The translations under genes were made by a program, and so were the position numbers. A stretch of DNA of 52,372 nucleotides, taken from NCBI GenBank assembly GCA_937958695.1, contig CALGNK010000026.1:1-52372 (forward strand), written 5' to 3'. The notes below the pieces were generated by a model. It was not told the origin of the DNA and ran no database searches. It saw nothing but the letters and a program-made list of their open reading frames with translations. Positions 1 to 52,372 of the stretch are shown piece after piece; within the stretch, counting starts at the first letter, position 1; every line of letters begins with the position of its first letter. The DNA is from an uncultured bacterium. Its GTDB lineage: Bacteria; DUMJ01.

Positions 1-183
1 CTCAGTGACCCCGATAAATATACATTAGCTATAGGGCTTTCGGTCTTTAGAAGTATGTATACCGCTCAGTGGCATTATCTTATGGCTGCATCTGTTGTAG
101 TCCTTGCTCCAGTAATATTGATATTCTTCATAGGGCAGAGATATTTTATTCAGGGTATAGCATTGACAGGACTAAAAGGATAA
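1..183 (+). CDS. Carbohydrate ABC transporter permease, C-terminal end (partial)
   Basis: An open frame enters from the left edge and stops at 181-183, giving 60 residues. It reads as the end of a MalG-type (CUT1) sugar permease: a short loop containing TAQWHYLMAAS, a last hydrophobic membrane segment, and the tail QRYFIQGIALTGLKG, which closely matches the usual C-terminus of these permeases. It would form part of an inner-membrane sugar importer. The glycosidase gene starts 15 bases downstream behind its own ribosome binding site, so both probably belong to one sugar-utilisation operon. The sugar cannot be told from this fragment. Confidence 0.85.
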   Translation, partial: LSDPDKYTLAIGLSVFRSMYTAQWHYLMAASVVVLAPVILIFFIGQRYFIQGIALTGLKG

Positions 184-198
184 GAAATTAGGAGGTAA

Positions 199-2049
199 AT
201 GATGGCATACGTAGTGGATACAAGTAAAAGTAGATGTGCTAAGTTAAGATCTGTTTCTCTAAGTTCAGTAAAGCTTACTGATAAATTCTGGGCCAAAAGG
301 ATAGATGTTCTAGGAGAGATTACACTGCCGTTGCAATATGAGATTATGGAAGAAACTGGAAGGATTAATAATTTTAGAATTGCCAGCGGGAAGATAAAAG
401 GAGATTTTGTAGGCTTCTTCTTTAACGACTCTGATGTGTATAAGTGGATAGAGGCGGTATCATTCTATCTTGCTAACAATAGGAGCGAAAAACTAGAAAA
501 GTTAGTAGATGATGTTATAGAAGAGATAGGGTTGGCTCAAGATGAAGATGGGTACATAAACACGTACTTCACATTCGAAAGAAAGCAGGACCGATGGACA
601 AACCTAAAAGATATGCATGAACTTTATTGTGCTGGACATCTTATACAGGGAGCTATCGCTCATCATAGGGCAACAGGAAAGACAAACTTTTTGAATGTAG
701 CGATAAAGTTGGCGGATTACTTAAACCGTCTATTTGGTCCTGGAAGAAGAGAGGGAACACCTGGTCATCCAGAGATAGAAATGGCTCTTATTGAGCTGTA
801 TAGGGAGACGAACGACAAAAAATATCTAAACCTAGCCAAATTCTTTATAGATGAGAGGGGAAAAGGGATAATAGGAGGAAGCTCTTATCATATAGACCAT
901 AAACCATTTAGAGAACTAGATGAAGTTGTTGGTCATGCGGTAAGGTCTTTGTATCTAAATTGTGGAGCTACAGATCTTTATATAGAAACAGGAGAAAGCG
1001 CATTATTAGATGTATTGGAAAGACTCTGGGATAATCTAGTGATAAAGAAGATGTATATAACGGGAGGAGCTGGTGCGAGAAAAGAGGGAGAAGCATTTGG
1101 AGAGAATTATGAACTTCCAAACGAAACAGCCTATGCAGAGACCTGTGCTAGTATAGCAAACCTTATGTGGAATTATAGGATGCTATTAGCTCTAGGAGAG
1201 GGTAGATTTGCAGATATAATGGAACTTTGTCTCTATAATGGGATCCTTTCTGGTATATCTTTAGACGGGAAAGAGTACTTCTATGTAAATCCTTTGGCAG
1301 ACAGAGGTAAGCATAGAAGGCAGAGGTGGTTTGCCTGTGCCTGCTGTCCTCCTAATATAGCAAGGACTATAGCCTCTATTCCGGGTTATATGTATTCTAC
1401 TTCCCCTGAGGGTATATGGGTTCATCTATATGCTAGTAATATCTCTGAATTTAATATAAATGGTTCTAATATAAAGATAGAAGAGAATACTAATTATCCT
1501 TGGGATGGATTAATAGAGTTTAAGATTCTAGGAAATTCTATATTTAAGCTGTTCTTAAGGAAACCAAGTTGGGCTAAAGATTATTCTGTCTTGGTAAATG
1601 GTGAGAAGATACAAACAGTATTAGAGAATGGATATGTAGTTATAGATAAAGAGTGGCATAATGGAGACACAGTAAATTTAGAACTTAATATGAAGCCAGA
1701 ACTTTTAGAGAGTCATCCAAGTGTAAAGGCAAATATAGGAAGAGTTGCGATAAGAAGGGGACCAATTATCTACTGTGTAGAAGCCGTCGATAATCCCTGG
1801 GGTGATGTCTGGGATTTAGAGATATCAAAAGATGTAAAACTGGAGAAAGAATATAGAGATATTCTTGGTGGAGTAGTTGTGATTAGAGGCAAAGGTTACT
1901 TGAATAGCCCTGATAATTGGGATAGACTTTATCTTACAATAGAAGAGGCTAGTTCTATAAAAAGGGAGGTAGAATTTGTAGCTATACCATACTATGCTTG
2001 GGCAAATAGAGAACCGGGTCCTATGGAGGTTTGGATAAAGAAAAGCTAA
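199..2049 (+). CDS. GH127 family beta-L-arabinofuranosidase (DUF1680)
   Basis: A 616-residue protein of glycoside hydrolase family 127, which removes beta-L-arabinofuranosyl units from plant glycans. The family's zinc and catalytic site is visible: E314 and C316 in AYAETCAS, and the vicinal C382-C383 in FACACCPPN, where a Cys acts as nucleophile in characterised members. The N-terminal two thirds is the helical barrel and the last third is beta-rich. No signal peptide is seen, so the enzyme is probably cytoplasmic and acts on imported oligosaccharides, consistent with the permease just upstream. AGGAGGT at 190-196 places the start at ATG 199 or 202. Family assignment is firm; the exact substrate is inferred. 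Confidence 0.9.
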   Translation: MMAYVVDTSKSRCAKLRSVSLSSVKLTDKFWAKRIDVLGEITLPLQYEIMEETGRINNFRIASGKIKGDFVGFFFNDSDVYKWIEAVSFYLANNRSEKLEKLVDDVIEEIGLAQDEDGYINTYFTFERKQDRWTNLKDMHELYCAGHLIQGAIAHHRATGKTNFLNVAIKLADYLNRLFGPGRREGTPGHPEIEMALIELYRETNDKKYLNLAKFFIDERGKGIIGGSSYHIDHKPFRELDEVVGHAVRSLYLNCGATDLYIETGESALLDVLERLWDNLVIKKMYITGGAGARKEGEAFGENYELPNETAYAETCASIANLMWNYRMLLALGEGRFADIMELCLYNGILSGISLDGKEYFYVNPLADRGKHRRQRWFACACCPPNIARTIASIPGYMYSTSPEGIWVHLYASNISEFNINGSNIKIEENTNYPWDGLIEFKILGNSIFKLFLRKPSWAKDYSVLVNGEKIQTVLENGYVVIDKEWHNGDTVNLELNMKPELLESHPSVKANIGRVAIRRGPIIYCVEAVDNPWGDVWDLEISKDVKLEKEYRDILGGVVVIRGKGYLNSPDNWDRLYLTIEEASSIKREVEFVAIPYYAWANREPGPMEVWIKKS

Positions 2050-2080
2050 AGAATTAAGCTTTCTTATAAGATTTAAGATA

Positions 2081-2112
2081 GGATAGGCATTCTGCCTATC
2101 CGTTTATATTTA
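2081..2112 (+). terminator. Rho-independent terminator after the GH127 gene
   Basis: An 8-bp perfect stem, GGATAGGC (2081-2088) with GCCTATCC (2094-2101), has a 5-base loop and is followed by a T-rich tract. It lies about 30 bases after the GH127 stop codon and ends that operon. Confidence 0.8.
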
Positions 2113-2127
2113 TATTGATATCTGACC

Positions 2128-2155
2128 TTGACTATTTTTACTAAACGAGTATAGT
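2128..2155 (+). promoter_or_regulatory. Promoter for the MuF-domain membrane protein gene
   Basis: TTGACT at 2128-2133 and TATAGT at 2150-2155 are separated by 16 bases, downstream of the terminator and upstream of the AAGGAG ribosome binding site at 2173-2178. Confidence 0.5.
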
Positions 2156-2191
2156 TATTATAGACATATCTTAAGGAGAGTGATATATACG

Positions 2192-3157
2192 ATGTTATGG
2201 ATAATACTTACTTTTATAGTTGTATCTCTTATTTGGATAGCTTTGAGATCAATAGCAAGGAAAAAAGAAGAGAAAAGATTACTAACTGAGCTTGTCTCAC
2301 GTGTTACATCCCGTCCAGAGGTTATAGATACTGGTGAAGTTATTAGGTCAGATGATAATGGATGGATCCTCAATTCTAAAAGTACATTCCCTCTTACTAT
2401 CTATGGTGTAGATGAAGAGATAGCAAGAAGGATAAAAGATATTCTAGATAGAGGATTATCTAGTGATATTTATAGGATTGCAGAAAATATCTCACCCTTA
2501 GTAGCCCGTTATAAGATAAGATGCAAAGAGATAGATGAATATATAAAGACATTTAAACCTATTTATCTGAAGAGAATAGAGGAACAGATAGAAGGAGTTT
2601 CTAATTGGGAAGATCTTTCAGATGCAGAGAAAAAAGACTTGGTCTCCAAGTTTAGAGCTAATGCTATTCTTTCTCTTGAAGTCAGGCCATACTGTGATAT
2701 AGAAGTTCTCTTTGAAGGGGATACCTTAAATTCATCCCTTTACGACACATTTATAGAAAAATACGGTTATGACACTATTAAATACTATCTAAAGAGGAAA
2801 GAAAGAGAAGATATAATCTCTAGCGGGGAAGGCTTTGCCTCTTTTATTGAAGAGCTAAAAGACTTAGATCTCTCTGAGATGTCTCTTTATTGGCAGTATA
2901 TAGAAGAGGTCTCCTTTTTAATAGCTCATACTTACATGATGTCTGCGTATGCTACAAGGGACTATCGAGATTTCAAGAAGTTTGGAAAGTCCGAGCTAAC
3001 AAGGCAATGGAAGCTTATAAATGCAAATGACGAAAATGTATGCCCTTACTGTAGAAGTCTAAAAGATAAACACTTCCCTCCTGAAAATTATCCAAGAGTT
3101 CCACTACATATTGGATGCAGGTGTGTTGTAACTTCAGTTATAAGAAAAGAAGAATAG
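2192..3157 (+). CDS. Membrane-anchored protein with a MuF/SPP1-gp7-like C-terminal domain
   Basis: A 321-residue protein from ATG 2192. A GTG at 2180 is also in frame but sits almost against the AAGGAG at 2173-2178, so the ATG is preferred. Residues 1-22 form one hydrophobic membrane segment followed by a basic stretch. The middle is helical and charged. The C-terminus carries C284-x2-C287 in CPYCRSLKDK and H306-x2-C309-x-C311 in HIGCRC, the layout of the zinc-binding end of phage Mu F / SPP1 gp7 head-morphogenesis proteins. No phage genes are nearby, and a membrane anchor is not expected for a capsid protein. The domain call is moderately sure and the function is unknown; MuF domains also occur in some secreted toxins. 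Confidence 0.6.
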   Translation: MLWIILTFIVVSLIWIALRSIARKKEEKRLLTELVSRVTSRPEVIDTGEVIRSDDNGWILNSKSTFPLTIYGVDEEIARRIKDILDRGLSSDIYRIAENISPLVARYKIRCKEIDEYIKTFKPIYLKRIEEQIEGVSNWEDLSDAEKKDLVSKFRANAILSLEVRPYCDIEVLFEGDTLNSSLYDTFIEKYGYDTIKYYLKRKEREDIISSGEGFASFIEELKDLDLSEMSLYWQYIEEVSFLIAHTYMMSAYATRDYRDFKKFGKSELTRQWKLINANDENVCPYCRSLKDKHFPPENYPRVPLHIGCRCVVTSVIRKEE

Positions 3158-3168
3158 CTCTATATAAT

Positions 3169-3602
3169 CTAGAATCTAAATCCTAATCCTAACGCAACTC
3201 CTACCTCAGGGTAAAAAGAATACTCTGTTTCTCCGCCATACACATATTCTTCTACGCCCAATCTAAGCTGAAGCCCAATCTTAAATTCCGTTCCAAGAGG
3301 ACCAACAAATATAATGCCTCCTTCTAGGTAAGGAAATATAAGAGCTTCTACTCCTCCTTCTCCATAGAAATAGAATGGACCAGTCATATTAAAATATCTT
3401 CTGTAACCTACACCTAAGAATGTTAAACCAATAAGGCTCTCTGGCTCTCCATTTGGTCCTACATCTGTATAGTAGCCTATAAGTATTGAATCTAAGCCTA
3501 TTCTAAATCTCTTATCTTTTAGGGAATCTGCATAAGCAGGAGTAATAGAAGAGATAAATATACATAATACTAACTAGGAATTATTAATTTAACTTTATAC
3601 AT
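3169..3602 (-). pseudogene. Small secreted, barrel-like protein, frameshifted in its signal peptide
   Basis: Read backwards from 3602, a well-formed GGGAGGTG site (3609-3616) precedes an ATG that runs only ten codons to a stop. One frame over, an open frame continues from about 3573 to 3169. Joined by inserting one base near 3573-3576, the product is about 145 residues: a hydrophobic signal peptide ending in TPAYA, then alternating aromatic/Gly-rich strands ending GLGFRF, as in small outer-membrane proteins. Intact signals on both sides of the break argue for one gene with a single-base loss, either real or a sequencing error. The function is unknown. Confidence 0.6.
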
Positions 3603-3644
3603 CTAAAACACCTCCCAAAGATTTTAATCTCTATTTTAATGAAA

Positions 3645-3673
3645 ATTATTAATAAAAATCAGAAACTTGTCAA
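3645..3673 (-). promoter_or_regulatory. Promoter of the frameshifted secreted protein gene
   Basis: On the reverse strand TTGACA (3673-3668) and AATAAT (3650-3645) are 17 bases apart, about 40 bases ahead of the ATG at 3602. Confidence 0.55.
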
Positions 3674-3735
3674 GTATTTTATAGCTGATACATACATTCA
3701 AGGCTCCCTTTATGAGCCCCCGTTCATCTCTTATC

Positions 3736-3972
3736 CTACTTCATTAGAAACCTCCATCTAAAGATGGTAGCTCTAGATACCCCATAAGCATCTTTAGTTG
3801 CAGCTAGTCCATGTTTCTTATAGAAGTTAATAACTTCTAATCTGAACTTAGCTACTTCATTTTTAGAGAAATCTAATTTTTTAATCCAAGTCTTCATAAT
3901 AGATCTATTATACAATGATGTTCCATAGTAAATATGCATAGCTCTCTGAGGTACTCCTACTCTTCCTTTCAT
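3736..3972 (-). pseudogene. Transposase N-terminal fragment (IS481-like helix-turn-helix)
   Basis: A 78-codon frame begins at ATG 3972; the in-frame GTG at 3984 abuts the AAGGAG at 3985-3990. The end of the product, from FYKKHGLAATKD through YGVSRATIFRWR, is a helix-turn-helix of the kind at the N-terminus of IS481-type transposases, where an rve DDE domain should follow. Here a TAG stops the frame at 3736-3738 and no DDE domain follows in any frame. It is most likely an insertion-sequence remnant, although the short protein keeps a good ribosome binding site. Confidence 0.6.
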
Positions 3973-4045
3973 TCTAAGAGACACTCCTTCCTATAAGTAA
4001 TAGTCTCTTATGTTATGCAACTTCTGCAAAGGAGTTATTGTTAGA

Positions 4046-4061
4046 ATCACAAAACTGTGAT
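4046..4061. promoter_or_regulatory. Inverted repeat upstream of the HD-GYP gene
   Basis: ATCAC (4046-4050) and GTGAT (4057-4061) form a spaced palindrome ahead of an AT-rich stretch, about 45 bases before the HD-GYP start codon. It could be an operator. No second copy was seen in the window. Confidence 0.25.
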
Positions 4062-4103
4062 ATTATATTAATAGTACTTATCTATTAAGACTAAGAAGGA
4101 GTT

Positions 4104-6509
4104 ATGAATAGGTTTATTCTGAAAAGGCTTATAAACTTTTTTAATAAAAATTTAGTTATAATCTTAGTTATTTACATGTTTATTTTTTTACTGGTAATAT
4201 CAAAGGGAATCATCTCTTTAGGAGCAGGAGCAATGTTATTTCTTCCTATTATACTTTTCTCTACAATCCGATGGAAGTTAATGGGTGGATTAATCTTTTC
4301 TTCATTACTCCTTTCTATACTTAGTCCTATCTATCTCTACAATCTAAAGGGGAATCCCACTTCTCTTATAAGCGGAATATTTTCGACCTTTATAACGGTA
4401 ATCATCCTAGGAACTGCGGTTACACTTATAGAAAGAAGAGAACTACAGCTTAGAGAATCTGAAAGGCGTTATAAGGATCTATACGAGAAGTTAAAGAAAA
4501 ATCTAGACCTAATTCAAGTTATGGTTGTTGCCCTTGATGCAGAAGGTAACGTTACATATGTCAATCGTAAGGCATGCGAGATACTTGGCTATAAAGAAGA
4601 AGAAATAATCGGGAAAGATTGGTTTAAAAGCTTCCTACCAAAAGATACTGCCAAAGAGTTAAAGTTAGTATTCAAAAGAATCATTAATGGGGAAATAGAA
4701 CCCTTTGAATATCATGAAAATCCTGTTATTGACAAGGACGGAAAAGAGAAGATTATAGTTTGGCATAATACAATTATACATAACGATACAGGGGGTATTG
4801 TTGGAACTCTAAGTGCAGGAGAAGATGTAACTGAACTTAGAAGATTAGAAAAGGAGAATCAGGATAGACTTCGAAATTTAGGTATCCTCTATGACGGTGC
4901 AAGAGACCTCATTAATGAAGATTTAGACATCCAAAAGAGGGCTCAAATTGCCACAAGAATCTGTGTAGAAGACCTTGGAGCAGACCTAGCCTGGATTGGG
5001 TATAAAGAAGCCAGTGGCAAAGTAAGTCTTATAGCCCAGTATCCACCAGATCATAGTTATACTAAAGATCTTACCGTAAGGTGGGATGAAACACCTTTTG
5101 GTCAAGGTCCTGTTGGAAGGTCCATTAGAATAGGAATTCCGCAAATCATTGAAGATGTAGTAAATGATTATCGTTTTGAACCGTGGAAGTATAGGGCTTT
5201 AACTTATGGATTCTATACAGTAGGGGCATTTCCCCTAGTAAGTAAGAATAATGTCTTTGGAACACTCGTTTTATATAGTAAGCAGTCTGGATACTTCACA
5301 TTAGAACGTAAAGACATAATATATACACTTGCCCGTTTAACAGCTTCTTCTTTAGAAAATGCTAGACTATTTGAAGATGTACAGGATAAATTTAGAAAAA
5401 TCCAATACTTACATAATATAGATAATGCTATTTCTAGTAGTCTAGACTTAAAGGTTATACTTAACACCGCAGTAGATGAGGTTATTAAACAATTACATGT
5501 AGATGCAGTAGCAATTTTTCTATATAATCCTTCTATCAATACGCTAGAATATGCATATGGACAGGGTTTTCGTACAAATCTCATCAAAAATTCAACCCTT
5601 AGGCTTGGTGAAAGTCTAGCTGGATCTGTAGCTTTGAGGAGGCGCATGGTTAAAGTATTAAACCTAAGAGATTTCATACAAAACTTTACGTTAAAGGTAT
5701 ACTCTGAATATGTTAGAGAAGGTTTTGAAAATTTTGTTATTGAGGAAAACTTCATTTCCTACTATGCGGTTCCGCTTCTCTCAAAAGGAGAACTGTTTGG
5801 TGTATTAGAAGTCTTTAATCGTTCACTGATAGAAGAAAACGAAGAATGGGAAAATTTCTTAGAGATCTTAGCCAAACAGATAGCTATAGGTATTGATAAC
5901 GTAAGACTTTTTCAGGGCTTACAGGAGTCTAATATTAGGCTTATCAATGCTTATGAAGAAACAATTGAAGGTTGGGCATATGTCCTTGATCTTAGAGATG
6001 GAGTTACCGAAGGACACAGTAGAAGGGTAGCTGATTTAACAGTGAAAATAGCTAAGATAATGGGTATAGATGATGAAAAATTAACACATATCCGTAGGGG
6101 GGCACTATTACACGATATAGGTAAGATAGCTATTCCAGATAACATATTACTAAAACCAGGGAAACTTACAGATGAAGAATGGGAGATTATGAAAAAGCAT
6201 CCTACATATGCCTATCAAATGCTATCTAAGGTTGAATATCTTCTTCCAGCTATTGATATACCTTTGTATCACCATGAGAAATGGGATGGGAGTGGTTATC
6301 CAAAAGGATTAAAAGGAGAGGAAATACCTCTACCAGCTAGGATCTTTGCAGTGGTAGATGTCTATGATGCCTTAACAAGCGATAGACCTTACAGAAAGGC
6401 ATGGACAAAAGAGGAAGCAATAGAATATATAAAAGAACAGTCAGGTAAAAAGTTTGATCCAAAAATAGTAGCTGTATTTCTAGATATAATAAAAGAGATT
6501 AATCATTAA
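4104..6509 (+). CDS. Sensor cyclic-di-GMP phosphodiesterase: membrane, PAS, two GAF domains, HD-GYP
   Basis: An 801-residue signalling protein. Residues 1 to about 110 hold several hydrophobic membrane segments. A PAS domain follows (about 132-245, with EEIIGKDWF), then two GAF domains (about 260-400 and 440-605), then an HD-GYP domain (about 620-795). The HD-GYP signature is complete: H670-D671 in LLHDIGKIAIP, HHEKWDGSGYP, and DVYDALTSDRPYR. HD-GYP enzymes hydrolyse cyclic di-GMP, so the protein probably links a membrane or small-molecule signal to second-messenger turnover. The start at ATG 4104 follows AAGGAG at 4096-4101. It is transcribed alone. The ligands of the PAS and GAF domains cannot be read from sequence. 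Confidence 0.92.
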   Translation: MNRFILKRLINFFNKNLVIILVIYMFIFLLVISKGIISLGAGAMLFLPIILFSTIRWKLMGGLIFSSLLLSILSPIYLYNLKGNPTSLISGIFSTFITVIILGTAVTLIERRELQLRESERRYKDLYEKLKKNLDLIQVMVVALDAEGNVTYVNRKACEILGYKEEEIIGKDWFKSFLPKDTAKELKLVFKRIINGEIEPFEYHENPVIDKDGKEKIIVWHNTIIHNDTGGIVGTLSAGEDVTELRRLEKENQDRLRNLGILYDGARDLINEDLDIQKRAQIATRICVEDLGADLAWIGYKEASGKVSLIAQYPPDHSYTKDLTVRWDETPFGQGPVGRSIRIGIPQIIEDVVNDYRFEPWKYRALTYGFYTVGAFPLVSKNNVFGTLVLYSKQSGYFTLERKDIIYTLARLTASSLENARLFEDVQDKFRKIQYLHNIDNAISSSLDLKVILNTAVDEVIKQLHVDAVAIFLYNPSINTLEYAYGQGFRTNLIKNSTLRLGESLAGSVALRRRMVKVLNLRDFIQNFTLKVYSEYVREGFENFVIEENFISYYAVPLLSKGELFGVLEVFNRSLIEENEEWENFLEILAKQIAIGIDNVRLFQGLQESNIRLINAYEETIEGWAYVLDLRDGVTEGHSRRVADLTVKIAKIMGIDDEKLTHIRRGALLHDIGKIAIPDNILLKPGKLTDEEWEIMKKHPTYAYQMLSKVEYLLPAIDIPLYHHEKWDGSGYPKGLKGEEIPLPARIFAVVDVYDALTSDRPYRKAWTKEEAIEYIKEQSGKKFDPKIVAVFLDIIKEINH

Positions 6510-6549
6510 TTCGCCAATTTTAAATGTTTCTTATTGCATATTAATAATC

Positions 6550-6579
6550 TTGACATCTGTATGACTATTGGGTCATAAT
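6550..6579 (+). promoter_or_regulatory. tetR promoter containing an operator
   Basis: TTGACA (6550-6555) and CATAAT (6574-6579) are 18 bases apart. Between and over the -10 box lies the palindrome TATGAC-N6-GTCATA (6560-6577). The same palindrome in the same position occurs in front of the downstream ABC transporter gene (7260-7277), so this is probably the autoregulatory site of the TetR protein. Confidence 0.75.
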
Positions 6580-6612
6580 CTTTTTAGAGACTCTTTCTAC
6601 GGAGGGAATACA

Positions 6613-7248
6613 ATGCCTAAGCAGACATTCTTTAATCTTCCAGAAGAGAAAAGGATGAAGATTAAAGATGTATTGATAAGATATTTTGCTAATAAGCCTT
6701 ACAGTAAGGTGGATATAGAAGATATAGCTAAGGAATGCAAAGTAGCTAAAGGGAGTATGTATCAATACTTTGAAAACAAAAAGGATATGTATATCTATGC
6801 CATAAATGAGGCAATTAGATTAAGTCTAGAGCTAATAAAGGATTATAACTTTGAATATATAAGTCTATTTGATTATGTAGAAAAATCCTTTGATTTAACT
6901 TGGGAATTTTTTATAAAACATCCAGATGCCTATCTTCTCCTAGAAAGGTCTGCCTTTTATGATGATTCCCCTTATAAGGAAGAGATAGAGGGACTCTTAA
7001 AAGGTAAGACAAAAGAGTTACTATATGAGATAATTGTTAAAAATCAGAAAACAGGCTTTATAAGAAATGATGTCTCCCCAGAGATCATCTTAATATTTCT
7101 AGAAGGGGCCACCTGGAGTATAAAGAGGTTCTTTATAGAACTGGCAAAGAGTAGAGGGGTAAGAGTAACAGAACTTCCAAGAGACTATGTGGATGGGATT
7201 CGTAAATCATATATGGACCTTATAAAGAAGGGAATCTCTAATATATGA
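6613..7248 (+). CDS. TetR family transcriptional repressor
   Basis: A 211-residue regulator from ATG 6613, preceded by GGAGGG at 6601-6606. A longer frame from 6568 overlaps the promoter and is rejected. The N-terminus has the TetR helix-turn-helix (about residues 25-50: VDIEDIAKECKVAKGSMYQYFENK). The remainder is the helical ligand-binding and dimerisation domain. It likely represses itself and the following ABC transporter operon through the shared palindrome TATGAC-N6-GTCATA, and is released by a compound that the transporter handles. Family is certain; targets are inferred from the matching operators. Confidence 0.9.
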   Translation: MPKQTFFNLPEEKRMKIKDVLIRYFANKPYSKVDIEDIAKECKVAKGSMYQYFENKKDMYIYAINEAIRLSLELIKDYNFEYISLFDYVEKSFDLTWEFFIKHPDAYLLLERSAFYDDSPYKEEIEGLLKGKTKELLYEIIVKNQKTGFIRNDVSPEIILIFLEGATWSIKRFFIELAKSRGVRVTELPRDYVDGIRKSYMDLIKKGISNI

Positions 7249-7249
7249 C

Positions 7250-7279
7250 TTGACAGTCATATGACTTTTGAGTCATAAT
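7250..7279 (+). promoter_or_regulatory. ABC transporter promoter with TetR-type operator
   Basis: TTGACA (7250-7255) and CATAAT (7274-7279) are 18 bases apart, starting two bases after the tetR stop. The operator TATGAC-N6-GTCATA (7260-7277) overlaps the spacer and -10 box exactly as at the tetR promoter. An extra half-site makes a second perfect palindrome, GTCATATGAC, at 7256-7265. Confidence 0.75.
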
Positions 7280-7308
7280 ATAGAAAAAGGATTAAAGAGG
7301 TGAATCAA

Positions 7309-8007
7309 GTGTTTATAGAGGTAGATGAGTTAACAAAGAATTATTACGTAGGTAATGTAAAAATTACAGCATTAAAAGAGGTATCATTTACCCTAGAGAA
7401 GGGAGGATTTTATGTAATACTAGGTCCCTCTGGTTCTGGGAAGACAACCTTAATGAATATGCTAGGAGGAATAGATACTCCAGACTCTGGGAAGGTTATA
7501 GTGGATGGAGAAGATATAACCTTGCTCGATGCTAAATCGCTGACTAACTATAGGAGAAAGAAATTAGGATTTGTTTTTCAGTTTTATAATCTTGTTCACT
7601 CCCTTACTGTTTACGAAAATGTATTATCTACTAAGTATCTGTCTGAAAATGGACTAGACCCAAGAGAAGTGTTAGAAACTGTAGGAATGTGGGAACATAG
7701 GGATAAATTCCCATTTGAACTTTCTGGGGGAGAACAACAGCGGGTAGCTATAGCAAGAGCGGTGATCAAGAATCCCTCTCTTATACTCTGCGATGAGCCC
7801 ACAGGGGCTTTAGACTTCGAAAATGCTAAAAAGGTATTAGAATTGCTAGAGTATATAAACAAGAAATACAAGGCTACGATTATTGTAGCTACTCACAATA
7901 ACGCTATAGCTAGAATGTCTACTAAGATAATGAGATTAAGAAGTGGAGAGCTTTTAGAATTTATGGATAATCCCTTGCCTATACAGGCAAAAGAGGTGAG
8001 CTGGTAA
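7309..8007 (+). CDS. ABC transporter ATP-binding protein (MacB/LolD type)
   Basis: A 232-residue nucleotide-binding subunit. Walker A is GPSGSGKTT (about residues 39-47), followed by the Q-loop in FVFQFYNL, the signature LSGGEQQR, Walker B with LILCDEPTGALD, and the H-loop in VATHNN. Such subunits power MacB/FtsX-type export of peptides, drugs or lipids. The start is taken as GTG 7309, eight bases after AGAGG at 7296-7300; GTG 7300 overlaps that site. The stop overlaps the next ATG (TAATG), so the permease was its partner. The permease is broken, so this ATPase may now lack a working membrane subunit unless another exists elsewhere. Confidence 0.9.
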   Translation: MFIEVDELTKNYYVGNVKITALKEVSFTLEKGGFYVILGPSGSGKTTLMNMLGGIDTPDSGKVIVDGEDITLLDAKSLTNYRRKKLGFVFQFYNLVHSLTVYENVLSTKYLSENGLDPREVLETVGMWEHRDKFPFELSGGEQQRVAIARAVIKNPSLILCDEPTGALDFENAKKVLELLEYINKKYKATIIVATHNNAIARMSTKIMRLRSGELLEFMDNPLPIQAKEVSW

Positions 8008-8758
8008 TGTTAAAGAAGATCCCCCTGAGAATAATATTAAGAAATAAGTCACAGTTTCTAGGGATTATACTTTTAGTATTCTTTGCCTCTTTCACTTATG
8101 CACTATTCAGTATTATGAGTAGCAATATCGACTCAAATTATAAGAGATTTATAGAAGACTATAAACAGGAGACATTCCATTTTATCACCCTTAACCCAAT
8201 AAATATAGAAGAGATTTCTCAAAAGTATAGTATAGACTTAGAAGAAAGATTTTCGCTGGACTATGAGGTTGAAGATAAGATAATAAGGTTTTACTCTCTT
8301 CTATGGATAAGAAATATCTTATAAAGGTATTTGAGGATAGCGCTGGGAGTATAAACCAGATACTACAAATCATGTATGTCATATCATTCTTCTTATCTTT
8401 AATAATAATATATGTCCTATCTTCAATTACAATTGCAGAAAATAGAAAACCTATAGGTATATTTAAGATATTGGGATATTATGACGGAGAGTTAAGTTTT
8501 ATATTCCTAGGATTTAATTACTTCTCATTTCTCATAGGATTTCTGTTGGGAATTCCGATATTTAACTTATTCACCGGATATATTATGAATGCAGTATTGA
8601 GAGACTTAGACTTCTCTATGAGAATGAAAGCAGATATTAAGAATATCATAATAACATTTTTAGTGTTATTTATAGCATTTATCTTTTCAAGATATCTAGG
8701 TAGAAAAAGAATATACTCTATACACCCAAATATAATTCTTAAAGAACAAGCAGAGTAA
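8007..8758 (+). pseudogene. FtsX-family ABC permease with internal deletion and frameshift
   Basis: Two overlapping frames represent the two ends of one permease. The first (8007-8326) holds the N-terminal membrane helix in the typical context RNKSQFLGIILLV and the start of the extracytoplasmic domain up to about FSLDYEVEDKIIRFYS. The second is open from 8279 to 8758 and holds the C-terminal FtsX domain with three or four membrane helices and the motif AENRKPIGIFKILGYYDGEL. Full-length members of this family are roughly 750 residues; here the central part, perhaps 450 residues, is missing and the frame changes near 8280-8300. The upstream ATPase and operators look intact, so the loss appears recent. 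Confidence 0.75.
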
Positions 8759-8778
8759 AGGTTTCAAAGACTAAAATA

Positions 8779-8803
8779 CCCTCTAGAGAATTTCTCTAGA
8801 GGG
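8779..8803. terminator. Bidirectional terminator between the permease remnant and pstS
   Basis: A nearly perfect 12-bp hairpin, CCCTCTAGAGAA (8779-8790) with its complement at 8792-8803, lies in the 61-base gap between convergent genes. It has an A-rich approach on the left and an AT-rich stretch on the right. Confidence 0.7.
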
Positions 8804-8819
8804 CTGATTAAATTATATA

Positions 8820-9662
8820 CTACTTAACAGGGAAATAACCCACCTCTGAAACAACCTTTTGCCCTTCATCAGAGAGAATCCAATCTATAAAAGCCTTTAC
8901 ATCAGGATCTTCATACTCGCAGGTATACATATAAAGATACCTGCTTATAGGATAAACCGCCTTCTTAATGTTCTCTTCTGTTGGAAGATATGCTGAGGAG
9001 TCCTTGTCTTTCTTTACCGGTAATATTTTAACCCCTTTAGCATAAGCAACTCCGCCATATCCTATGCTATACTTCTCTTTAGATACCGCATTTACTACCG
9101 ATGCGGTTCCTGGCATACTCTGGGCTTTACTAGTATAGTCTTGATTCTTAAGGACATGCTCTTTGAAAAATACATATGTACCTGAGTTATTCTCTCTTGT
9201 ATAAACTATTATTGGTCTATCATCCCAACCAAAATCTTTCCAGTTAGTAACTTTCCCTGTGAATATATCCTTAAGTTGGTCTAAAGTTATATCCTTCATA
9301 GGGTTATCAGGATGCACGTATATAGTTATACCATCAAGTGCGACCTTAAATTCTCTTGGATCTTTTCCCCAAGCCTTCTTTATAGCTGATCTCTCGCTTT
9401 CCTTAATAGGTCTAGAAGAATCAGCAATATCAGTGGTTCTATTTATTAGGGCAGCTATACCTACCCCTGAGCCACCACCCGATACCTGAACTATCTTTCC
9501 TTTAAATCTTGCCATATAGTTTTCTGCCAATCTTTGAACCATAATAACCATTGTATCAGAACCCTTAACAGTAACCCTACCTTTTATTATAGTCGCATAG
9601 GCAAATGTACTACCAAGTAGTAACAACCCAGACAAAAGTATTACCAATAATCTTTTTAACAT
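8820..9662 (-). CDS. pstS: Phosphate ABC transporter substrate-binding protein PstS
   Basis: A 280-residue periplasmic phosphate-binding protein. From ATG 9662 a signal peptide (residues 1 to about 20, ending STFAYA) is followed by the mature PstS fold. Phosphate-contact motifs are GSDTM near the N-terminus, SGGGSGVG, and RENNSGTY. There is no lipobox Cys, so the protein is soluble rather than a lipoprotein, which suits a cell with a periplasm. AGGAGG at 9671-9676 precedes the start by eight bases; the in-frame GTG at 9671 overlaps that site and is rejected. It follows phoA in the same operon. The pstCAB and phoU genes that usually accompany it are absent here. Confidence 0.92.
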   Translation of the reverse strand: MLKRLLVILLSGLLLLGSTFAYATIIKGRVTVKGSDTMVIMVQRLAENYMARFKGKIVQVSGGGSGVGIAALINRTTDIADSSRPIKESERSAIKKAWGKDPREFKVALDGITIYVHPDNPMKDITLDQLKDIFTGKVTNWKDFGWDDRPIIVYTRENNSGTYVFFKEHVLKNQDYTSKAQSMPGTASVVNAVSKEKYSIGYGGVAYAKGVKILPVKKDKDSSAYLPTEENIKKAVYPISRYLYMYTCEYEDPDVKAFIDWILSDEGQKVVSEVGYFPVK

Positions 9663-9674
9663 TTCATTCACCTC

Positions 9675-11054
9675 CTATTTTATTTCACCTAACATTCTAA
9701 ATATAGTCTTACCTATCTCCGTCTGATCTATAAATCCACCAAGCCTATAACTTCCTGGTCCAAGAGATACTACCCAAACCGGAGTAGCGGTATGGTCATT
9801 TGTAGCCCAAGCAGTCATATATACAGCAGAAAATCCAGCCCCAAGACTTGCATAGAATGGACTTGTAAGAGATGGTGTAATTGGCTTATCTGACTTTAAT
9901 CTCTCTATCCACTCTTGTGGGATGGTTAACTCTCCAACATAATGCTCACTAAATAATTTCTCAATACCTTCTTTATCAACTACAGATTTAGCTCTCTCAA
10001 AAGAGAAAGGAACAAGGAATATTTTATTTAGGTCTTCAACAGTAGGATATCTTCCTTTACCTGATGTATCGTAGCTTGTAGTAATAGAGAGCCCTCCATT
10101 ATCATGATCCGCAGTTACTATAAGAAGGGTTTCTCTTGGATGCTTATTATAGAAGTCAAAGGCAACCTTCACCGCTTCATCAAACTCTCTCAATTCTGCT
10201 ATTACACTTGCTATATCGTTATTATGTGAGGCGTGGTCAACTCTACTACCTTCAACCATAAGGAAGAACCCCTTACTATCTTTATAAAGTAGTTCTATAG
10301 CCTTCTCTGTCATCTCCTTAAGTGAGGGAATAACAGTTGGGTCTGCATCTAACCTATAGGGCATATTGCCACTTGAAAATAATCCTAAAACCTTTCCAGT
10401 TTTAACACTCTCTAACTCACCCAAATTAGATACAACGGTATAACCAAGCTCTCTTGCCTCTGAGATTAGGTCTCTCTCATCTTTTCTAGCACTTCCGGAG
10501 ATACTTTTTGGAATCCAGTAAGACTTCCCTCCACCTAAGATTACATCTATTCTTTTCTCTAGATATTGAACCGCTATCTGGTCCTGAAGACTTCTATGCG
10601 GAACATGTGAGGCAAAGACAGCAGGGGTTGCATCTGTAATTGTACTTTTAGCTATAAGTCCTGTCTTATAACCTAGTTCTATAGCCTTCTCCATAACTGT
10701 CTTTACTGGTGTTCCATCGGGAAGCATAGATACCATATTATTATTAGTCTTTTTACCTGTGGCTATAGCGGTTCCAGAAGAGGCGGAATCTGGGACTAAA
10801 GAGTTTAAAGCATAATTAGCTACAATACCTAACCTACCCAGATTGAACAACCTTTCTGTAATAAAGAATTCTTGTTCCAAAAGAAGTCTATTAAGATAGT
10901 AAGCTGAACCTAGATGTGCTAAACCTGCTCCGTCTGCAATCATAACAATAACATACTTAACCCTTGGAACTCCTGAAAAGACATAACTCTGAAAAGATAA
11001 TAAAAGAGCTAAGAGCAAAAGAACAACCGACAATTTTTTTACATAAAACTTCAT
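9675..11054 (-). CDS. phoA: Alkaline phosphatase (PhoA family)
   Basis: A 459-residue secreted alkaline phosphatase that releases phosphate from organic monoesters. The signal peptide is residues 1 to about 26. The metal and catalytic residues of the family are present: Asp in MIADGAG, the nucleophilic Ser in VPDSASSGTA, the metal ligands in GSRVDHASHNND and TADHDNGG, and the distal His in TNDHTATPVW. ATG 11054 lies nine bases from GGAGG (11064-11068); ATG 11060 is too close. The stop lies next to the pstS ribosome binding site, so the two are translated from one message. Five phased repeats upstream suggest phosphate control. Confidence 0.93.
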   Translation of the reverse strand: MKFYVKKLSVVLLLLALLLSFQSYVFSGVPRVKYVIVMIADGAGLAHLGSAYYLNRLLLEQEFFITERLFNLGRLGIVANYALNSLVPDSASSGTAIATGKKTNNNMVSMLPDGTPVKTVMEKAIELGYKTGLIAKSTITDATPAVFASHVPHRSLQDQIAVQYLEKRIDVILGGGKSYWIPKSISGSARKDERDLISEARELGYTVVSNLGELESVKTGKVLGLFSSGNMPYRLDADPTVIPSLKEMTEKAIELLYKDSKGFFLMVEGSRVDHASHNNDIASVIAELREFDEAVKVAFDFYNKHPRETLLIVTADHDNGGLSITTSYDTSGKGRYPTVEDLNKIFLVPFSFERAKSVVDKEGIEKLFSEHYVGELTIPQEWIERLKSDKPITPSLTSPFYASLGAGFSAVYMTAWATNDHTATPVWVVSLGPGSYRLGGFIDQTEIGKTIFRMLGEIK

Positions 11055-11110
11055 ACACATTCACCTCCATAAAAATTTTACCCCATGTTTATACCTCATC
11101 GCATCTATAG

Positions 11111-11174
11111 ATTAAAGCTTTTACTTTAAGTATTATTTAAAGACTAATTAAGGGGTATTTAATACTACATTAAA
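11111..11174 (-). promoter_or_regulatory. Pho-box-like direct repeats and -10 element upstream of phoA-pstS
   Basis: Reading the reverse strand from 11174, the pentamer NTTAA recurs five times exactly 11 bases apart: TTTAA at 11174-11170, ATTAA at 11163-11159, CTTAA at 11152-11148, TTTAA at 11141-11137 and CTTAA at 11130-11126. TTTAAT at 11116-11111 could be the -10 box. PhoB and PhoP boxes in other bacteria are tandem repeats on the same 11-bp helical pitch that replace the -35 element, and the downstream genes are classic Pho-regulon members. Confidence 0.6.
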
Positions 11175-11180
11175 GAATTA

Positions 11181-11327
11181 TTAAAATGGTTTATTGTTTT
11201 TATGATTAGTATTTCTTAAGAGAGGACATAAATAATAAAAACTTAGGTATTCTGAAACGTCAAAAAGAAAGTCTGTTAAGAAACTTCCATAATTTCCCAG
11301 CCTCCAATAATTACAGGTATCCTTCAA
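11181..11327 (-). CDS. Possible 48-residue small protein of unknown function
   Basis: A 48-codon frame starts at TTG 11327 behind GGGGG (11333-11337). A good promoter precedes it on the same strand: TTTACA (11375-11370) and TAAAAT (11352-11347) with a 17-base spacer. The product begins MKDTCNYWRLGNYGSF, is rich in aromatic residues, has two Cys, and resembles nothing I recognise. The frame ends just before the Pho-type repeats of phoA, so it could also be a leader peptide or a fortuitous frame beside the mobile element ending at 11395. Confidence 0.3.
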   Translation of the reverse strand: MKDTCNYWRLGNYGSFLTDFLFDVSEYLSFYYLCPLLRNTNHKNNKPF

Positions 11328-11346
11328 AGTCACCCCCTTCAAAATT

Positions 11347-11375
11347 ATTTTACAATAAATCATATAAAGTGTAAA
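11347..11375 (-). promoter_or_regulatory. Promoter in front of the 48-codon frame
   Basis: TTTACA (11375-11370) and TAAAAT (11352-11347) are separated by 17 bases on the reverse strand, 20 bases before the TTG at 11327. Confidence 0.45.
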
Positions 11376-11394
11376 AGAGATATCTAAATGAAAT

Positions 11395-11737
11395 GAGGTT
11401 TAATATCTTTTTTAAACCTCTAATGCCTAACCCTTTATCGCCTTCCTGTATCATCAATTCACGTCCCTACAAGTGACAGAAGTACTTCGTATGCCATTTT
11501 TATACCTAGTTCTATTATCTCTTCTTTCATCTGATCTGTAGATATGCTATAATAATTCTAGAGAAGGAATCTAGGTATGATTCTTCGGAAGGAACTAGCT
11601 CTTTTAGAAATTTTTTGATAGAATAAGTTTCCATGAATGTCATTTGATCACCTCCTTTCTGTAGTGTTTTTATCTAATAATATGATAACACTACGGAAAG
11701 GAGGCATTTTATCTGAATCCAGATGTCCGAACTTCAG
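11395..11737 (-). mobile_element. Copy 1 of a short repeated element with a transposase N-terminal remnant
   Basis: This 343-base block is repeated in inverted orientation at 24146-24490, with about 15 differences by eye. Read on the reverse strand it runs from CTGAAGTTCGGACATC (11737 downward) through a hairpin, a strong AAGGAGG site and a short frame beginning MTFMETYSIKKFLKEL, to a terminal palindrome GAGGTTT...AAACCTC. The coding part then shifts frame twice (KEEIIELGIKMAYEVLLSLVG, then GRELMI), which looks like the N-terminus of a transposase. It cannot encode a working enzyme. Confidence 0.75.
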
Positions 11738-11766
11738 GGTAATTGAAAAGGATTGGTTTGTTATTT

Positions 11767-12363
11767 TTAAGCCTCTCTCAAAGTCTCATAACCTTCTCTT
11801 AATAGAAATATCCCGATAATAACTCCAACAATAGGATCTGCCTGCCAAAATCTGTATAAGTAATTCAATCCTAATCCTATTAATAGGGCAAAGGATAATA
11901 GTGTACAAGCTAAGGTCTGTTTAGAATCTGCTACTAAACTTCTACTACCTATCTTTTTCCCAGTTTGATATTTCATATAAGATAAAAATGGCATTAATAC
12001 TATAGAAACTATAGCAATAATTATTCCAAAAAGACTTGGATCGGGAATCTCCTGAAAGTACAATTTCTTAATAGATTCGTATAAAACATACGTTCCAAGT
12101 ATAAAAAAGGTATAACCAACATATCTTGTTGCTTTTTTCTCAATCTTATCCTCCTCTTCTCCTGATATTTTCCCATGTTTTCTAAATCTCCAGATCATTA
12201 TAAATCCTGATAAAGATTCAACAAAACTATCCAACCCAAATCCAACTAATCCTATACTCCTAGTTAATAATCCTACATAGATAGATACCACTCCTTCTAA
12301 AATATTGTAGCCTACTGTTAAGTATGAAAGTAAAAGAGCTCTTCTATAAAGATCATAATTCAT
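11767..12363 (-). CDS. Cation-efflux (CDF)-like membrane protein lacking the cytoplasmic domain
   Basis: A 198-residue protein with about six hydrophobic segments, resembling the membrane half of cation diffusion facilitators. TM2 has GFGLDSFVES and TM5 has VADSKQTLAC. In typical CDF pumps these positions carry D-x3-D and H-x3-D metal ligands; here they read D-x3-E and D-x3-T, so metal transport is uncertain. The C-terminal cytoplasmic domain of about 80 residues is absent, as in a known group of short cation-transporter-like proteins. The stop lies 30 bases from mobile element copy 1, but the C-terminus REGYETLREA looks natural. Substrate unknown. Confidence 0.75.
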   Translation of the reverse strand: MNYDLYRRALLLSYLTVGYNILEGVVSIYVGLLTRSIGLVGFGLDSFVESLSGFIMIWRFRKHGKISGEEEDKIEKKATRYVGYTFFILGTYVLYESIKKLYFQEIPDPSLFGIIIAIVSIVLMPFLSYMKYQTGKKIGSRSLVADSKQTLACTLLSFALLIGLGLNYLYRFWQADPIVGVIIGIFLLREGYETLREA

Positions 12364-12438
12364 AAAGTCGCCTCCTCAATTTTTAGTAGTTATTTTTTGC
12401 CTAAATAATACTATATTAATATTATTTTATCAATAAAA

Positions 12439-12510
12439 AAAGTAAACTAAACACTCGAATAGGTATAGAGATATCTATTACGGTTTAGAGAAGATCGGTG
12501 GGTTTACTTT
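12439..12510 (+). ncRNA. Possible structured leader RNA upstream of the DinB gene
   Basis: Nested complementary segments could fold into an extended stem: AAAGTAAAC (12439-12447) with GTTTACTTT (12502-12510), TAAAC (12448-12452) with GTTTA (12483-12487), and AATAG (12458-12462) with CTATT (12475-12479). It lies 60 bases ahead of the DinB start in a 206-base gap between genes. It matches no riboswitch class I can identify and could be a small palindromic repeat. Confidence 0.3.
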
Positions 12511-12569
12511 GAGAGGTTTTTATGAGAAAATTATATAGAAAATCTTAGTAAAAAGGGAGGGATTATCTT

Positions 12570-13013
12570 ATGTCTAAAGAGTGGATTGTAAAGGCTATGG
12601 AGATGGCTTTCGAGGAGAATAAAGGATTATGGGCTGATTCTCTACTGGATGCTATAAAAGATCTAAATAGTGAGCAGGCAAATTGGAAGCCAGACAAAGG
12701 AGACATCAATTCTATACTAGGGATAGTAAATCACATAATATCTGGAAAGAGATGGATGCTCTCTGTACTTGAGGGGAAGAAGCCGGTATATGAAGAGGGA
12801 TCTAAAGAGGGTGCAGCTTGGGAGGATATAGTAAAAGAGCTAAAAGACGTCCACGAAAAGATGATAAGTCTCTTAAAGGAGAAGGACATCAACTTAGACG
12901 AAAAGGTCCCCGGAGAAGAATCCACTTGGGGTGAGATGTTATTTGGACTCCTTGCCCACGACTGCTATCATCTAGGACAGATAATTATACTAAAAGGACT
13001 TCAAGGATTATAG
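12570..13013 (+). CDS. DinB/YfiT-like four-helix metalloprotein
   Basis: A 147-residue DinB superfamily protein. Members bind a metal with three His and include thiol-dependent transferases and many uncharacterised proteins. The first ligand is the His in GIVNHIISGKRW (about residue 54) and the pair is in LAHDCYHLGQI near the C-terminus, an H-x3-H arrangement. GGGAGGG precedes ATG 12570. The UroD-like gene begins 12 bases after its stop with no ribosome binding site of its own, suggesting translational coupling. The reaction is unknown. Confidence 0.85.
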   Translation: MSKEWIVKAMEMAFEENKGLWADSLLDAIKDLNSEQANWKPDKGDINSILGIVNHIISGKRWMLSVLEGKKPVYEEGSKEGAAWEDIVKELKDVHEKMISLLKEKDINLDEKVPGEESTWGEMLFGLLAHDCYHLGQIIILKGLQGL

Positions 13014-13025
13014 AATCAGCTTAGT

Positions 13026-14165
13026 ATGGATTTTTCAGCACATAATAGCGAAGTAAATGAAGTCTGGTCTAGTTATAACTCTGGTAGGCCTATAAGGGTT
13101 CCTATATACTTCAATATGAACCCTAGGATGATCCTTTTAGATCCAAGATTAAACAATGAAGGGGTCTCTTTTAAGAATTACTTTGAATCCCCTGAGGTAA
13201 TGGCTAAGATACAACTGAGGTTTAAAAAATGGGTAAGGTTTAATATCCCCCAGGATAGAGAGATGGGCTATCCAAAAGACAACTGGGGAGGATGCTGGGT
13301 CGATTTTCAGAATTCTTATGAGGCTTTATATTTTGGATGTAGATTATTCTACTGGGACGAGAATCTGCCAGATATAGAACCTGTTCTAAAGAATAAAAAG
13401 GATCTATTAAAAGAATTAAACCCAGAACCAAAAGAGAACCCTTTTCTTAAAAAGGTCTTAGAATACTATGATTACTTCTTAAGTATATCTGACGAGCTGT
13501 ACGAAGAGGCACCAATAGGTAAGCCTCCTATACCTCTTCTAGGGACAGATGGACCATTTACAGTAGCAGCTCAGATAAGAGGAGCAAGTCAGCTCTGTAT
13601 AGATATATACGAAGATCCAGAGTTTGTTCATCAGCTTATGTCCTTTATAACAAATGCCACTATAAAAAGAATCACATATATCATGAATGTGTTTGGATTA
13701 GAATATCCAAAAGAATCCTGGGGATTTGCGGATGATAGTATAGAGTTAATCTCTGAAGATACCTATAGGGAGTTTGTCTTACCATATCACAAAATGCTCA
13801 TTAGTACCTTTTCTAAAGGAGGTCCAAATAGTATTCATCTGTGTGGTAAGGCATCACATCACTTTGAAACAATTAAGAAGGAACTTAATGTTATGGATTT
13901 TGATACTGGATATCCTACAGACCTAGGTAAGATGAGAAAAATCTTAGGTCCTGAAGTGACACTTCGAGGAAACATAAACCCAATGCTTCTCTTAGATGGT
14001 CCCACTTATAAGATAGAGGAGGAAGTGATAAATTTATTGATGTCTGGAGTAATGGAAGGTGGAAGGTTTCTCCTATGTGAAGGCAATAACGTGGCTCCTT
14101 GCACACCAATAGAACATCTAAAGACTATGTATGAAACAGGGAAACAGTATGGCAGGTATACCTAG
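13026..14165 (+). CDS. Uroporphyrinogen decarboxylase (UroD)-family protein, probably a methyltransferase-like member
   Basis: A 379-residue TIM-barrel protein of the UroD/MtaA superfamily. Recognisable parts are LGTDGPFTVAAQIRG, the IHLCGKASHHFETIK strand, MDFDTGYPTDLGKMRK and TLRGNINPMLLLDGP. The His/Cys in HLCGK are typical of members that transfer methyl groups from corrinoid proteins rather than of true HemE, whose substrate-binding residues are not evident. No other haem genes lie nearby. It follows the DinB gene by 12 bases. Its stop overlaps the convergent aldolase gene by four bases. Function beyond the superfamily is inferred. Confidence 0.8.
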   Translation: MDFSAHNSEVNEVWSSYNSGRPIRVPIYFNMNPRMILLDPRLNNEGVSFKNYFESPEVMAKIQLRFKKWVRFNIPQDREMGYPKDNWGGCWVDFQNSYEALYFGCRLFYWDENLPDIEPVLKNKKDLLKELNPEPKENPFLKKVLEYYDYFLSISDELYEEAPIGKPPIPLLGTDGPFTVAAQIRGASQLCIDIYEDPEFVHQLMSFITNATIKRITYIMNVFGLEYPKESWGFADDSIELISEDTYREFVLPYHKMLISTFSKGGPNSIHLCGKASHHFETIKKELNVMDFDTGYPTDLGKMRKILGPEVTLRGNINPMLLLDGPTYKIEEEVINLLMSGVMEGGRFLLCEGNNVAPCTPIEHLKTMYETGKQYGRYT

Positions 14166-14941
14166 GACATCTTTTCTTTAAGAGTCTTTACGATATTGTT
14201 TCCTCCATCTACTATTATACTTGTATCTGTTGAACACATAATAAATCTCATCCCCTTTTCTATCCAAGGCAAGAGAGAAGATGGACTCTCTAAATGAATC
14301 CCCCAGGGGAAATTAAGCCTATTACACTTTTCTGCCAGTTTCTCTATATATTCCTGGACTATAGGATGGTTTGTCATACCTGGAAAACCTAGGTCTTGGG
14401 ATAAATCGTTAGGTCCAATAAGAACAGCATCTACACCTTCTATACTAATTAGTGCTTCCAGATTGTCTATGGCAGATTTAGATTCTATTTGGAGTATTAT
14501 AAATACTTCATTGTTTGCTGATTCCACAAGTTCCCTTGGATCTCCCTTGGCATAGCTATTTGGCAGTTTCCTTAGAGACATACCCCTTTTACCTAATGGA
14601 AGATACCTTGTAGCCTTTACTATGTTTTTAACCTCTTCTACAGTCTCTACCTGTGGAATAAGTAGTCCCTCTGCGCCTACATCTAGCGGTCTTGAAAGAT
14701 TATGATGCCCAAATCTTGTAGGGACTCTAACAAAGAAGTTTATGCCAGCGCCTCTTGCAGAAAGAGCCATATCTTGAACAGTCTCCATAGAAAATGGTCC
14801 ATGCTCTGTGTCTAGGATAAAGAAGTCAAAACCCGCTGTAGCTAACATCTGGGCTATATTAGGGGATCTAATCTCCGATACCATAGTTCCAATAACAGAT
14901 CTTCCCTCTTTTAATAATCTCTTTGTTCTATTTTCTCTCAT
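14162..14941 (-). CDS. HpcH/HpaI family aldolase
   Basis: A 259-residue class II aldolase of the HpcH/HpaI family, which splits 2-keto-3-deoxy sugar acids or hydroxy-oxo diacids into pyruvate and an aldehyde. Family motifs are FFILDTEHGPFS, LIPQVETVEEV, LPLGKRGMS, the metal-binding Glu in ILQIESKSAID, and the metal-binding Asp in IGPNDLSQDLG. GGAGG at 14947-14951 precedes the ATG by five bases. It is co-transcribed behind the 2-hydroxyacid dehydrogenase with nine bases between them. Given the rhamnose genes elsewhere in the window, a 2-keto-3-deoxy-rhamnonate type substrate is possible but unproven. Confidence 0.88.
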   Translation of the reverse strand: MRENRTKRLLKEGRSVIGTMVSEIRSPNIAQMLATAGFDFFILDTEHGPFSMETVQDMALSARGAGINFFVRVPTRFGHHNLSRPLDVGAEGLLIPQVETVEEVKNIVKATRYLPLGKRGMSLRKLPNSYAKGDPRELVESANNEVFIILQIESKSAIDNLEALISIEGVDAVLIGPNDLSQDLGFPGMTNHPIVQEYIEKLAEKCNRLNFPWGIHLESPSSLLPWIEKGMRFIMCSTDTSIIVDGGNNIVKTLKEKMS

Positions 14942-14950
14942 AATAGCCTC

Positions 14951-15922
14951 CTATATCTTTCCGTATTTTTTAAGCAATGAATAGTTTACTATACTCTTAG
15001 GTGTTTTACCGGTTAATACATCAACTACACCTTGGGCAGAGCAAATTGCCATTCTTATTACACATTCCTTAGTAAGTGCTGCCATATGGGGGGAGAGTAT
15101 TATATTGTTAAGCTTTAAGAGAGGATTATCCAAACTAGGTGGCTCTTCTTCAAAGACATCTGTTCCAGCTCCCTTTATCCAACCTTCAGACAGAGCCTTA
15201 ACAACTGCAGTTTCATCCCATATGGGACCCCTTGCCATATTTATAATAAACGCTGAGGGTTTCATCAGTCTAAGTTCTCTTTCACCTATAAGTCCTCTTG
15301 TCTCGCTACTAAGAGGTGCATGTATGGTAACAAAATCTGAATCCCTCAATAAGGTTTCCAAATCTACCAACTCACCATTAACATCTTCTACTTTTTCTCT
15401 ATCAACATAGGGGTCATATACAAGGATCTTCATATTGAATGCATATCTACACTTTTTTGCCACTAAAGAGCCTATCCTCCCAAAACCAATAATACCCAGA
15501 GTTTTTCCTTCTATGTCTATAATAGAATATTCCTCCCTTATACTAAAGTTTCCTATCCTTACAGCATTATCAATATCCTTTATCCTCTTTGAAAGTGCTA
15601 GGATCATAGCTATGGTATGTTCAGCTACCGATACATCATTGACCCCTGGTGTATTTAAAACAAGTATACCTTTCTTAGATGCACTCTCTATATCAATATT
15701 ATCTACCCCTACCCCATGTCTGGATATCACCTTTAGAGAGTCTGCCTGCTCGATAATCTCGCTAGTAAATGGAGCGGTCCTAACTATAACACCATCAATA
15801 TCCTTAATCTCTCTAGAAACAACCTTAGGGTCAGGACTAGAAGCATATATAATATCAAACCCTGCAGACCTCAGCAGATTAATCCCCGATTCATGTATAG
15901 GTTGAACTATTAAGACCTTCAT
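14951..15922 (-). CDS. D-isomer-specific 2-hydroxyacid dehydrogenase (SerA-like)
   Basis: A 323-residue NAD-dependent dehydrogenase. The Rossmann motif is LGIIGFGRIGSLVAKK (about residues 145-160). The catalytic triad is Arg in INMARGPIWDE, Glu in TDVFEEEPP, and His in LSPHMAALT. SVAEHTIAM is also conserved. It resembles phosphoglycerate dehydrogenase without the C-terminal ACT regulatory domain, so it may act on phosphoglycerate or another 2-hydroxy acid. GGAGAGGAT precedes the start. It heads a two-gene unit with the aldolase, which suggests the pair processes a sugar-acid derivative. Confidence 0.9.
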   Translation of the reverse strand: MKVLIVQPIHESGINLLRSAGFDIIYASSPDPKVVSREIKDIDGVIVRTAPFTSEIIEQADSLKVISRHGVGVDNIDIESASKKGILVLNTPGVNDVSVAEHTIAMILALSKRIKDIDNAVRIGNFSIREEYSIIDIEGKTLGIIGFGRIGSLVAKKCRYAFNMKILVYDPYVDREKVEDVNGELVDLETLLRDSDFVTIHAPLSSETRGLIGERELRLMKPSAFIINMARGPIWDETAVVKALSEGWIKGAGTDVFEEEPPSLDNPLLKLNNIILSPHMAALTKECVIRMAICSAQGVVDVLTGKTPKSIVNYSLLKKYGKI

Positions 15923-16154
15923 ATCCTCTCCTTTATCTATAGAATTCCGTATTAACTAATAATACTACAAAAAATGATGATAGTAATGAACCTACGAATT
16001 TTTAAGTATAATATTAGATAAGAGTAATTACAGAGCAGAAGCTCAGGTTATTTATCTCTAGTTTATTATATGTTAGAATTCTATCAAGAACCTTAAATTG
16101 AATTTGAGGCCTAAGTTTTGGGAGGAATTAGAAAAAGGTCTCTAGAGTAGATAA

Positions 16155-16370
16155 AGAGTATATTTAAAAATCCTAAAGATAGAGGAATTCACTGTAGATA
16201 TGGATTTTAAAACTTTTGTCAAAGATGACAAAACTGTAGGTGCAATTATAAGAAAGATTGAAAACATTGTCGAAGCGGTAAAACAACTACTAAATGATGT
16301 AAGAGATAGATTTTTAGATATACTATGGGCTTCGACAGTAAAAAAGAAGAAAGTTAATAAAAAGACTTAA
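16155..16370 (+). pseudogene. HepT-like (DUF86, HEPN) toxin remnant
   Basis: The frame is open from 16155 to the stop at 16368-16370 with an internal ATG at 16200. The text, from KILKIEEFTVD, through FKTFVKDDKTVGAIIRKIE and EAVKQLLNDVRDRF, to DILW, follows DUF86/HepT proteins closely. The natural start region is interrupted by stops, and the sequence leaves the family right after the Trp, before the catalytic R-x4-H motif. No MntA nucleotidyltransferase partner remains. The surrounding gap, 15923-16154, holds nothing else I recognise. Confidence 0.6.
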
Positions 16371-16391
16371 TTTCTAAGGAAAAAGCTAAAG

Positions 16392-16414
16392 GGGGGCGAT
16401 TTGTAATCGCCCCC
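16392..16414. terminator. Strong terminator downstream of the solute-binding protein gene
   Basis: A 10-bp GC-rich stem, GGGGGCGATT (16392-16401) with AATCGCCCCC (16405-16414), has a three-base loop. On the reverse strand it lies 18 bases after the stop of the solute-binding protein gene and is followed by a T-rich run. Confidence 0.8.
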
Positions 16415-16431
16415 ATGATAAGTAAAATAAT

Positions 16432-18429
16432 CTACTTCTGCTTAAAGAAGAACTGACAAGGATTATAAGGATAGTTAAATAATGTATCCCAGCCATAAAA
16501 AGCTTTTTCAGGAACGTTTCTCAGATTACTTCTCACAATGACTGGATGTGGAGCCAATCCTACAGTCCCAATAGTCCAAAGATTCTCTGCATTGGATTTA
16601 AGTATCTCTTTTCCTAGTCTTATCCTCTCTTTTTCGCTTGTTGTTACCTTCATCTTTTCCCATAAATCGATAAGTCTCTTTACATCTTTTGGTGGTTCTT
16701 CACCTGCTTTACCCCCAGTGACATACCACTGACCCCATAGAGGAGCCCAGTTGACTTCCCATTGATATCTCATTGGAACCCACCAGAATGGTTCTAATGG
16801 GAATAAGAATCCACATCTATCTGCATGCCACAAGCTCATTTGCATCTTATTTGCCATAACTCTAGTAGACTGTAGTTCTCCGGTCACTTCTTTTATTGCT
16901 ACCTTAATACCAATAGCATCCCAATAACGAACTACAAATTCATTAGTTTGTCTCTTAGGTGTTTCCATTTGAACGAATTCAAGCGTCATTTCCAGTCTCT
17001 TACCATCCGGTCTTAATCTATATCCATCTGGTCCACGCTTTAAGCCCATCTCATCCAGGAGCCTATTAGCCTCTTGTGGATCATACTTTATATAAGCGTT
17101 AGCAAATTGTTCTTCAAAATAAGGAGAACTGGGGATAGGGCAAGCCTGTCTAGGTGTAGCCATACCATAATAGAGGGCTTGATTTATCTCATCTCTATTT
17201 ATAGCTAAAGATAACGCTCTCCTAAATCTTACATCTCTAAAGATATTTCTAAGAATCGGGTCATCTGTATATGTAAGATTAAGTTGGTAAGCCACATCTG
17301 TTCCCTGAACTCTCTGCCACATCAAAACCCTATAATTTCCCTTTTTCTCATTCTCTTTGTATAGGGTATAATTTTCTAAAGTTGTCTGCATACAAGCATA
17401 ATCCGCTTCACCAGCTACCGCTTTCATATTCATCATTTCCGTAGTCGTTACCACACCTACTTGAATTCTGTCTATATACGGTAATTGATTCCCTGCAATA
17501 TCGATCTTCCAATAGTACGGATTTCTCTCGGCAATAATAACATCTGTCCCCTTCTTTGCTACCATAAATGCCTGTAGAGTCGGAGTTCCAGGTTCTACAT
17601 TAGCACCACCCCCTCCAAAGAAGCTGTTATATTTACCGAATAATTGCCACCAATTATCAAAACCCTCAGCCTTAGCCTTTTTATTTAACTCTTCCAGTGG
17701 AACATACTTGGGATGAAAATTCTTGGAATAGTGTTTAGGATAGTAAAAAGCTCCCTGAGCACCCCAGCCATGAGCTAAATAAAGGATAGCAAATGGATAA
17801 GGTATATCAAACCGTAGCCTAATAGTGTACTCGTCCATCTTTTCTACAGTCATCAATTTCCCACCTGGAGCCCATGTTCTTGGCTTTACTGGGGTAAGGT
17901 CATCATTCAATATTACATCTTCCCACCAGAAAAGAATATCGTCTGCAGTAAAAGGAAATCCGTCAGACCATTTTATACCTTTACGAAGATTGATAGTTAG
18001 AGTTCTTCCTCCATCTGTATATTTCCAACTTTTTGCTATGTTAGGTATCACTGAAGTTCCGTCCGGTCCTAACTTAACTATCCCTTCAAATTCTATTAAA
18101 TTCACTCCTTCTCCATAACTAGTAAGAGAATTAGAAAATACTCTTGCAGTTCCTCCGTATTGTCCTACTTCTTCTACTGGAACGATTACTAGTGGTTCAG
18201 CAGGAAGCCTTTTTTCAATAGGCGGTAGTTTACCTGCTTTTACCAACTCCGCTAACATCGGTGCTTCATTAAACTTAGAGATTCTTTTACCAGTCGCTCG
18301 TTGATAGTCCGCTGGAGTATTATATTGAGAGGGGACAGGCATCTTCTGAGCAAAAGAAATAGGACCAAAACCAAGAAGTAAACCCGTCAATAGACTTATA
18401 ATAAGTAAACTTATTAATATGCTTCTCAT
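16432..18429 (-). CDS. ABC transporter substrate-binding protein, family 5 (peptide/oligosaccharide)
   Basis: A 665-residue secreted binding protein of the DppA/OppA (SBP_bac_5) family. From ATG 18429 a signal peptide (about residues 1-27, ending ISFAQ) leads into the large mature domain, with typical phrases FSNSLTSYGEG, TLTINLRKGIKWSDGFPFTADDI and FRDVRFRRALSLAINRDEIN. CACCTCCT at 18437-18444 supplies the ribosome binding site. In thermophiles this family often binds oligosaccharides rather than peptides. It is a lone gene with its own strong terminator. No permease or ATPase adjoins it, so it must share those of another system. Confidence 0.9.
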   Translation of the reverse strand: MRSILISLLIISLLTGLLLGFGPISFAQKMPVPSQYNTPADYQRATGKRISKFNEAPMLAELVKAGKLPPIEKRLPAEPLVIVPVEEVGQYGGTARVFSNSLTSYGEGVNLIEFEGIVKLGPDGTSVIPNIAKSWKYTDGGRTLTINLRKGIKWSDGFPFTADDILFWWEDVILNDDLTPVKPRTWAPGGKLMTVEKMDEYTIRLRFDIPYPFAILYLAHGWGAQGAFYYPKHYSKNFHPKYVPLEELNKKAKAEGFDNWWQLFGKYNSFFGGGGANVEPGTPTLQAFMVAKKGTDVIIAERNPYYWKIDIAGNQLPYIDRIQVGVVTTTEMMNMKAVAGEADYACMQTTLENYTLYKENEKKGNYRVLMWQRVQGTDVAYQLNLTYTDDPILRNIFRDVRFRRALSLAINRDEINQALYYGMATPRQACPIPSSPYFEEQFANAYIKYDPQEANRLLDEMGLKRGPDGYRLRPDGKRLEMTLEFVQMETPKRQTNEFVVRYWDAIGIKVAIKEVTGELQSTRVMANKMQMSLWHADRCGFLFPLEPFWWVPMRYQWEVNWAPLWGQWYVTGGKAGEEPPKDVKRLIDLWEKMKVTTSEKERIRLGKEILKSNAENLWTIGTVGLAPHPVIVRSNLRNVPEKAFYGWDTLFNYPYNPCQFFFKQK

Positions 18430-18681
18430 ACTTCTACACCTCCTAAGATTTTTGACCTTTAAATTATTTAACAAAATAACCCTTCAGGGTAACTTGGCAG
18501 AATTTAAACTATTTTTATAAAACTTATTCCTTTAACCCATTCTCACCCACCTTTCACCTTTTTATTTCAATAAAATTATACCTCTAAATTTAATCTTATG
18601 CAATTAGGCGATCTTCCTCAAAAATAATATAATTCGAAGTCAATCTCTTTAAAGAAAGAATCTAAAGGCTATTTGCCATGA

Positions 18682-18711
18682 TTGCCTTTTATAATCACTT
18701 TATGATACAAT
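18682..18711 (+). promoter_or_regulatory. parA promoter
   Basis: TTGCCT (18682-18687) and TACAAT (18706-18711) lie 18 bases apart, placing the transcript start just upstream of the parS site. The rest of the 18475-18758 gap is AT-rich and holds no gene. Confidence 0.5.
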
Positions 18712-18734
18712 CTTCTAAGATTGGATGATGAAGA

Positions 18735-18750
18735 TGTTTCACGTGAAACT
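18735..18750. promoter_or_regulatory. parS: parS centromere site
   Basis: The 16-mer from 18735 matches the bacterial parS consensus (TGTTTCACGTGAAACA) at 15 of 16 positions, the last base being T instead of A. It lies 8 bases before the parA start codon, inside the transcript leader, where ParB binding could also govern parAB expression. No other copy was seen in the window. Confidence 0.92.
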
Positions 18751-18758
18751 TAAAGACT

Positions 18759-19532
18759 ATGGGAAAGATAATAGCGGTAGCTAATCAAAAAGGCGGAGTA
18801 GGAAAGACTACTACAGTTATAAACTTGGGATTTGCCATCGCAGAGTTGGGGAAAAGGGTCCTTCTGGTTGATGCAGATCCTCAAGGTAACACAACTAGCG
18901 GTGTAAAGAAGGAGAGAAATATAAGACCGAGTCTGTATGAAGCGCTAATTCACGATGTTTCTGTAAAAGATGTGATATATCAACTTAAAGATGGGAATAG
19001 TAGCATAAGGGAAAGAATAGACCTTATACCATCTAACCTAGATCTGGCTGGTGCAGAGGTAGAACTGGTATCAGCATTTTTGAGAGAGCTTAGGCTTAAA
19101 AACATCCTAGAACCAGTAGTAGATGACTATGATTATATCTTTATAGACTGTCCTCCTTCACTTGGATTATTAACCATAAATGCCCTTAGTGCTTCTCGGT
19201 ATGTATTGATACCTCTTCAGTGTGAGTATTATGCATTAGAGGGTATATCTCAACTCTTAAAAACTGTAGAGCTAATCAAAAAGGGTCTAAATCCTAGCTT
19301 AGAGATTCTAGGAGTCCTTTTAACTATGTTCAACAGAACAGTTTTAGCCCAGCAGGTATTGGAAGAGGCAAAGAGATTCTTTAAGGATAAAGTCTTTAAT
19401 ACTATAATTCCAAGGAATGTAAGACTGAGTGAGGCTCCAAGTTTCTCGCAATCTATCCTTGAATATGCAGAGAGTTCCTCCGGAGCCATTGCCTATAGGG
19501 AGCTTGCAAGGGAACTGATGGAAAATGAATAA
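18759..19532 (+). CDS. parA: Chromosome-partitioning ATPase ParA (Soj)
   Basis: A 257-residue ParA/Soj/MinD-superfamily ATPase that positions ParB-parS complexes on the nucleoid. The deviant Walker A KGGVGKTT is at residues 11-18, Walker A' is LLVDADPQGNTT, and Walker B is FIDCPPSLG. There is no extra N-terminal DNA-binding domain, as in chromosomal Soj. There is no clear ribosome binding site ahead of ATG 18759; the leader carries parS instead. The stop overlaps the parB start by eight bases, so the pair is translationally coupled. Confidence 0.95.
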   Translation: MGKIIAVANQKGGVGKTTTVINLGFAIAELGKRVLLVDADPQGNTTSGVKKERNIRPSLYEALIHDVSVKDVIYQLKDGNSSIRERIDLIPSNLDLAGAEVELVSAFLRELRLKNILEPVVDDYDYIFIDCPPSLGLLTINALSASRYVLIPLQCEYYALEGISQLLKTVELIKKGLNPSLEILGVLLTMFNRTVLAQQVLEEAKRFFKDKVFNTIIPRNVRLSEAPSFSQSILEYAESSSGAIAYRELARELMENE

Positions 19533-20334
19533 GAGATTGGGCAGGGGACTTTCTGCACTTATACCATCTGAAGAAGGGATCTCTATACAAGAGATAGATA
19601 TAAATAGTATAGTTATCAACCCAAACCAGCCTAGAGAGAGTATAGATGAGGAAAGTATTCGTAAACTGGCTGAATCCATAAAAAAGAAAGGAATCCTCCA
19701 ACCAATACTTGTAAGAAGAAAAGACAACAAATACGAGATAATAGCGGGTGAGAGAAGATACCAGTCGGCAAAACTTATTGGTATGGATAAAGTCCCAGTT
19801 ATAGTGATAGATGCGGATGACCAAGAGGCTTACGAGATATCATTGATAGAGAATATCCAAAGAGAAGATCTAAATCCTATAGAGAAGGCTAAGGCATTTC
19901 AAAGTTATATAGAGAAATACAAAATGACACATGAAGAATTGGCAGAGAGGATAGGGATAAGTAGATCAGAAATAACTAATATCTTAAGACTCCTCCAGCT
20001 TCCAATTGAAATACAGGAGGAGATAAAGAAAGGTAATCTAACATATGGCCATGCTAGAGCTCTTTTAAGTCTAGAAGACGGCGAATTACAAAAGAGGCTA
20101 GCTCGAAAGGTGATAAAAGAAAAACTCTCTGTTAGAGATACAGAAACATTGGTGAAAAGGCATATAAACAGGTCTGAGGTACCAGAGATAAAAATGCTAG
20201 AAGAAAGGCTACAAAGTTATTTTGAGACTAAGGTAAAGATACAACCTAAATCTCCAGATAAAGGAAAGATAACAATAGAATACAAGAGTCTAGAAGAGCT
20301 AGAGAAGATAGTAGAGAAATTTCTAAGAGATTAG
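19525..20334 (+). CDS. parB: Chromosome-partitioning protein ParB (Spo0J)
   Basis: A 269-residue ParB/Spo0J protein that loads at parS and spreads along DNA as a CTP-dependent clamp. It starts LGRGLSALI, followed by NPNQPR, the CTP-binding region GERRYQSAK, ENIQREDLNPIEKA, a helix-turn-helix (EELAERIGISRSEITNILRL), and a C-terminal dimerisation segment. The usual GERRxRA box reads GERRYQSA, so its third Arg is a Gln. The stop overlaps the convergent permease gene by four bases, and no terminator separates them. Confidence 0.95.
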   Translation: MNKRLGRGLSALIPSEEGISIQEIDINSIVINPNQPRESIDEESIRKLAESIKKKGILQPILVRRKDNKYEIIAGERRYQSAKLIGMDKVPVIVIDADDQEAYEISLIENIQREDLNPIEKAKAFQSYIEKYKMTHEELAERIGISRSEITNILRLLQLPIEIQEEIKKGNLTYGHARALLSLEDGELQKRLARKVIKEKLSVRDTETLVKRHINRSEVPEIKMLEERLQSYFETKVKIQPKSPDKGKITIEYKSLEELEKIVEKFLRD

Positions 20335-21173
20335 CCTCTTCTACTCCCATACATCCTTGGGTCTAAGGCATCTCTCAACCCATCGGCAACAAAGTTAAAA
20401 CATAAAACAGTTATTGCCAATGATATAGTAGGGAAAAATCCCATATACCAATACCCTTGGAGATAACCTAAACTCTCCTGTATCATCTTGCCCCAACTGG
20501 GCATAGGGTCACTTATACCAAAACCGAGAAAGCTTAGAGATGCTTCTCCGAATATCGCCTGAGGTATCCCTAATCCTACCATAACTATTATAGGTCTTAC
20601 AATATTTGGGAATATTGTCTTAAAAAGTATATAAAGATTAGATGCCCCCAAAGCCTCTACTGCTTCTACAAAGGTCTCATTCTTTATCTCTAAAGTCTTT
20701 GCCCTTGTTACCCTACAGATCCCAACCCAACTTGTGACACCCAGAGCAATGATTATATTCATTAAGCCATTTCCCAGCCAGACCATAAGGAATATAGCAA
20801 ATAGTAATCCTGGGAAGGCCGTCATAACTTCTACAAGTCTTGAGATCCAATAATCAACCCTGCCACCATAAAAACCAGCTAAAAGTCCTAAGGGCACCCC
20901 AATAATAACCGCCAAAATCTGAACAGAGAATCCTACTATAAGTGATGTCCTTGCCCCATATATGATACGAGTCATAAGGTCTCTACCAATACTATCAGTT
21001 CCAAATGGATGTTTAAGAGATGGAGGCTGTAAAAAGCTCAATAGGTCAATATCATCATACCTGTATGGGGATATCAATTCGGCAAATATGGCAACAATAA
21101 TAATAGAAGAGATAACAAAAAAACCAAAAACTGCAAGCTTATTCTTTCTGTATACCCTTATTACATCCCTCAT
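20331..21173 (-). CDS. ABC transporter permease, DppC/OppC family
   Basis: A 280-residue inner-membrane permease of the peptide/nickel/oligosaccharide family with about six membrane helices. It starts with the short cytoplasmic stretch and first helix typical of DppC (VYRKNKLAVFGFFVI), followed by HPFGTDSIGRDLMTRIIYG and the coupling EAA loop EAVEALGASNLYILFKTIFP. It is the last gene of a three-gene unit (binding protein, DppB, DppC). The two ATPases that usually follow are missing; the next gene is parB on the other strand. Confidence 0.93.
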   Translation of the reverse strand: MRDVIRVYRKNKLAVFGFFVISSIIIVAIFAELISPYRYDDIDLLSFLQPPSLKHPFGTDSIGRDLMTRIIYGARTSLIVGFSVQILAVIIGVPLGLLAGFYGGRVDYWISRLVEVMTAFPGLLFAIFLMVWLGNGLMNIIIALGVTSWVGICRVTRAKTLEIKNETFVEAVEALGASNLYILFKTIFPNIVRPIIVMVGLGIPQAIFGEASLSFLGFGISDPMPSWGKMIQESLGYLQGYWYMGFFPTISLAITVLCFNFVADGLRDALDPRMYGSRRG

Positions 21174-21185
21174 ATATTGCTCCTA

Positions 21186-22106
21186 TTAGGTAAATGTAAT
21201 CCTTGGATCTATAAATGCATATATAATATCGGTAATTAGATACGTTATCCCCCAAAGGATCGCTATGAGAAGTATCATCGCAACAATCATCGGGTAGTCC
21301 CTATTGAAAGCGCTAGTGTAGAAGAATTTACCCAATCCTGGTACTCTAAAGGTCACCTCTATAAATACAGAACCGGTAGCCAAATCTGGCACCATAGGAC
21401 CAAGAAGTGTTATTATTGGAACTAGGGCATTTCTAAATACATGCTTAAATATGACTGTTCTTTCAGGAAGACCTTTAGCCCTTGCAGTCCTCACATAGTC
21501 CTTCCTTAGCTCCTCTAAAAAATTCACCTTTACAAATCTAGCTATAACCGCTGTTGGTGCTAAAAAATATGATAGGACAGGGAGGATGAAGTGCTTTGGC
21601 TCACCCCATCCCCCTGTAGGAAGCCATCTCAAGGTAACGCTAAAGACCAGCATCAGCCATATAGCTATAACAAAATTAGGGACAGTGGTCCCTAATGTGG
21701 CAATAGTAGTCACCAGATAATCTATCCAAGTATTCTGTCTTAAGGCGGAAAGGATACCTAGAAGAATCCCGATAGTAAAAGAAAGGGCTATAGTAACTAC
21801 CCCTATCTGTATCGTTACGGGCCAAACCCTTTTTATCAAGGATATTACAGTCTCTGTTGGGCTCTGGAAAGGAACACCAAAATCACCGTGTAAAGCTCTC
21901 CATATATATCTTATGTACTGTTCCCAGATAGGTTTATCAAGTCCATATTTCTTCAAAATCTGAGCCTTTACTTCTTCAGGGAGAGGCATCTTTAGCTCAT
22001 CAAAGGGTCCGCCTGGAATAGCATGCATAAGAAAGAAGGTTATAAGAGAAGCTAGAAGTATAACAATAATTAGTCCCAGGATTCTTCTAACTATGTATCC
22101 TAACAT
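21186..22106 (-). CDS. ABC transporter permease, DppB/OppB family
   Basis: A 306-residue permease with six predicted helices. The N-terminus (YIVRRILGLIIVILLASLITFFL), the periplasmic loop with YGLDKPIWEQYIRYI, and the EAA loop (RTARAKGLPERTVIFKHVFRNA) are standard for DppB. Together with the DppC-like protein it forms the channel of a peptide or oligosaccharide importer. It begins one base after the end of the binding-protein gene and is 12 bases from the next permease, so the three are one operon. Confidence 0.93.
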   Translation of the reverse strand: MLGYIVRRILGLIIVILLASLITFFLMHAIPGGPFDELKMPLPEEVKAQILKKYGLDKPIWEQYIRYIWRALHGDFGVPFQSPTETVISLIKRVWPVTIQIGVVTIALSFTIGILLGILSALRQNTWIDYLVTTIATLGTTVPNFVIAIWLMLVFSVTLRWLPTGGWGEPKHFILPVLSYFLAPTAVIARFVKVNFLEELRKDYVRTARAKGLPERTVIFKHVFRNALVPIITLLGPMVPDLATGSVFIEVTFRVPGLGKFFYTSAFNRDYPMIVAMILLIAILWGITYLITDIIYAFIDPRITFT

Positions 22107-22107
22107 A

Positions 22108-23817
22108 CTACTTCCTGTACTTTAATACATCCTTTGATATGTAGATACTGAATATCGTTGTTCCTACTCCTTCTATACCAGGCCAGTGTAAGGCAGTTAT
22201 ACCATACTTATCTGGTTCAAGGTCTTTACCCTTTACATATAGTTTCCACAGTGCACCTGGTGTCTGATGCCAGAGGAATATACCACCAACATCCTCTACT
22301 AAAATCTTTTCTGCCTCTTTAAACATCTCGTCTCTCTTCTTCTTATCTAACAACGCTGATGCATCTTTTACAAGCTTATCGAATCTTTCATTCTTCCATG
22401 CATGTCTTCCTGTAGATACCCATATACCTAACATATTAGACTGGTCTAGGTAGTCCATACCATATGAGACAAGATAGAACTGAAGCTTATGGGCATTAAG
22501 GGCATCCATAAATGTCTTCGTCTCTTTTACAGTAATCTTAACATCTATCCCTAAATTTTTCTTTAACATAGCTCCTATAGCGTTAGCAGCAGCAACTACT
22601 GTTGGTGATGCAAGATCAGACCTAACCCACATATCTAATGCGGGGAAGCCTTTTCCATCAGGATAACCTGCCTCTGCTAGTAACTTCTTTGCCAATTCAG
22701 GATTATAGGTGATTATACCCTTCAATCCCTCTGGATTTGCCCCAGGGAACCCTGGCATTAGAAAACCGTAAGCGGTTATACCCTGCTTCTTGATAATAGT
22801 ATTTACTATAGCCTCTTTATCTATAGCATGTGCAAAAGCCTTTCTAACTCTAAGATCATTAAATGGCGGATTATAAGTGTCAAATCCTATATAGAATGTC
22901 CTAAAGTCTCCAAAACCTTGATGGAACTGCTTAGATAGCTCCGGATCTTTCTCTATAACTTCCAAATCTGCTGGCGTAAATATCTGAGAGTTACTATAAC
23001 CACAGATATCTATCTCCCCTGCTAGGTAAGCCTTAAATGCAGATGTTCCGGGGTCTCCAAATGTCACTATAATCTTTTCTAGATATGGCTTTACCCTTCC
23101 TCCATAGTTCTTATTGATTCTAAATACTATCTGCTTATCTTTTGTCCACTCCTCTAATACATAGGGCCCACAGGAAACGGACGTCTTTGGATCATTGTTA
23201 TAGTAAGGACCATACTTCTCGTATGCCTTTTTACTTAGCGGTGTTGAGTATAGCATCATCATAGGAAGGTATGGTGCAGGATATTCGGTTGTTATCACTA
23301 GAGTGTAAGGGTCTTTCCCCTGCTTTACACCAATTGCAGATGGTGGGACTTCTCCTCTTACCGCCTTGTCCCAATTCTTTATAGGACTATAAAACCAAGC
23401 AAAGTCCCATCCATGCTTTGGATCAGCAGCTAACTGGAAGCTAAATACAAAATCCTCTGCAGTTAAAGGTGTCCCGTCTGTCCATTTTATGTTCTTATCT
23501 AGATAGAAGGTCCAAGTAAGTCCATCCTTAGAGACAGTCCAACGAGTAGCAGCTGCAGGGACAATCTCAAAGTTTTTGTTAAGTCTGACAAGTGGTTCTC
23601 CAAAATAGTTATTCGCCTCACTCGTCCTTTTATAGACGCTTATAAACCAGTCTAGTGTTGTAGCTGGTTGACTCATTACTCTTAAGACCTGGTACTCTAG
23701 AGGAGCAGCATCAGGGGGTAAAACCTTACCTGCCGAATTCTTCACTGCAGAAAAGGCAGGTGTTAAACTAAAAAACATCATCAAAACCAGTAGATAAACA
23801 ATAACTCTTTTACTCAT
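22108..23817 (-). CDS. ABC transporter substrate-binding protein, family 5
   Basis: A 569-residue secreted binding protein. The start is set at ATG 23817, just after AGGAGGAGAT (23821-23830); an upstream extension lacks a ribosome binding site. The signal peptide spans about residues 1-24 (ending TPAFSA). The mature part shows SBP_bac_5 hallmarks: WTFYLDKNIKWTDGTPLTAEDFVFS, DLRVRKAFAHAIDKEAIV, and LLAEAGYPDGKG. It is the first gene of the operon with the DppB/DppC pair. The ligand could be a peptide or an oligosaccharide. Confidence 0.92.
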   Translation of the reverse strand: MSKRVIVYLLVLMMFFSLTPAFSAVKNSAGKVLPPDAAPLEYQVLRVMSQPATTLDWFISVYKRTSEANNYFGEPLVRLNKNFEIVPAAATRWTVSKDGLTWTFYLDKNIKWTDGTPLTAEDFVFSFQLAADPKHGWDFAWFYSPIKNWDKAVRGEVPPSAIGVKQGKDPYTLVITTEYPAPYLPMMMLYSTPLSKKAYEKYGPYYNNDPKTSVSCGPYVLEEWTKDKQIVFRINKNYGGRVKPYLEKIIVTFGDPGTSAFKAYLAGEIDICGYSNSQIFTPADLEVIEKDPELSKQFHQGFGDFRTFYIGFDTYNPPFNDLRVRKAFAHAIDKEAIVNTIIKKQGITAYGFLMPGFPGANPEGLKGIITYNPELAKKLLAEAGYPDGKGFPALDMWVRSDLASPTVVAAANAIGAMLKKNLGIDVKITVKETKTFMDALNAHKLQFYLVSYGMDYLDQSNMLGIWVSTGRHAWKNERFDKLVKDASALLDKKKRDEMFKEAEKILVEDVGGIFLWHQTPGALWKLYVKGKDLEPDKYGITALHWPGIEGVGTTIFSIYISKDVLKYRK

Positions 23818-23885
23818 AAAATCTCCTCCTCTCTTTAGATTTTTGGGCTTTAAAGCCCTATAAAAGCATAATACCATCAATTATA

Positions 23886-23913
23886 ATTTTATTTTTTATC
23901 ATATATTTGTCAA
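23886..23913 (-). promoter_or_regulatory. Promoter of the dpp-like operon
   Basis: On the reverse strand TTGACA (23913-23908) and TAAAAT (23891-23886) are 16 bases apart, about 70 bases ahead of the binding-protein start. Confidence 0.5.
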
Positions 23914-24090
23914 GACAGAAGAATTACTACCTGATATACCCCCACCATATATTCTCCCTTTTTCATTCTTTGCAACCGCTATGTTTAGTGGCTCTCTAAT
24001 TAAAACTGGCTTTATCCTTTTAGCTACAAGTAAATTAACTACTAACTCAAAGAATTCGTATTCTATAATATTTTGGCCTTTTTCTATCTG
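23899..24090 (-). pseudogene. Unidentified gene remnant cut off near the mobile element
   Basis: A 63-codon open frame without a start codon ends at 23899-23901. Its text, including EYEFFELVVNLLVAKRIKPV and REPLNIAVAKNEKGRIYGGG, is protein-like in composition. A plausible continuation (LNLHLLSLGINR) lies upstream in another frame, up to the element at 24146. It appears to be the C-terminal end of a decayed gene. I do not recognise the family. The rest of the gap to 24145 holds no other gene. Confidence 0.35.
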
Positions 24091-24145
24091 TTAATACCTA
24101 AAGAGAGTAAATGCAAGTTGAGTTTGATCTCTTTATGTTTGTATT

Positions 24146-24490
24146 CTGAAGTTCGGACATCTGGATTCAGATAAAGATACCCCCTTTCCGTAGTGTTATC
24201 ATATTATTAGATAAAAACACTACAGAAAGGAGGTGATCAAATGACATTCATGGAAACTTACTCTATCAAAAAATTTCTAAAAGAGCTAGTTCCTTTCGAA
24301 GAATCATACCTAGATTCCTTCTCTAGAATTATTATAGCATATCTACAGATCAGATGAAAGAAGAGATAATAGAACTAGGTATAGCAATGGCATACGAAGT
24401 ACTTCTGTCACTTGTAGGGACGTGAATTGATGATCTAGAGAGGCGATAAAAGGGCTAGGCATTAGAGGTTCAAAAAAGATATTAAACCTC
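24146..24490 (+). mobile_element. Copy 2 of the short repeated element, inverted relative to copy 1
   Basis: The same block as 11395-11737, in the opposite orientation: CTGAAGTTCGGACATC end, hairpin 24183-24230, ribosome binding site AAGGAGG, and ATG 24241 starting MTFMETYSIKKFLKEL. The reading frame ends after 38 codons, resumes in another frame at ATG 24354 (KEEIIELGIAMAYEVLLSLVG), then shifts again to GRELMI followed by RGDKRAR and FKKDIKPLTVR. This resembles the N-terminal region of an ISLre2-type transposase. A degraded inverted copy of the terminal sequence at 24639-24652 could be the far end, making the element about 500 bases. It is non-autonomous. Confidence 0.75.
24183..24230 (+). 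promoter_or_regulatory. Hairpin overlapping the element's ribosome binding site
   Basis: CCTTTCCGTAGTGTT (24183-24197) pairs with AACACTACAGAAAGG (24216-24230) with one G-A mismatch. The 3' arm includes the first bases of the AAGGAGG site. Transcripts entering from outside would fold and hide that site, as in several insertion sequences. The same hairpin is present in copy 1. Confidence 0.6.
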
Positions 24491-24560
24491 TAACAGTTAG
24501 GTAATGATAATTTTGCATTTTTAGGTAGATTTTGCAGGGTTATGGGTCTTATACAGGAAT

Positions 24561-24580
24561 AAAAATTTATAGAAATTTTT
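24561..24580. terminator. AT-rich hairpin after element copy 2
   Basis: AAAAATTT (24561-24568) and AAATTTTT (24573-24580) form an 8-bp stem with a four-base loop ending in T5. It may stop transcripts leaving the element before the tRNA promoter. Confidence 0.35.
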
Positions 24581-24675
24581 GATGTAAGATCCCCTAGGAG
24601 GGTATTTTTGATGTCTAGTTCGAAGGTGAAACCATAGGATGTCCAAACTCCTCTCCGAATTTCAGGATCGAAATG

Positions 24676-24704
24676 TTGCTAAACTTTACTTTTTGTGGTA
24701 AAAT
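24676..24704 (+). promoter_or_regulatory. tRNA operon promoter
   Basis: TTGCTA (24676-24681) and TAAAAT (24699-24704) are separated by 17 bases, 12 bases before the first tRNA. The tRNAs and the phoH operon behind them may share this promoter. Confidence 0.6.
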
Positions 24705-24716
24705 CTTTCTAGGCAC

Positions 24717-24813
24717 GGAGAGGTGGCCGAGTAGGTCTAAGGCGGTCGCCTGCTAAGCGATTGGATGTGTTTCAAAGCACATCCCGTGGGTTCGAATCCC
24801 ACCCTCTCCGCCA
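24717..24813 (+). tRNA. tRNA-Ser (GCU)
   Basis: The acceptor stem GGAGAGG (24717-24723) pairs with CCTCTCC (24803-24809), followed by the discriminator G and an encoded CCA. The anticodon GCT lies at 24752-24754 in the loop CTGCTAA. The long variable arm (TGTGTTTCAAAGCACA region) is diagnostic of tRNA-Ser, and the T-loop GTTCGAATC is present. It reads AGC/AGU codons. Confidence 0.95.
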
Positions 24814-24821
24814 TTTTAAGA

Positions 24822-24898
24822 GTGCCTGTAGTTCAGCTGGATAGAACGGTGGACTCCGGATCCACTGGTGGGGAGTTCGAATCTCCCCAGGCACACCA
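24822..24898 (+). tRNA. tRNA-Arg (CCG)
   Basis: The acceptor GTGCCTG (24822-24828) pairs with CAGGCAC (24888-24894), with discriminator A and encoded CCA. The anticodon CCG is at 24856-24858 in loop CTCCGGA, flanked by the stem GTGGA/TCCAC. D-loop and T-loop sequences are standard. It reads CGG codons and is eight bases from tRNA-Ser. Confidence 0.95.
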
Positions 24899-24919
24899 GA
24901 GGAAGAGGTGATCTGATTT

Positions 24920-25885
24920 ATAGAAAGGTATATAGAGTTTGAAGATATTAGGACATTAAAAAATCTACTGGGAAATTTAGATGAGAATTTAGTGCTTCTC
25001 TCTGAAAAAACTAATACAGAGATATTTTTAGTTGAGCAGGGCTTATGTATAAGGGGTAAGGATGAGGATGTAGAGAAGACGGTAGCTATTGTAGAGGATT
25101 TATCTAAAATAGCTAGAAAGGGTCATATGGTAGGTAAAAAAGACATAATTCTTCTACTTGAATATCCCGAGCAAGAATCTGTTAGTATAAGCTCTCTGAG
25201 AGATGATGTTATTCTAGTTACTCCAAGGGGTAAAAGGGTTTTTCCAAAGACTCCAGGACAGAAGAAGTATGTTGACACTATGAGAAACTATGATCTTGTT
25301 TTTGCCATTGGGCCTGCTGGAACCGGCAAGACATATCTTGCTATGGCTATGGCCTTAGTAGCTCTCAAGAATAAGACTGTGGCAAGGATTATACTTACTA
25401 GACCAGCTATTGAAGCAGGGGAAAGACTAGGATTTCTTCCTGGAGATTTGCAGGAGAAGGTAGACCCATATCTTAGACCTCTCTATGATGCCCTTTACGA
25501 TATGTTAGAGGTAGAGAAGATTCAAAAATATATGGAGAGAGGTATTATAGAAGTTGCTCCTCTAGCCTATATGAGGGGAAGGACCCTTAATGATGCCTTT
25601 GTTATCCTTGATGAAGCCCAAAATACTACCCCTGAACAGATGAAGATGTTTCTCACTAGAATGGGATTTGGTTCTAAATATGTTGTAACTGGAGATATAA
25701 CACAGATAGATTTGCCTTCAGATAGAGAATCTGGTCTTATTCAGGCACAAAGAATACTTAAAGATGTAGAAGGTTTAGCTTTTGTATACCTAACTGAGCA
25801 AGACGTTGTAAGACATGATTTAGTCCAAAGGATTATAAAGGCTTATAACATTTATGAATCTAACAATAGAACAAATAGGAGATAA
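24920..25885 (+). CDS. phoH: PhoH-family ATPase
   Basis: A PhoH-like P-loop ATPase, often linked to YbeY and RNA quality control. Walker A is GPAGTGKT, then the region RPAIEAGERLGFLPGDLQEK, Walker B VILDEAQN, and the conserved VTGDITQIDLP. The first standard start is GTG 24992, giving 297 residues without a clear ribosome binding site. Family-like sequence (IERYIEFEDIRTLKNLLG) extends upstream to 24920, just behind GAGGTG (24905-24910), which would restore the usual length near 320, but the codon there is ATA. The start is therefore uncertain. The end overlaps the next gene by 32 bases. Confidence 0.9.
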   Translation: MERYIEFEDIRTLKNLLGNLDENLVLLSEKTNTEIFLVEQGLCIRGKDEDVEKTVAIVEDLSKIARKGHMVGKKDIILLLEYPEQESVSISSLRDDVILVTPRGKRVFPKTPGQKKYVDTMRNYDLVFAIGPAGTGKTYLAMAMALVALKNKTVARIILTRPAIEAGERLGFLPGDLQEKVDPYLRPLYDALYDMLEVEKIQKYMERGIIEVAPLAYMRGRTLNDAFVILDEAQNTTPEQMKMFLTRMGFGSKYVVTGDITQIDLPSDRESGLIQAQRILKDVEGLAFVYLTEQDVVRHDLVQRIIKAYNIYESNNRTNRR

Positions 25886-27959
25886 GTTAGTCTCCTATAT
25901 AAAAGACTTAAATCTCTCTATTCCTCAGTTTTTCTCTAAAATTATAAAGAGTAGAGAAATAATATGGACAGTTGTCTTTCTCTTTTATTTTGGTGTTCTT
26001 ATATCCGATTTCTTACCTGCTGCGGTAAATATAGAAGTAGGTCAGGTTTCTTCTACTGATATTATTTCCCCTAGAACTATAGAATTCATTGATGAAGAGA
26101 GGACAGAACAGCTTAGGGAGCAGGCGGTCAAAGAGGTAAAACCTGTTTATGAGTTAGATACGCTAGTAGAACTCCAAGCCATAGATGAAATTACTCGTTT
26201 CTTTAATACCTTAGAAAGAGCCCAAGTAAAAAATTTCGTTGAGCTAAAGAAGGTTCTACCTATAAAACTAACCGATGATGTAGTTAAGATTCTCTTCTCT
26301 CTTAGACAGGATCAGATACGTAGATTGAGAAATTATGTTATTCAAACAGTTAGAGATATTCTATATAAGGGTATCTCCCCGCAGAATCTTGGTATAGTAG
26401 TTCAGCTTATAGAAGATGAAGTTGCAAAGTTAGCAGTCCCTCAGGAGTTAAAAGATATTCTCGTTGTACTATCAAAATATTTTATTAGACCAAATTTATT
26501 CCTTAATGTTGAAGAGACATTGAAGCGTCAAAATGAAGCTAAGAACTCTGTTCAACCTATAAAATATAGAATTTTAAAGGGACAGATTATTGTTCGTAGG
26601 GGAGATATTATAACTAGGGAGCATATGAAGTATCTAGATGCCTTAGGTCTTACTAAGAGTCAACCTAATATCCTTGGTATTATTGGTCTTGGTGTAATTA
26701 TATTTCTCAGTGAATTAGTTATTGTGGAATTTATAAGGAATTATCTTCCAAATATACATGACAACGTCCCCTTAAACTGGTTGGTTGCTATCATTTTAAT
26801 TATTGGTCTTGTCCTTGTTAAAGGCTTCTCTCTCTTATCGATCTATCTAGTACCTCTAGCAACGTTGACGCTACTGTCCACCGTCTTATTAGACTATAGA
26901 CTATCCATAATCATTTTAGTCTTTTCTGGTATACTACCCAATATCTCTAATCCGGATGTCTTGAGATTCTATCTACCTCTTTTTGTAGGTTCTATGGTAG
27001 GGGTTTTAGCCACCAAAGATATTACTCAGAGAGGGGATCTAACAAGGGCAGGGATTTTTATATCTCTAACCCAGGTGGTTGGGGTAGGGGCTATCTCGTT
27101 GATAGGATATGGAGATCTAAGAAGTGTTATATTAAACATCTTCTATGCTTTAGGCTCTGGTTTGTTGTCGTCTATCTTAGCTATTGGATTAATGCCATAT
27201 CTTGAGCATCTATTCCAGATTTTAACCCCAATTAGACTTACAGAACTGATAAATTTTAGTCAGCCATTATTGAAAAGACTCATGTTAGAAGCCCCTGGGA
27301 CTTATCATCATTCCATTCTTATAGGCAACTTAGCAGAATCAGCAGGAGAAGCTTTGGGAGCTAATCTTCCTCTTATTAGGGCTGGTTCTTACTATCATGA
27401 TGTTGGTAAGATAAGAAGACCTTATTTCTTTATAGAGAATCAATTGGGCCAAGAAAATTTACATGATAAATTACCTCCTAGTCTTAGTAGACTTATTATA
27501 ATACAGCATGTAGATGATGGAGTAATGCTGGCTAAACAGTATAGGATTCCAGAGCAGATAATAGACTTTATAAGAGAACACCACGGAACATCCTTAGTGT
27601 CTTATTTCTATCATAAGGCGTTAAGAGAGAGTCCTAATGACGTAAAAGAAGAGGATTATAGGTATAAAGGCCCAAAGCCTAGGAGCAAGGAGACTGCTAT
27701 AGTTATGTTAGCGGATGCTGTGGAAGCTGCTGTTAGATCATTAGAACGTCCTACCCCTCAGAAGATAGAAGATGTTGTTAGGAGTATAATAGAAGAGCGT
27801 TTAAAGGATGGCCAATTGGAAGAGAGTCCTCTTACCCTTAGAGATTTAAATATTATAGCGGGCTCATTTATTAAGGTCTTAAATGGACTTTTCCATCCTA
27901 GGATAGAGTATCCAGAGATACAGAGGGAGGCTAAAACTATTGTCTCTAGAGGTGGCTAA
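25854..27959 (+). CDS. pgpH: PgpH-type cyclic-di-AMP phosphodiesterase (7TM-HD)
   Basis: A 701-residue membrane enzyme that hydrolyses cyclic di-AMP. A first helix (about residues 35-55) is followed by a long extracytoplasmic 7TMR-HDED domain (to about 280), about seven membrane helices (280-475), and a cytoplasmic HD domain with the metal-binding set H (GTYHHSILIGNLAE), HD (AGSYYHDVGKIRRPYFF) and further His in IREHHG. The ATG at 25854 lies inside the phoH end in another frame, implying coupled translation. The phoH-pgpH-ybeY-dgkA order is conserved in many bacteria. Confidence 0.93.
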   Translation: MNLTIEQIGDKLVSYIKDLNLSIPQFFSKIIKSREIIWTVVFLFYFGVLISDFLPAAVNIEVGQVSSTDIISPRTIEFIDEERTEQLREQAVKEVKPVYELDTLVELQAIDEITRFFNTLERAQVKNFVELKKVLPIKLTDDVVKILFSLRQDQIRRLRNYVIQTVRDILYKGISPQNLGIVVQLIEDEVAKLAVPQELKDILVVLSKYFIRPNLFLNVEETLKRQNEAKNSVQPIKYRILKGQIIVRRGDIITREHMKYLDALGLTKSQPNILGIIGLGVIIFLSELVIVEFIRNYLPNIHDNVPLNWLVAIILIIGLVLVKGFSLLSIYLVPLATLTLLSTVLLDYRLSIIILVFSGILPNISNPDVLRFYLPLFVGSMVGVLATKDITQRGDLTRAGIFISLTQVVGVGAISLIGYGDLRSVILNIFYALGSGLLSSILAIGLMPYLEHLFQILTPIRLTELINFSQPLLKRLMLEAPGTYHHSILIGNLAESAGEALGANLPLIRAGSYYHDVGKIRRPYFFIENQLGQENLHDKLPPSLSRLIIIQHVDDGVMLAKQYRIPEQIIDFIREHHGTSLVSYFYHKALRESPNDVKEEDYRYKGPKPRSKETAIVMLADAVEAAVRSLERPTPQKIEDVVRSIIEERLKDGQLEESPLTLRDLNIIAGSFIKVLNGLFHPRIEYPEIQREAKTIVSRGG

Positions 27960-28347
27960 TATTCACCCAAATATTAAGGTTAATAGAAGCGAATTAAAAA
28001 GATTTATTAGGGATAAGCTTAAAGAGCTTAAAGTTAATATTAGGGGAAAAGATATAAATATAGTACTGGCCGATGACGAATACATTAGAAAACTTAACAG
28101 AGATTATAGAGGTATAGATTCTCCAACTGATGTCCTTAGCTTTTCTATGGATGAAGATGATATCTTGGGGGATATTTATATCTCTCTTGATACCGCTCTT
28201 AAACAGGCTAAAGAACAAGGATGGGATTTAGAGAGGGAGATAAAATTCTTGGCTGTGCATGGTTTATTACATCTTTTGGGTTATAGCGACGAAGATGAGG
28301 AAGGCTACAATAGGATGATGGAACTTACTGAAAGGCTCTTGGGTTAG
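27940..28347 (+). CDS. ybeY: Endoribonuclease YbeY
   Basis: A 135-residue YbeY protein, a metal-dependent RNase of 16S rRNA maturation and ribosome quality control. DYRGIDSPTDVLSFSM and the metal site HGLLHLLGYSDEDEE are evident. The usual ligand motif is H-x3-H-x5-H; here two His are present but the third position (normally GYDH) reads GYSD, an Asp or Ser in place of His. TTG 27940 is the likely start, nine bases after GGGAGG (27925-27930), overlapping the pgpH end by 20 bases. Confidence 0.9.
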   Translation: MSLEVANIHPNIKVNRSELKRFIRDKLKELKVNIRGKDINIVLADDEYIRKLNRDYRGIDSPTDVLSFSMDEDDILGDIYISLDTALKQAKEQGWDLEREIKFLAVHGLLHLLGYSDEDEEGYNRMMELTERLLG

Positions 28348-28350
28348 ATT

Positions 28351-29052
28351 ATGTCTAAAAAAAGGTCTTTTACAGAGAGCGTTGACTTAGCTATACAGGG
28401 AATTATATCTGCATTTAAGAGTGAGAGAAACTTTAAGTTAGACCTCCTTTTTGCTGGGATTGTTATACTATGCGGAATAGTACTGAATCTTACTAGATTA
28501 GAATTAGCTATACTGTTTTTTGTTATAACCTTAGTTCTTTTTACAGAGCTATTTAATACAGCTATTGAGAAGTTGTTAGATGTAGTAAATGATAAATTTG
28601 ATCCTAAGATAAAGTTTGTAAAAGATGTATCAGCTGGTGCCGTCTTAGTAACAGTTATAGCATCTATAGTTATAGGATATCTTGTATTCTATCCTCATCT
28701 AGATTTTCCATTTAGGCTTACTATTAGGACCCTGAGGTCTATTCCCTATCACTTAATTGTAGGAGGGATTATCTTAGTAATAATAGCGGTTATAATAATC
28801 AAAAGTCTTGTGGGTGATAGATTCCTTAGAGGCGGAATAGTCAGTGGGCACTCTGCAGTAGCCTTTAGCTTAGCTATAGCTATAATCTATCTCTCAAACT
28901 CTTTAATAATAAGTATATTAGGGATTATTCTCGCATTAATGGTAGCTCAAAGTAGAGTAGAAGGCAAGATACACTCTCTAAGAGAAGTAATATTTGGTTC
29001 TTTTTTAGGTATAATAGTAATGCTGACAATATTTAAACTGCTACTTAGGTAG
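28351..29052 (+). CDS. Fusion of DgkA-type lipid kinase and PAP2-type phosphatase
   Basis: A 233-residue membrane protein with two domains. Residues 1 to about 115 are a diacylglycerol/undecaprenol kinase: FTESVDLAIQGI, the catalytic ELFNTAIEKLLD, and KDVSAGAVLV. Residues 130-233 are a PAP2-like phosphatase: VSGHSAVAFSLA supplies the SGH motif and SRVEGKIHSLRE supplies the S-R-x5-H motif, with Glu where most members have Asp. The pair would make and remove the phosphate on undecaprenol or a related lipid, supporting envelope synthesis. It starts three bases after the ybeY stop codon. Confidence 0.85.
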   Translation: MSKKRSFTESVDLAIQGIISAFKSERNFKLDLLFAGIVILCGIVLNLTRLELAILFFVITLVLFTELFNTAIEKLLDVVNDKFDPKIKFVKDVSAGAVLVTVIASIVIGYLVFYPHLDFPFRLTIRTLRSIPYHLIVGGIILVIIAVIIIKSLVGDRFLRGGIVSGHSAVAFSLAIAIIYLSNSLIISILGIILALMVAQSRVEGKIHSLREVIFGSFLGIIVMLTIFKLLLR

Positions 29053-29066
29053 GAGGGAGCGACTCT

Positions 29067-30371
29067 TTGGAAGGTGGTAGTTTCTGGCTTGACTATATTT
29101 TGGTATTCCTATTTCTTTTTCTATCTGCTTATTTTATGAGTTCTGAGACTGCAATAACAGCGGTAAGCAAGGTAAGGCTTAGACAGTTAGAGAACGAAGG
29201 AGATGAGAGAGCCAAAAAGTTGAATAGATTACTTAAGGATTCTACTAGGCTACTCTCTACTATTCTTTTAGGGAATAATATAGCCCAAAATGCTTTGACT
29301 GCTATCCTTACCGCTGTGTCTTTTAGATGGCTAAGTACTTTAAATCTAAATCCGGGATGGTCCATTCCTATCTCTACTATTCTTTCTACATTTCTTATAC
29401 TCATCTTTGCTGAGGTAACCCCAAAATCTTATGCCTTTCAGAGAGCAGAAAAGATTGCTCTTTTCACAGCTAAGCCTCTTGCTTTTATTCATAAGATCTT
29501 TTCTCCTTTAGCTATAACTATGACTACTATAGCTAACTTAATATTAAAGCTCTTTGGTTTAGAGTTAGTAAATCCGGAGCCATTTGTAACCGAAGAGGAG
29601 ATAAAGACTCTGGTAGATATAGGTGAAGAAGAGGGGATAATAGAAGAAGAGGAAAGAGAGATCATAGAGGGAGTATTTGAATTCTCTGAGACACTAGCAA
29701 GAGAAGTAATGGTACCTAGGGTTGACATTGTTGCATTAGAGGTAAACTCGACCTTTGAAGAGGCTATAGATACCATTACTATGAGCGGGCACTCTAGGAT
29801 CCCAATATATGAAGAGACTATAGATAATATAGTTGGTATTATATATGCTAAAGACCTACTTAAATATTTTGGTCTAAAGAATCCTCCCTCCTTAAATTCT
29901 ATTATGAGGGCTCCTTACTATGTTCCAGAGACCAAACCTATAGATGAACTTTTTAGAGAAATGAGATCTCAAAAGATTCATATGGCAATCATAATAGATG
30001 AGTACGGTGGCACTGCAGGATTAGTAACTATAGAAGATATACTTGAGGAACTGGTTGGAGAGATAATGGATGAGTATGACATAAACGAAGAAGCAATGGT
30101 TAGAGAATTATCTTCAGATGAGATTATTGTTGATGGTAGGATGAATCTTGAGGAGCTAAATGAGATACTTGGGATAGAACTTCCAGCTGAAGAGACCGAT
30201 ACTATAGCTGGTTTTGTGTACGACCACATAAGTCATATCCCCAAACCTGGGGAAGAGTTTGAATATGATGGGGTCTTGATTAAGGTTGAAGAGGTTAGGG
30301 GTAGAAGGATTACAAAATTAAGAATTAAGAAGGTGCATAGAGAAAAAGATGAACGAGAAGAAGATGATTGA
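29067..30371 (+). CDS. CNNM/CorC-type transporter (hemolysin-like, DUF21 and CBS domains)
   Basis: A 434-residue protein with an N-terminal DUF21 membrane domain (about 1-190, with SSETAITAVSKVRLRQL), two CBS domains (about 205-330: VMVPRVDIVALE, GHSRIPIYEE, KIHMAIIIDEYGGTAGLVTIEDILEELVGEI), and a C-terminal CorC_HlyC domain (to about 420). The family is associated with magnesium or cobalt efflux. The start is TTG 29067 after AGGAGGG at 29051-29057. It overlaps the cdd start by 23 bases. Confidence 0.92.
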   Translation: MEGGSFWLDYILVFLFLFLSAYFMSSETAITAVSKVRLRQLENEGDERAKKLNRLLKDSTRLLSTILLGNNIAQNALTAILTAVSFRWLSTLNLNPGWSIPISTILSTFLILIFAEVTPKSYAFQRAEKIALFTAKPLAFIHKIFSPLAITMTTIANLILKLFGLELVNPEPFVTEEEIKTLVDIGEEEGIIEEEEREIIEGVFEFSETLAREVMVPRVDIVALEVNSTFEEAIDTITMSGHSRIPIYEETIDNIVGIIYAKDLLKYFGLKNPPSLNSIMRAPYYVPETKPIDELFREMRSQKIHMAIIIDEYGGTAGLVTIEDILEELVGEIMDEYDINEEAMVRELSSDEIIVDGRMNLEELNEILGIELPAEETDTIAGFVYDHISHIPKPGEEFEYDGVLIKVEEVRGRRITKLRIKKVHREKDEREEDD

Positions 30372-30744
30372 TATCGCTAAAGAAGTTCTAGAAAATGCTT
30401 ATGCTCCATATTCAAAATATAGGGTAGGTGCGGTTGTAAAAACCTCTTCTGGTAAACTTTATACAGGCTGTAATATTGAGAATATGTCTTTTGGTCTTAC
30501 CGTATGTGCAGAAAGGGTAGCAATCTTTAAGGCTGTATCAGATGGGGAAAAGAGTATTACCAAGGTGGTGATTGTTTCAGACGGTGATTCTACCCCTATC
30601 CCTTGTGGTGCTTGCCTTCAAGTTATGAGTGAATTCTCTGATGAGAATTTAGAGATTATAGTCTCTTCTAGAGATAGTAAATTGGAGAAGTTTAGGTTGA
30701 TAGACCTTTTGCCAAGACCTTTTAAACTCTGTAAAGAGGGGTGA
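30349..30744 (+). CDS. cdd: Cytidine deaminase
   Basis: A 131-residue zinc enzyme that deaminates cytidine and deoxycytidine in pyrimidine salvage. The zinc and catalytic site is complete: C-A-E in GLTVCAERVAIF, and P-C-G-A-C in STPIPCGACLQVM. The substrate motifs YAPYSKYRVGA and TGCNIENMSFG are present. The length suits the homotetrameric class. It is embedded in the phoH operon, where cdd is also found in many other bacteria. Confidence 0.96.
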   Translation: MNEKKMIDIAKEVLENAYAPYSKYRVGAVVKTSSGKLYTGCNIENMSFGLTVCAERVAIFKAVSDGEKSITKVVIVSDGDSTPIPCGACLQVMSEFSDENLEIIVSSRDSKLEKFRLIDLLPRPFKLCKEG

Positions 30745-30748
30745 GAGT

Positions 30749-32089
30749 ATGCTTTATCAATTTCCAAAAGGCTTTATCTGGGGATGTGCTACTGCTTCTT
30801 ATCAGATAGAGGGTGCTTTTGACGAAGATGGTAAGGGCCCCTCTATCTGGGACGTATTTACCCATACTCCCGGTAACATTGTAGATGGTTCTAACGGTGA
30901 TATTGCTTGTGATCATTACCATAGATACAGTGAAGATGTAGAACTTATGAAAAATCTTAATCTTAAGGCTTATAGATTTTCTATATCATGGCCTAGGATA
31001 ATCCCAGAAGGGAAGGGTAGTGTAAATAAGAAGGGTTTGGACTTCTATAAGAGATTAGTAGATGCTCTTAATTCTGCAGGTATTACTCCATTTGCTACCA
31101 TATACCATTGGGATTTACCTCAGGCTCTAGAGGAAAAAGGAGGATGGGGTAATCTCGATACGAGTAGATATTTTGCCGATTATTCCTACACATTATTTAA
31201 AGAGCTAGGTGAATCTATCCCCTACTGGATTACCCTCAATGAGCCAGCTGTATTCACCTATCTAGGATATGGTATTGGGATTCATGCCCCAGGAAAGAAA
31301 GATTTTGGTTTGGCTATGAAAGCTACATATTCGGCGCTTCTTGCTCATGGTCTATCAGTTGAGGCCTATAGAGATCTAGGTATTAAGGGACAGATTGGTA
31401 TAACATTAAACCTTACTCCAATGCATCCAGCTTCCAATAAGGAAGAAGATTTCCTTTCTGCTAGAAAAATGGATCTTATGTGGAATAGATGGTTCTTAGA
31501 TCCAGTATTAAAAGGCTCCTTCCCCAAGGAATTTATAGAACTTCTAGATAAGAATAAGATCCCCTTTAATGTAGATTCAGAACATATGAGGAAGATAGCC
31601 TCAAAGATAGACTTCCTTGGAGTGAATTATTATACGAGAAATATCATTGTTTATGACCCTGAAGTTCCTCTTATTAATGCACGCAGTATAGAACCAACGA
31701 CTAATAAGACAGAGATGAATTGGGAGATATATCCTGAGGGATTATACGAACTTCTGACATCTATAAAGAAAGATTATGGAGATGTTCCTCTTTATATAAC
31801 AGAAAACGGTGCTGCCTTTAAAGATGAGCTAATCAATGATAGAGTAGAAGATCCAGATAGAGAAGATTATCTAAGGAAGCATTTTTATCAGGCTTATAGA
31901 GCTATCAAAGATGGAATAAATCTGAAAGGTTATTTCGTATGGTCTCTTATGGATAACTTTGAATGGGCTTATGGTTATACCAAGAGATTCGGCATAGTTT
32001 ATGTGGATTATCCAACGCAAAGAAGGATTATAAAGAGAAGTGGATATTACTATAGAAAGGTTATAGAAGAAAATGGGGTAGAGCTTTAA
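30749..32089 (+). CDS. bglA: GH1 beta-glucosidase
   Basis: A 446-residue family 1 glycosidase. The N-terminus FPKGFIWGCATASYQIEGA is classic; the acid/base Glu is E165 in TLNEP and the nucleophile Glu is E352 in ITENG. There is no signal peptide, so it acts on imported beta-linked disaccharides such as cellobiose. It follows cdd by four bases at the end of the phoH operon, an unusual place for a sugar hydrolase. A hairpin across its stop codon separates it from convergent fabI. Confidence 0.96.
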   Translation: MLYQFPKGFIWGCATASYQIEGAFDEDGKGPSIWDVFTHTPGNIVDGSNGDIACDHYHRYSEDVELMKNLNLKAYRFSISWPRIIPEGKGSVNKKGLDFYKRLVDALNSAGITPFATIYHWDLPQALEEKGGWGNLDTSRYFADYSYTLFKELGESIPYWITLNEPAVFTYLGYGIGIHAPGKKDFGLAMKATYSALLAHGLSVEAYRDLGIKGQIGITLNLTPMHPASNKEEDFLSARKMDLMWNRWFLDPVLKGSFPKEFIELLDKNKIPFNVDSEHMRKIASKIDFLGVNYYTRNIIVYDPEVPLINARSIEPTTNKTEMNWEIYPEGLYELLTSIKKDYGDVPLYITENGAAFKDELINDRVEDPDREDYLRKHFYQAYRAIKDGINLKGYFVWSLMDNFEWAYGYTKRFGIVYVDYPTQRRIIKRSGYYYRKVIEENGVEL

Positions 32090-32096
32090 ACTCTAC
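32078..32096. terminator. Hairpin spanning the bglA and fabI stop codons
   Basis: GTAGAG (32078-32083) and CTCTAC (32091-32096) form a stem with a seven-base loop across both convergent stop codons. There is no strong T-tract, so termination is only likely. Confidence 0.4.
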
Positions 32097-32860
32097 ATTC
32101 CCATTATGTTATAACCAGCGTCTACATATATAGTCTCTCCTGTTATACCTGAGCTAAGTTCACTTAGTAAAAAGACTGCAGTATCTCCAACTTCTCTGTG
32201 TTCTACATTCCTCTTAAGGGGAGATCTTTCTCTATGAAGTTGTAACATATCTACAAATCCAGATATTCCTCTAGCTGCTAGAGTACTTAGTGGCCCAGGT
32301 GAAATTGCATTTACCCTTATATTATCTTTTCCTAAATCGTATGCCAGATATCTTACACTAGATTCTAATGCTGATTTGGCTACACCCATCACATTATAGT
32401 TTGGTATTACCTTCTCTGATCCATAGTATGTTAGTGTAATTATAGAGCCACCTGGATTTATGATCTCTCTAAATATCCTACTCATGGCTAAAAAAGAATA
32501 AACGCTTATTTCTAGCGCAATCCTAAAAGCCTCTCTACCAGTCTCGATAAATGGAGATTTTAGTGCTTCAGTAGGGGCATATGCTATAGAGTGAACTAGT
32601 CCGTCGATTTTACCTATCCCCTTTTCTATTATCTCTCTTGCTTCTTCGATCCTCTCATCACTATTAACATCGCACTCCAATATTAGTGGCTTCGGAGATA
32701 AACCTTCTATGAGCTCTTCTAAATTCTCCTTAAATCTCTCATTTTGATAACCTAATATAACTTCTCCTCCATATTTCATTATCGATTGGGCTATAGCCCA
32801 GGCTATACTCTTTCTATTAGCAACATTAAATATTGCTACCTTCTTCCCTGTTAGTATCAT
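32093..32860 (-). CDS. fabI: Enoyl-[acyl-carrier-protein] reductase, FabI type
   Basis: A 255-residue short-chain reductase that completes each fatty-acid elongation cycle. FabI features are FNVANRKSIAWAIA at the cofactor site, the catalytic Y-x6-K in YNVMGVAKSALE, and the late motif SGITGETIYVDAGYNIMG. It lacks the GxxxGxG pattern of ordinary FabG-type reductases, supporting FabI. It is last in the NUDIX-EndoQ-Xer-FabI operon and overlaps the Xer gene by four bases. Confidence 0.93.
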   Translation of the reverse strand: MILTGKKVAIFNVANRKSIAWAIAQSIMKYGGEVILGYQNERFKENLEELIEGLSPKPLILECDVNSDERIEEAREIIEKGIGKIDGLVHSIAYAPTEALKSPFIETGREAFRIALEISVYSFLAMSRIFREIINPGGSIITLTYYGSEKVIPNYNVMGVAKSALESSVRYLAYDLGKDNIRVNAISPGPLSTLAARGISGFVDMLQLHRERSPLKRNVEHREVGDTAVFLLSELSSGITGETIYVDAGYNIMGM

Positions 32861-33786
32861 ACGCCTCTCCTTTCTATAGCTCTAGGGTGAGCCATTTCAA
32901 ATTCTTCTTTTAATTTTTTGTTAGATACATGGGTATATATCTGTGTTGTAGATATACTAGAATGTCCTAAAAGCTCCTGAACAACTCTTAAATCTGCCCC
33001 ATTATCTAATAGATGAGTGGCAAATGAATGCCTCAATGTATGGGGGCTTATATCTAAGCCTACATTATTAGCGAACTGTTTCACTATAAGCCAGACACTC
33101 TGACGTGATAGTCCTTTATTCCTGCTATTTAAAAATAGCCTTTTCTCTTTTATGTGTCTTCTCTGTTTTAAGTATTCCCTGAGAGCAGATATCGCCTTTG
33201 ATCCTAGAGGAACTATCCTCTCTTTATTCCCCTTGCCCTTTATTCTTAAAAATCCATCTTCTAGATTTATATCATTAATGGTTAGATTTACTATCTCACT
33301 TACTCTGAGCCCACAGGAGTAGAGAAGTTCGAGGATGGATCTTTCTCTAGCGTATCTTTCCTCTTGAAGTAAAGGCTGTTCTAGGAGTTTTTCTATCTGG
33401 TCCTCAAATAATACCTTAGGTATCTTTTTTTCCTTTTTAGGAGTATCTAAGAAAGATACTAGGTCTTCCTCAATTATTCCTTCGCTTAATAGGTATTTAT
33501 AGAATGTTCTTATTGATGCCAACTTCCGTATTATTGTATTATTTGTAAAGCCCCTTTCAGAAAGTATACTAATAAATTGAGAAAGATCATCCTTGCTTGC
33601 CTTTACTAGGGAGTTTCCTTTTTTATTCAGAAAATTAGAAAGTTCTTTAAGGTCGATCTTATATGAAGATAGCGTATTTGACGAATATCCCCTCTCATAA
33701 GAGAGAAAGGATAGGAATCTTTCTATGTAGTGTTCGTCAGAATAGAGATAACTGTCTTTGTTTTTTCTCTTCAACCACTTTTCCAT
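32857..33786 (-). CDS. Tyrosine recombinase, XerC/XerD type
   Basis: A 309-residue recombinase. An N-terminal SAM-like domain (about 20-105, YIERFLSFLSYERGYSSNTL) is followed by the catalytic domain with the R-K-H-R-H-Y set: SCGLRVSEI, IKGKGNKERIVPLG, HTLRHSFATHLL, LLGHSSISTTQIYTH. The size and domain layout fit chromosome dimer resolution. Its start lies 50 bases inside the end of the endonuclease Q gene. Only one Xer gene is in the window, so single-recombinase or XerC/D action cannot be decided. Confidence 0.92.
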   Translation of the reverse strand: MEKWLKRKNKDSYLYSDEHYIERFLSFLSYERGYSSNTLSSYKIDLKELSNFLNKKGNSLVKASKDDLSQFISILSERGFTNNTIIRKLASIRTFYKYLLSEGIIEEDLVSFLDTPKKEKKIPKVLFEDQIEKLLEQPLLQEERYARERSILELLYSCGLRVSEIVNLTINDINLEDGFLRIKGKGNKERIVPLGSKAISALREYLKQRRHIKEKRLFLNSRNKGLSRQSVWLIVKQFANNVGLDISPHTLRHSFATHLLDNGADLRVVQELLGHSSISTTQIYTHVSNKKLKEEFEMAHPRAIERRGV

Positions 33787-34945
33787 ATATACCTCCCCCT
33801 CCAGGAGCTAATTTCAGTGTCCCTTCTCTAGCCTTTATTATGAGTTTTGCCAGATCTTTCCCTGCAACCCTAGTGAGGCTTTCTTCATCAGCTTTATGCA
33901 GGACACCCATTTCACTTCCAAATGTTTTTATGAGTGCTTCATAAGTTTTTTCTCCAATCCCTGGAACAAACTCTAGGGGAACTTGGTAGTAGTATGGAGG
34001 CCTATGATCAGGATGTCTCGGTTCTGGATAATCCTGTATCAACGTTATCCTATCTAAGACGCCTATAACCATATTCTCATTGCCACAGTTTCTACATACT
34101 GTGACAGGTGGGTCTTCCTCTGCTATTCGTTCACATAACGGACAGAAGCTTCTGTGATATTTTCCTAACTTAGGGTCCAACCCATAATTAGCAATTACCC
34201 TTTTCTCATCTTTTCTGAGTAAAGCCATCAATAAATCTTTATAAGATGGTTTTTCTATCTCTATAATGTTATATTCTCTTCCAATTTTAGTTAAAGAATG
34301 GGCATCTGAATTACTAAGGAATGAAAATTTTGATGGTTCTGCTATTCTATCTGCTAGGTCAGTATCAGCACTTAATCCTAGTTCTATTGCAGGTATCTTA
34401 TCTAATGCACTATCCTTAAATATCTGAGATAATCTGGGATAACAATTCCCATATACACTTTTGTGTGGAGTGAATGCATGTGCTGGTATGAGGATCCCAT
34501 CTAGACTGTTTACCACCTCCCAGATTCTTTGAGCGGTTAGTCTACATCGCTGTGTGCTGAAATTTATATTTGTTACATGTCTGGATAGAAATTTACTGAA
34601 TCTTTTTATGCCTTCTAATGTTGGAAAAAAGGCTATGTGATGAGAGTTACCTCCATTAGCTTCAGTAGTTTCTACTTCAGCTCCAGGGATTATCAGTATC
34701 TCATCCCTGAATAGAAACCCTCCCTCAGTGATCTCTGAAATCTCTCCTGATTCTATCAATTCGTCAATATCTTTTAAAACAACTGGAGATGCACAGTCGA
34801 CAATTCCTACAATCTGAATGCCTTTTCTCTCTTTGCACTCCTTTGCTATATTGCCAAATGTAAGATTCTTAGCTCCTGTAACCTTAACTGTTTCTCCTCT
34901 AGATGTGCTACCTATATGTATATGCAGATCACAGAATACTCTCAT
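33737..34945 (-). CDS. Endonuclease Q-like DNA repair nuclease with beta-clamp motif
   Basis: A 402-residue PHP-domain protein matching endonuclease Q, which cuts 5' of deaminated bases (U, I, X) and abasic sites. The PHP metal site begins FCDLHIHIG; IPAHAFTPHKSVYG and FLSNSDAHS follow. A four-Cys zinc region (CPLCERI, CRNCGNENM) and a helix-hairpin-helix (VPGIGEKTYEALI) complete the fold. The protein ends QLSLF, the bacterial sliding-clamp binding motif. It overlaps the NUDIX gene by four bases (ATGA) and the Xer gene by 50. Confidence 0.9.
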   Translation of the reverse strand: MRVFCDLHIHIGSTSRGETVKVTGAKNLTFGNIAKECKERKGIQIVGIVDCASPVVLKDIDELIESGEISEITEGGFLFRDEILIIPGAEVETTEANGGNSHHIAFFPTLEGIKRFSKFLSRHVTNINFSTQRCRLTAQRIWEVVNSLDGILIPAHAFTPHKSVYGNCYPRLSQIFKDSALDKIPAIELGLSADTDLADRIAEPSKFSFLSNSDAHSLTKIGREYNIIEIEKPSYKDLLMALLRKDEKRVIANYGLDPKLGKYHRSFCPLCERIAEEDPPVTVCRNCGNENMVIGVLDRITLIQDYPEPRHPDHRPPYYYQVPLEFVPGIGEKTYEALIKTFGSEMGVLHKADEESLTRVAGKDLAKLIIKAREGTLKLAPGGGGIYGKVVEEKKQRQLSLF

Positions 34946-35469
34946 CTCTTTAACAGATAGAGACAGTAAGCTGATAGGGTCTTACTGTCTTTTATTTTCC
35001 CTTCCTCTATCATCTCCCTAAAAGAATCCATGGCGAACTCTCCTAATTCTATAAACTCGTCTTTATCTTTAGGTAAAGGGGAAGGAATAAATTTATCTGC
35101 ATAGAAAAGATATATCTTTTCTGTACTATATCCTGGTGATACGAATATTTCTCCTAGTTTTACTAGATTTAGTGGAGATAAGCCTATCTCCTCTCTAAGT
35201 TCTCTTATCGCACATTCTTCTGGAGTTTCCCCCTCCTTAAAAACCCCTGCAGGTATCTCCCACAGAATCTCTTTTACTGGATGTCTATACTGTTTTACTA
35301 GTAAGACCTTATTATCTACCATGGGTAGAACTGCTACAGCCCCCTTGTGTACTACAACCTCTCTAGTAGCTATACTCCCTTCAGGAGTTTTTACCTCATC
35401 TACTGTTACCTTTATAAGTTTACCGTTAAATCTCAGTGTTGAATTGATAAGTTCTTCTTCCATATGCAT
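34942..35469 (-). CDS. NUDIX hydrolase, ADP-ribose pyrophosphatase-like
   Basis: A 175-residue NUDIX enzyme. The box G-x5-E-x7-R-E-x2-E-E-x-G is complete in GVFKEGETPEECAIRELREE followed by IGL. Flanking features (VLLVKQYRHPVKEILWEIPAG, then PGYSTEKIYLFYA) match the ADP-ribose pyrophosphatase group, which recycles ADP-ribose and similar nucleoside diphosphates. It is first in the operon; ATG 35469 and ATG 35463 are both possible starts. Confidence 0.92.
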   Translation of the reverse strand: MHMEEELINSTLRFNGKLIKVTVDEVKTPEGSIATREVVVHKGAVAVLPMVDNKVLLVKQYRHPVKEILWEIPAGVFKEGETPEECAIRELREEIGLSPLNLVKLGEIFVSPGYSTEKIYLFYADKFIPSPLPKDKDEFIELGEFAMDSFREMIEEGKIKDSKTLSAYCLYLLKR

Positions 35470-35557
35470 AGCTTAATTATACAGCAAATTTGCAGATTAT
35501 ACAAACTTATGAGAAAATATCTGTAGTGTATAAATTTATAGGAAGGAGGCTGAGTTA

Positions 35558-35935
35558 ATGAAAAAGATAATATCTACCGATAAGGCACCCAAGGCTATTG
35601 GACCATATTCTCAGGCTGTCTTAGCTGGTGATTTTGTCTTTATATCTGGTCAGATCCCTATAGATCCAACTTCAGGGGAGATGAAGTCTGATATTAGGGA
35701 TGCTACCTTTCAGATTTTAAAGAATATCGAGGCTATATTAGTGGAATTAGCTCTAACTATGGATTCGATAGTTAAGACTACTGTCTTTCTTACCAATATG
35801 GAAGATTTTAAAGAGTTTAACGAAGCTTATGAGTCCTTCTTTAAGAAAGACCCTCCGGCTAGAAGTACTATAGCAGTAAAAGAGTTACCTAGAGGAGCGA
35901 GGATAGAGATAGAAGCTATAGCCTTTAAAGGTTAG
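35558..35935 (+). CDS. ridA: RidA family enamine/imine deaminase
   Basis: A 125-residue Rid protein that hydrolyses reactive enamine/imine intermediates from PLP enzymes. Motifs are KAPKAIGPYSQAV at the N-terminus, FISGQIPIDP, and the catalytic Arg region ARSTIAVKELPRGARIEIEAIA. Length and motifs fit the RidA subgroup. GGAAGGAGG precedes ATG 35558. It is monocistronic, ending at the hairpin 35941-35957. Confidence 0.95.
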   Translation: MKKIISTDKAPKAIGPYSQAVLAGDFVFISGQIPIDPTSGEMKSDIRDATFQILKNIEAILVELALTMDSIVKTTVFLTNMEDFKEFNEAYESFFKKDPPARSTIAVKELPRGARIEIEAIAFKG

Positions 35936-35940
35936 AAATA

Positions 35941-35957
35941 GGGCGGGATTACCGCCC
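35941..35957. terminator. Bidirectional terminator between ridA and rhaI
   Basis: GGGCGG (35941-35946) and CCGCCC (35952-35957) form a strong six-pair stem with a GATTA loop, two bases from the rhaI stop. Sequence on the ridA exit side becomes T-rich. Confidence 0.7.
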
Positions 35958-35958
35958 C

Positions 35959-37152
35959 TTAGCTTCTCTCTTCTTTTATTTTTTCTAGGTAATTACTTTC
36001 TCTTAATGCCTTTATTGGATCTAGGGGGACTCCTAATTCTTCTCTAGCCTTATATATTATTGGCATCACATCTGTTTCGAAGGCATCTGTAAGAATCTTT
36101 TCTGCACTTACAACGTCTCCTTCTATTTGATATCTCTTCAGAGATTTTCTATCTACTATTAGTGCCTTTGCGTATGCCTTTTGAATGTTTTCTACACTCT
36201 GGAGCATCTCCTCTATCTTCTGCTTTATATTATGGCTTTGATCTATCATATATGCTACATCAAGTTTTACTCCCTCTTCCTCTGCGCCAACTAGCTCATT
36301 GTAGATGAGGAATAATTCATATGGATTTATCGAACCTACTGTCAAATCATCATCCGCATACTTCTTGGCATTAAAGTGAAATCCACCAAGTTTTCCTTCA
36401 TCTATTAAATAAGCAACAATCTGTTCTATATTTGTTCCTAATGGATGATGCCCTAGATCTACTAAGACCATGGCTTTAGATCCTAGTTTAGTTGAAAGTA
36501 GATATGCCATTCCCCAATCTCCTACATCTGTCAAGTAAAAGGCTGGTTCAAAGAATTTGTATTCTAAGAGAAGTCTCATCCCATCATCTAGATGTTTGTA
36601 AATTTCTCTTAAAGATTCTTCTAATCTATGTTTCCTGTCTCTTATATCATCTTGCCCAGGATGATTTGTCCCATCAGAGATCCATAAACTAATATCCCTT
36701 GAGCCTAATTTCCTTGCAATCTCTATACATTCTAAGACATGATTTATAGCTTTTTCTCTTATCTTTTTATCTGGGCTGCATAGACTTCCAAGTTTATAGT
36801 CATCATCCTGGAATAGATTCGGATTTATCGCTCCAGGTTTTACTCCTAAGGATTTTGCATACTCTAATAATTCATCCCAGTTATCAGTATAATCCCAAGG
36901 GATGTGTAGTGCTACAGTAGGACAAACCCCGGTAAGTTTATGCACTTGTGCTGCATCCTGTATCTTTTCGTGCACATTTCTAGCAGCACCTTTCTGTTTA
37001 AATACATAGAATCTTGTTCCAGAATCTCCATAAGCCCAGCTTGGGGTCTCTATCTGCTGTGCCTTTAATTTTTCTTTTACCTGGTCTACGTCTATCCCCT
37101 TTTCTCTAAGGGACTCTTTTAGAATCTCATACCTTTTCTCGTAATTTTTCAT
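35959..37152 (-). CDS. rhaI: L-rhamnose isomerase (RhaI type)
   Basis: A 397-residue isomerase converting L-rhamnose to L-rhamnulose. It is of the RhaI class found in Pseudomonas stutzeri and many Gram-positive and thermophilic bacteria, not the E. coli RhaA class. The metal-site residues lie in [38 protein letters not shown] and [19 protein letters not shown] precedes ATG 37152. It is divergent from rhaB across 144 bases that hold an inverted repeat. The rhamnulose-1-phosphate aldolase is not in the window. Confidence 0.93.
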
Positions 37153-37216
37153 ATTTCCCTTACCTCCTGAAAGATTAGATTTTGTATTAATCTTATCATA
37201 ATTTCATTCCTAGACA

Positions 37217-37246
37217 AGTATTAAACACTTTAAATTATCTAATACT
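37217..37246. promoter_or_regulatory. Inverted repeat in the rhaI-rhaB divergent promoter region
   Basis: AGTATTA (37217-37223) and TAATACT (37240-37246) form a spaced palindrome between the two divergent genes. TATAAT at 37251-37256 is a likely -10 box for rhaB. The site is well placed to be an operator for a rhamnose regulator, which is not present in the window. Confidence 0.45.
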
Positions 37247-37296
37247 CTGCTATAATTAATTTTAAATCGATAATAATTTGAGGAGGGAAGTATTAT

Positions 37297-38775
37297 ATGG
37301 ATAGAAGGACCTTTCTTGCCTTTGATTTAGGAGCTGAGAGCGGTAGGGCTGTTGTTGGAATTTTGGAAGAAGAGAAGATTACTCTTAAGGAAGTTCACAG
37401 ATTCATAAATAGACCGGTAAGAATCTTGGGTCGCCTATACTGGAATATCACACAGATGTTTCAAGAGTTAAAGGTAGGACTTTTAAATGGAATCAAAGAG
37501 TTTCCAGATATCGAAAGTTTAGGGATAGATACCTGGGGTGTAGATTTTGGCTTTATCAGTAAGAATAATGAACTGGTTGGATTGCCTGTATGCTATAGAG
37601 ACCACAGGACCGATGGAGTTCCCGAGAAGGTGTTTAAAATAATTCCCAAAGAAAAGCTTTATTCCCTGACCGGGATTCAGATTATGCAGATAAACTCTAT
37701 CTTTCAGCTTTACAGCATGATCTTAGAAGACTCGCCATTATTTAAGTCTATCTATAAACTCCTTTTTATGCCAGACATTTTTAACTTTATGTTTACAGGA
37801 AAAGTCACTACAGAGTTTTCTATAGCTACAACTTCTCAGCTTTATGACCCAATAAGCGATAAATGGAGCGACGAGATATTTTCCTCTCTTGGTTTACCGA
37901 TAGAAATTATGCCCGATATTATGCCTACAGGGACTAATCTTGGTAGTATTACAAGAGATATAAGAGAGGAATTAGACATAGGTGATATTACAGTTGTCGC
38001 CCCTGCTGAGCATGATACAGGTTCTGCAGTAGCAGCTGTTCCTGCAAAAGGCGAGAATTGGGCTTACATAAGCTCTGGAACTTGGTCTTTAATGGGAGTT
38101 GAGATAAAAGAACCAATAATTAATAAAGAATCTATGGATGCCAATTTTACAAATGAAGGTGGTGTCAATAGGACTTTTAGATTCTTGAAAAATATAAGTG
38201 GACTGTGGTTACTTCAAGGATGTAGAAGGTCTTGGGAAAGAGAAGGATACAGTCTTTCATATAGTGAGATAGTCAAGTTAGCAGAGGATTCTAAGCCATT
38301 TAGATTCTTTGTTGACCCTGACGATCCGATATTCCTGAATCCTCCTGATATGCCAACTGCTATAAAGAGTTTCTGTGAAAAGACAAACCAAAAAGTTCCT
38401 GAAACCAAAGGAGAGATAGCTAGATGTGTTTTGGAGAGTTTAGCATTTAAATACAGAGAGGTTTTTGAGAAGTTAAAGAGTCTTATCAAGAAGGATATAA
38501 GTGTTTTGCATATAGTTGGTGGAGGCTCTCAGAATACTCTTCTATCACAGTTTACTGCCAATGCATTAGGTGTACCTGTATATACCGGTCCAGTAGAGGC
38601 AACTGCTATGGGTAATATTATGGTTCAGGCTATGGTTAAAGGGGCTATTAAAGATTTAGAAGAGGGAAGAGGACTTATAAAGAATTCCTTTGAAACAGTA
38701 GTATATAATCCTAAAGATATAGAGATATGGGAAAAGGAGTATGAAAGATACTTAAATACTGTTATAATAAGATAA
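37297..38775 (+). CDS. rhaB: Rhamnulokinase
   Basis: A 492-residue FGGY-family sugar kinase phosphorylating L-rhamnulose. ASKHA motifs are visible: FLAFDLGAESGRAVVG at the N-terminus (DLGAxSGR is characteristic of RhaB), SLGIDTWGVDFGFI, SSGTWSLMGVE, and LHIVGGGSQNTLLSQFTANA for the adenosine site. GAGGAGGG precedes ATG 37297. It pairs with divergent rhaI. hslU begins 27 bases behind it, perhaps by read-through. Confidence 0.94.
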   Translation: MDRRTFLAFDLGAESGRAVVGILEEEKITLKEVHRFINRPVRILGRLYWNITQMFQELKVGLLNGIKEFPDIESLGIDTWGVDFGFISKNNELVGLPVCYRDHRTDGVPEKVFKIIPKEKLYSLTGIQIMQINSIFQLYSMILEDSPLFKSIYKLLFMPDIFNFMFTGKVTTEFSIATTSQLYDPISDKWSDEIFSSLGLPIEIMPDIMPTGTNLGSITRDIREELDIGDITVVAPAEHDTGSAVAAVPAKGENWAYISSGTWSLMGVEIKEPIINKESMDANFTNEGGVNRTFRFLKNISGLWLLQGCRRSWEREGYSLSYSEIVKLAEDSKPFRFFVDPDDPIFLNPPDMPTAIKSFCEKTNQKVPETKGEIARCVLESLAFKYREVFEKLKSLIKKDISVLHIVGGGSQNTLLSQFTANALGVPVYTGPVEATAMGNIMVQAMVKGAIKDLEEGRGLIKNSFETVVYNPKDIEIWEKEYERYLNTVIIR

Positions 38776-38802
38776 AGACTTTATAAAAGGAAGTGATTTG
38801 AA

Positions 38803-40188
38803 TTGAATAATCATGAACTTACACCTAAGGAGATAGTTAAAGAACTAGATAGATATATAGTTGGACAGGACCATGCTAAAAAGGCTGTAGCCATAGCTAT
38901 AAGGAATAGAATTCGTAGGATGAGACTTCCAGAAGAGCTTAGAAAGGAGATATCTCCTAAGAATATCCTTATGATAGGTCCTACTGGAGTGGGTAAGACG
39001 GAGATAGCTCGGAGACTATCACAGATAGTAGATGCACCCTTCGTTAAAGTAGAAGCCACTAAATTTACAGAGGTAGGCTACGTTGGAAGAGACGTAGATT
39101 CTATGGTTAGGGACTTGGTGGAAGTTTCTGTTCAGACTGTAAAACGTAGAGAGATGGAAAAAGTTAGAGAACAGGCTAGAGTTTTCGCTGAAGATAGATT
39201 ATTAGAGTATCTCTTTCCAAATCCGCAGAGTTATGAACCGGTTAACCCTATTGAAATGTTATTCCAAGGGGTTACAAGAAGTCAGAGTAAAATTGTCCCC
39301 CCTGAGATAAAGGAAAGGAGAGAGAAGGCTAGGATAGACTTAAGAAAAGGGCTGTTAGATAATGTTATTGTAGAGATTGAGGTTGAGAGTTCTTCTACTC
39401 CATTTTTTAACGTCTTAAGTGGCACTGGTATGGAAGATATTGGACTAAATATGCAGAGTTTATTTGATGGTATACTACCTAAGAAAAAGACTCGTAGAAA
39501 GACAACTGTTAAGGAGGCTTTAAAGATTTTAGAGGAGGAAGAAGCTAAAAAACTGATAGATGAAGAAGGTGCTATTAGAGAAGGTGTAACTAGGGCTGAA
39601 CAGTCTGGAATAATATTCATAGATGAGATGGATAAGATTGCTGGTAGGGAAAGAGGTGCAGGTCCTGATGTCTCTAGAGAAGGAGTTCAGAGAGATCTCT
39701 TGCCCATAGTAGAAGGGTCTACTGTTAACACTAGATATGGTCCGGTAAGGACAGATTACATACTCTTTATCGGTGCAGGTGCGTTTCATGAAACAAAGCC
39801 AAGTGATCTTATACCTGAGTTACAGGGAAGATTTCCAATTAGGGTTGAACTTGAACCCCTAAAAGTTGAAGACTTTGTAAGGATATTGACTCAGCCCGAG
39901 AATGCCTTAATAAAGCAATATACAATGTTATTGGCTACCGAAGGCATAAATCTCAGGTTCACTGAATCTGCAATATATGCCATAGCAAGAAGGGCTTTCC
40001 AGCTGAATGAGGAGTTAGAAAACATAGGGGCAAGAAGACTTTATACCGTAACTGAAAAGGTATTAGAAGATATCTCCTTTAATGCTCCAGATATAGGTAA
40101 TGGAGAAGTTGTTATAGATGAAAAATATGTAGAGGAGAGACTTGCTGATATTATTAAGGAAAGAGATGTATCTAAGTATATACTCTAG
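38803..40188 (+). CDS. hslU: ATP-dependent protease ATPase subunit HslU
   Basis: A 461-residue AAA+ unfoldase. The start [20 protein letters not shown], Walker [10 protein letters not shown], the pore loop in GYVGRDVDS, an I-domain (about 105-240), Walker [12 protein letters not shown], and the C-terminal DVSKYIL that docks into HslV are all present. HslU normally partners the HslV peptidase, usually encoded just upstream; here the upstream gene is rhaB and no hslV is seen. TTG 38803 is the apparent start after AAAGGAAG. The end overlaps convergent alaS by four bases. Confidence 0.95.
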
Positions 40189-42773
40189 TTTTTAAGCTTC
40201 TCCTCTATTATCTCTTTCAATCTTTTTATCCCATTTTCAAAAGATGTGATTAGTTTACCGCCACCTTGAGCAAGCTCGTCTCTTCCTCCACCGCTACCAT
40301 CAAAGAGCTTGCTCACTTCTCTCATTAGCTCTCCTGCTTTTAATCCTTTATCTACTAGATTTTTAGATACCATAAGAACTAACCTTATTCTATCCTTGTC
40401 TTTTGCTCCAAGAAGGATCACAGCATTTGTTAATTTTTCTCTTATCCTATCCCCTACAATTCTTAAGAATTCGATAGAGAAATCTCCTATCAATGAGCCA
40501 ACTATATCTATGCCGTTTAGACTTATCCTATTCTCTATTAATCTCTCAGAGAAAAGCCCTGCCAAAAGGTCTTCTGTCTTTTCTATATACTTCTTAAGTA
40601 AATCTATCTCATCCTCTCTCTTTTTTAGACTGGATATAATCTCCTGAGGATTACTCTTGAGTATATATGTAATCTCTTCTATTAATGCTCGTTCCTCTTG
40701 TATAAAGCTTATGGCTCTATCCCCTACTAATGCTTCTACCCGCTTTATTCCAGTTCCTATGCTGTAGATATCTTTTATAATAAAGACTCCAATGTCTCCA
40801 GTTCTTTTTACATGTGTTCCACCGCATAGTTCTTTACTTATAGCATCTATACTTACTACTCTCACGTTTTCTCCATATCTTTCTTCAAACAAAGCGATGG
40901 CTCCACTTTTTATTGCTTCTTCTAGTGGAAGTTCTTCTATATTGACCGATAGGTTTTCCCTTATACATCTGTTTACTTCATCCTCTATGGTGTCTCTGGC
41001 AGATGAATTTATATCATCAAAGTATACAAAGTCAAACCTGAGTAAGTCTGTATCAACAAGAGAACCTGCCTGTTTTACTACATCTCCAAGATTTCTTCTT
41101 AATATTGAATGTAGTAAATGTGTTCCTGTGTGCGCTCTAGCAAGAGCATTCCTTCTCTCTTTATCAACTACTAAGTATAACTTATCGCCAATAGAGACCT
41201 TACCTTCTGTTACTTCTACTTTATGATAGATAGCATTACCTCTCTTTTGAACATCTAATACATTAAGTTTGGCATTGTCTGAAATTATTATACCTTTATC
41301 AGAAAGCTGTCCTCCGCTTTCTGCATAAAATGGGGTAATGTCTGTAACAACTTCTCCTATATCTCCCTTCTTTAATTCCTCTACAGGGTTTTCATCTTTA
41401 ATTAGATAAATAACCTCCCCATTCTCTTCAAGCGTATTATAGCCAACAAATGTTGTGGCTAGATCTTCTTTTATTGTAGTAAGAAGAACCTTTTTTCTAC
41501 TAGCCCTCGCTCTTTCTCTACTTTCCTCCATCATCTTAGAAAATTCTTCGGTATCTACCTCTATATTTTTCTCCTTGGCTATCTCTATAGTAAGTTCTAG
41601 TGGAAATCCGTAAGTATCATAAAGTCTAAATGCCTCTTCTCCAGATATATGGCGGTCTTTCTCCATTATACTTTCTAGTCTGTCTAAGCCTCTCTGTAGT
41701 GTAGAGAGAAAGTTTTCCTCTTCTCTTCTCACTATGCTTACTATAAATTCCTCCCCTCTTACTAATTCTGGATATGCATCCTTCATAAGGAATACTACCA
41801 ATGGTACTATCTTATAGAGGAAGGAAGAATTTATTCCAAGCTTTACTCCATATCTTACTGCTCTTCTAAGTATTCTCCTTAATACGTAGCCTCTCCCTTC
41901 ATTACTTGGGATAATCCCATCTCCTATGAGAAATGTAATCGCCCTACAGTGATCTGCTATTACATTAAAGTTATAGGTAATATCCTTGTTCTCTTTATAT
42001 CTCTTATCTGTTATTTCCTCTAGATATTCTATTATCGGATGAAACAGGTCAGTTTCAAAAACTGACTCTACACCTTGCACTACAAATGCTGCCCTTTCTA
42101 ACCCCATTCCTGTATCTATATTCTTCCTTGGTAAAGGGGAAAGTTTCCCAGACTCTTCTCTATTAAATTCTGTAAAAACTAGATTCCAAACCTCTAGGTA
42201 TCTATCACAATCACAGCCTATTTTACAATCTGGCTTTCCACATCCAAATTCTGGACCCAGGTCGAAGATTACCTCAGAACAAGGTCCGCATGGACCTATA
42301 GGACCCATTGCCCAGAAGTTATCCTCTTCTCCCATACGAACTATCCTAGTATTCTGAATCCCTATCTCTTTTTCCCAGATAGATATAGTCTCCTCATCAT
42401 CTTTATAGACAGTTATCCAAAGTCTCTCTTTAGGAAGTTTTAATATCCCTGTTAGAAATTCCCAAGACCAAGTTATAGCTTCTCTTTTAAAGTAATCTCC
42501 AAATGAAAAATTACCTAACATTTCAAAAAATGTTAGGTGTCTTTTAGTATAGCCTACCCTTTCTATATCTGGGGTTCTTACGCATTTTTGTACTGTGGTT
42601 ATTCTTCTAGCGGGAGGAGTTTCACCTAAGAAATACCTCTTAAACGGAACCATTCCTGCTATGGTCAATAATACAGTTGGATCATCTGGGATCAGGCTTG
42701 CACTACCAAGCCTGAGATGACCTTTAGATTCAAAAAATCTTAAGAATTCCTCTCTTATCTCTTTCGATGTCAT
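40185..42773 (-). CDS. alaS: Alanine--tRNA ligase
   Basis: An 862-residue AlaS, the standard length. The catalytic core has [28 protein letters not shown] split across motif 2 and its flank. The editing domain carries HTGTHLLH and the zinc motif [13 protein letters not shown]. The C-Ala domain ends with [15 protein letters not shown]. It attaches alanine to tRNA-Ala and clears Ser/Gly mischarging. It is a single gene whose start lies 76 bases from the divergent ABC exporter. Confidence 0.97.
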
Positions 42774-42849
42774 ACCCAGTCAATTCTCCTATTAACCTAG
42801 ATGTTGATTTATTTTTTAAATATGTTATCATATATTCCAGCTGAATACA

Positions 42850-44568
42850 ATGGATACTTTTCTGCTTAGATATGTATCTAGATGGTGGAAATATCTGGTT
42901 GTAAGTATAGTAGCTCTTACGCTTGCTACTATACTCAGTCTTATATTACCCCGTATTCTTCAGTCTGGAATAGATAGTCTTATTCAGGGGGACTCTAAGA
43001 ATCTCTCCCGCTACGCAATTATTATAATCGGAATAGCATTAATTAGAGGATTTCTAACTTATATCCAGAGAAATCTAAGTGGTCTCTTTACAGAAAAGAT
43101 TGGAAAAGCCCTAAAGGATGAGCTATACGAGCATCTACACCATGTCCCTGTTTCTTACTTTGGAAGGATGTCTATTGGTGAGCTTGTTTCTAGGGCTTCT
43201 AGTGATGTGGAGGTTGTAAAGAGATTTGTTAACAATGCCCTTATACAGGTATTTTGGATTCTACTTCTTTTCTGTGGAGCTATGTATTTTATATTTGTCA
43301 CAAATGTGAGATTAGCCTTTATAGTCTCTTTAATTTTGCCATTTATTTCCATAACTACTATAAAGTTTTCTAGGACAGTAAGGCCCTTGCACTTAAAGAC
43401 CCAACAGCAGATAGCAGTTATGACTAGAGTAGCAGAAGAGCATCTATATGGAATTAAGATTGTTAAATCCTATGGTAGAGAGGATTATGTTATAGATAAA
43501 TTTAATAAAGAATCTTTTGGGGTTTTGAATAGAGTGTTGTCAGCTACAAGGATATCCTCTTTCTACTCCCCCCTTATAGGTTTTTTAGCTAATTCGAGTC
43601 TTCTGATTATACTTCTCTATGGTGGTATCCAGGTAATAAATGGTAATCTTACCCTTGGAGAACTAGTTGCATTTAATTCTTATGTTGGTATGTTACTCTG
43701 GCCTATGCGTTCAGTTGGACATATAATAAACCTCTCTCAGAGATATATAGCAGCTAGAGACAGATTATTAGAAATATTTAATGTACAACGTGAAGTAGAG
43801 CCAGAGAAACCTATTTTAAAGCCGATAAGAGGAGAGGTTATATTTGAGCATGTGACCTTTGGTTACAATAAGAATGAACCTGTTTTAAAGGATATAAATC
43901 TCAGAGTAAAACCTGGAGAAACTATAGCAATAGTTGGTTCTACTGGTTGTGGTAAGAGTACTCTTTTAGAGCTTATACCAAGGTTATATGATCCGCAACA
44001 TGGTACTATTTATATAGATGGGATAGATATAAGGAGATATAGTTTAGAGTATTTGAGGAAACATATAGGAATGGTATTTCAGGAGCCGTTTCTATTCTCA
44101 GATACTATAAAGAATAACATTGCTTTTGGTAAGCCTGATGTTACGATGGAAGAGATTATAGATGTAAGCAAAAAGGCTCAATGTTATGATTTTATTATGA
44201 ACCTCCCCCAAGGTTATGATACTATGGTAGGAGAACGAGGTGTTACCCTATCTGGAGGAGAAAGGCAGAGGGTTAGTCTAGCCAGGGCTCTCCTTATAAA
44301 CCCGCCAATCCTTCTCCTAGATGAACCCACTTCTAGTGTTGATGTAGAGACAGAGCTTTTGATACATAAGGCATTAGAGGATTTTAGAAAAAGATCTACT
44401 ATCTTTATTGTTGCCCATAGATTATCTACCATAAGAAATGCAGATAAGATAATAGTGTTGGAGAATGGAAGGATAGTTGAAGAAGGAACTCATGATGAGC
44501 TTCTAGATAGGAATGGGATATATGCCAGGATATACAATATGCAACTAGTGGGTGAAGATTATGCCTGA
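42850..44568 (+). CDS. ABC exporter half-transporter, subunit 1 (MsbA/LmrA type)
   Basis: A 572-residue half-transporter: six membrane helices (about 1-305) fused to an ATPase domain. Walker A is GSTGCGKST, Q-loop VFQEPFLF, signature LSGGERQR, Walker B LLLDEPTSSVD, H-loop AHRLS. All motifs are canonical. It pairs with the next gene, whose start lies inside its last codons, to form a heterodimer similar to Thermotoga TM287/288. Exported compounds may be lipids, drugs or peptides. ATG 42850 has no obvious ribosome binding site. Confidence 0.92.
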   Translation: MDTFLLRYVSRWWKYLVVSIVALTLATILSLILPRILQSGIDSLIQGDSKNLSRYAIIIIGIALIRGFLTYIQRNLSGLFTEKIGKALKDELYEHLHHVPVSYFGRMSIGELVSRASSDVEVVKRFVNNALIQVFWILLLFCGAMYFIFVTNVRLAFIVSLILPFISITTIKFSRTVRPLHLKTQQQIAVMTRVAEEHLYGIKIVKSYGREDYVIDKFNKESFGVLNRVLSATRISSFYSPLIGFLANSSLLIILLYGGIQVINGNLTLGELVAFNSYVGMLLWPMRSVGHIINLSQRYIAARDRLLEIFNVQREVEPEKPILKPIRGEVIFEHVTFGYNKNEPVLKDINLRVKPGETIAIVGSTGCGKSTLLELIPRLYDPQHGTIYIDGIDIRRYSLEYLRKHIGMVFQEPFLFSDTIKNNIAFGKPDVTMEEIIDVSKKAQCYDFIMNLPQGYDTMVGERGVTLSGGERQRVSLARALLINPPILLLDEPTSSVDVETELLIHKALEDFRKRSTIFIVAHRLSTIRNADKIIVLENGRIVEEGTHDELLDRNGIYARIYNMQLVGEDYA

Positions 44569-46330
44569 TATAGAACTTGAAGAAGAAGTCTTAGGTAAGG
44601 CTTACGATCCTAAACTTGCTAGAAGAATATTTAAGTTAGCAATTCCACATAAGAGGGAAATTTTTATTACGGTTATTTTTATGCTTATTGCAAGCGCTGT
44701 AGATTTAGCTAGACCATATATATTGAAATTAGCTATAGATAAGGCATTACTCTCTAAGGATTTTCATAAACTTATGATGTATGGTATATCTTATATATTG
44801 TGTATAGGTACTAGTTCACTTTTTTCAGGTTTACAATCCTATCTTATGACAAGGATGGGGGAAACTATCGTATTAAATTTAAGAGATGAACTCTTTGCTC
44901 ATCTTCAGAACCTTGATCTCTCCTATCATAATAGGGAGAAGGTTGGAAGAATGATATCTCGCCTTACATCTGATATCGATGCTATTTTAGAGCTTATAAG
45001 CTCTGGTATTACCACTATTATAGGCGATGGTTTTGTCCTCATAGGAATTATCGTTTTGCTTTTAAGTATGAATCTGACGCTTACTGGACTTACCTTCCTA
45101 CTGTTGCCAATCCTCTTTGTTTTGAGTTTTGAATTTAGAAAGAGGATGAGAGACATATATAGAATGGTCAGAATTAGTATTTCTATTGTTACTGGAAACT
45201 TTGCAGAAAGTATGGCTGGGATAAAGGTCACAAAGGTTTTTGCACGCTTTAAAGAGAGTGCTAATAACTTTTATAAACTTACGCAGAATAGTCTAGAAGC
45301 TGTGATGAAGTCTGTTCGTCTTGCTGGTATATATTTCCCAGCAGTTGAAATCATATCTGCCTGTGGGACAGCCCTTATTTTATGGTATGGAGGCACAAGA
45401 GTAATTCAAGGGGCAATAACTATTGGCACATTGGTTGCATTTTTGAATTATCTTGGTAGATTCTTTGGCCCCATTCAGGAACTTACTAACATATATAACG
45501 TCCTTCAGTCTGCTATGGCTGGAGCGGAAAGAGTATTTGGAATTCTAGATATAGAGCCAAAGATAAAGGATGCCCCTGATGCTATAGATGTAGATTTTAT
45601 AGAGGGTCGTATAGACTTTGAGCATGTATATTTTGGTTATGAGTCGGACAGATTGATACTTGAGGATTTTAATCTGCACATAGAGCCTAGTGAGAAGATA
45701 GGTATAGCAGGACCTACAGGGGCGGGAAAGACATCTATAACTAATCTACTTTTGAGATTTTACCAGCCCCAGAGTGGTAGAATCTTATTAGACGGGATAG
45801 ATTTGCAGAAGATATCGAATAAAAGTCTAAGAAAACTTATAGCTGTTGTTCCCCAAGAACCTTTCATATTTTCTGGGACAATCTTAGAGAACATAAGGTT
45901 TGGAAGACTAGATGCTACAGTAGAAGAAGTAGAGAGAGCCTGTGAATTAGCCTGTCTGGGTAACCTTCTCTCTAGACTCCCTAAAGGTTTATATACAGAA
46001 TTAGGAGAAAGAGGAGCAGGGATATCTGTTGGAGAGAAGCAATTGATATCAATAGCCAGGGCTATACTTGCCAATCCTAGAATTCTAATACTTGATGAGG
46101 CAACTTCTAATATAGATACTGAGACAGAGAAACTCATACAGGTAGCCCTTCAAAGACTTATGGAGGGAAGGACTTCTATTGTAATAGCGCATAGGCTCTC
46201 TACTATAAAAGAAATGGATAGAATTATTGTAATTCAGGAAGGTAAGATAGCAGAGATGGGAACTCATGAAGAATTATTAAGAAATGGCGGATTATATTCA
46301 CATCTAGTTGAAATCAGTGAGAGGGGTTAG
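44561..46330 (+). CDS. ABC exporter half-transporter, subunit 2
   Basis: A 589-residue half-transporter from ATG 44561; an upstream in-frame GTG at 44552 is less likely. It has six membrane helices (about 30-330) and an ATPase domain with Walker A GPTGAGKTS, Q-loop VPQEPFIF, Walker B LILDEATSNID and AHRLS. The signature reads ISVGEKQL rather than LSGGQ, so one of the two ATP sites of the heterodimer is probably degenerate, as is common in such pairs. It overlaps the previous gene by eight bases and is followed directly by the DUF5693 gene. Confidence 0.92.
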   Translation: MPDIELEEEVLGKAYDPKLARRIFKLAIPHKREIFITVIFMLIASAVDLARPYILKLAIDKALLSKDFHKLMMYGISYILCIGTSSLFSGLQSYLMTRMGETIVLNLRDELFAHLQNLDLSYHNREKVGRMISRLTSDIDAILELISSGITTIIGDGFVLIGIIVLLLSMNLTLTGLTFLLLPILFVLSFEFRKRMRDIYRMVRISISIVTGNFAESMAGIKVTKVFARFKESANNFYKLTQNSLEAVMKSVRLAGIYFPAVEIISACGTALILWYGGTRVIQGAITIGTLVAFLNYLGRFFGPIQELTNIYNVLQSAMAGAERVFGILDIEPKIKDAPDAIDVDFIEGRIDFEHVYFGYESDRLILEDFNLHIEPSEKIGIAGPTGAGKTSITNLLLRFYQPQSGRILLDGIDLQKISNKSLRKLIAVVPQEPFIFSGTILENIRFGRLDATVEEVERACELACLGNLLSRLPKGLYTELGERGAGISVGEKQLISIARAILANPRILILDEATSNIDTETEKLIQVALQRLMEGRTSIVIAHRLSTIKEMDRIIVIQEGKIAEMGTHEELLRNGGLYSHLVEISERG

Positions 46331-48250
46331 ATGATAAAAGATAAGAGGTTTATTATTTTTGTTTTAGTTTTATCATTAGTCTTTTCTTTAATTTCTATAT
46401 ATAAGAGGTTTTCTCTAGAGAGGTCAAATAGTGGGGTGGAGATCATTATAGATTCTGAAGATTTTCAAAACTTAGCATTTCAAGAAGGAATCTCCTTTTA
46501 TGAGCTACTTAGAGAGTTAAGGTCTGCCGGTGCTACTACGTTAAGTGTCCCTATGTTAACTTGGCAGGATCTAGAAACTAAGAATTACGTTGGTATTTTC
46601 TCCTACAGAGAGCTTGGTAGGTTAATACTTTCTGGTAGTACAGATCCTTTGGTATCTGTTTTATACAAGCAGGGCAGTCCTTCAGAGACATATATTATTG
46701 TAAAGCCAGGTTTTGATGTGTCTAGAGGGATTAACCTGTTAAAGGACCTTATAGGTTATGGAAGAATTAATCTTTTTCAGTATAATTCTAATCAAGTGTT
46801 TATTGTAAAGACTACCTCTTCTAATCTGAGGCTGCTTCCTTCTGGTTATATAGATTCTGCACTTGTAGAGACTGCTAAATCTCTGGGGTATAGAATTGTA
46901 TTTAGGCCATTGAATACTTCATATATAAATCAACTTGCAATACCTAAGATGTTAGATGTAGTGTCCCCATATAAAGATATTACTACTGCATTAGTATTTC
47001 AAGGAACAGAAGTACTTGGATACCCTAAATATCTAGAAGAGGTTAGCAAATTGATAAAAGAGAATGGCTTTAACATAGCGTTAGTAGAATTTAGTAATCA
47101 AAAGGGTATGGAAGTTCTTACCAAAGACCTAAAGGGAAGCATTGTAAGGTTACACTCTTTAACTTCAGGTGAAATGTATAAACTTAAACCCAGAGAGATA
47201 CTAGATAGAACTGTGAGGTCTGTCAAGGAAAGAAATGTAAGATTTTTATATCTTCGATCTATACCAAATTTTTATGAGAAGGAGACATTAATAGAGGAGA
47301 ATATAAGTTTGATCTCTTCCATTAGAGAGAGATTGAATAGGGAGAACTTTACTGTTGAGAAGGCTACTATTTTACCAAATTGGCAAGGATTTAGACTGGC
47401 TATACTTTCTATGGGGTTAGGAATGGGTATTGCCATAGTTCTAGTTGGGCAGAATATATTACCTCCATCTTTAATTTGGATCTTAGCTTTACTATCTTTT
47501 CTATCAGGAGGATTTGTTGTTTTATTACCGTTTTCCTTTCTTAAAAAGACTCTTGCCCTTGGGGTAGCCTGTATATTCCCTTTAGTTCCCATACGGCTAT
47601 TTGTTCTCTCTGACAAAAGAGAATATGTATTTTATAAGGTAATTAAGATAACTCTATTAAGTCTAATTGGCGGATTAATAATTAGTGGAGGTTTATCTTC
47701 TACTGATTTTATGCTTCAGATAAACCAGTTTATGGGGGTAAAACTAGCGCATATTATTCCATTTTTACTTTTCTTATTATTAGTATACTTCTCGCGTAGA
47801 GACGTTATTGTTAATATCCTGACCTATCCTCTAAATGTCTTGAGTCTATTATTAATACTTGCTTTTGTCGGAGGAGGTATATTCTATATACTTAGAACAG
47901 GTAATATATCTTCGGAAGCTGTCTGGATTTTTGAAGTTAAGATGAGGACTACTCTTGAAAGGCTTATGTTTGTAAGGCCTAGAACGCAGGAGTTTCTTAT
48001 AGGTTATCCATCAATCTTTTTGGCTTTAGAGTTCTTAAAGATAAAGAAAGAGATAGGGATAATCTTTAGTATTATCTCCTTAATAGCTCCTATTTCTATA
48101 ATAAACTCTTTCTGCCACATACATACACCGATATATATTGCTTTACTTAGGACACTTAATGGATTTATACTTGGTTCTATAATCGGTTATATTGTGATTA
48201 CTATTTTGCGTAGAATCTTAAACTTTTTTATTAGAAATACGGATGCTTAA
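46331..48250 (+). CDS. DUF5693 family membrane protein
   Basis: A 639-residue protein of unknown function. One N-terminal helix (about 8-25) is followed by an extracytoplasmic alpha/beta domain (to about 345; it includes GISFYELLRELRSAGATTLSV, a pattern of DUF5693) and then about eight membrane helices in the C-terminal half. It starts right after the exporter stop (TAGATG), so it probably works with that transporter or in envelope assembly. Related proteins are reported near cell-wall polysaccharide genes. The 3' end overlaps convergent coaE by 33 bases. Confidence 0.75.
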   Translation: MIKDKRFIIFVLVLSLVFSLISIYKRFSLERSNSGVEIIIDSEDFQNLAFQEGISFYELLRELRSAGATTLSVPMLTWQDLETKNYVGIFSYRELGRLILSGSTDPLVSVLYKQGSPSETYIIVKPGFDVSRGINLLKDLIGYGRINLFQYNSNQVFIVKTTSSNLRLLPSGYIDSALVETAKSLGYRIVFRPLNTSYINQLAIPKMLDVVSPYKDITTALVFQGTEVLGYPKYLEEVSKLIKENGFNIALVEFSNQKGMEVLTKDLKGSIVRLHSLTSGEMYKLKPREILDRTVRSVKERNVRFLYLRSIPNFYEKETLIEENISLISSIRERLNRENFTVEKATILPNWQGFRLAILSMGLGMGIAIVLVGQNILPPSLIWILALLSFLSGGFVVLLPFSFLKKTLALGVACIFPLVPIRLFVLSDKREYVFYKVIKITLLSLIGGLIISGGLSSTDFMLQINQFMGVKLAHIIPFLLFLLLVYFSRRDVIVNILTYPLNVLSLLLILAFVGGGIFYILRTGNISSEAVWIFEVKMRTTLERLMFVRPRTQEFLIGYPSIFLALEFLKIKKEIGIIFSIISLIAPISIINSFCHIHTPIYIALLRTLNGFILGSIIGYIVITILRRILNFFIRNTDA

Positions 48251-48799
48251 ATCTTTCCAGACCTTCTCAGTTTGTTCTTTTGTGCACTCAATACTTATCG
48301 ATGTATCTATTTTATAATTCGCAAACCTAAGTTTAACTTCTTGATTTAATTGGGAGGATAAACGTTTTTTAGCCTCATCTATTGTGATATGCCATTTTCT
48401 TGTAATCCTTTCTAAAAGGATCTCTTCTGAGGCATACGTTGTAATAACGAAATCTCCAATATCCCATGCCCTTACCTCTACATATAGAGGTACCTCTATA
48501 ACTAAGACATTATTACTGCTTCTATATCCCCTTAGATATCCTAAGACAAATGGATGAACAATAGAGTTTAATATATGTCTTTTATTGGAGTCTAAGAATA
48601 TTTCTCTTAAAAATTCTTTAGAACCATAATCTGGTAAAAAGTATCCTATTAATCTCTTTACTCTGGGATCACTATTTATAATGGACTTTGCTAGATCGTC
48701 ACTTGATATATATTCTGCTCCAAACTCTTTGAAATAGTTACATACTGTACTTTTACCGCTTCCTATTACCCCAGTGACTACTATAGTTACTTTTGGCAT
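48218..48799 (-). CDS. coaE: Dephospho-CoA kinase
   Basis: A 193-residue P-loop kinase for the last step of coenzyme A synthesis. Walker A is VTGVIGSGKST near the N-terminus. The CoaE motif appears as YISSDDLAKSII, and the lid and C-terminal region include EEILLERITRKWHITIDEAKKRLSSQ. The start overlaps mutM by 13 bases. The coaE-mutM pairing is common in bacteria. Confidence 0.92.
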   Translation of the reverse strand: MPKVTIVVTGVIGSGKSTVCNYFKEFGAEYISSDDLAKSIINSDPRVKRLIGYFLPDYGSKEFLREIFLDSNKRHILNSIVHPFVLGYLRGYRSSNNVLVIEVPLYVEVRAWDIGDFVITTYASEEILLERITRKWHITIDEAKKRLSSQLNQEVKLRFANYKIDTSISIECTKEQTEKVWKDLSIRISNKKV

Positions 48800-49569
48800 T
48801 TTGGACAGTAATAGGTACCTCTACCCCCAATCTTTATCATTACTATTGGTGTATCACAGATCGGACAAGCTTCTCCTTCCCTTCTATGAACCCTTGGTTC
48901 AAAACTTTTTTCCCTTGAGATAAGATTGGTAAACTCTTCAGTGGATGTCCCACCTAATCTCAATGCCTCTTCAAGTATGTCTTTTATTGATTTATATAAG
49001 AGTTTTATTTCTTCTTCATCTAGACTTTGGCAAGGCCTTGTTGGGTTGATCTTTGCTGAGAATAGTATCTCATCAGCATATGTATTGCCTATACCAGATA
49101 TAATATCCTGGTCCATCAAGAATGTCTTTATATTACTACGCTTTTTCTTAAGACTTTTGTTTAGATATTCTAATGTGAATTCTTGTGATAATGGATCTAA
49201 TCCTAGTTCTTCTGTTAGGGAATTTATCCCTTTAGTTATCTTCATTTGAGCTAGTCTCCTTGGGTCTCCAAAGTGGATATATTCTCCATCTATTGGAAGT
49301 ATCACACAGTCGTAACTGTCAGGTTCCTCATAGTCTAATAAGAATATATATCCATTAAGTCTTAGATGAAATGCTATATATAACTCGTCTAAAAGGATTA
49401 AGACCCATTTTCCTCTTCTTGTTACATCCTTTATCGTTTTATTCTCTAGTAGATTTGGGTCTCCACCGACTACTCTTGGATTTACTATAATTGGCTTACC
49501 CAGATTTTTATCCTTTATTCTACTCCTTAAATTACCTACGAGGATCTCTAATTCAGGTAACTCTGGCAT
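48787..49569 (-). CDS. mutM: Formamidopyrimidine-DNA glycosylase
   Basis: A 260-residue Fpg/MutM, excising 8-oxoguanine and related oxidised purines. The N-terminal MPELPELE supplies the catalytic Pro and Glu. The helix-two-turn-helix has MDQDIISGIGNTYADEILF, and the C-terminal zinc finger reads CPICDTPIV...YYCPKC. Lys in the beta-hairpin region near VTRRGKW fits. It starts next to the DUF167 stop and precedes coaE. Confidence 0.94.
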   Translation of the reverse strand: MPELPELEILVGNLRSRIKDKNLGKPIIVNPRVVGGDPNLLENKTIKDVTRRGKWVLILLDELYIAFHLRLNGYIFLLDYEEPDSYDCVILPIDGEYIHFGDPRRLAQMKITKGINSLTEELGLDPLSQEFTLEYLNKSLKKKRSNIKTFLMDQDIISGIGNTYADEILFSAKINPTRPCQSLDEEEIKLLYKSIKDILEEALRLGGTSTEEFTNLISREKSFEPRVHRREGEACPICDTPIVMIKIGGRGTYYCPKCQK

Positions 49570-49794
49570 CTAACCCTCCATCTTTATATCTACTATCTTT
49601 ATCTTACCTTTATGTCCACTTATAATCTTAATTTTAGATTTCGACACATTAAAATAATCTGCTAGTGCTTCTATTAACTCCTCGTTAGCTTTTCCATCTA
49701 AAGGAGGAGAATTTAGAGAGATTATATAAATCCCCTCTTCTATTCTGATATCCTGCTTCTTAGAATTAGGTTTAACCCTTACAGTGAGCTTCAT
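49570..49794 (-). CDS. DUF167 (YggU) family protein
   Basis: A 74-residue conserved protein. VRVKPNSKKQDIRIEEGIYII, then LNSPPLDGKANEELIEALA and ISGHKGKIKIVDI follow the DUF167 pattern throughout its length. The function is not known. It lies one base from mutM and three from the GH130 gene in one reverse-strand operon. Confidence 0.85.
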   Translation of the reverse strand: MKLTVRVKPNSKKQDIRIEEGIYIISLNSPPLDGKANEELIEALADYFNVSKSKIKIISGHKGKIKIVDIKMEG

Positions 49795-49797
49795 CTT

Positions 49798-50664
49798 TTA
49801 TTCCCTTATAAATCTATCCACCTCTTCCTTTTTTACTGTTGCTACTCCTATCACATAGTCGCCTCCACCGTAATATACATAGTAAGTATTATTTACCTCC
49901 ACTGCTCCGCAGGTGAATACCACATTAGGAACTATCCCTTCTAATTCGTAGTATTTTTCTGGTTCAAGAATCGGTTCTTCTTGTCTTTTTAGTACTATAC
50001 TTGGGTCTTCTAAGTCTAGAAGGGCTACTCCAAGTCTATAGACCATATCTTCATCTACTCCATGGTAGAATATAAGCCATCCATTCTCTGTTTTTATCGG
50101 AGGGGCTCCTGCTCCAATCTTTTTACTATCCCATTTGCCTTTTCTAGGAGTCATTATGACTCTGTGTCCTTCCCAATGGATAAGGTCATTAGAGTATGCA
50201 ATCCATATATCTGGAGGTATTCTGTGTAACATTACATATTTGCCACCTATCTTTTGGGGGAAAAGTACCGCATCCTTATTATCAACGTCTGGTAATATTA
50301 CTCCGTATCTTTCCCATGTTATAAAGTTTTTAGTACTGGCTAAAGATACCCTAGTTCCTTTCTCTGAATATGCAGTGTAGAGCATATAGAATGTATCTTC
50401 TATCTTTGTAATTCTTGGATCTTCTGCCCCAAAGGTTTCATAGTCTCCGGTATGTTCAAAAACTGGCTTATCTAATTTGAAGAAATGGAATCCGTCTCTA
50501 CTTATCGCGTATCCTATGTTCGATCTATTCTCCCCATATACAGCCCTATAGAGTAGATGAAATAGCCCATTATGGTGTACTACTCCTGCGTTAAATGTTC
50601 CTCCTTCTTCCCAGGTATATGTAGGTTTAAGTATTGGATTTCCTGGGTATCTAACTAGTTTCAT
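49798..50664 (-). CDS. GH130 family glycoside phosphorylase/hydrolase
   Basis: A 288-residue five-bladed beta-propeller of family GH130, whose members phosphorolyse or hydrolyse beta-mannosides. Repeated blade signatures are visible (RYPGNPILKP, YETFGAEDPRITKIEDTFYMLYTAY, PRKGKWDSKKIGAGAPPI, EGIVPNVVFTCGAV); the Asp in GAEDPR is the typical proton donor. There is no signal peptide. AAGGAGG lies 14 bases before the ATG, with a small inverted repeat between. It leads the operon with DUF167, mutM and coaE. Confidence 0.9.
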   Translation of the reverse strand: MKLVRYPGNPILKPTYTWEEGGTFNAGVVHHNGLFHLLYRAVYGENRSNIGYAISRDGFHFFKLDKPVFEHTGDYETFGAEDPRITKIEDTFYMLYTAYSEKGTRVSLASTKNFITWERYGVILPDVDNKDAVLFPQKIGGKYVMLHRIPPDIWIAYSNDLIHWEGHRVIMTPRKGKWDSKKIGAGAPPIKTENGWLIFYHGVDEDMVYRLGVALLDLEDPSIVLKRQEEPILEPEKYYELEGIVPNVVFTCGAVEVNNTYYVYYGGGDYVIGVATVKKEEVDRFIRE

Positions 50665-50741
50665 ACAGTTTTTCTGTACCTCCTTGTTAGTTGTTTGTAG
50701 ATTCTTTTATTATAAATTATACCTCAAAATAAACCATATAG

Positions 50742-50747
50742 TATAAT
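50742..50747 (+). promoter_or_regulatory. -10 element close to the next start codon
   Basis: A perfect TATAAT ends seven bases before ATG 50754, so transcription would begin at or next to the start codon. There is no ribosome binding site between, which suggests a leaderless message. The -35 region is weak. Confidence 0.5.
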
Positions 50748-50753
50748 GTTACT

Positions 50754-52372
50754 ATGAAAAAGGATAACCTCTTTATCTTTATAGCGCTGGTATTGATTTC
50801 ACTGTCCCAACTTTATCTAGAGGTGCTACTTACAAGGATATTTTCTATAACTCAAGGTTATCATTGGGCTTTCTTGATTGTAGGATTATCACTTCTAGGT
50901 AACGGTATGGGAGGAACATACATTATTTTTAGGAGGAATATCTATGAGAGGAATGGGCTAGGGCACCTTAGATTAGTAAGTATACTCTATCCTCTATCTG
51001 TAATATTTTCCTATATTATGATTAATCTAATCCCATTTGACCCTTACCTAATCCCCTGGTCTAAGATTCAATTACTCTATTTCTTCTTTATACTTTCTAT
51101 TTTTTTGATCCCTTTTTTCTTCTCTGGATTAATAGTATCTCTATCCTTGACACTTTTCTCTAGTATACACTCTACTCTATACTGTATGACATTCATAGGG
51201 GCTTCTACTGGTTCTCTTCTAGCGCTTTTCTCCCTTTCTAGACTGGATGAATTTAGCACCTTATTGATAAGCATTATTATTGGATTTTTAGCCTCACTTT
51301 TACTCTGTAAAGATTCCAAGTATAACTCTATCTCAGTTGTATTTTTATTAATATTTATACATCTTTTTGTCTATAAGCCTTTTGATATTCCTATAAGGCT
51401 TTCTCCCTATAAGGACCTTTCACAGATATTAAAGGTCCCATCGACAAAAGTTGTTGCTACTTATAGGAATGTTAGTTCTAGGATAGACATTCTAGAATCT
51501 CCCACTATAAGATACGCTCCGGGCTTAAGCTACAAGTATAGAGGGAAAATCCCCTCGGGTATAGGTATCACTATAGATGGAGAAAATCTGAAAGGTATAG
51601 TTACTTCTAATAGCTTTACCGAGTATTTACCGCAGGCGATTCTGTATAAATTAAAAAAAGAAGCTAACATCCTTATATTTAATCCTATTGGAGGTTTAGA
51701 TATAGTTTTGGCTATGGAGAAGACTCATAATAATATAACAGTAGTCTTTGAAAATCCTATTATGGTAGATATTATGAAGCACTATCTACCATACTCGTCT
51801 AATGTTCGCTACGTAGTAGATCACCCTCGAGTGTATATTGCTCAGACTAAGGAAACCTTTGATATTATTCAGTTTTCTCTAGAAGAATCTTTTTATGTGG
51901 TTACTTCTGGAACATACTCTTTAAGAGAAAACTATACCTATACAGTAGATGGTTTTAAATCAGCATATAGTCATCTAAAACCTAACGGTGTAATGCTTTT
52001 CAGTAGATGGCTTCAAAGACCTCCAGTAGAGGAATTAAAACTTTTTAATATTATCCTTACTGGACTTAGAGAGTTAGGTGTTACAGAACCAGAAAAAAGG
52101 ATTATCGTTTTTAGAAGCTTAAATACAATGACATTTCTAGTAAAGAATAATGAATTTACTAAAGAGGAAGTAAATATAGTCAAAAGCTTTCTGGAGTCTA
52201 TGGCTTTTGATTTTGTCTTTCTTTACGACCTTAAGCTTGATGAAACAAACAGGTTTAATGTTTTGCCTGAGGATATATACTATGAATACTTTCAACAGAT
52301 ATTAAAAGATGGGGGAGTCTCTAAGAGATATCCATTTCGTATAGACCCACCTAGAGATGATAAGCCTTTTTT
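50754..52372 (+). CDS. Membrane protein with spermidine-synthase-like domain (partial)
   Basis: Open from ATG 50754 to the window edge, 539 codons. The N-terminal third is made of membrane helices with a family pattern (LEVLLTRIFSI, YHWAFLIVGLSLLG). A Rossmann-like part follows (AILYKLKKEANILIFNPIGG; later FDIIQFSLE), and the visible end PPRDDKPFF matches the usual D-D-x-P-F-F near the C-terminus of these proteins. Membrane-anchored spermidine-synthase homologues are widespread but their reaction is mostly unknown. The glycine-rich AdoMet loop is weak here, so polyamine synthesis is not assured. Confidence 0.75.
   Translation, partial: MKKDNLFIFIALVLISLSQLYLEVLLTRIFSITQGYHWAFLIVGLSLLGNGMGGTYIIFRRNIYERNGLGHLRLVSILYPLSVIFSYIMINLIPFDPYLIPWSKIQLLYFFFILSIFLIPFFFSGLIVSLSLTLFSSIHSTLYCMTFIGASTGSLLALFSLSRLDEFSTLLISIIIGFLASLLLCKDSKYNSISVVFLLIFIHLFVYKPFDIPIRLSPYKDLSQILKVPSTKVVATYRNVSSRIDILESPTIRYAPGLSYKYRGKIPSGIGITIDGENLKGIVTSNSFTEYLPQAILYKLKKEANILIFNPIGGLDIVLAMEKTHNNITVVFENPIMVDIMKHYLPYSSNVRYVVDHPRVYIAQTKETFDIIQFSLEESFYVVTSGTYSLRENYTYTVDGFKSAYSHLKPNGVMLFSRWLQRPPVEELKLFNIILTGLRELGVTEPEKRIIVFRSLNTMTFLVKNNEFTKEEVNIVKSFLESMAFDFVFLYDLKLDETNRFNVLPEDIYYEYFQQILKDGGVSKRYPFRIDPPRDDKPF

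Follow-up and report, generated by a model that had tools for sequence, protein, structure and literature searches.

Judged from its sequence, the array of TTAA repeats in front of the phoA-pstS operon is a Pho box of a known general kind, found here in an undescribed lineage and accompanied by an unexpected arm of predicted small RNAs. We hold it highly probable that this array acts as a multi-unit Pho box, through which the regulator called C19 below would control phoA-pstS and a wider regulon under low phosphate. The stretch of DNA analysed (52,372 nucleotides, the window) belongs to a source genome (G000) of 2.09 Mb in 57 contigs. Together with two congeners, this genome makes up our sample of the genus (three genomes), and the other relatives examined are kin at the domain level only.

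In the window, six exact TTAA units follow one another in 11-bp steps (starts at 11126, 11137, 11148, 11159, 11170 and 11181), forming an array at 11126 to 11184 with the consensus YTTAA that reads on the minus strand, towards phoA. The earlier note had described five NTTAA repeats at this period between 11111 and 11174; the phasing stands, but the count and the span have to be replaced by those given here, the TTAA at 11112 being 14 bp off the nearest unit and out of phase. That TTAA overlaps the predicted minus-strand -10 hexamer TAATCT (11109 to 11114; TAACCT in both congeners), which is located 15 bp past the point where the last TTAA begins. Sequence comparison places a predicted transcription start (about 11102) and leader at 11064 to 11108 (minus strand), and the leader stretch ATARATnnRRTGAGGTATAA is largely common to the phoA promoters of the congeners and two SBP_bac_5 promoters. 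Downstream lie phoA (alkaline phosphatase, 461 aa, 9675 to 11060, minus strand; Pfam PF00245, E 1.3e-82) and, 3 bp behind it in one operon, pstS (phosphate-binding protein, 283 aa, 8820 to 9671, minus strand; TIGR02136, 250 bits with a cut-off of 206.6). A phoA promoter made of -35 TTTAAT, 17 bp and TATAAA is set aside, though not disproved, in favour of TAATCT, since the 15-bp placement holds across promoters. A 145-bp copy of the phoA promoter, 91% identical, is found in front of an SBP_bac_5 gene (L016, 7027 to 7171, matching about 11065 to 11209 in the window) and may be taken as a sign of promoter duplication.

Single TTAA occurrences number about 400 in the window, but when the window was dinucleotide-shuffled 200 times, or the 200 bp around the array 20,000 times, no phased run went beyond four units. 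Across G000, the exact three-unit pattern gives 23 matches per strand versus 1 for a backwards control, and the exact four-unit pattern gives 14 versus 0; each congener has 8 four-unit matches, again with a control of 0. Arrays as frequent by chance, the first of two outcomes that the earlier note had named as fatal to its reading, are thus not seen. Nor is the second, a lack of conservation at orthologous phoA promoters: both congeners (L035, L036) keep the TTAA units, with changed spacers and one 10-bp step. Several loci besides phoA also keep orthologous arrays. The spacers between the units diverge and include G/C runs (TACCCC, AACAGGG) while TTAA is invariant. One array conserved in the three genomes (C1:17548) was dropped, as it sits where the ends of two coding genes overlap.

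The arrays also keep a fixed place in their promoters. Among 11 independent array promoters, 10 have a TANNNT whose first base lies exactly 15 bp past the start of the last TTAA, a count to be read with the caution that the rule was spotted on some of the 11 before counting and that two of them (metallophosphoesterase and second regulator) were found by searches of a related kind. The hexamer counted only when all members of an orthologous group had it, and between 5 and 39 every other offset occurs in at most 2 of these promoters. The lone exception is the lacI-type promoter, where arrays are present and no TANNNT was seen at +15; this four-unit array (L022, 5353 to 5389) precedes a lacI-type regulator in two genomes and violates the 15-bp rule. 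Because the -10 offset is fixed at 15 bp, the last unit occupies the usual place of the -35, and the predicted role of this position is that of an activator site replacing the -35. Over 50 units the logo is YTTAA, with C (0.58) or T (0.28) before TTAA and A (0.92) or G (0.08) as the fourth core letter; a G right after the four-letter core is found in none of the 50.

The target list was built from pattern searches, so degenerate boxes may be missing from it. Array promoters precede phoA-pstS and the gene of a DUF4032-like protein in all three genomes, two SBP_bac_5 genes (that on L016, with the promoter copy, and a second on L017) and, in the congener G001, a metallophosphoesterase gene followed by an ABC permease gene, as well as a 5'-nucleotidase gene whose array is absent from G000 and G002. 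In G000, the operon of the second regulator (C37) has a four-unit TTAR array (TTAG and TTAA units) with TATAAT at +15. A predicted membrane peptide of 28 residues (MMKRILIIFFGLSALLVLSSVGTLLKTF in G000), divergent from proA, is encoded behind an array at L020 (about 4790 to 4905, minus strand) and kept in three genomes. The pstCAB-phoU operon has only two exact units (TCTTAACAATTTCTTAAA, conserved across the three genomes), at a distance of 48 bp (15 + 3 x 11, counted by eye) from the -10 TAAAAT. Two more PhoU-domain genes lie apart from the pst operon (L031, 8750 to 9424, and L032, 5970 to 6341, both plus strand). Elsewhere, an FMN riboswitch (RF00050; L018, 3444 to 3578, plus strand) precedes the gene of an ECF-type transporter substrate component. 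For several of the genes behind arrays no phosphate role is known (SBP_bac_5, DUF4032, lacI-type, the peptide and the RNAs), and the element thus seems to drive, beyond what had been proposed for it, targets without an obvious link to phosphate that include three predicted RNAs.

These RNAs are predicted at three loci, near leuD, near rpmB-ilvA and between a convergent gene pair, where the array faces away from the annotated gene or is not upstream of it. Past the -10, a conserved stretch ends in a stem and a T run that are correctly oriented for the direction of the array only. Unit orientation, the 15-bp rule, terminator polarity and conservation all indicate the opposite strand, and for these reasons the arrays near leuD, proA and rpmB-ilvA are rejected as promoters of these annotated neighbours. 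The three arrays seem instead to drive small RNAs with terminators, each kept in three genomes (L016, about 5330 to 5440, plus strand; L019, about 4945 to 5030, minus strand; L021, about 5085 to 5190, minus strand). The RNA on the leuD side, which hardly varies among the three genomes, starts with the hairpin GUGUC-GAAA-GACAC. The folds have z values of -5.3, -3.7 and -2.9 versus shuffles; UUAGCAGUCUAG is common to two of the three RNAs, as is AGGUAACCUC to two, and clear anti-Shine-Dalgarno runs are found in two (CCCACCUCCC; AAACCUCCUCUUC), with a weaker run in the third. A covariance model, whose matches include its own training sequences, gives exactly three RNAs per genome at E 7e-10 or better; the next match is at 0.59 at best, and no further copies were found with it in the three genomes. 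No Rfam family matches the array loci. We regard the three as a conserved family of paralogous predicted small RNAs, new here. When the leaders of array genes were searched for targets, none paired clearly better than shuffled leaders did (z -2.3 to +0.4).

Does the same promoter geometry mark phosphate genes in other bacteria? A gene-blind query of four exact units with TANNNT at +15 was run on 386 genomes, 383 of them outside the genus, where it gives 14 sites in 10 genomes versus 2 for the backwards control. Five of the 14 lie directly before pstS-family genes in three families (L135, L136, L137, L138 and L143; L137 is assigned as pstS because it resembles L136 and L138, and the assignment of L143 uses Pfam family PF12849 only), one lies before an OmpR-family regulator (L131), and for the others no link to phosphate is evident. 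The arrays before pstS at L136, L137 and L138 are TTAAC arrays of one unrelated genus; the same genus has a second conserved array (L140, L141, L142), before a 123-residue protein without a Pfam match. The promoter rule, TTAA repeated at 11 bp with 15 bp to the -10, finds pstS promoters in unrelated bacteria without annotation.

The candidate Pho box of the earlier note is well supported. The arrays are 11-bp direct repeats that adjoin the predicted -10 in the place of a -35 (10 of 11 promoters), and they recur at orthologous phosphate promoters (phoA, and pstC with two units, in the three genomes), at other phosphate-acquisition promoters and at pstS in unrelated genomes. The claim of a new consensus is not supported, since YTTAA at 11-bp steps matches the published cyanobacterial Pho box. 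The latter repeats CTTAACCT in tandem three times or more, with linkers of 3 bp, before pst and phoA (PMC1906773); SphR/PhoB sites of Synechocystis PCC 6803 have been published, e.g. CTTAATTCtatCTTAATTTcgaCTTAATCA (PMC1906773), and EMSA shows that the box needs its TTAA core (PMC11126600). Both boxes share 11-bp direct repeats, at least three units and the YTTAA core. The arrays described here differ in having up to six exact units, placed strictly 15 bp from the -10, and in occurring in a different lineage; relative to the cyanobacterial YTTAAYY(W), the YTTAA is present and the following YY is found in part, the positions after TTAA being A/T-rich rather than CCT. The E. coli Pho box has two 11-nt direct repeats with the core CTGTCAT, and the core differs by species (PMC4415409). 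It resembles the arrays in its 11-nt direct units just upstream of the -10, where PhoB binds in tandem head-to-tail, but the CTGTCAT core is absent here and the unit logo is YTTAA.

We turn to the protein that may bind the arrays. G000 has two OmpR-family regulators, C19 and C37, while the congeners have C19 only. C19 (L033, 6467 to 7156, in G000), behind which a PnpS/PhoR-like kinase is encoded (best match PnpS), is the likely binder of the arrays, as no other regulator of the family known to use such repeats is common to the three genomes. It scores high but reaches no NCBIfam cut-off, neither that for PhoB (TIGR02154, 256 bits versus 296) nor that for YycF (295 bits versus 340). The best full-length PDB match is Mycobacterium RegX3 (2oqr), the regulator of the SenX3-RegX3 system and a response regulator of the same family; the DNA-binding domain alone is nearest to WalR/VicR/YycF, with PhoB more distant. 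The recognition helix, TVDVHIRWLREKL, is found in all three genomes. An array at the promoter of C19 itself was looked for and none was found. C37 is the regulator of a second two-component pair (L034, 5768 to 7671, minus strand), present in G000 only and divergent from an Fe-S protein gene; its helix LVEVYINYLRKKL is similar to that of CiaR, VVEVYVSKVRKKL.

In the proposed mechanism, the operator would be built of YTTAA half-sites arranged head to tail, with each helical turn (11 bp) holding one of them. Under low phosphate the C19 regulator, of the PhoB/RegX3/WalR type and paired with the PnpS/PhoR-like kinase, would bind the array, and the bound molecules, aligned along one face of the DNA, would recruit RNA polymerase instead of a -35 element. 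Transcription of phoA-pstS would then proceed from the -10 TAATCT, 15 bp downstream. With the same geometry, the regulon would comprise phoA-pstS, other phosphatases, the two SBP_bac_5 proteins, the DUF4032-like protein, the 28-residue peptide and the three RNAs, and pstCAB-phoU would carry a conserved two-unit version of the operator, further upstream. The three paralogous RNAs probably mask Shine-Dalgarno sequences and so repress translation.

The arrays could also be operators of another OmpR-family regulator that answers to a different signal, such as a CiaR- or WalR-like envelope stress, with the phosphate genes a mere subset of its targets. CiaR promoters of streptococci have the sequence NTTAAG-N5-TTTAAG, followed after 10 bp by the -10 (PMC3091779), a spacing identical to that of the arrays, which have more units and whose proposed regulator has a PhoB-like helix. 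The strongest CiaR targets are anti-SD small RNAs (csRNAs) that have a terminator and, in many cases, a 5' stem-loop (PMC3091779, PMC8186281), as the arrays also precede predicted anti-SD RNAs. The WalR/VicR-like DNA-binding domain of C19 fits such a signal as well, and C37 has both a CiaR-like helix and, at the promoter of its own operon, a TTAR array. However, C37 is missing from both congeners, which do have arrays and RNAs; the G that CiaR needs after TTAA (box TTTAAG) never occurs in the arrays; and phosphate genes recur behind arrays, with the geometry marking pstS in unrelated bacteria. We consider this alternative improbable. Far less probable still is that the arrays are phased UP elements or bent DNA that boost promoters without a dedicated regulator. 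They are indeed AT-rich, 11-bp phased and adjoin promoters, but TTAA is invariant despite the diverging spacers with their G/C runs, the last unit sits at the -35 place, and the backwards control is without such arrays. That TTAA repeats here by chance, in intergenic DNA that is AT-rich, might be suggested by how common the tetranucleotide is, but this reading is already refuted computationally by the shuffles, the backwards controls, the three-genome conservation and the fixed promoter spacing, and its probability is negligible.

Under the multi-unit Pho box reading, the RNA arm invites comparison with the csRNAs. By sequence and folding, their layout (a short RNA behind an operator, an anti-SD stretch and a terminator) is found at all three loci in the three genomes, the anti-SD stretch being weak at one of them. 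Regulation by CiaR, which also defines csRNAs, does not apply, as the CiaR-like C37 is absent from two of the three genomes that have the RNAs. By analogy, the arrangement works like the CiaR-csRNA circuit and is not a member of it, since the G essential for CiaR is absent here. We lean towards the view that a single shared PhoB/WalR-type regulator directly drives the three anti-SD RNAs and the 28-residue peptide from promoters with phoA-type arrays, and that translation would thus be reprogrammed in a phosphate-starvation counterpart of the CiaR-csRNA circuit that arose outside streptococci. The finding of this CiaR-like layout suggests that the pairing of PhoB-family regulators with anti-SD RNAs has arisen more than once. 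The genomes compared include no further member of the phylum, and for this lineage the arrays would provide a first testable Pho regulon, and they would link a phosphate regulon to a family of anti-SD RNAs in the layout described for CiaR in streptococci.
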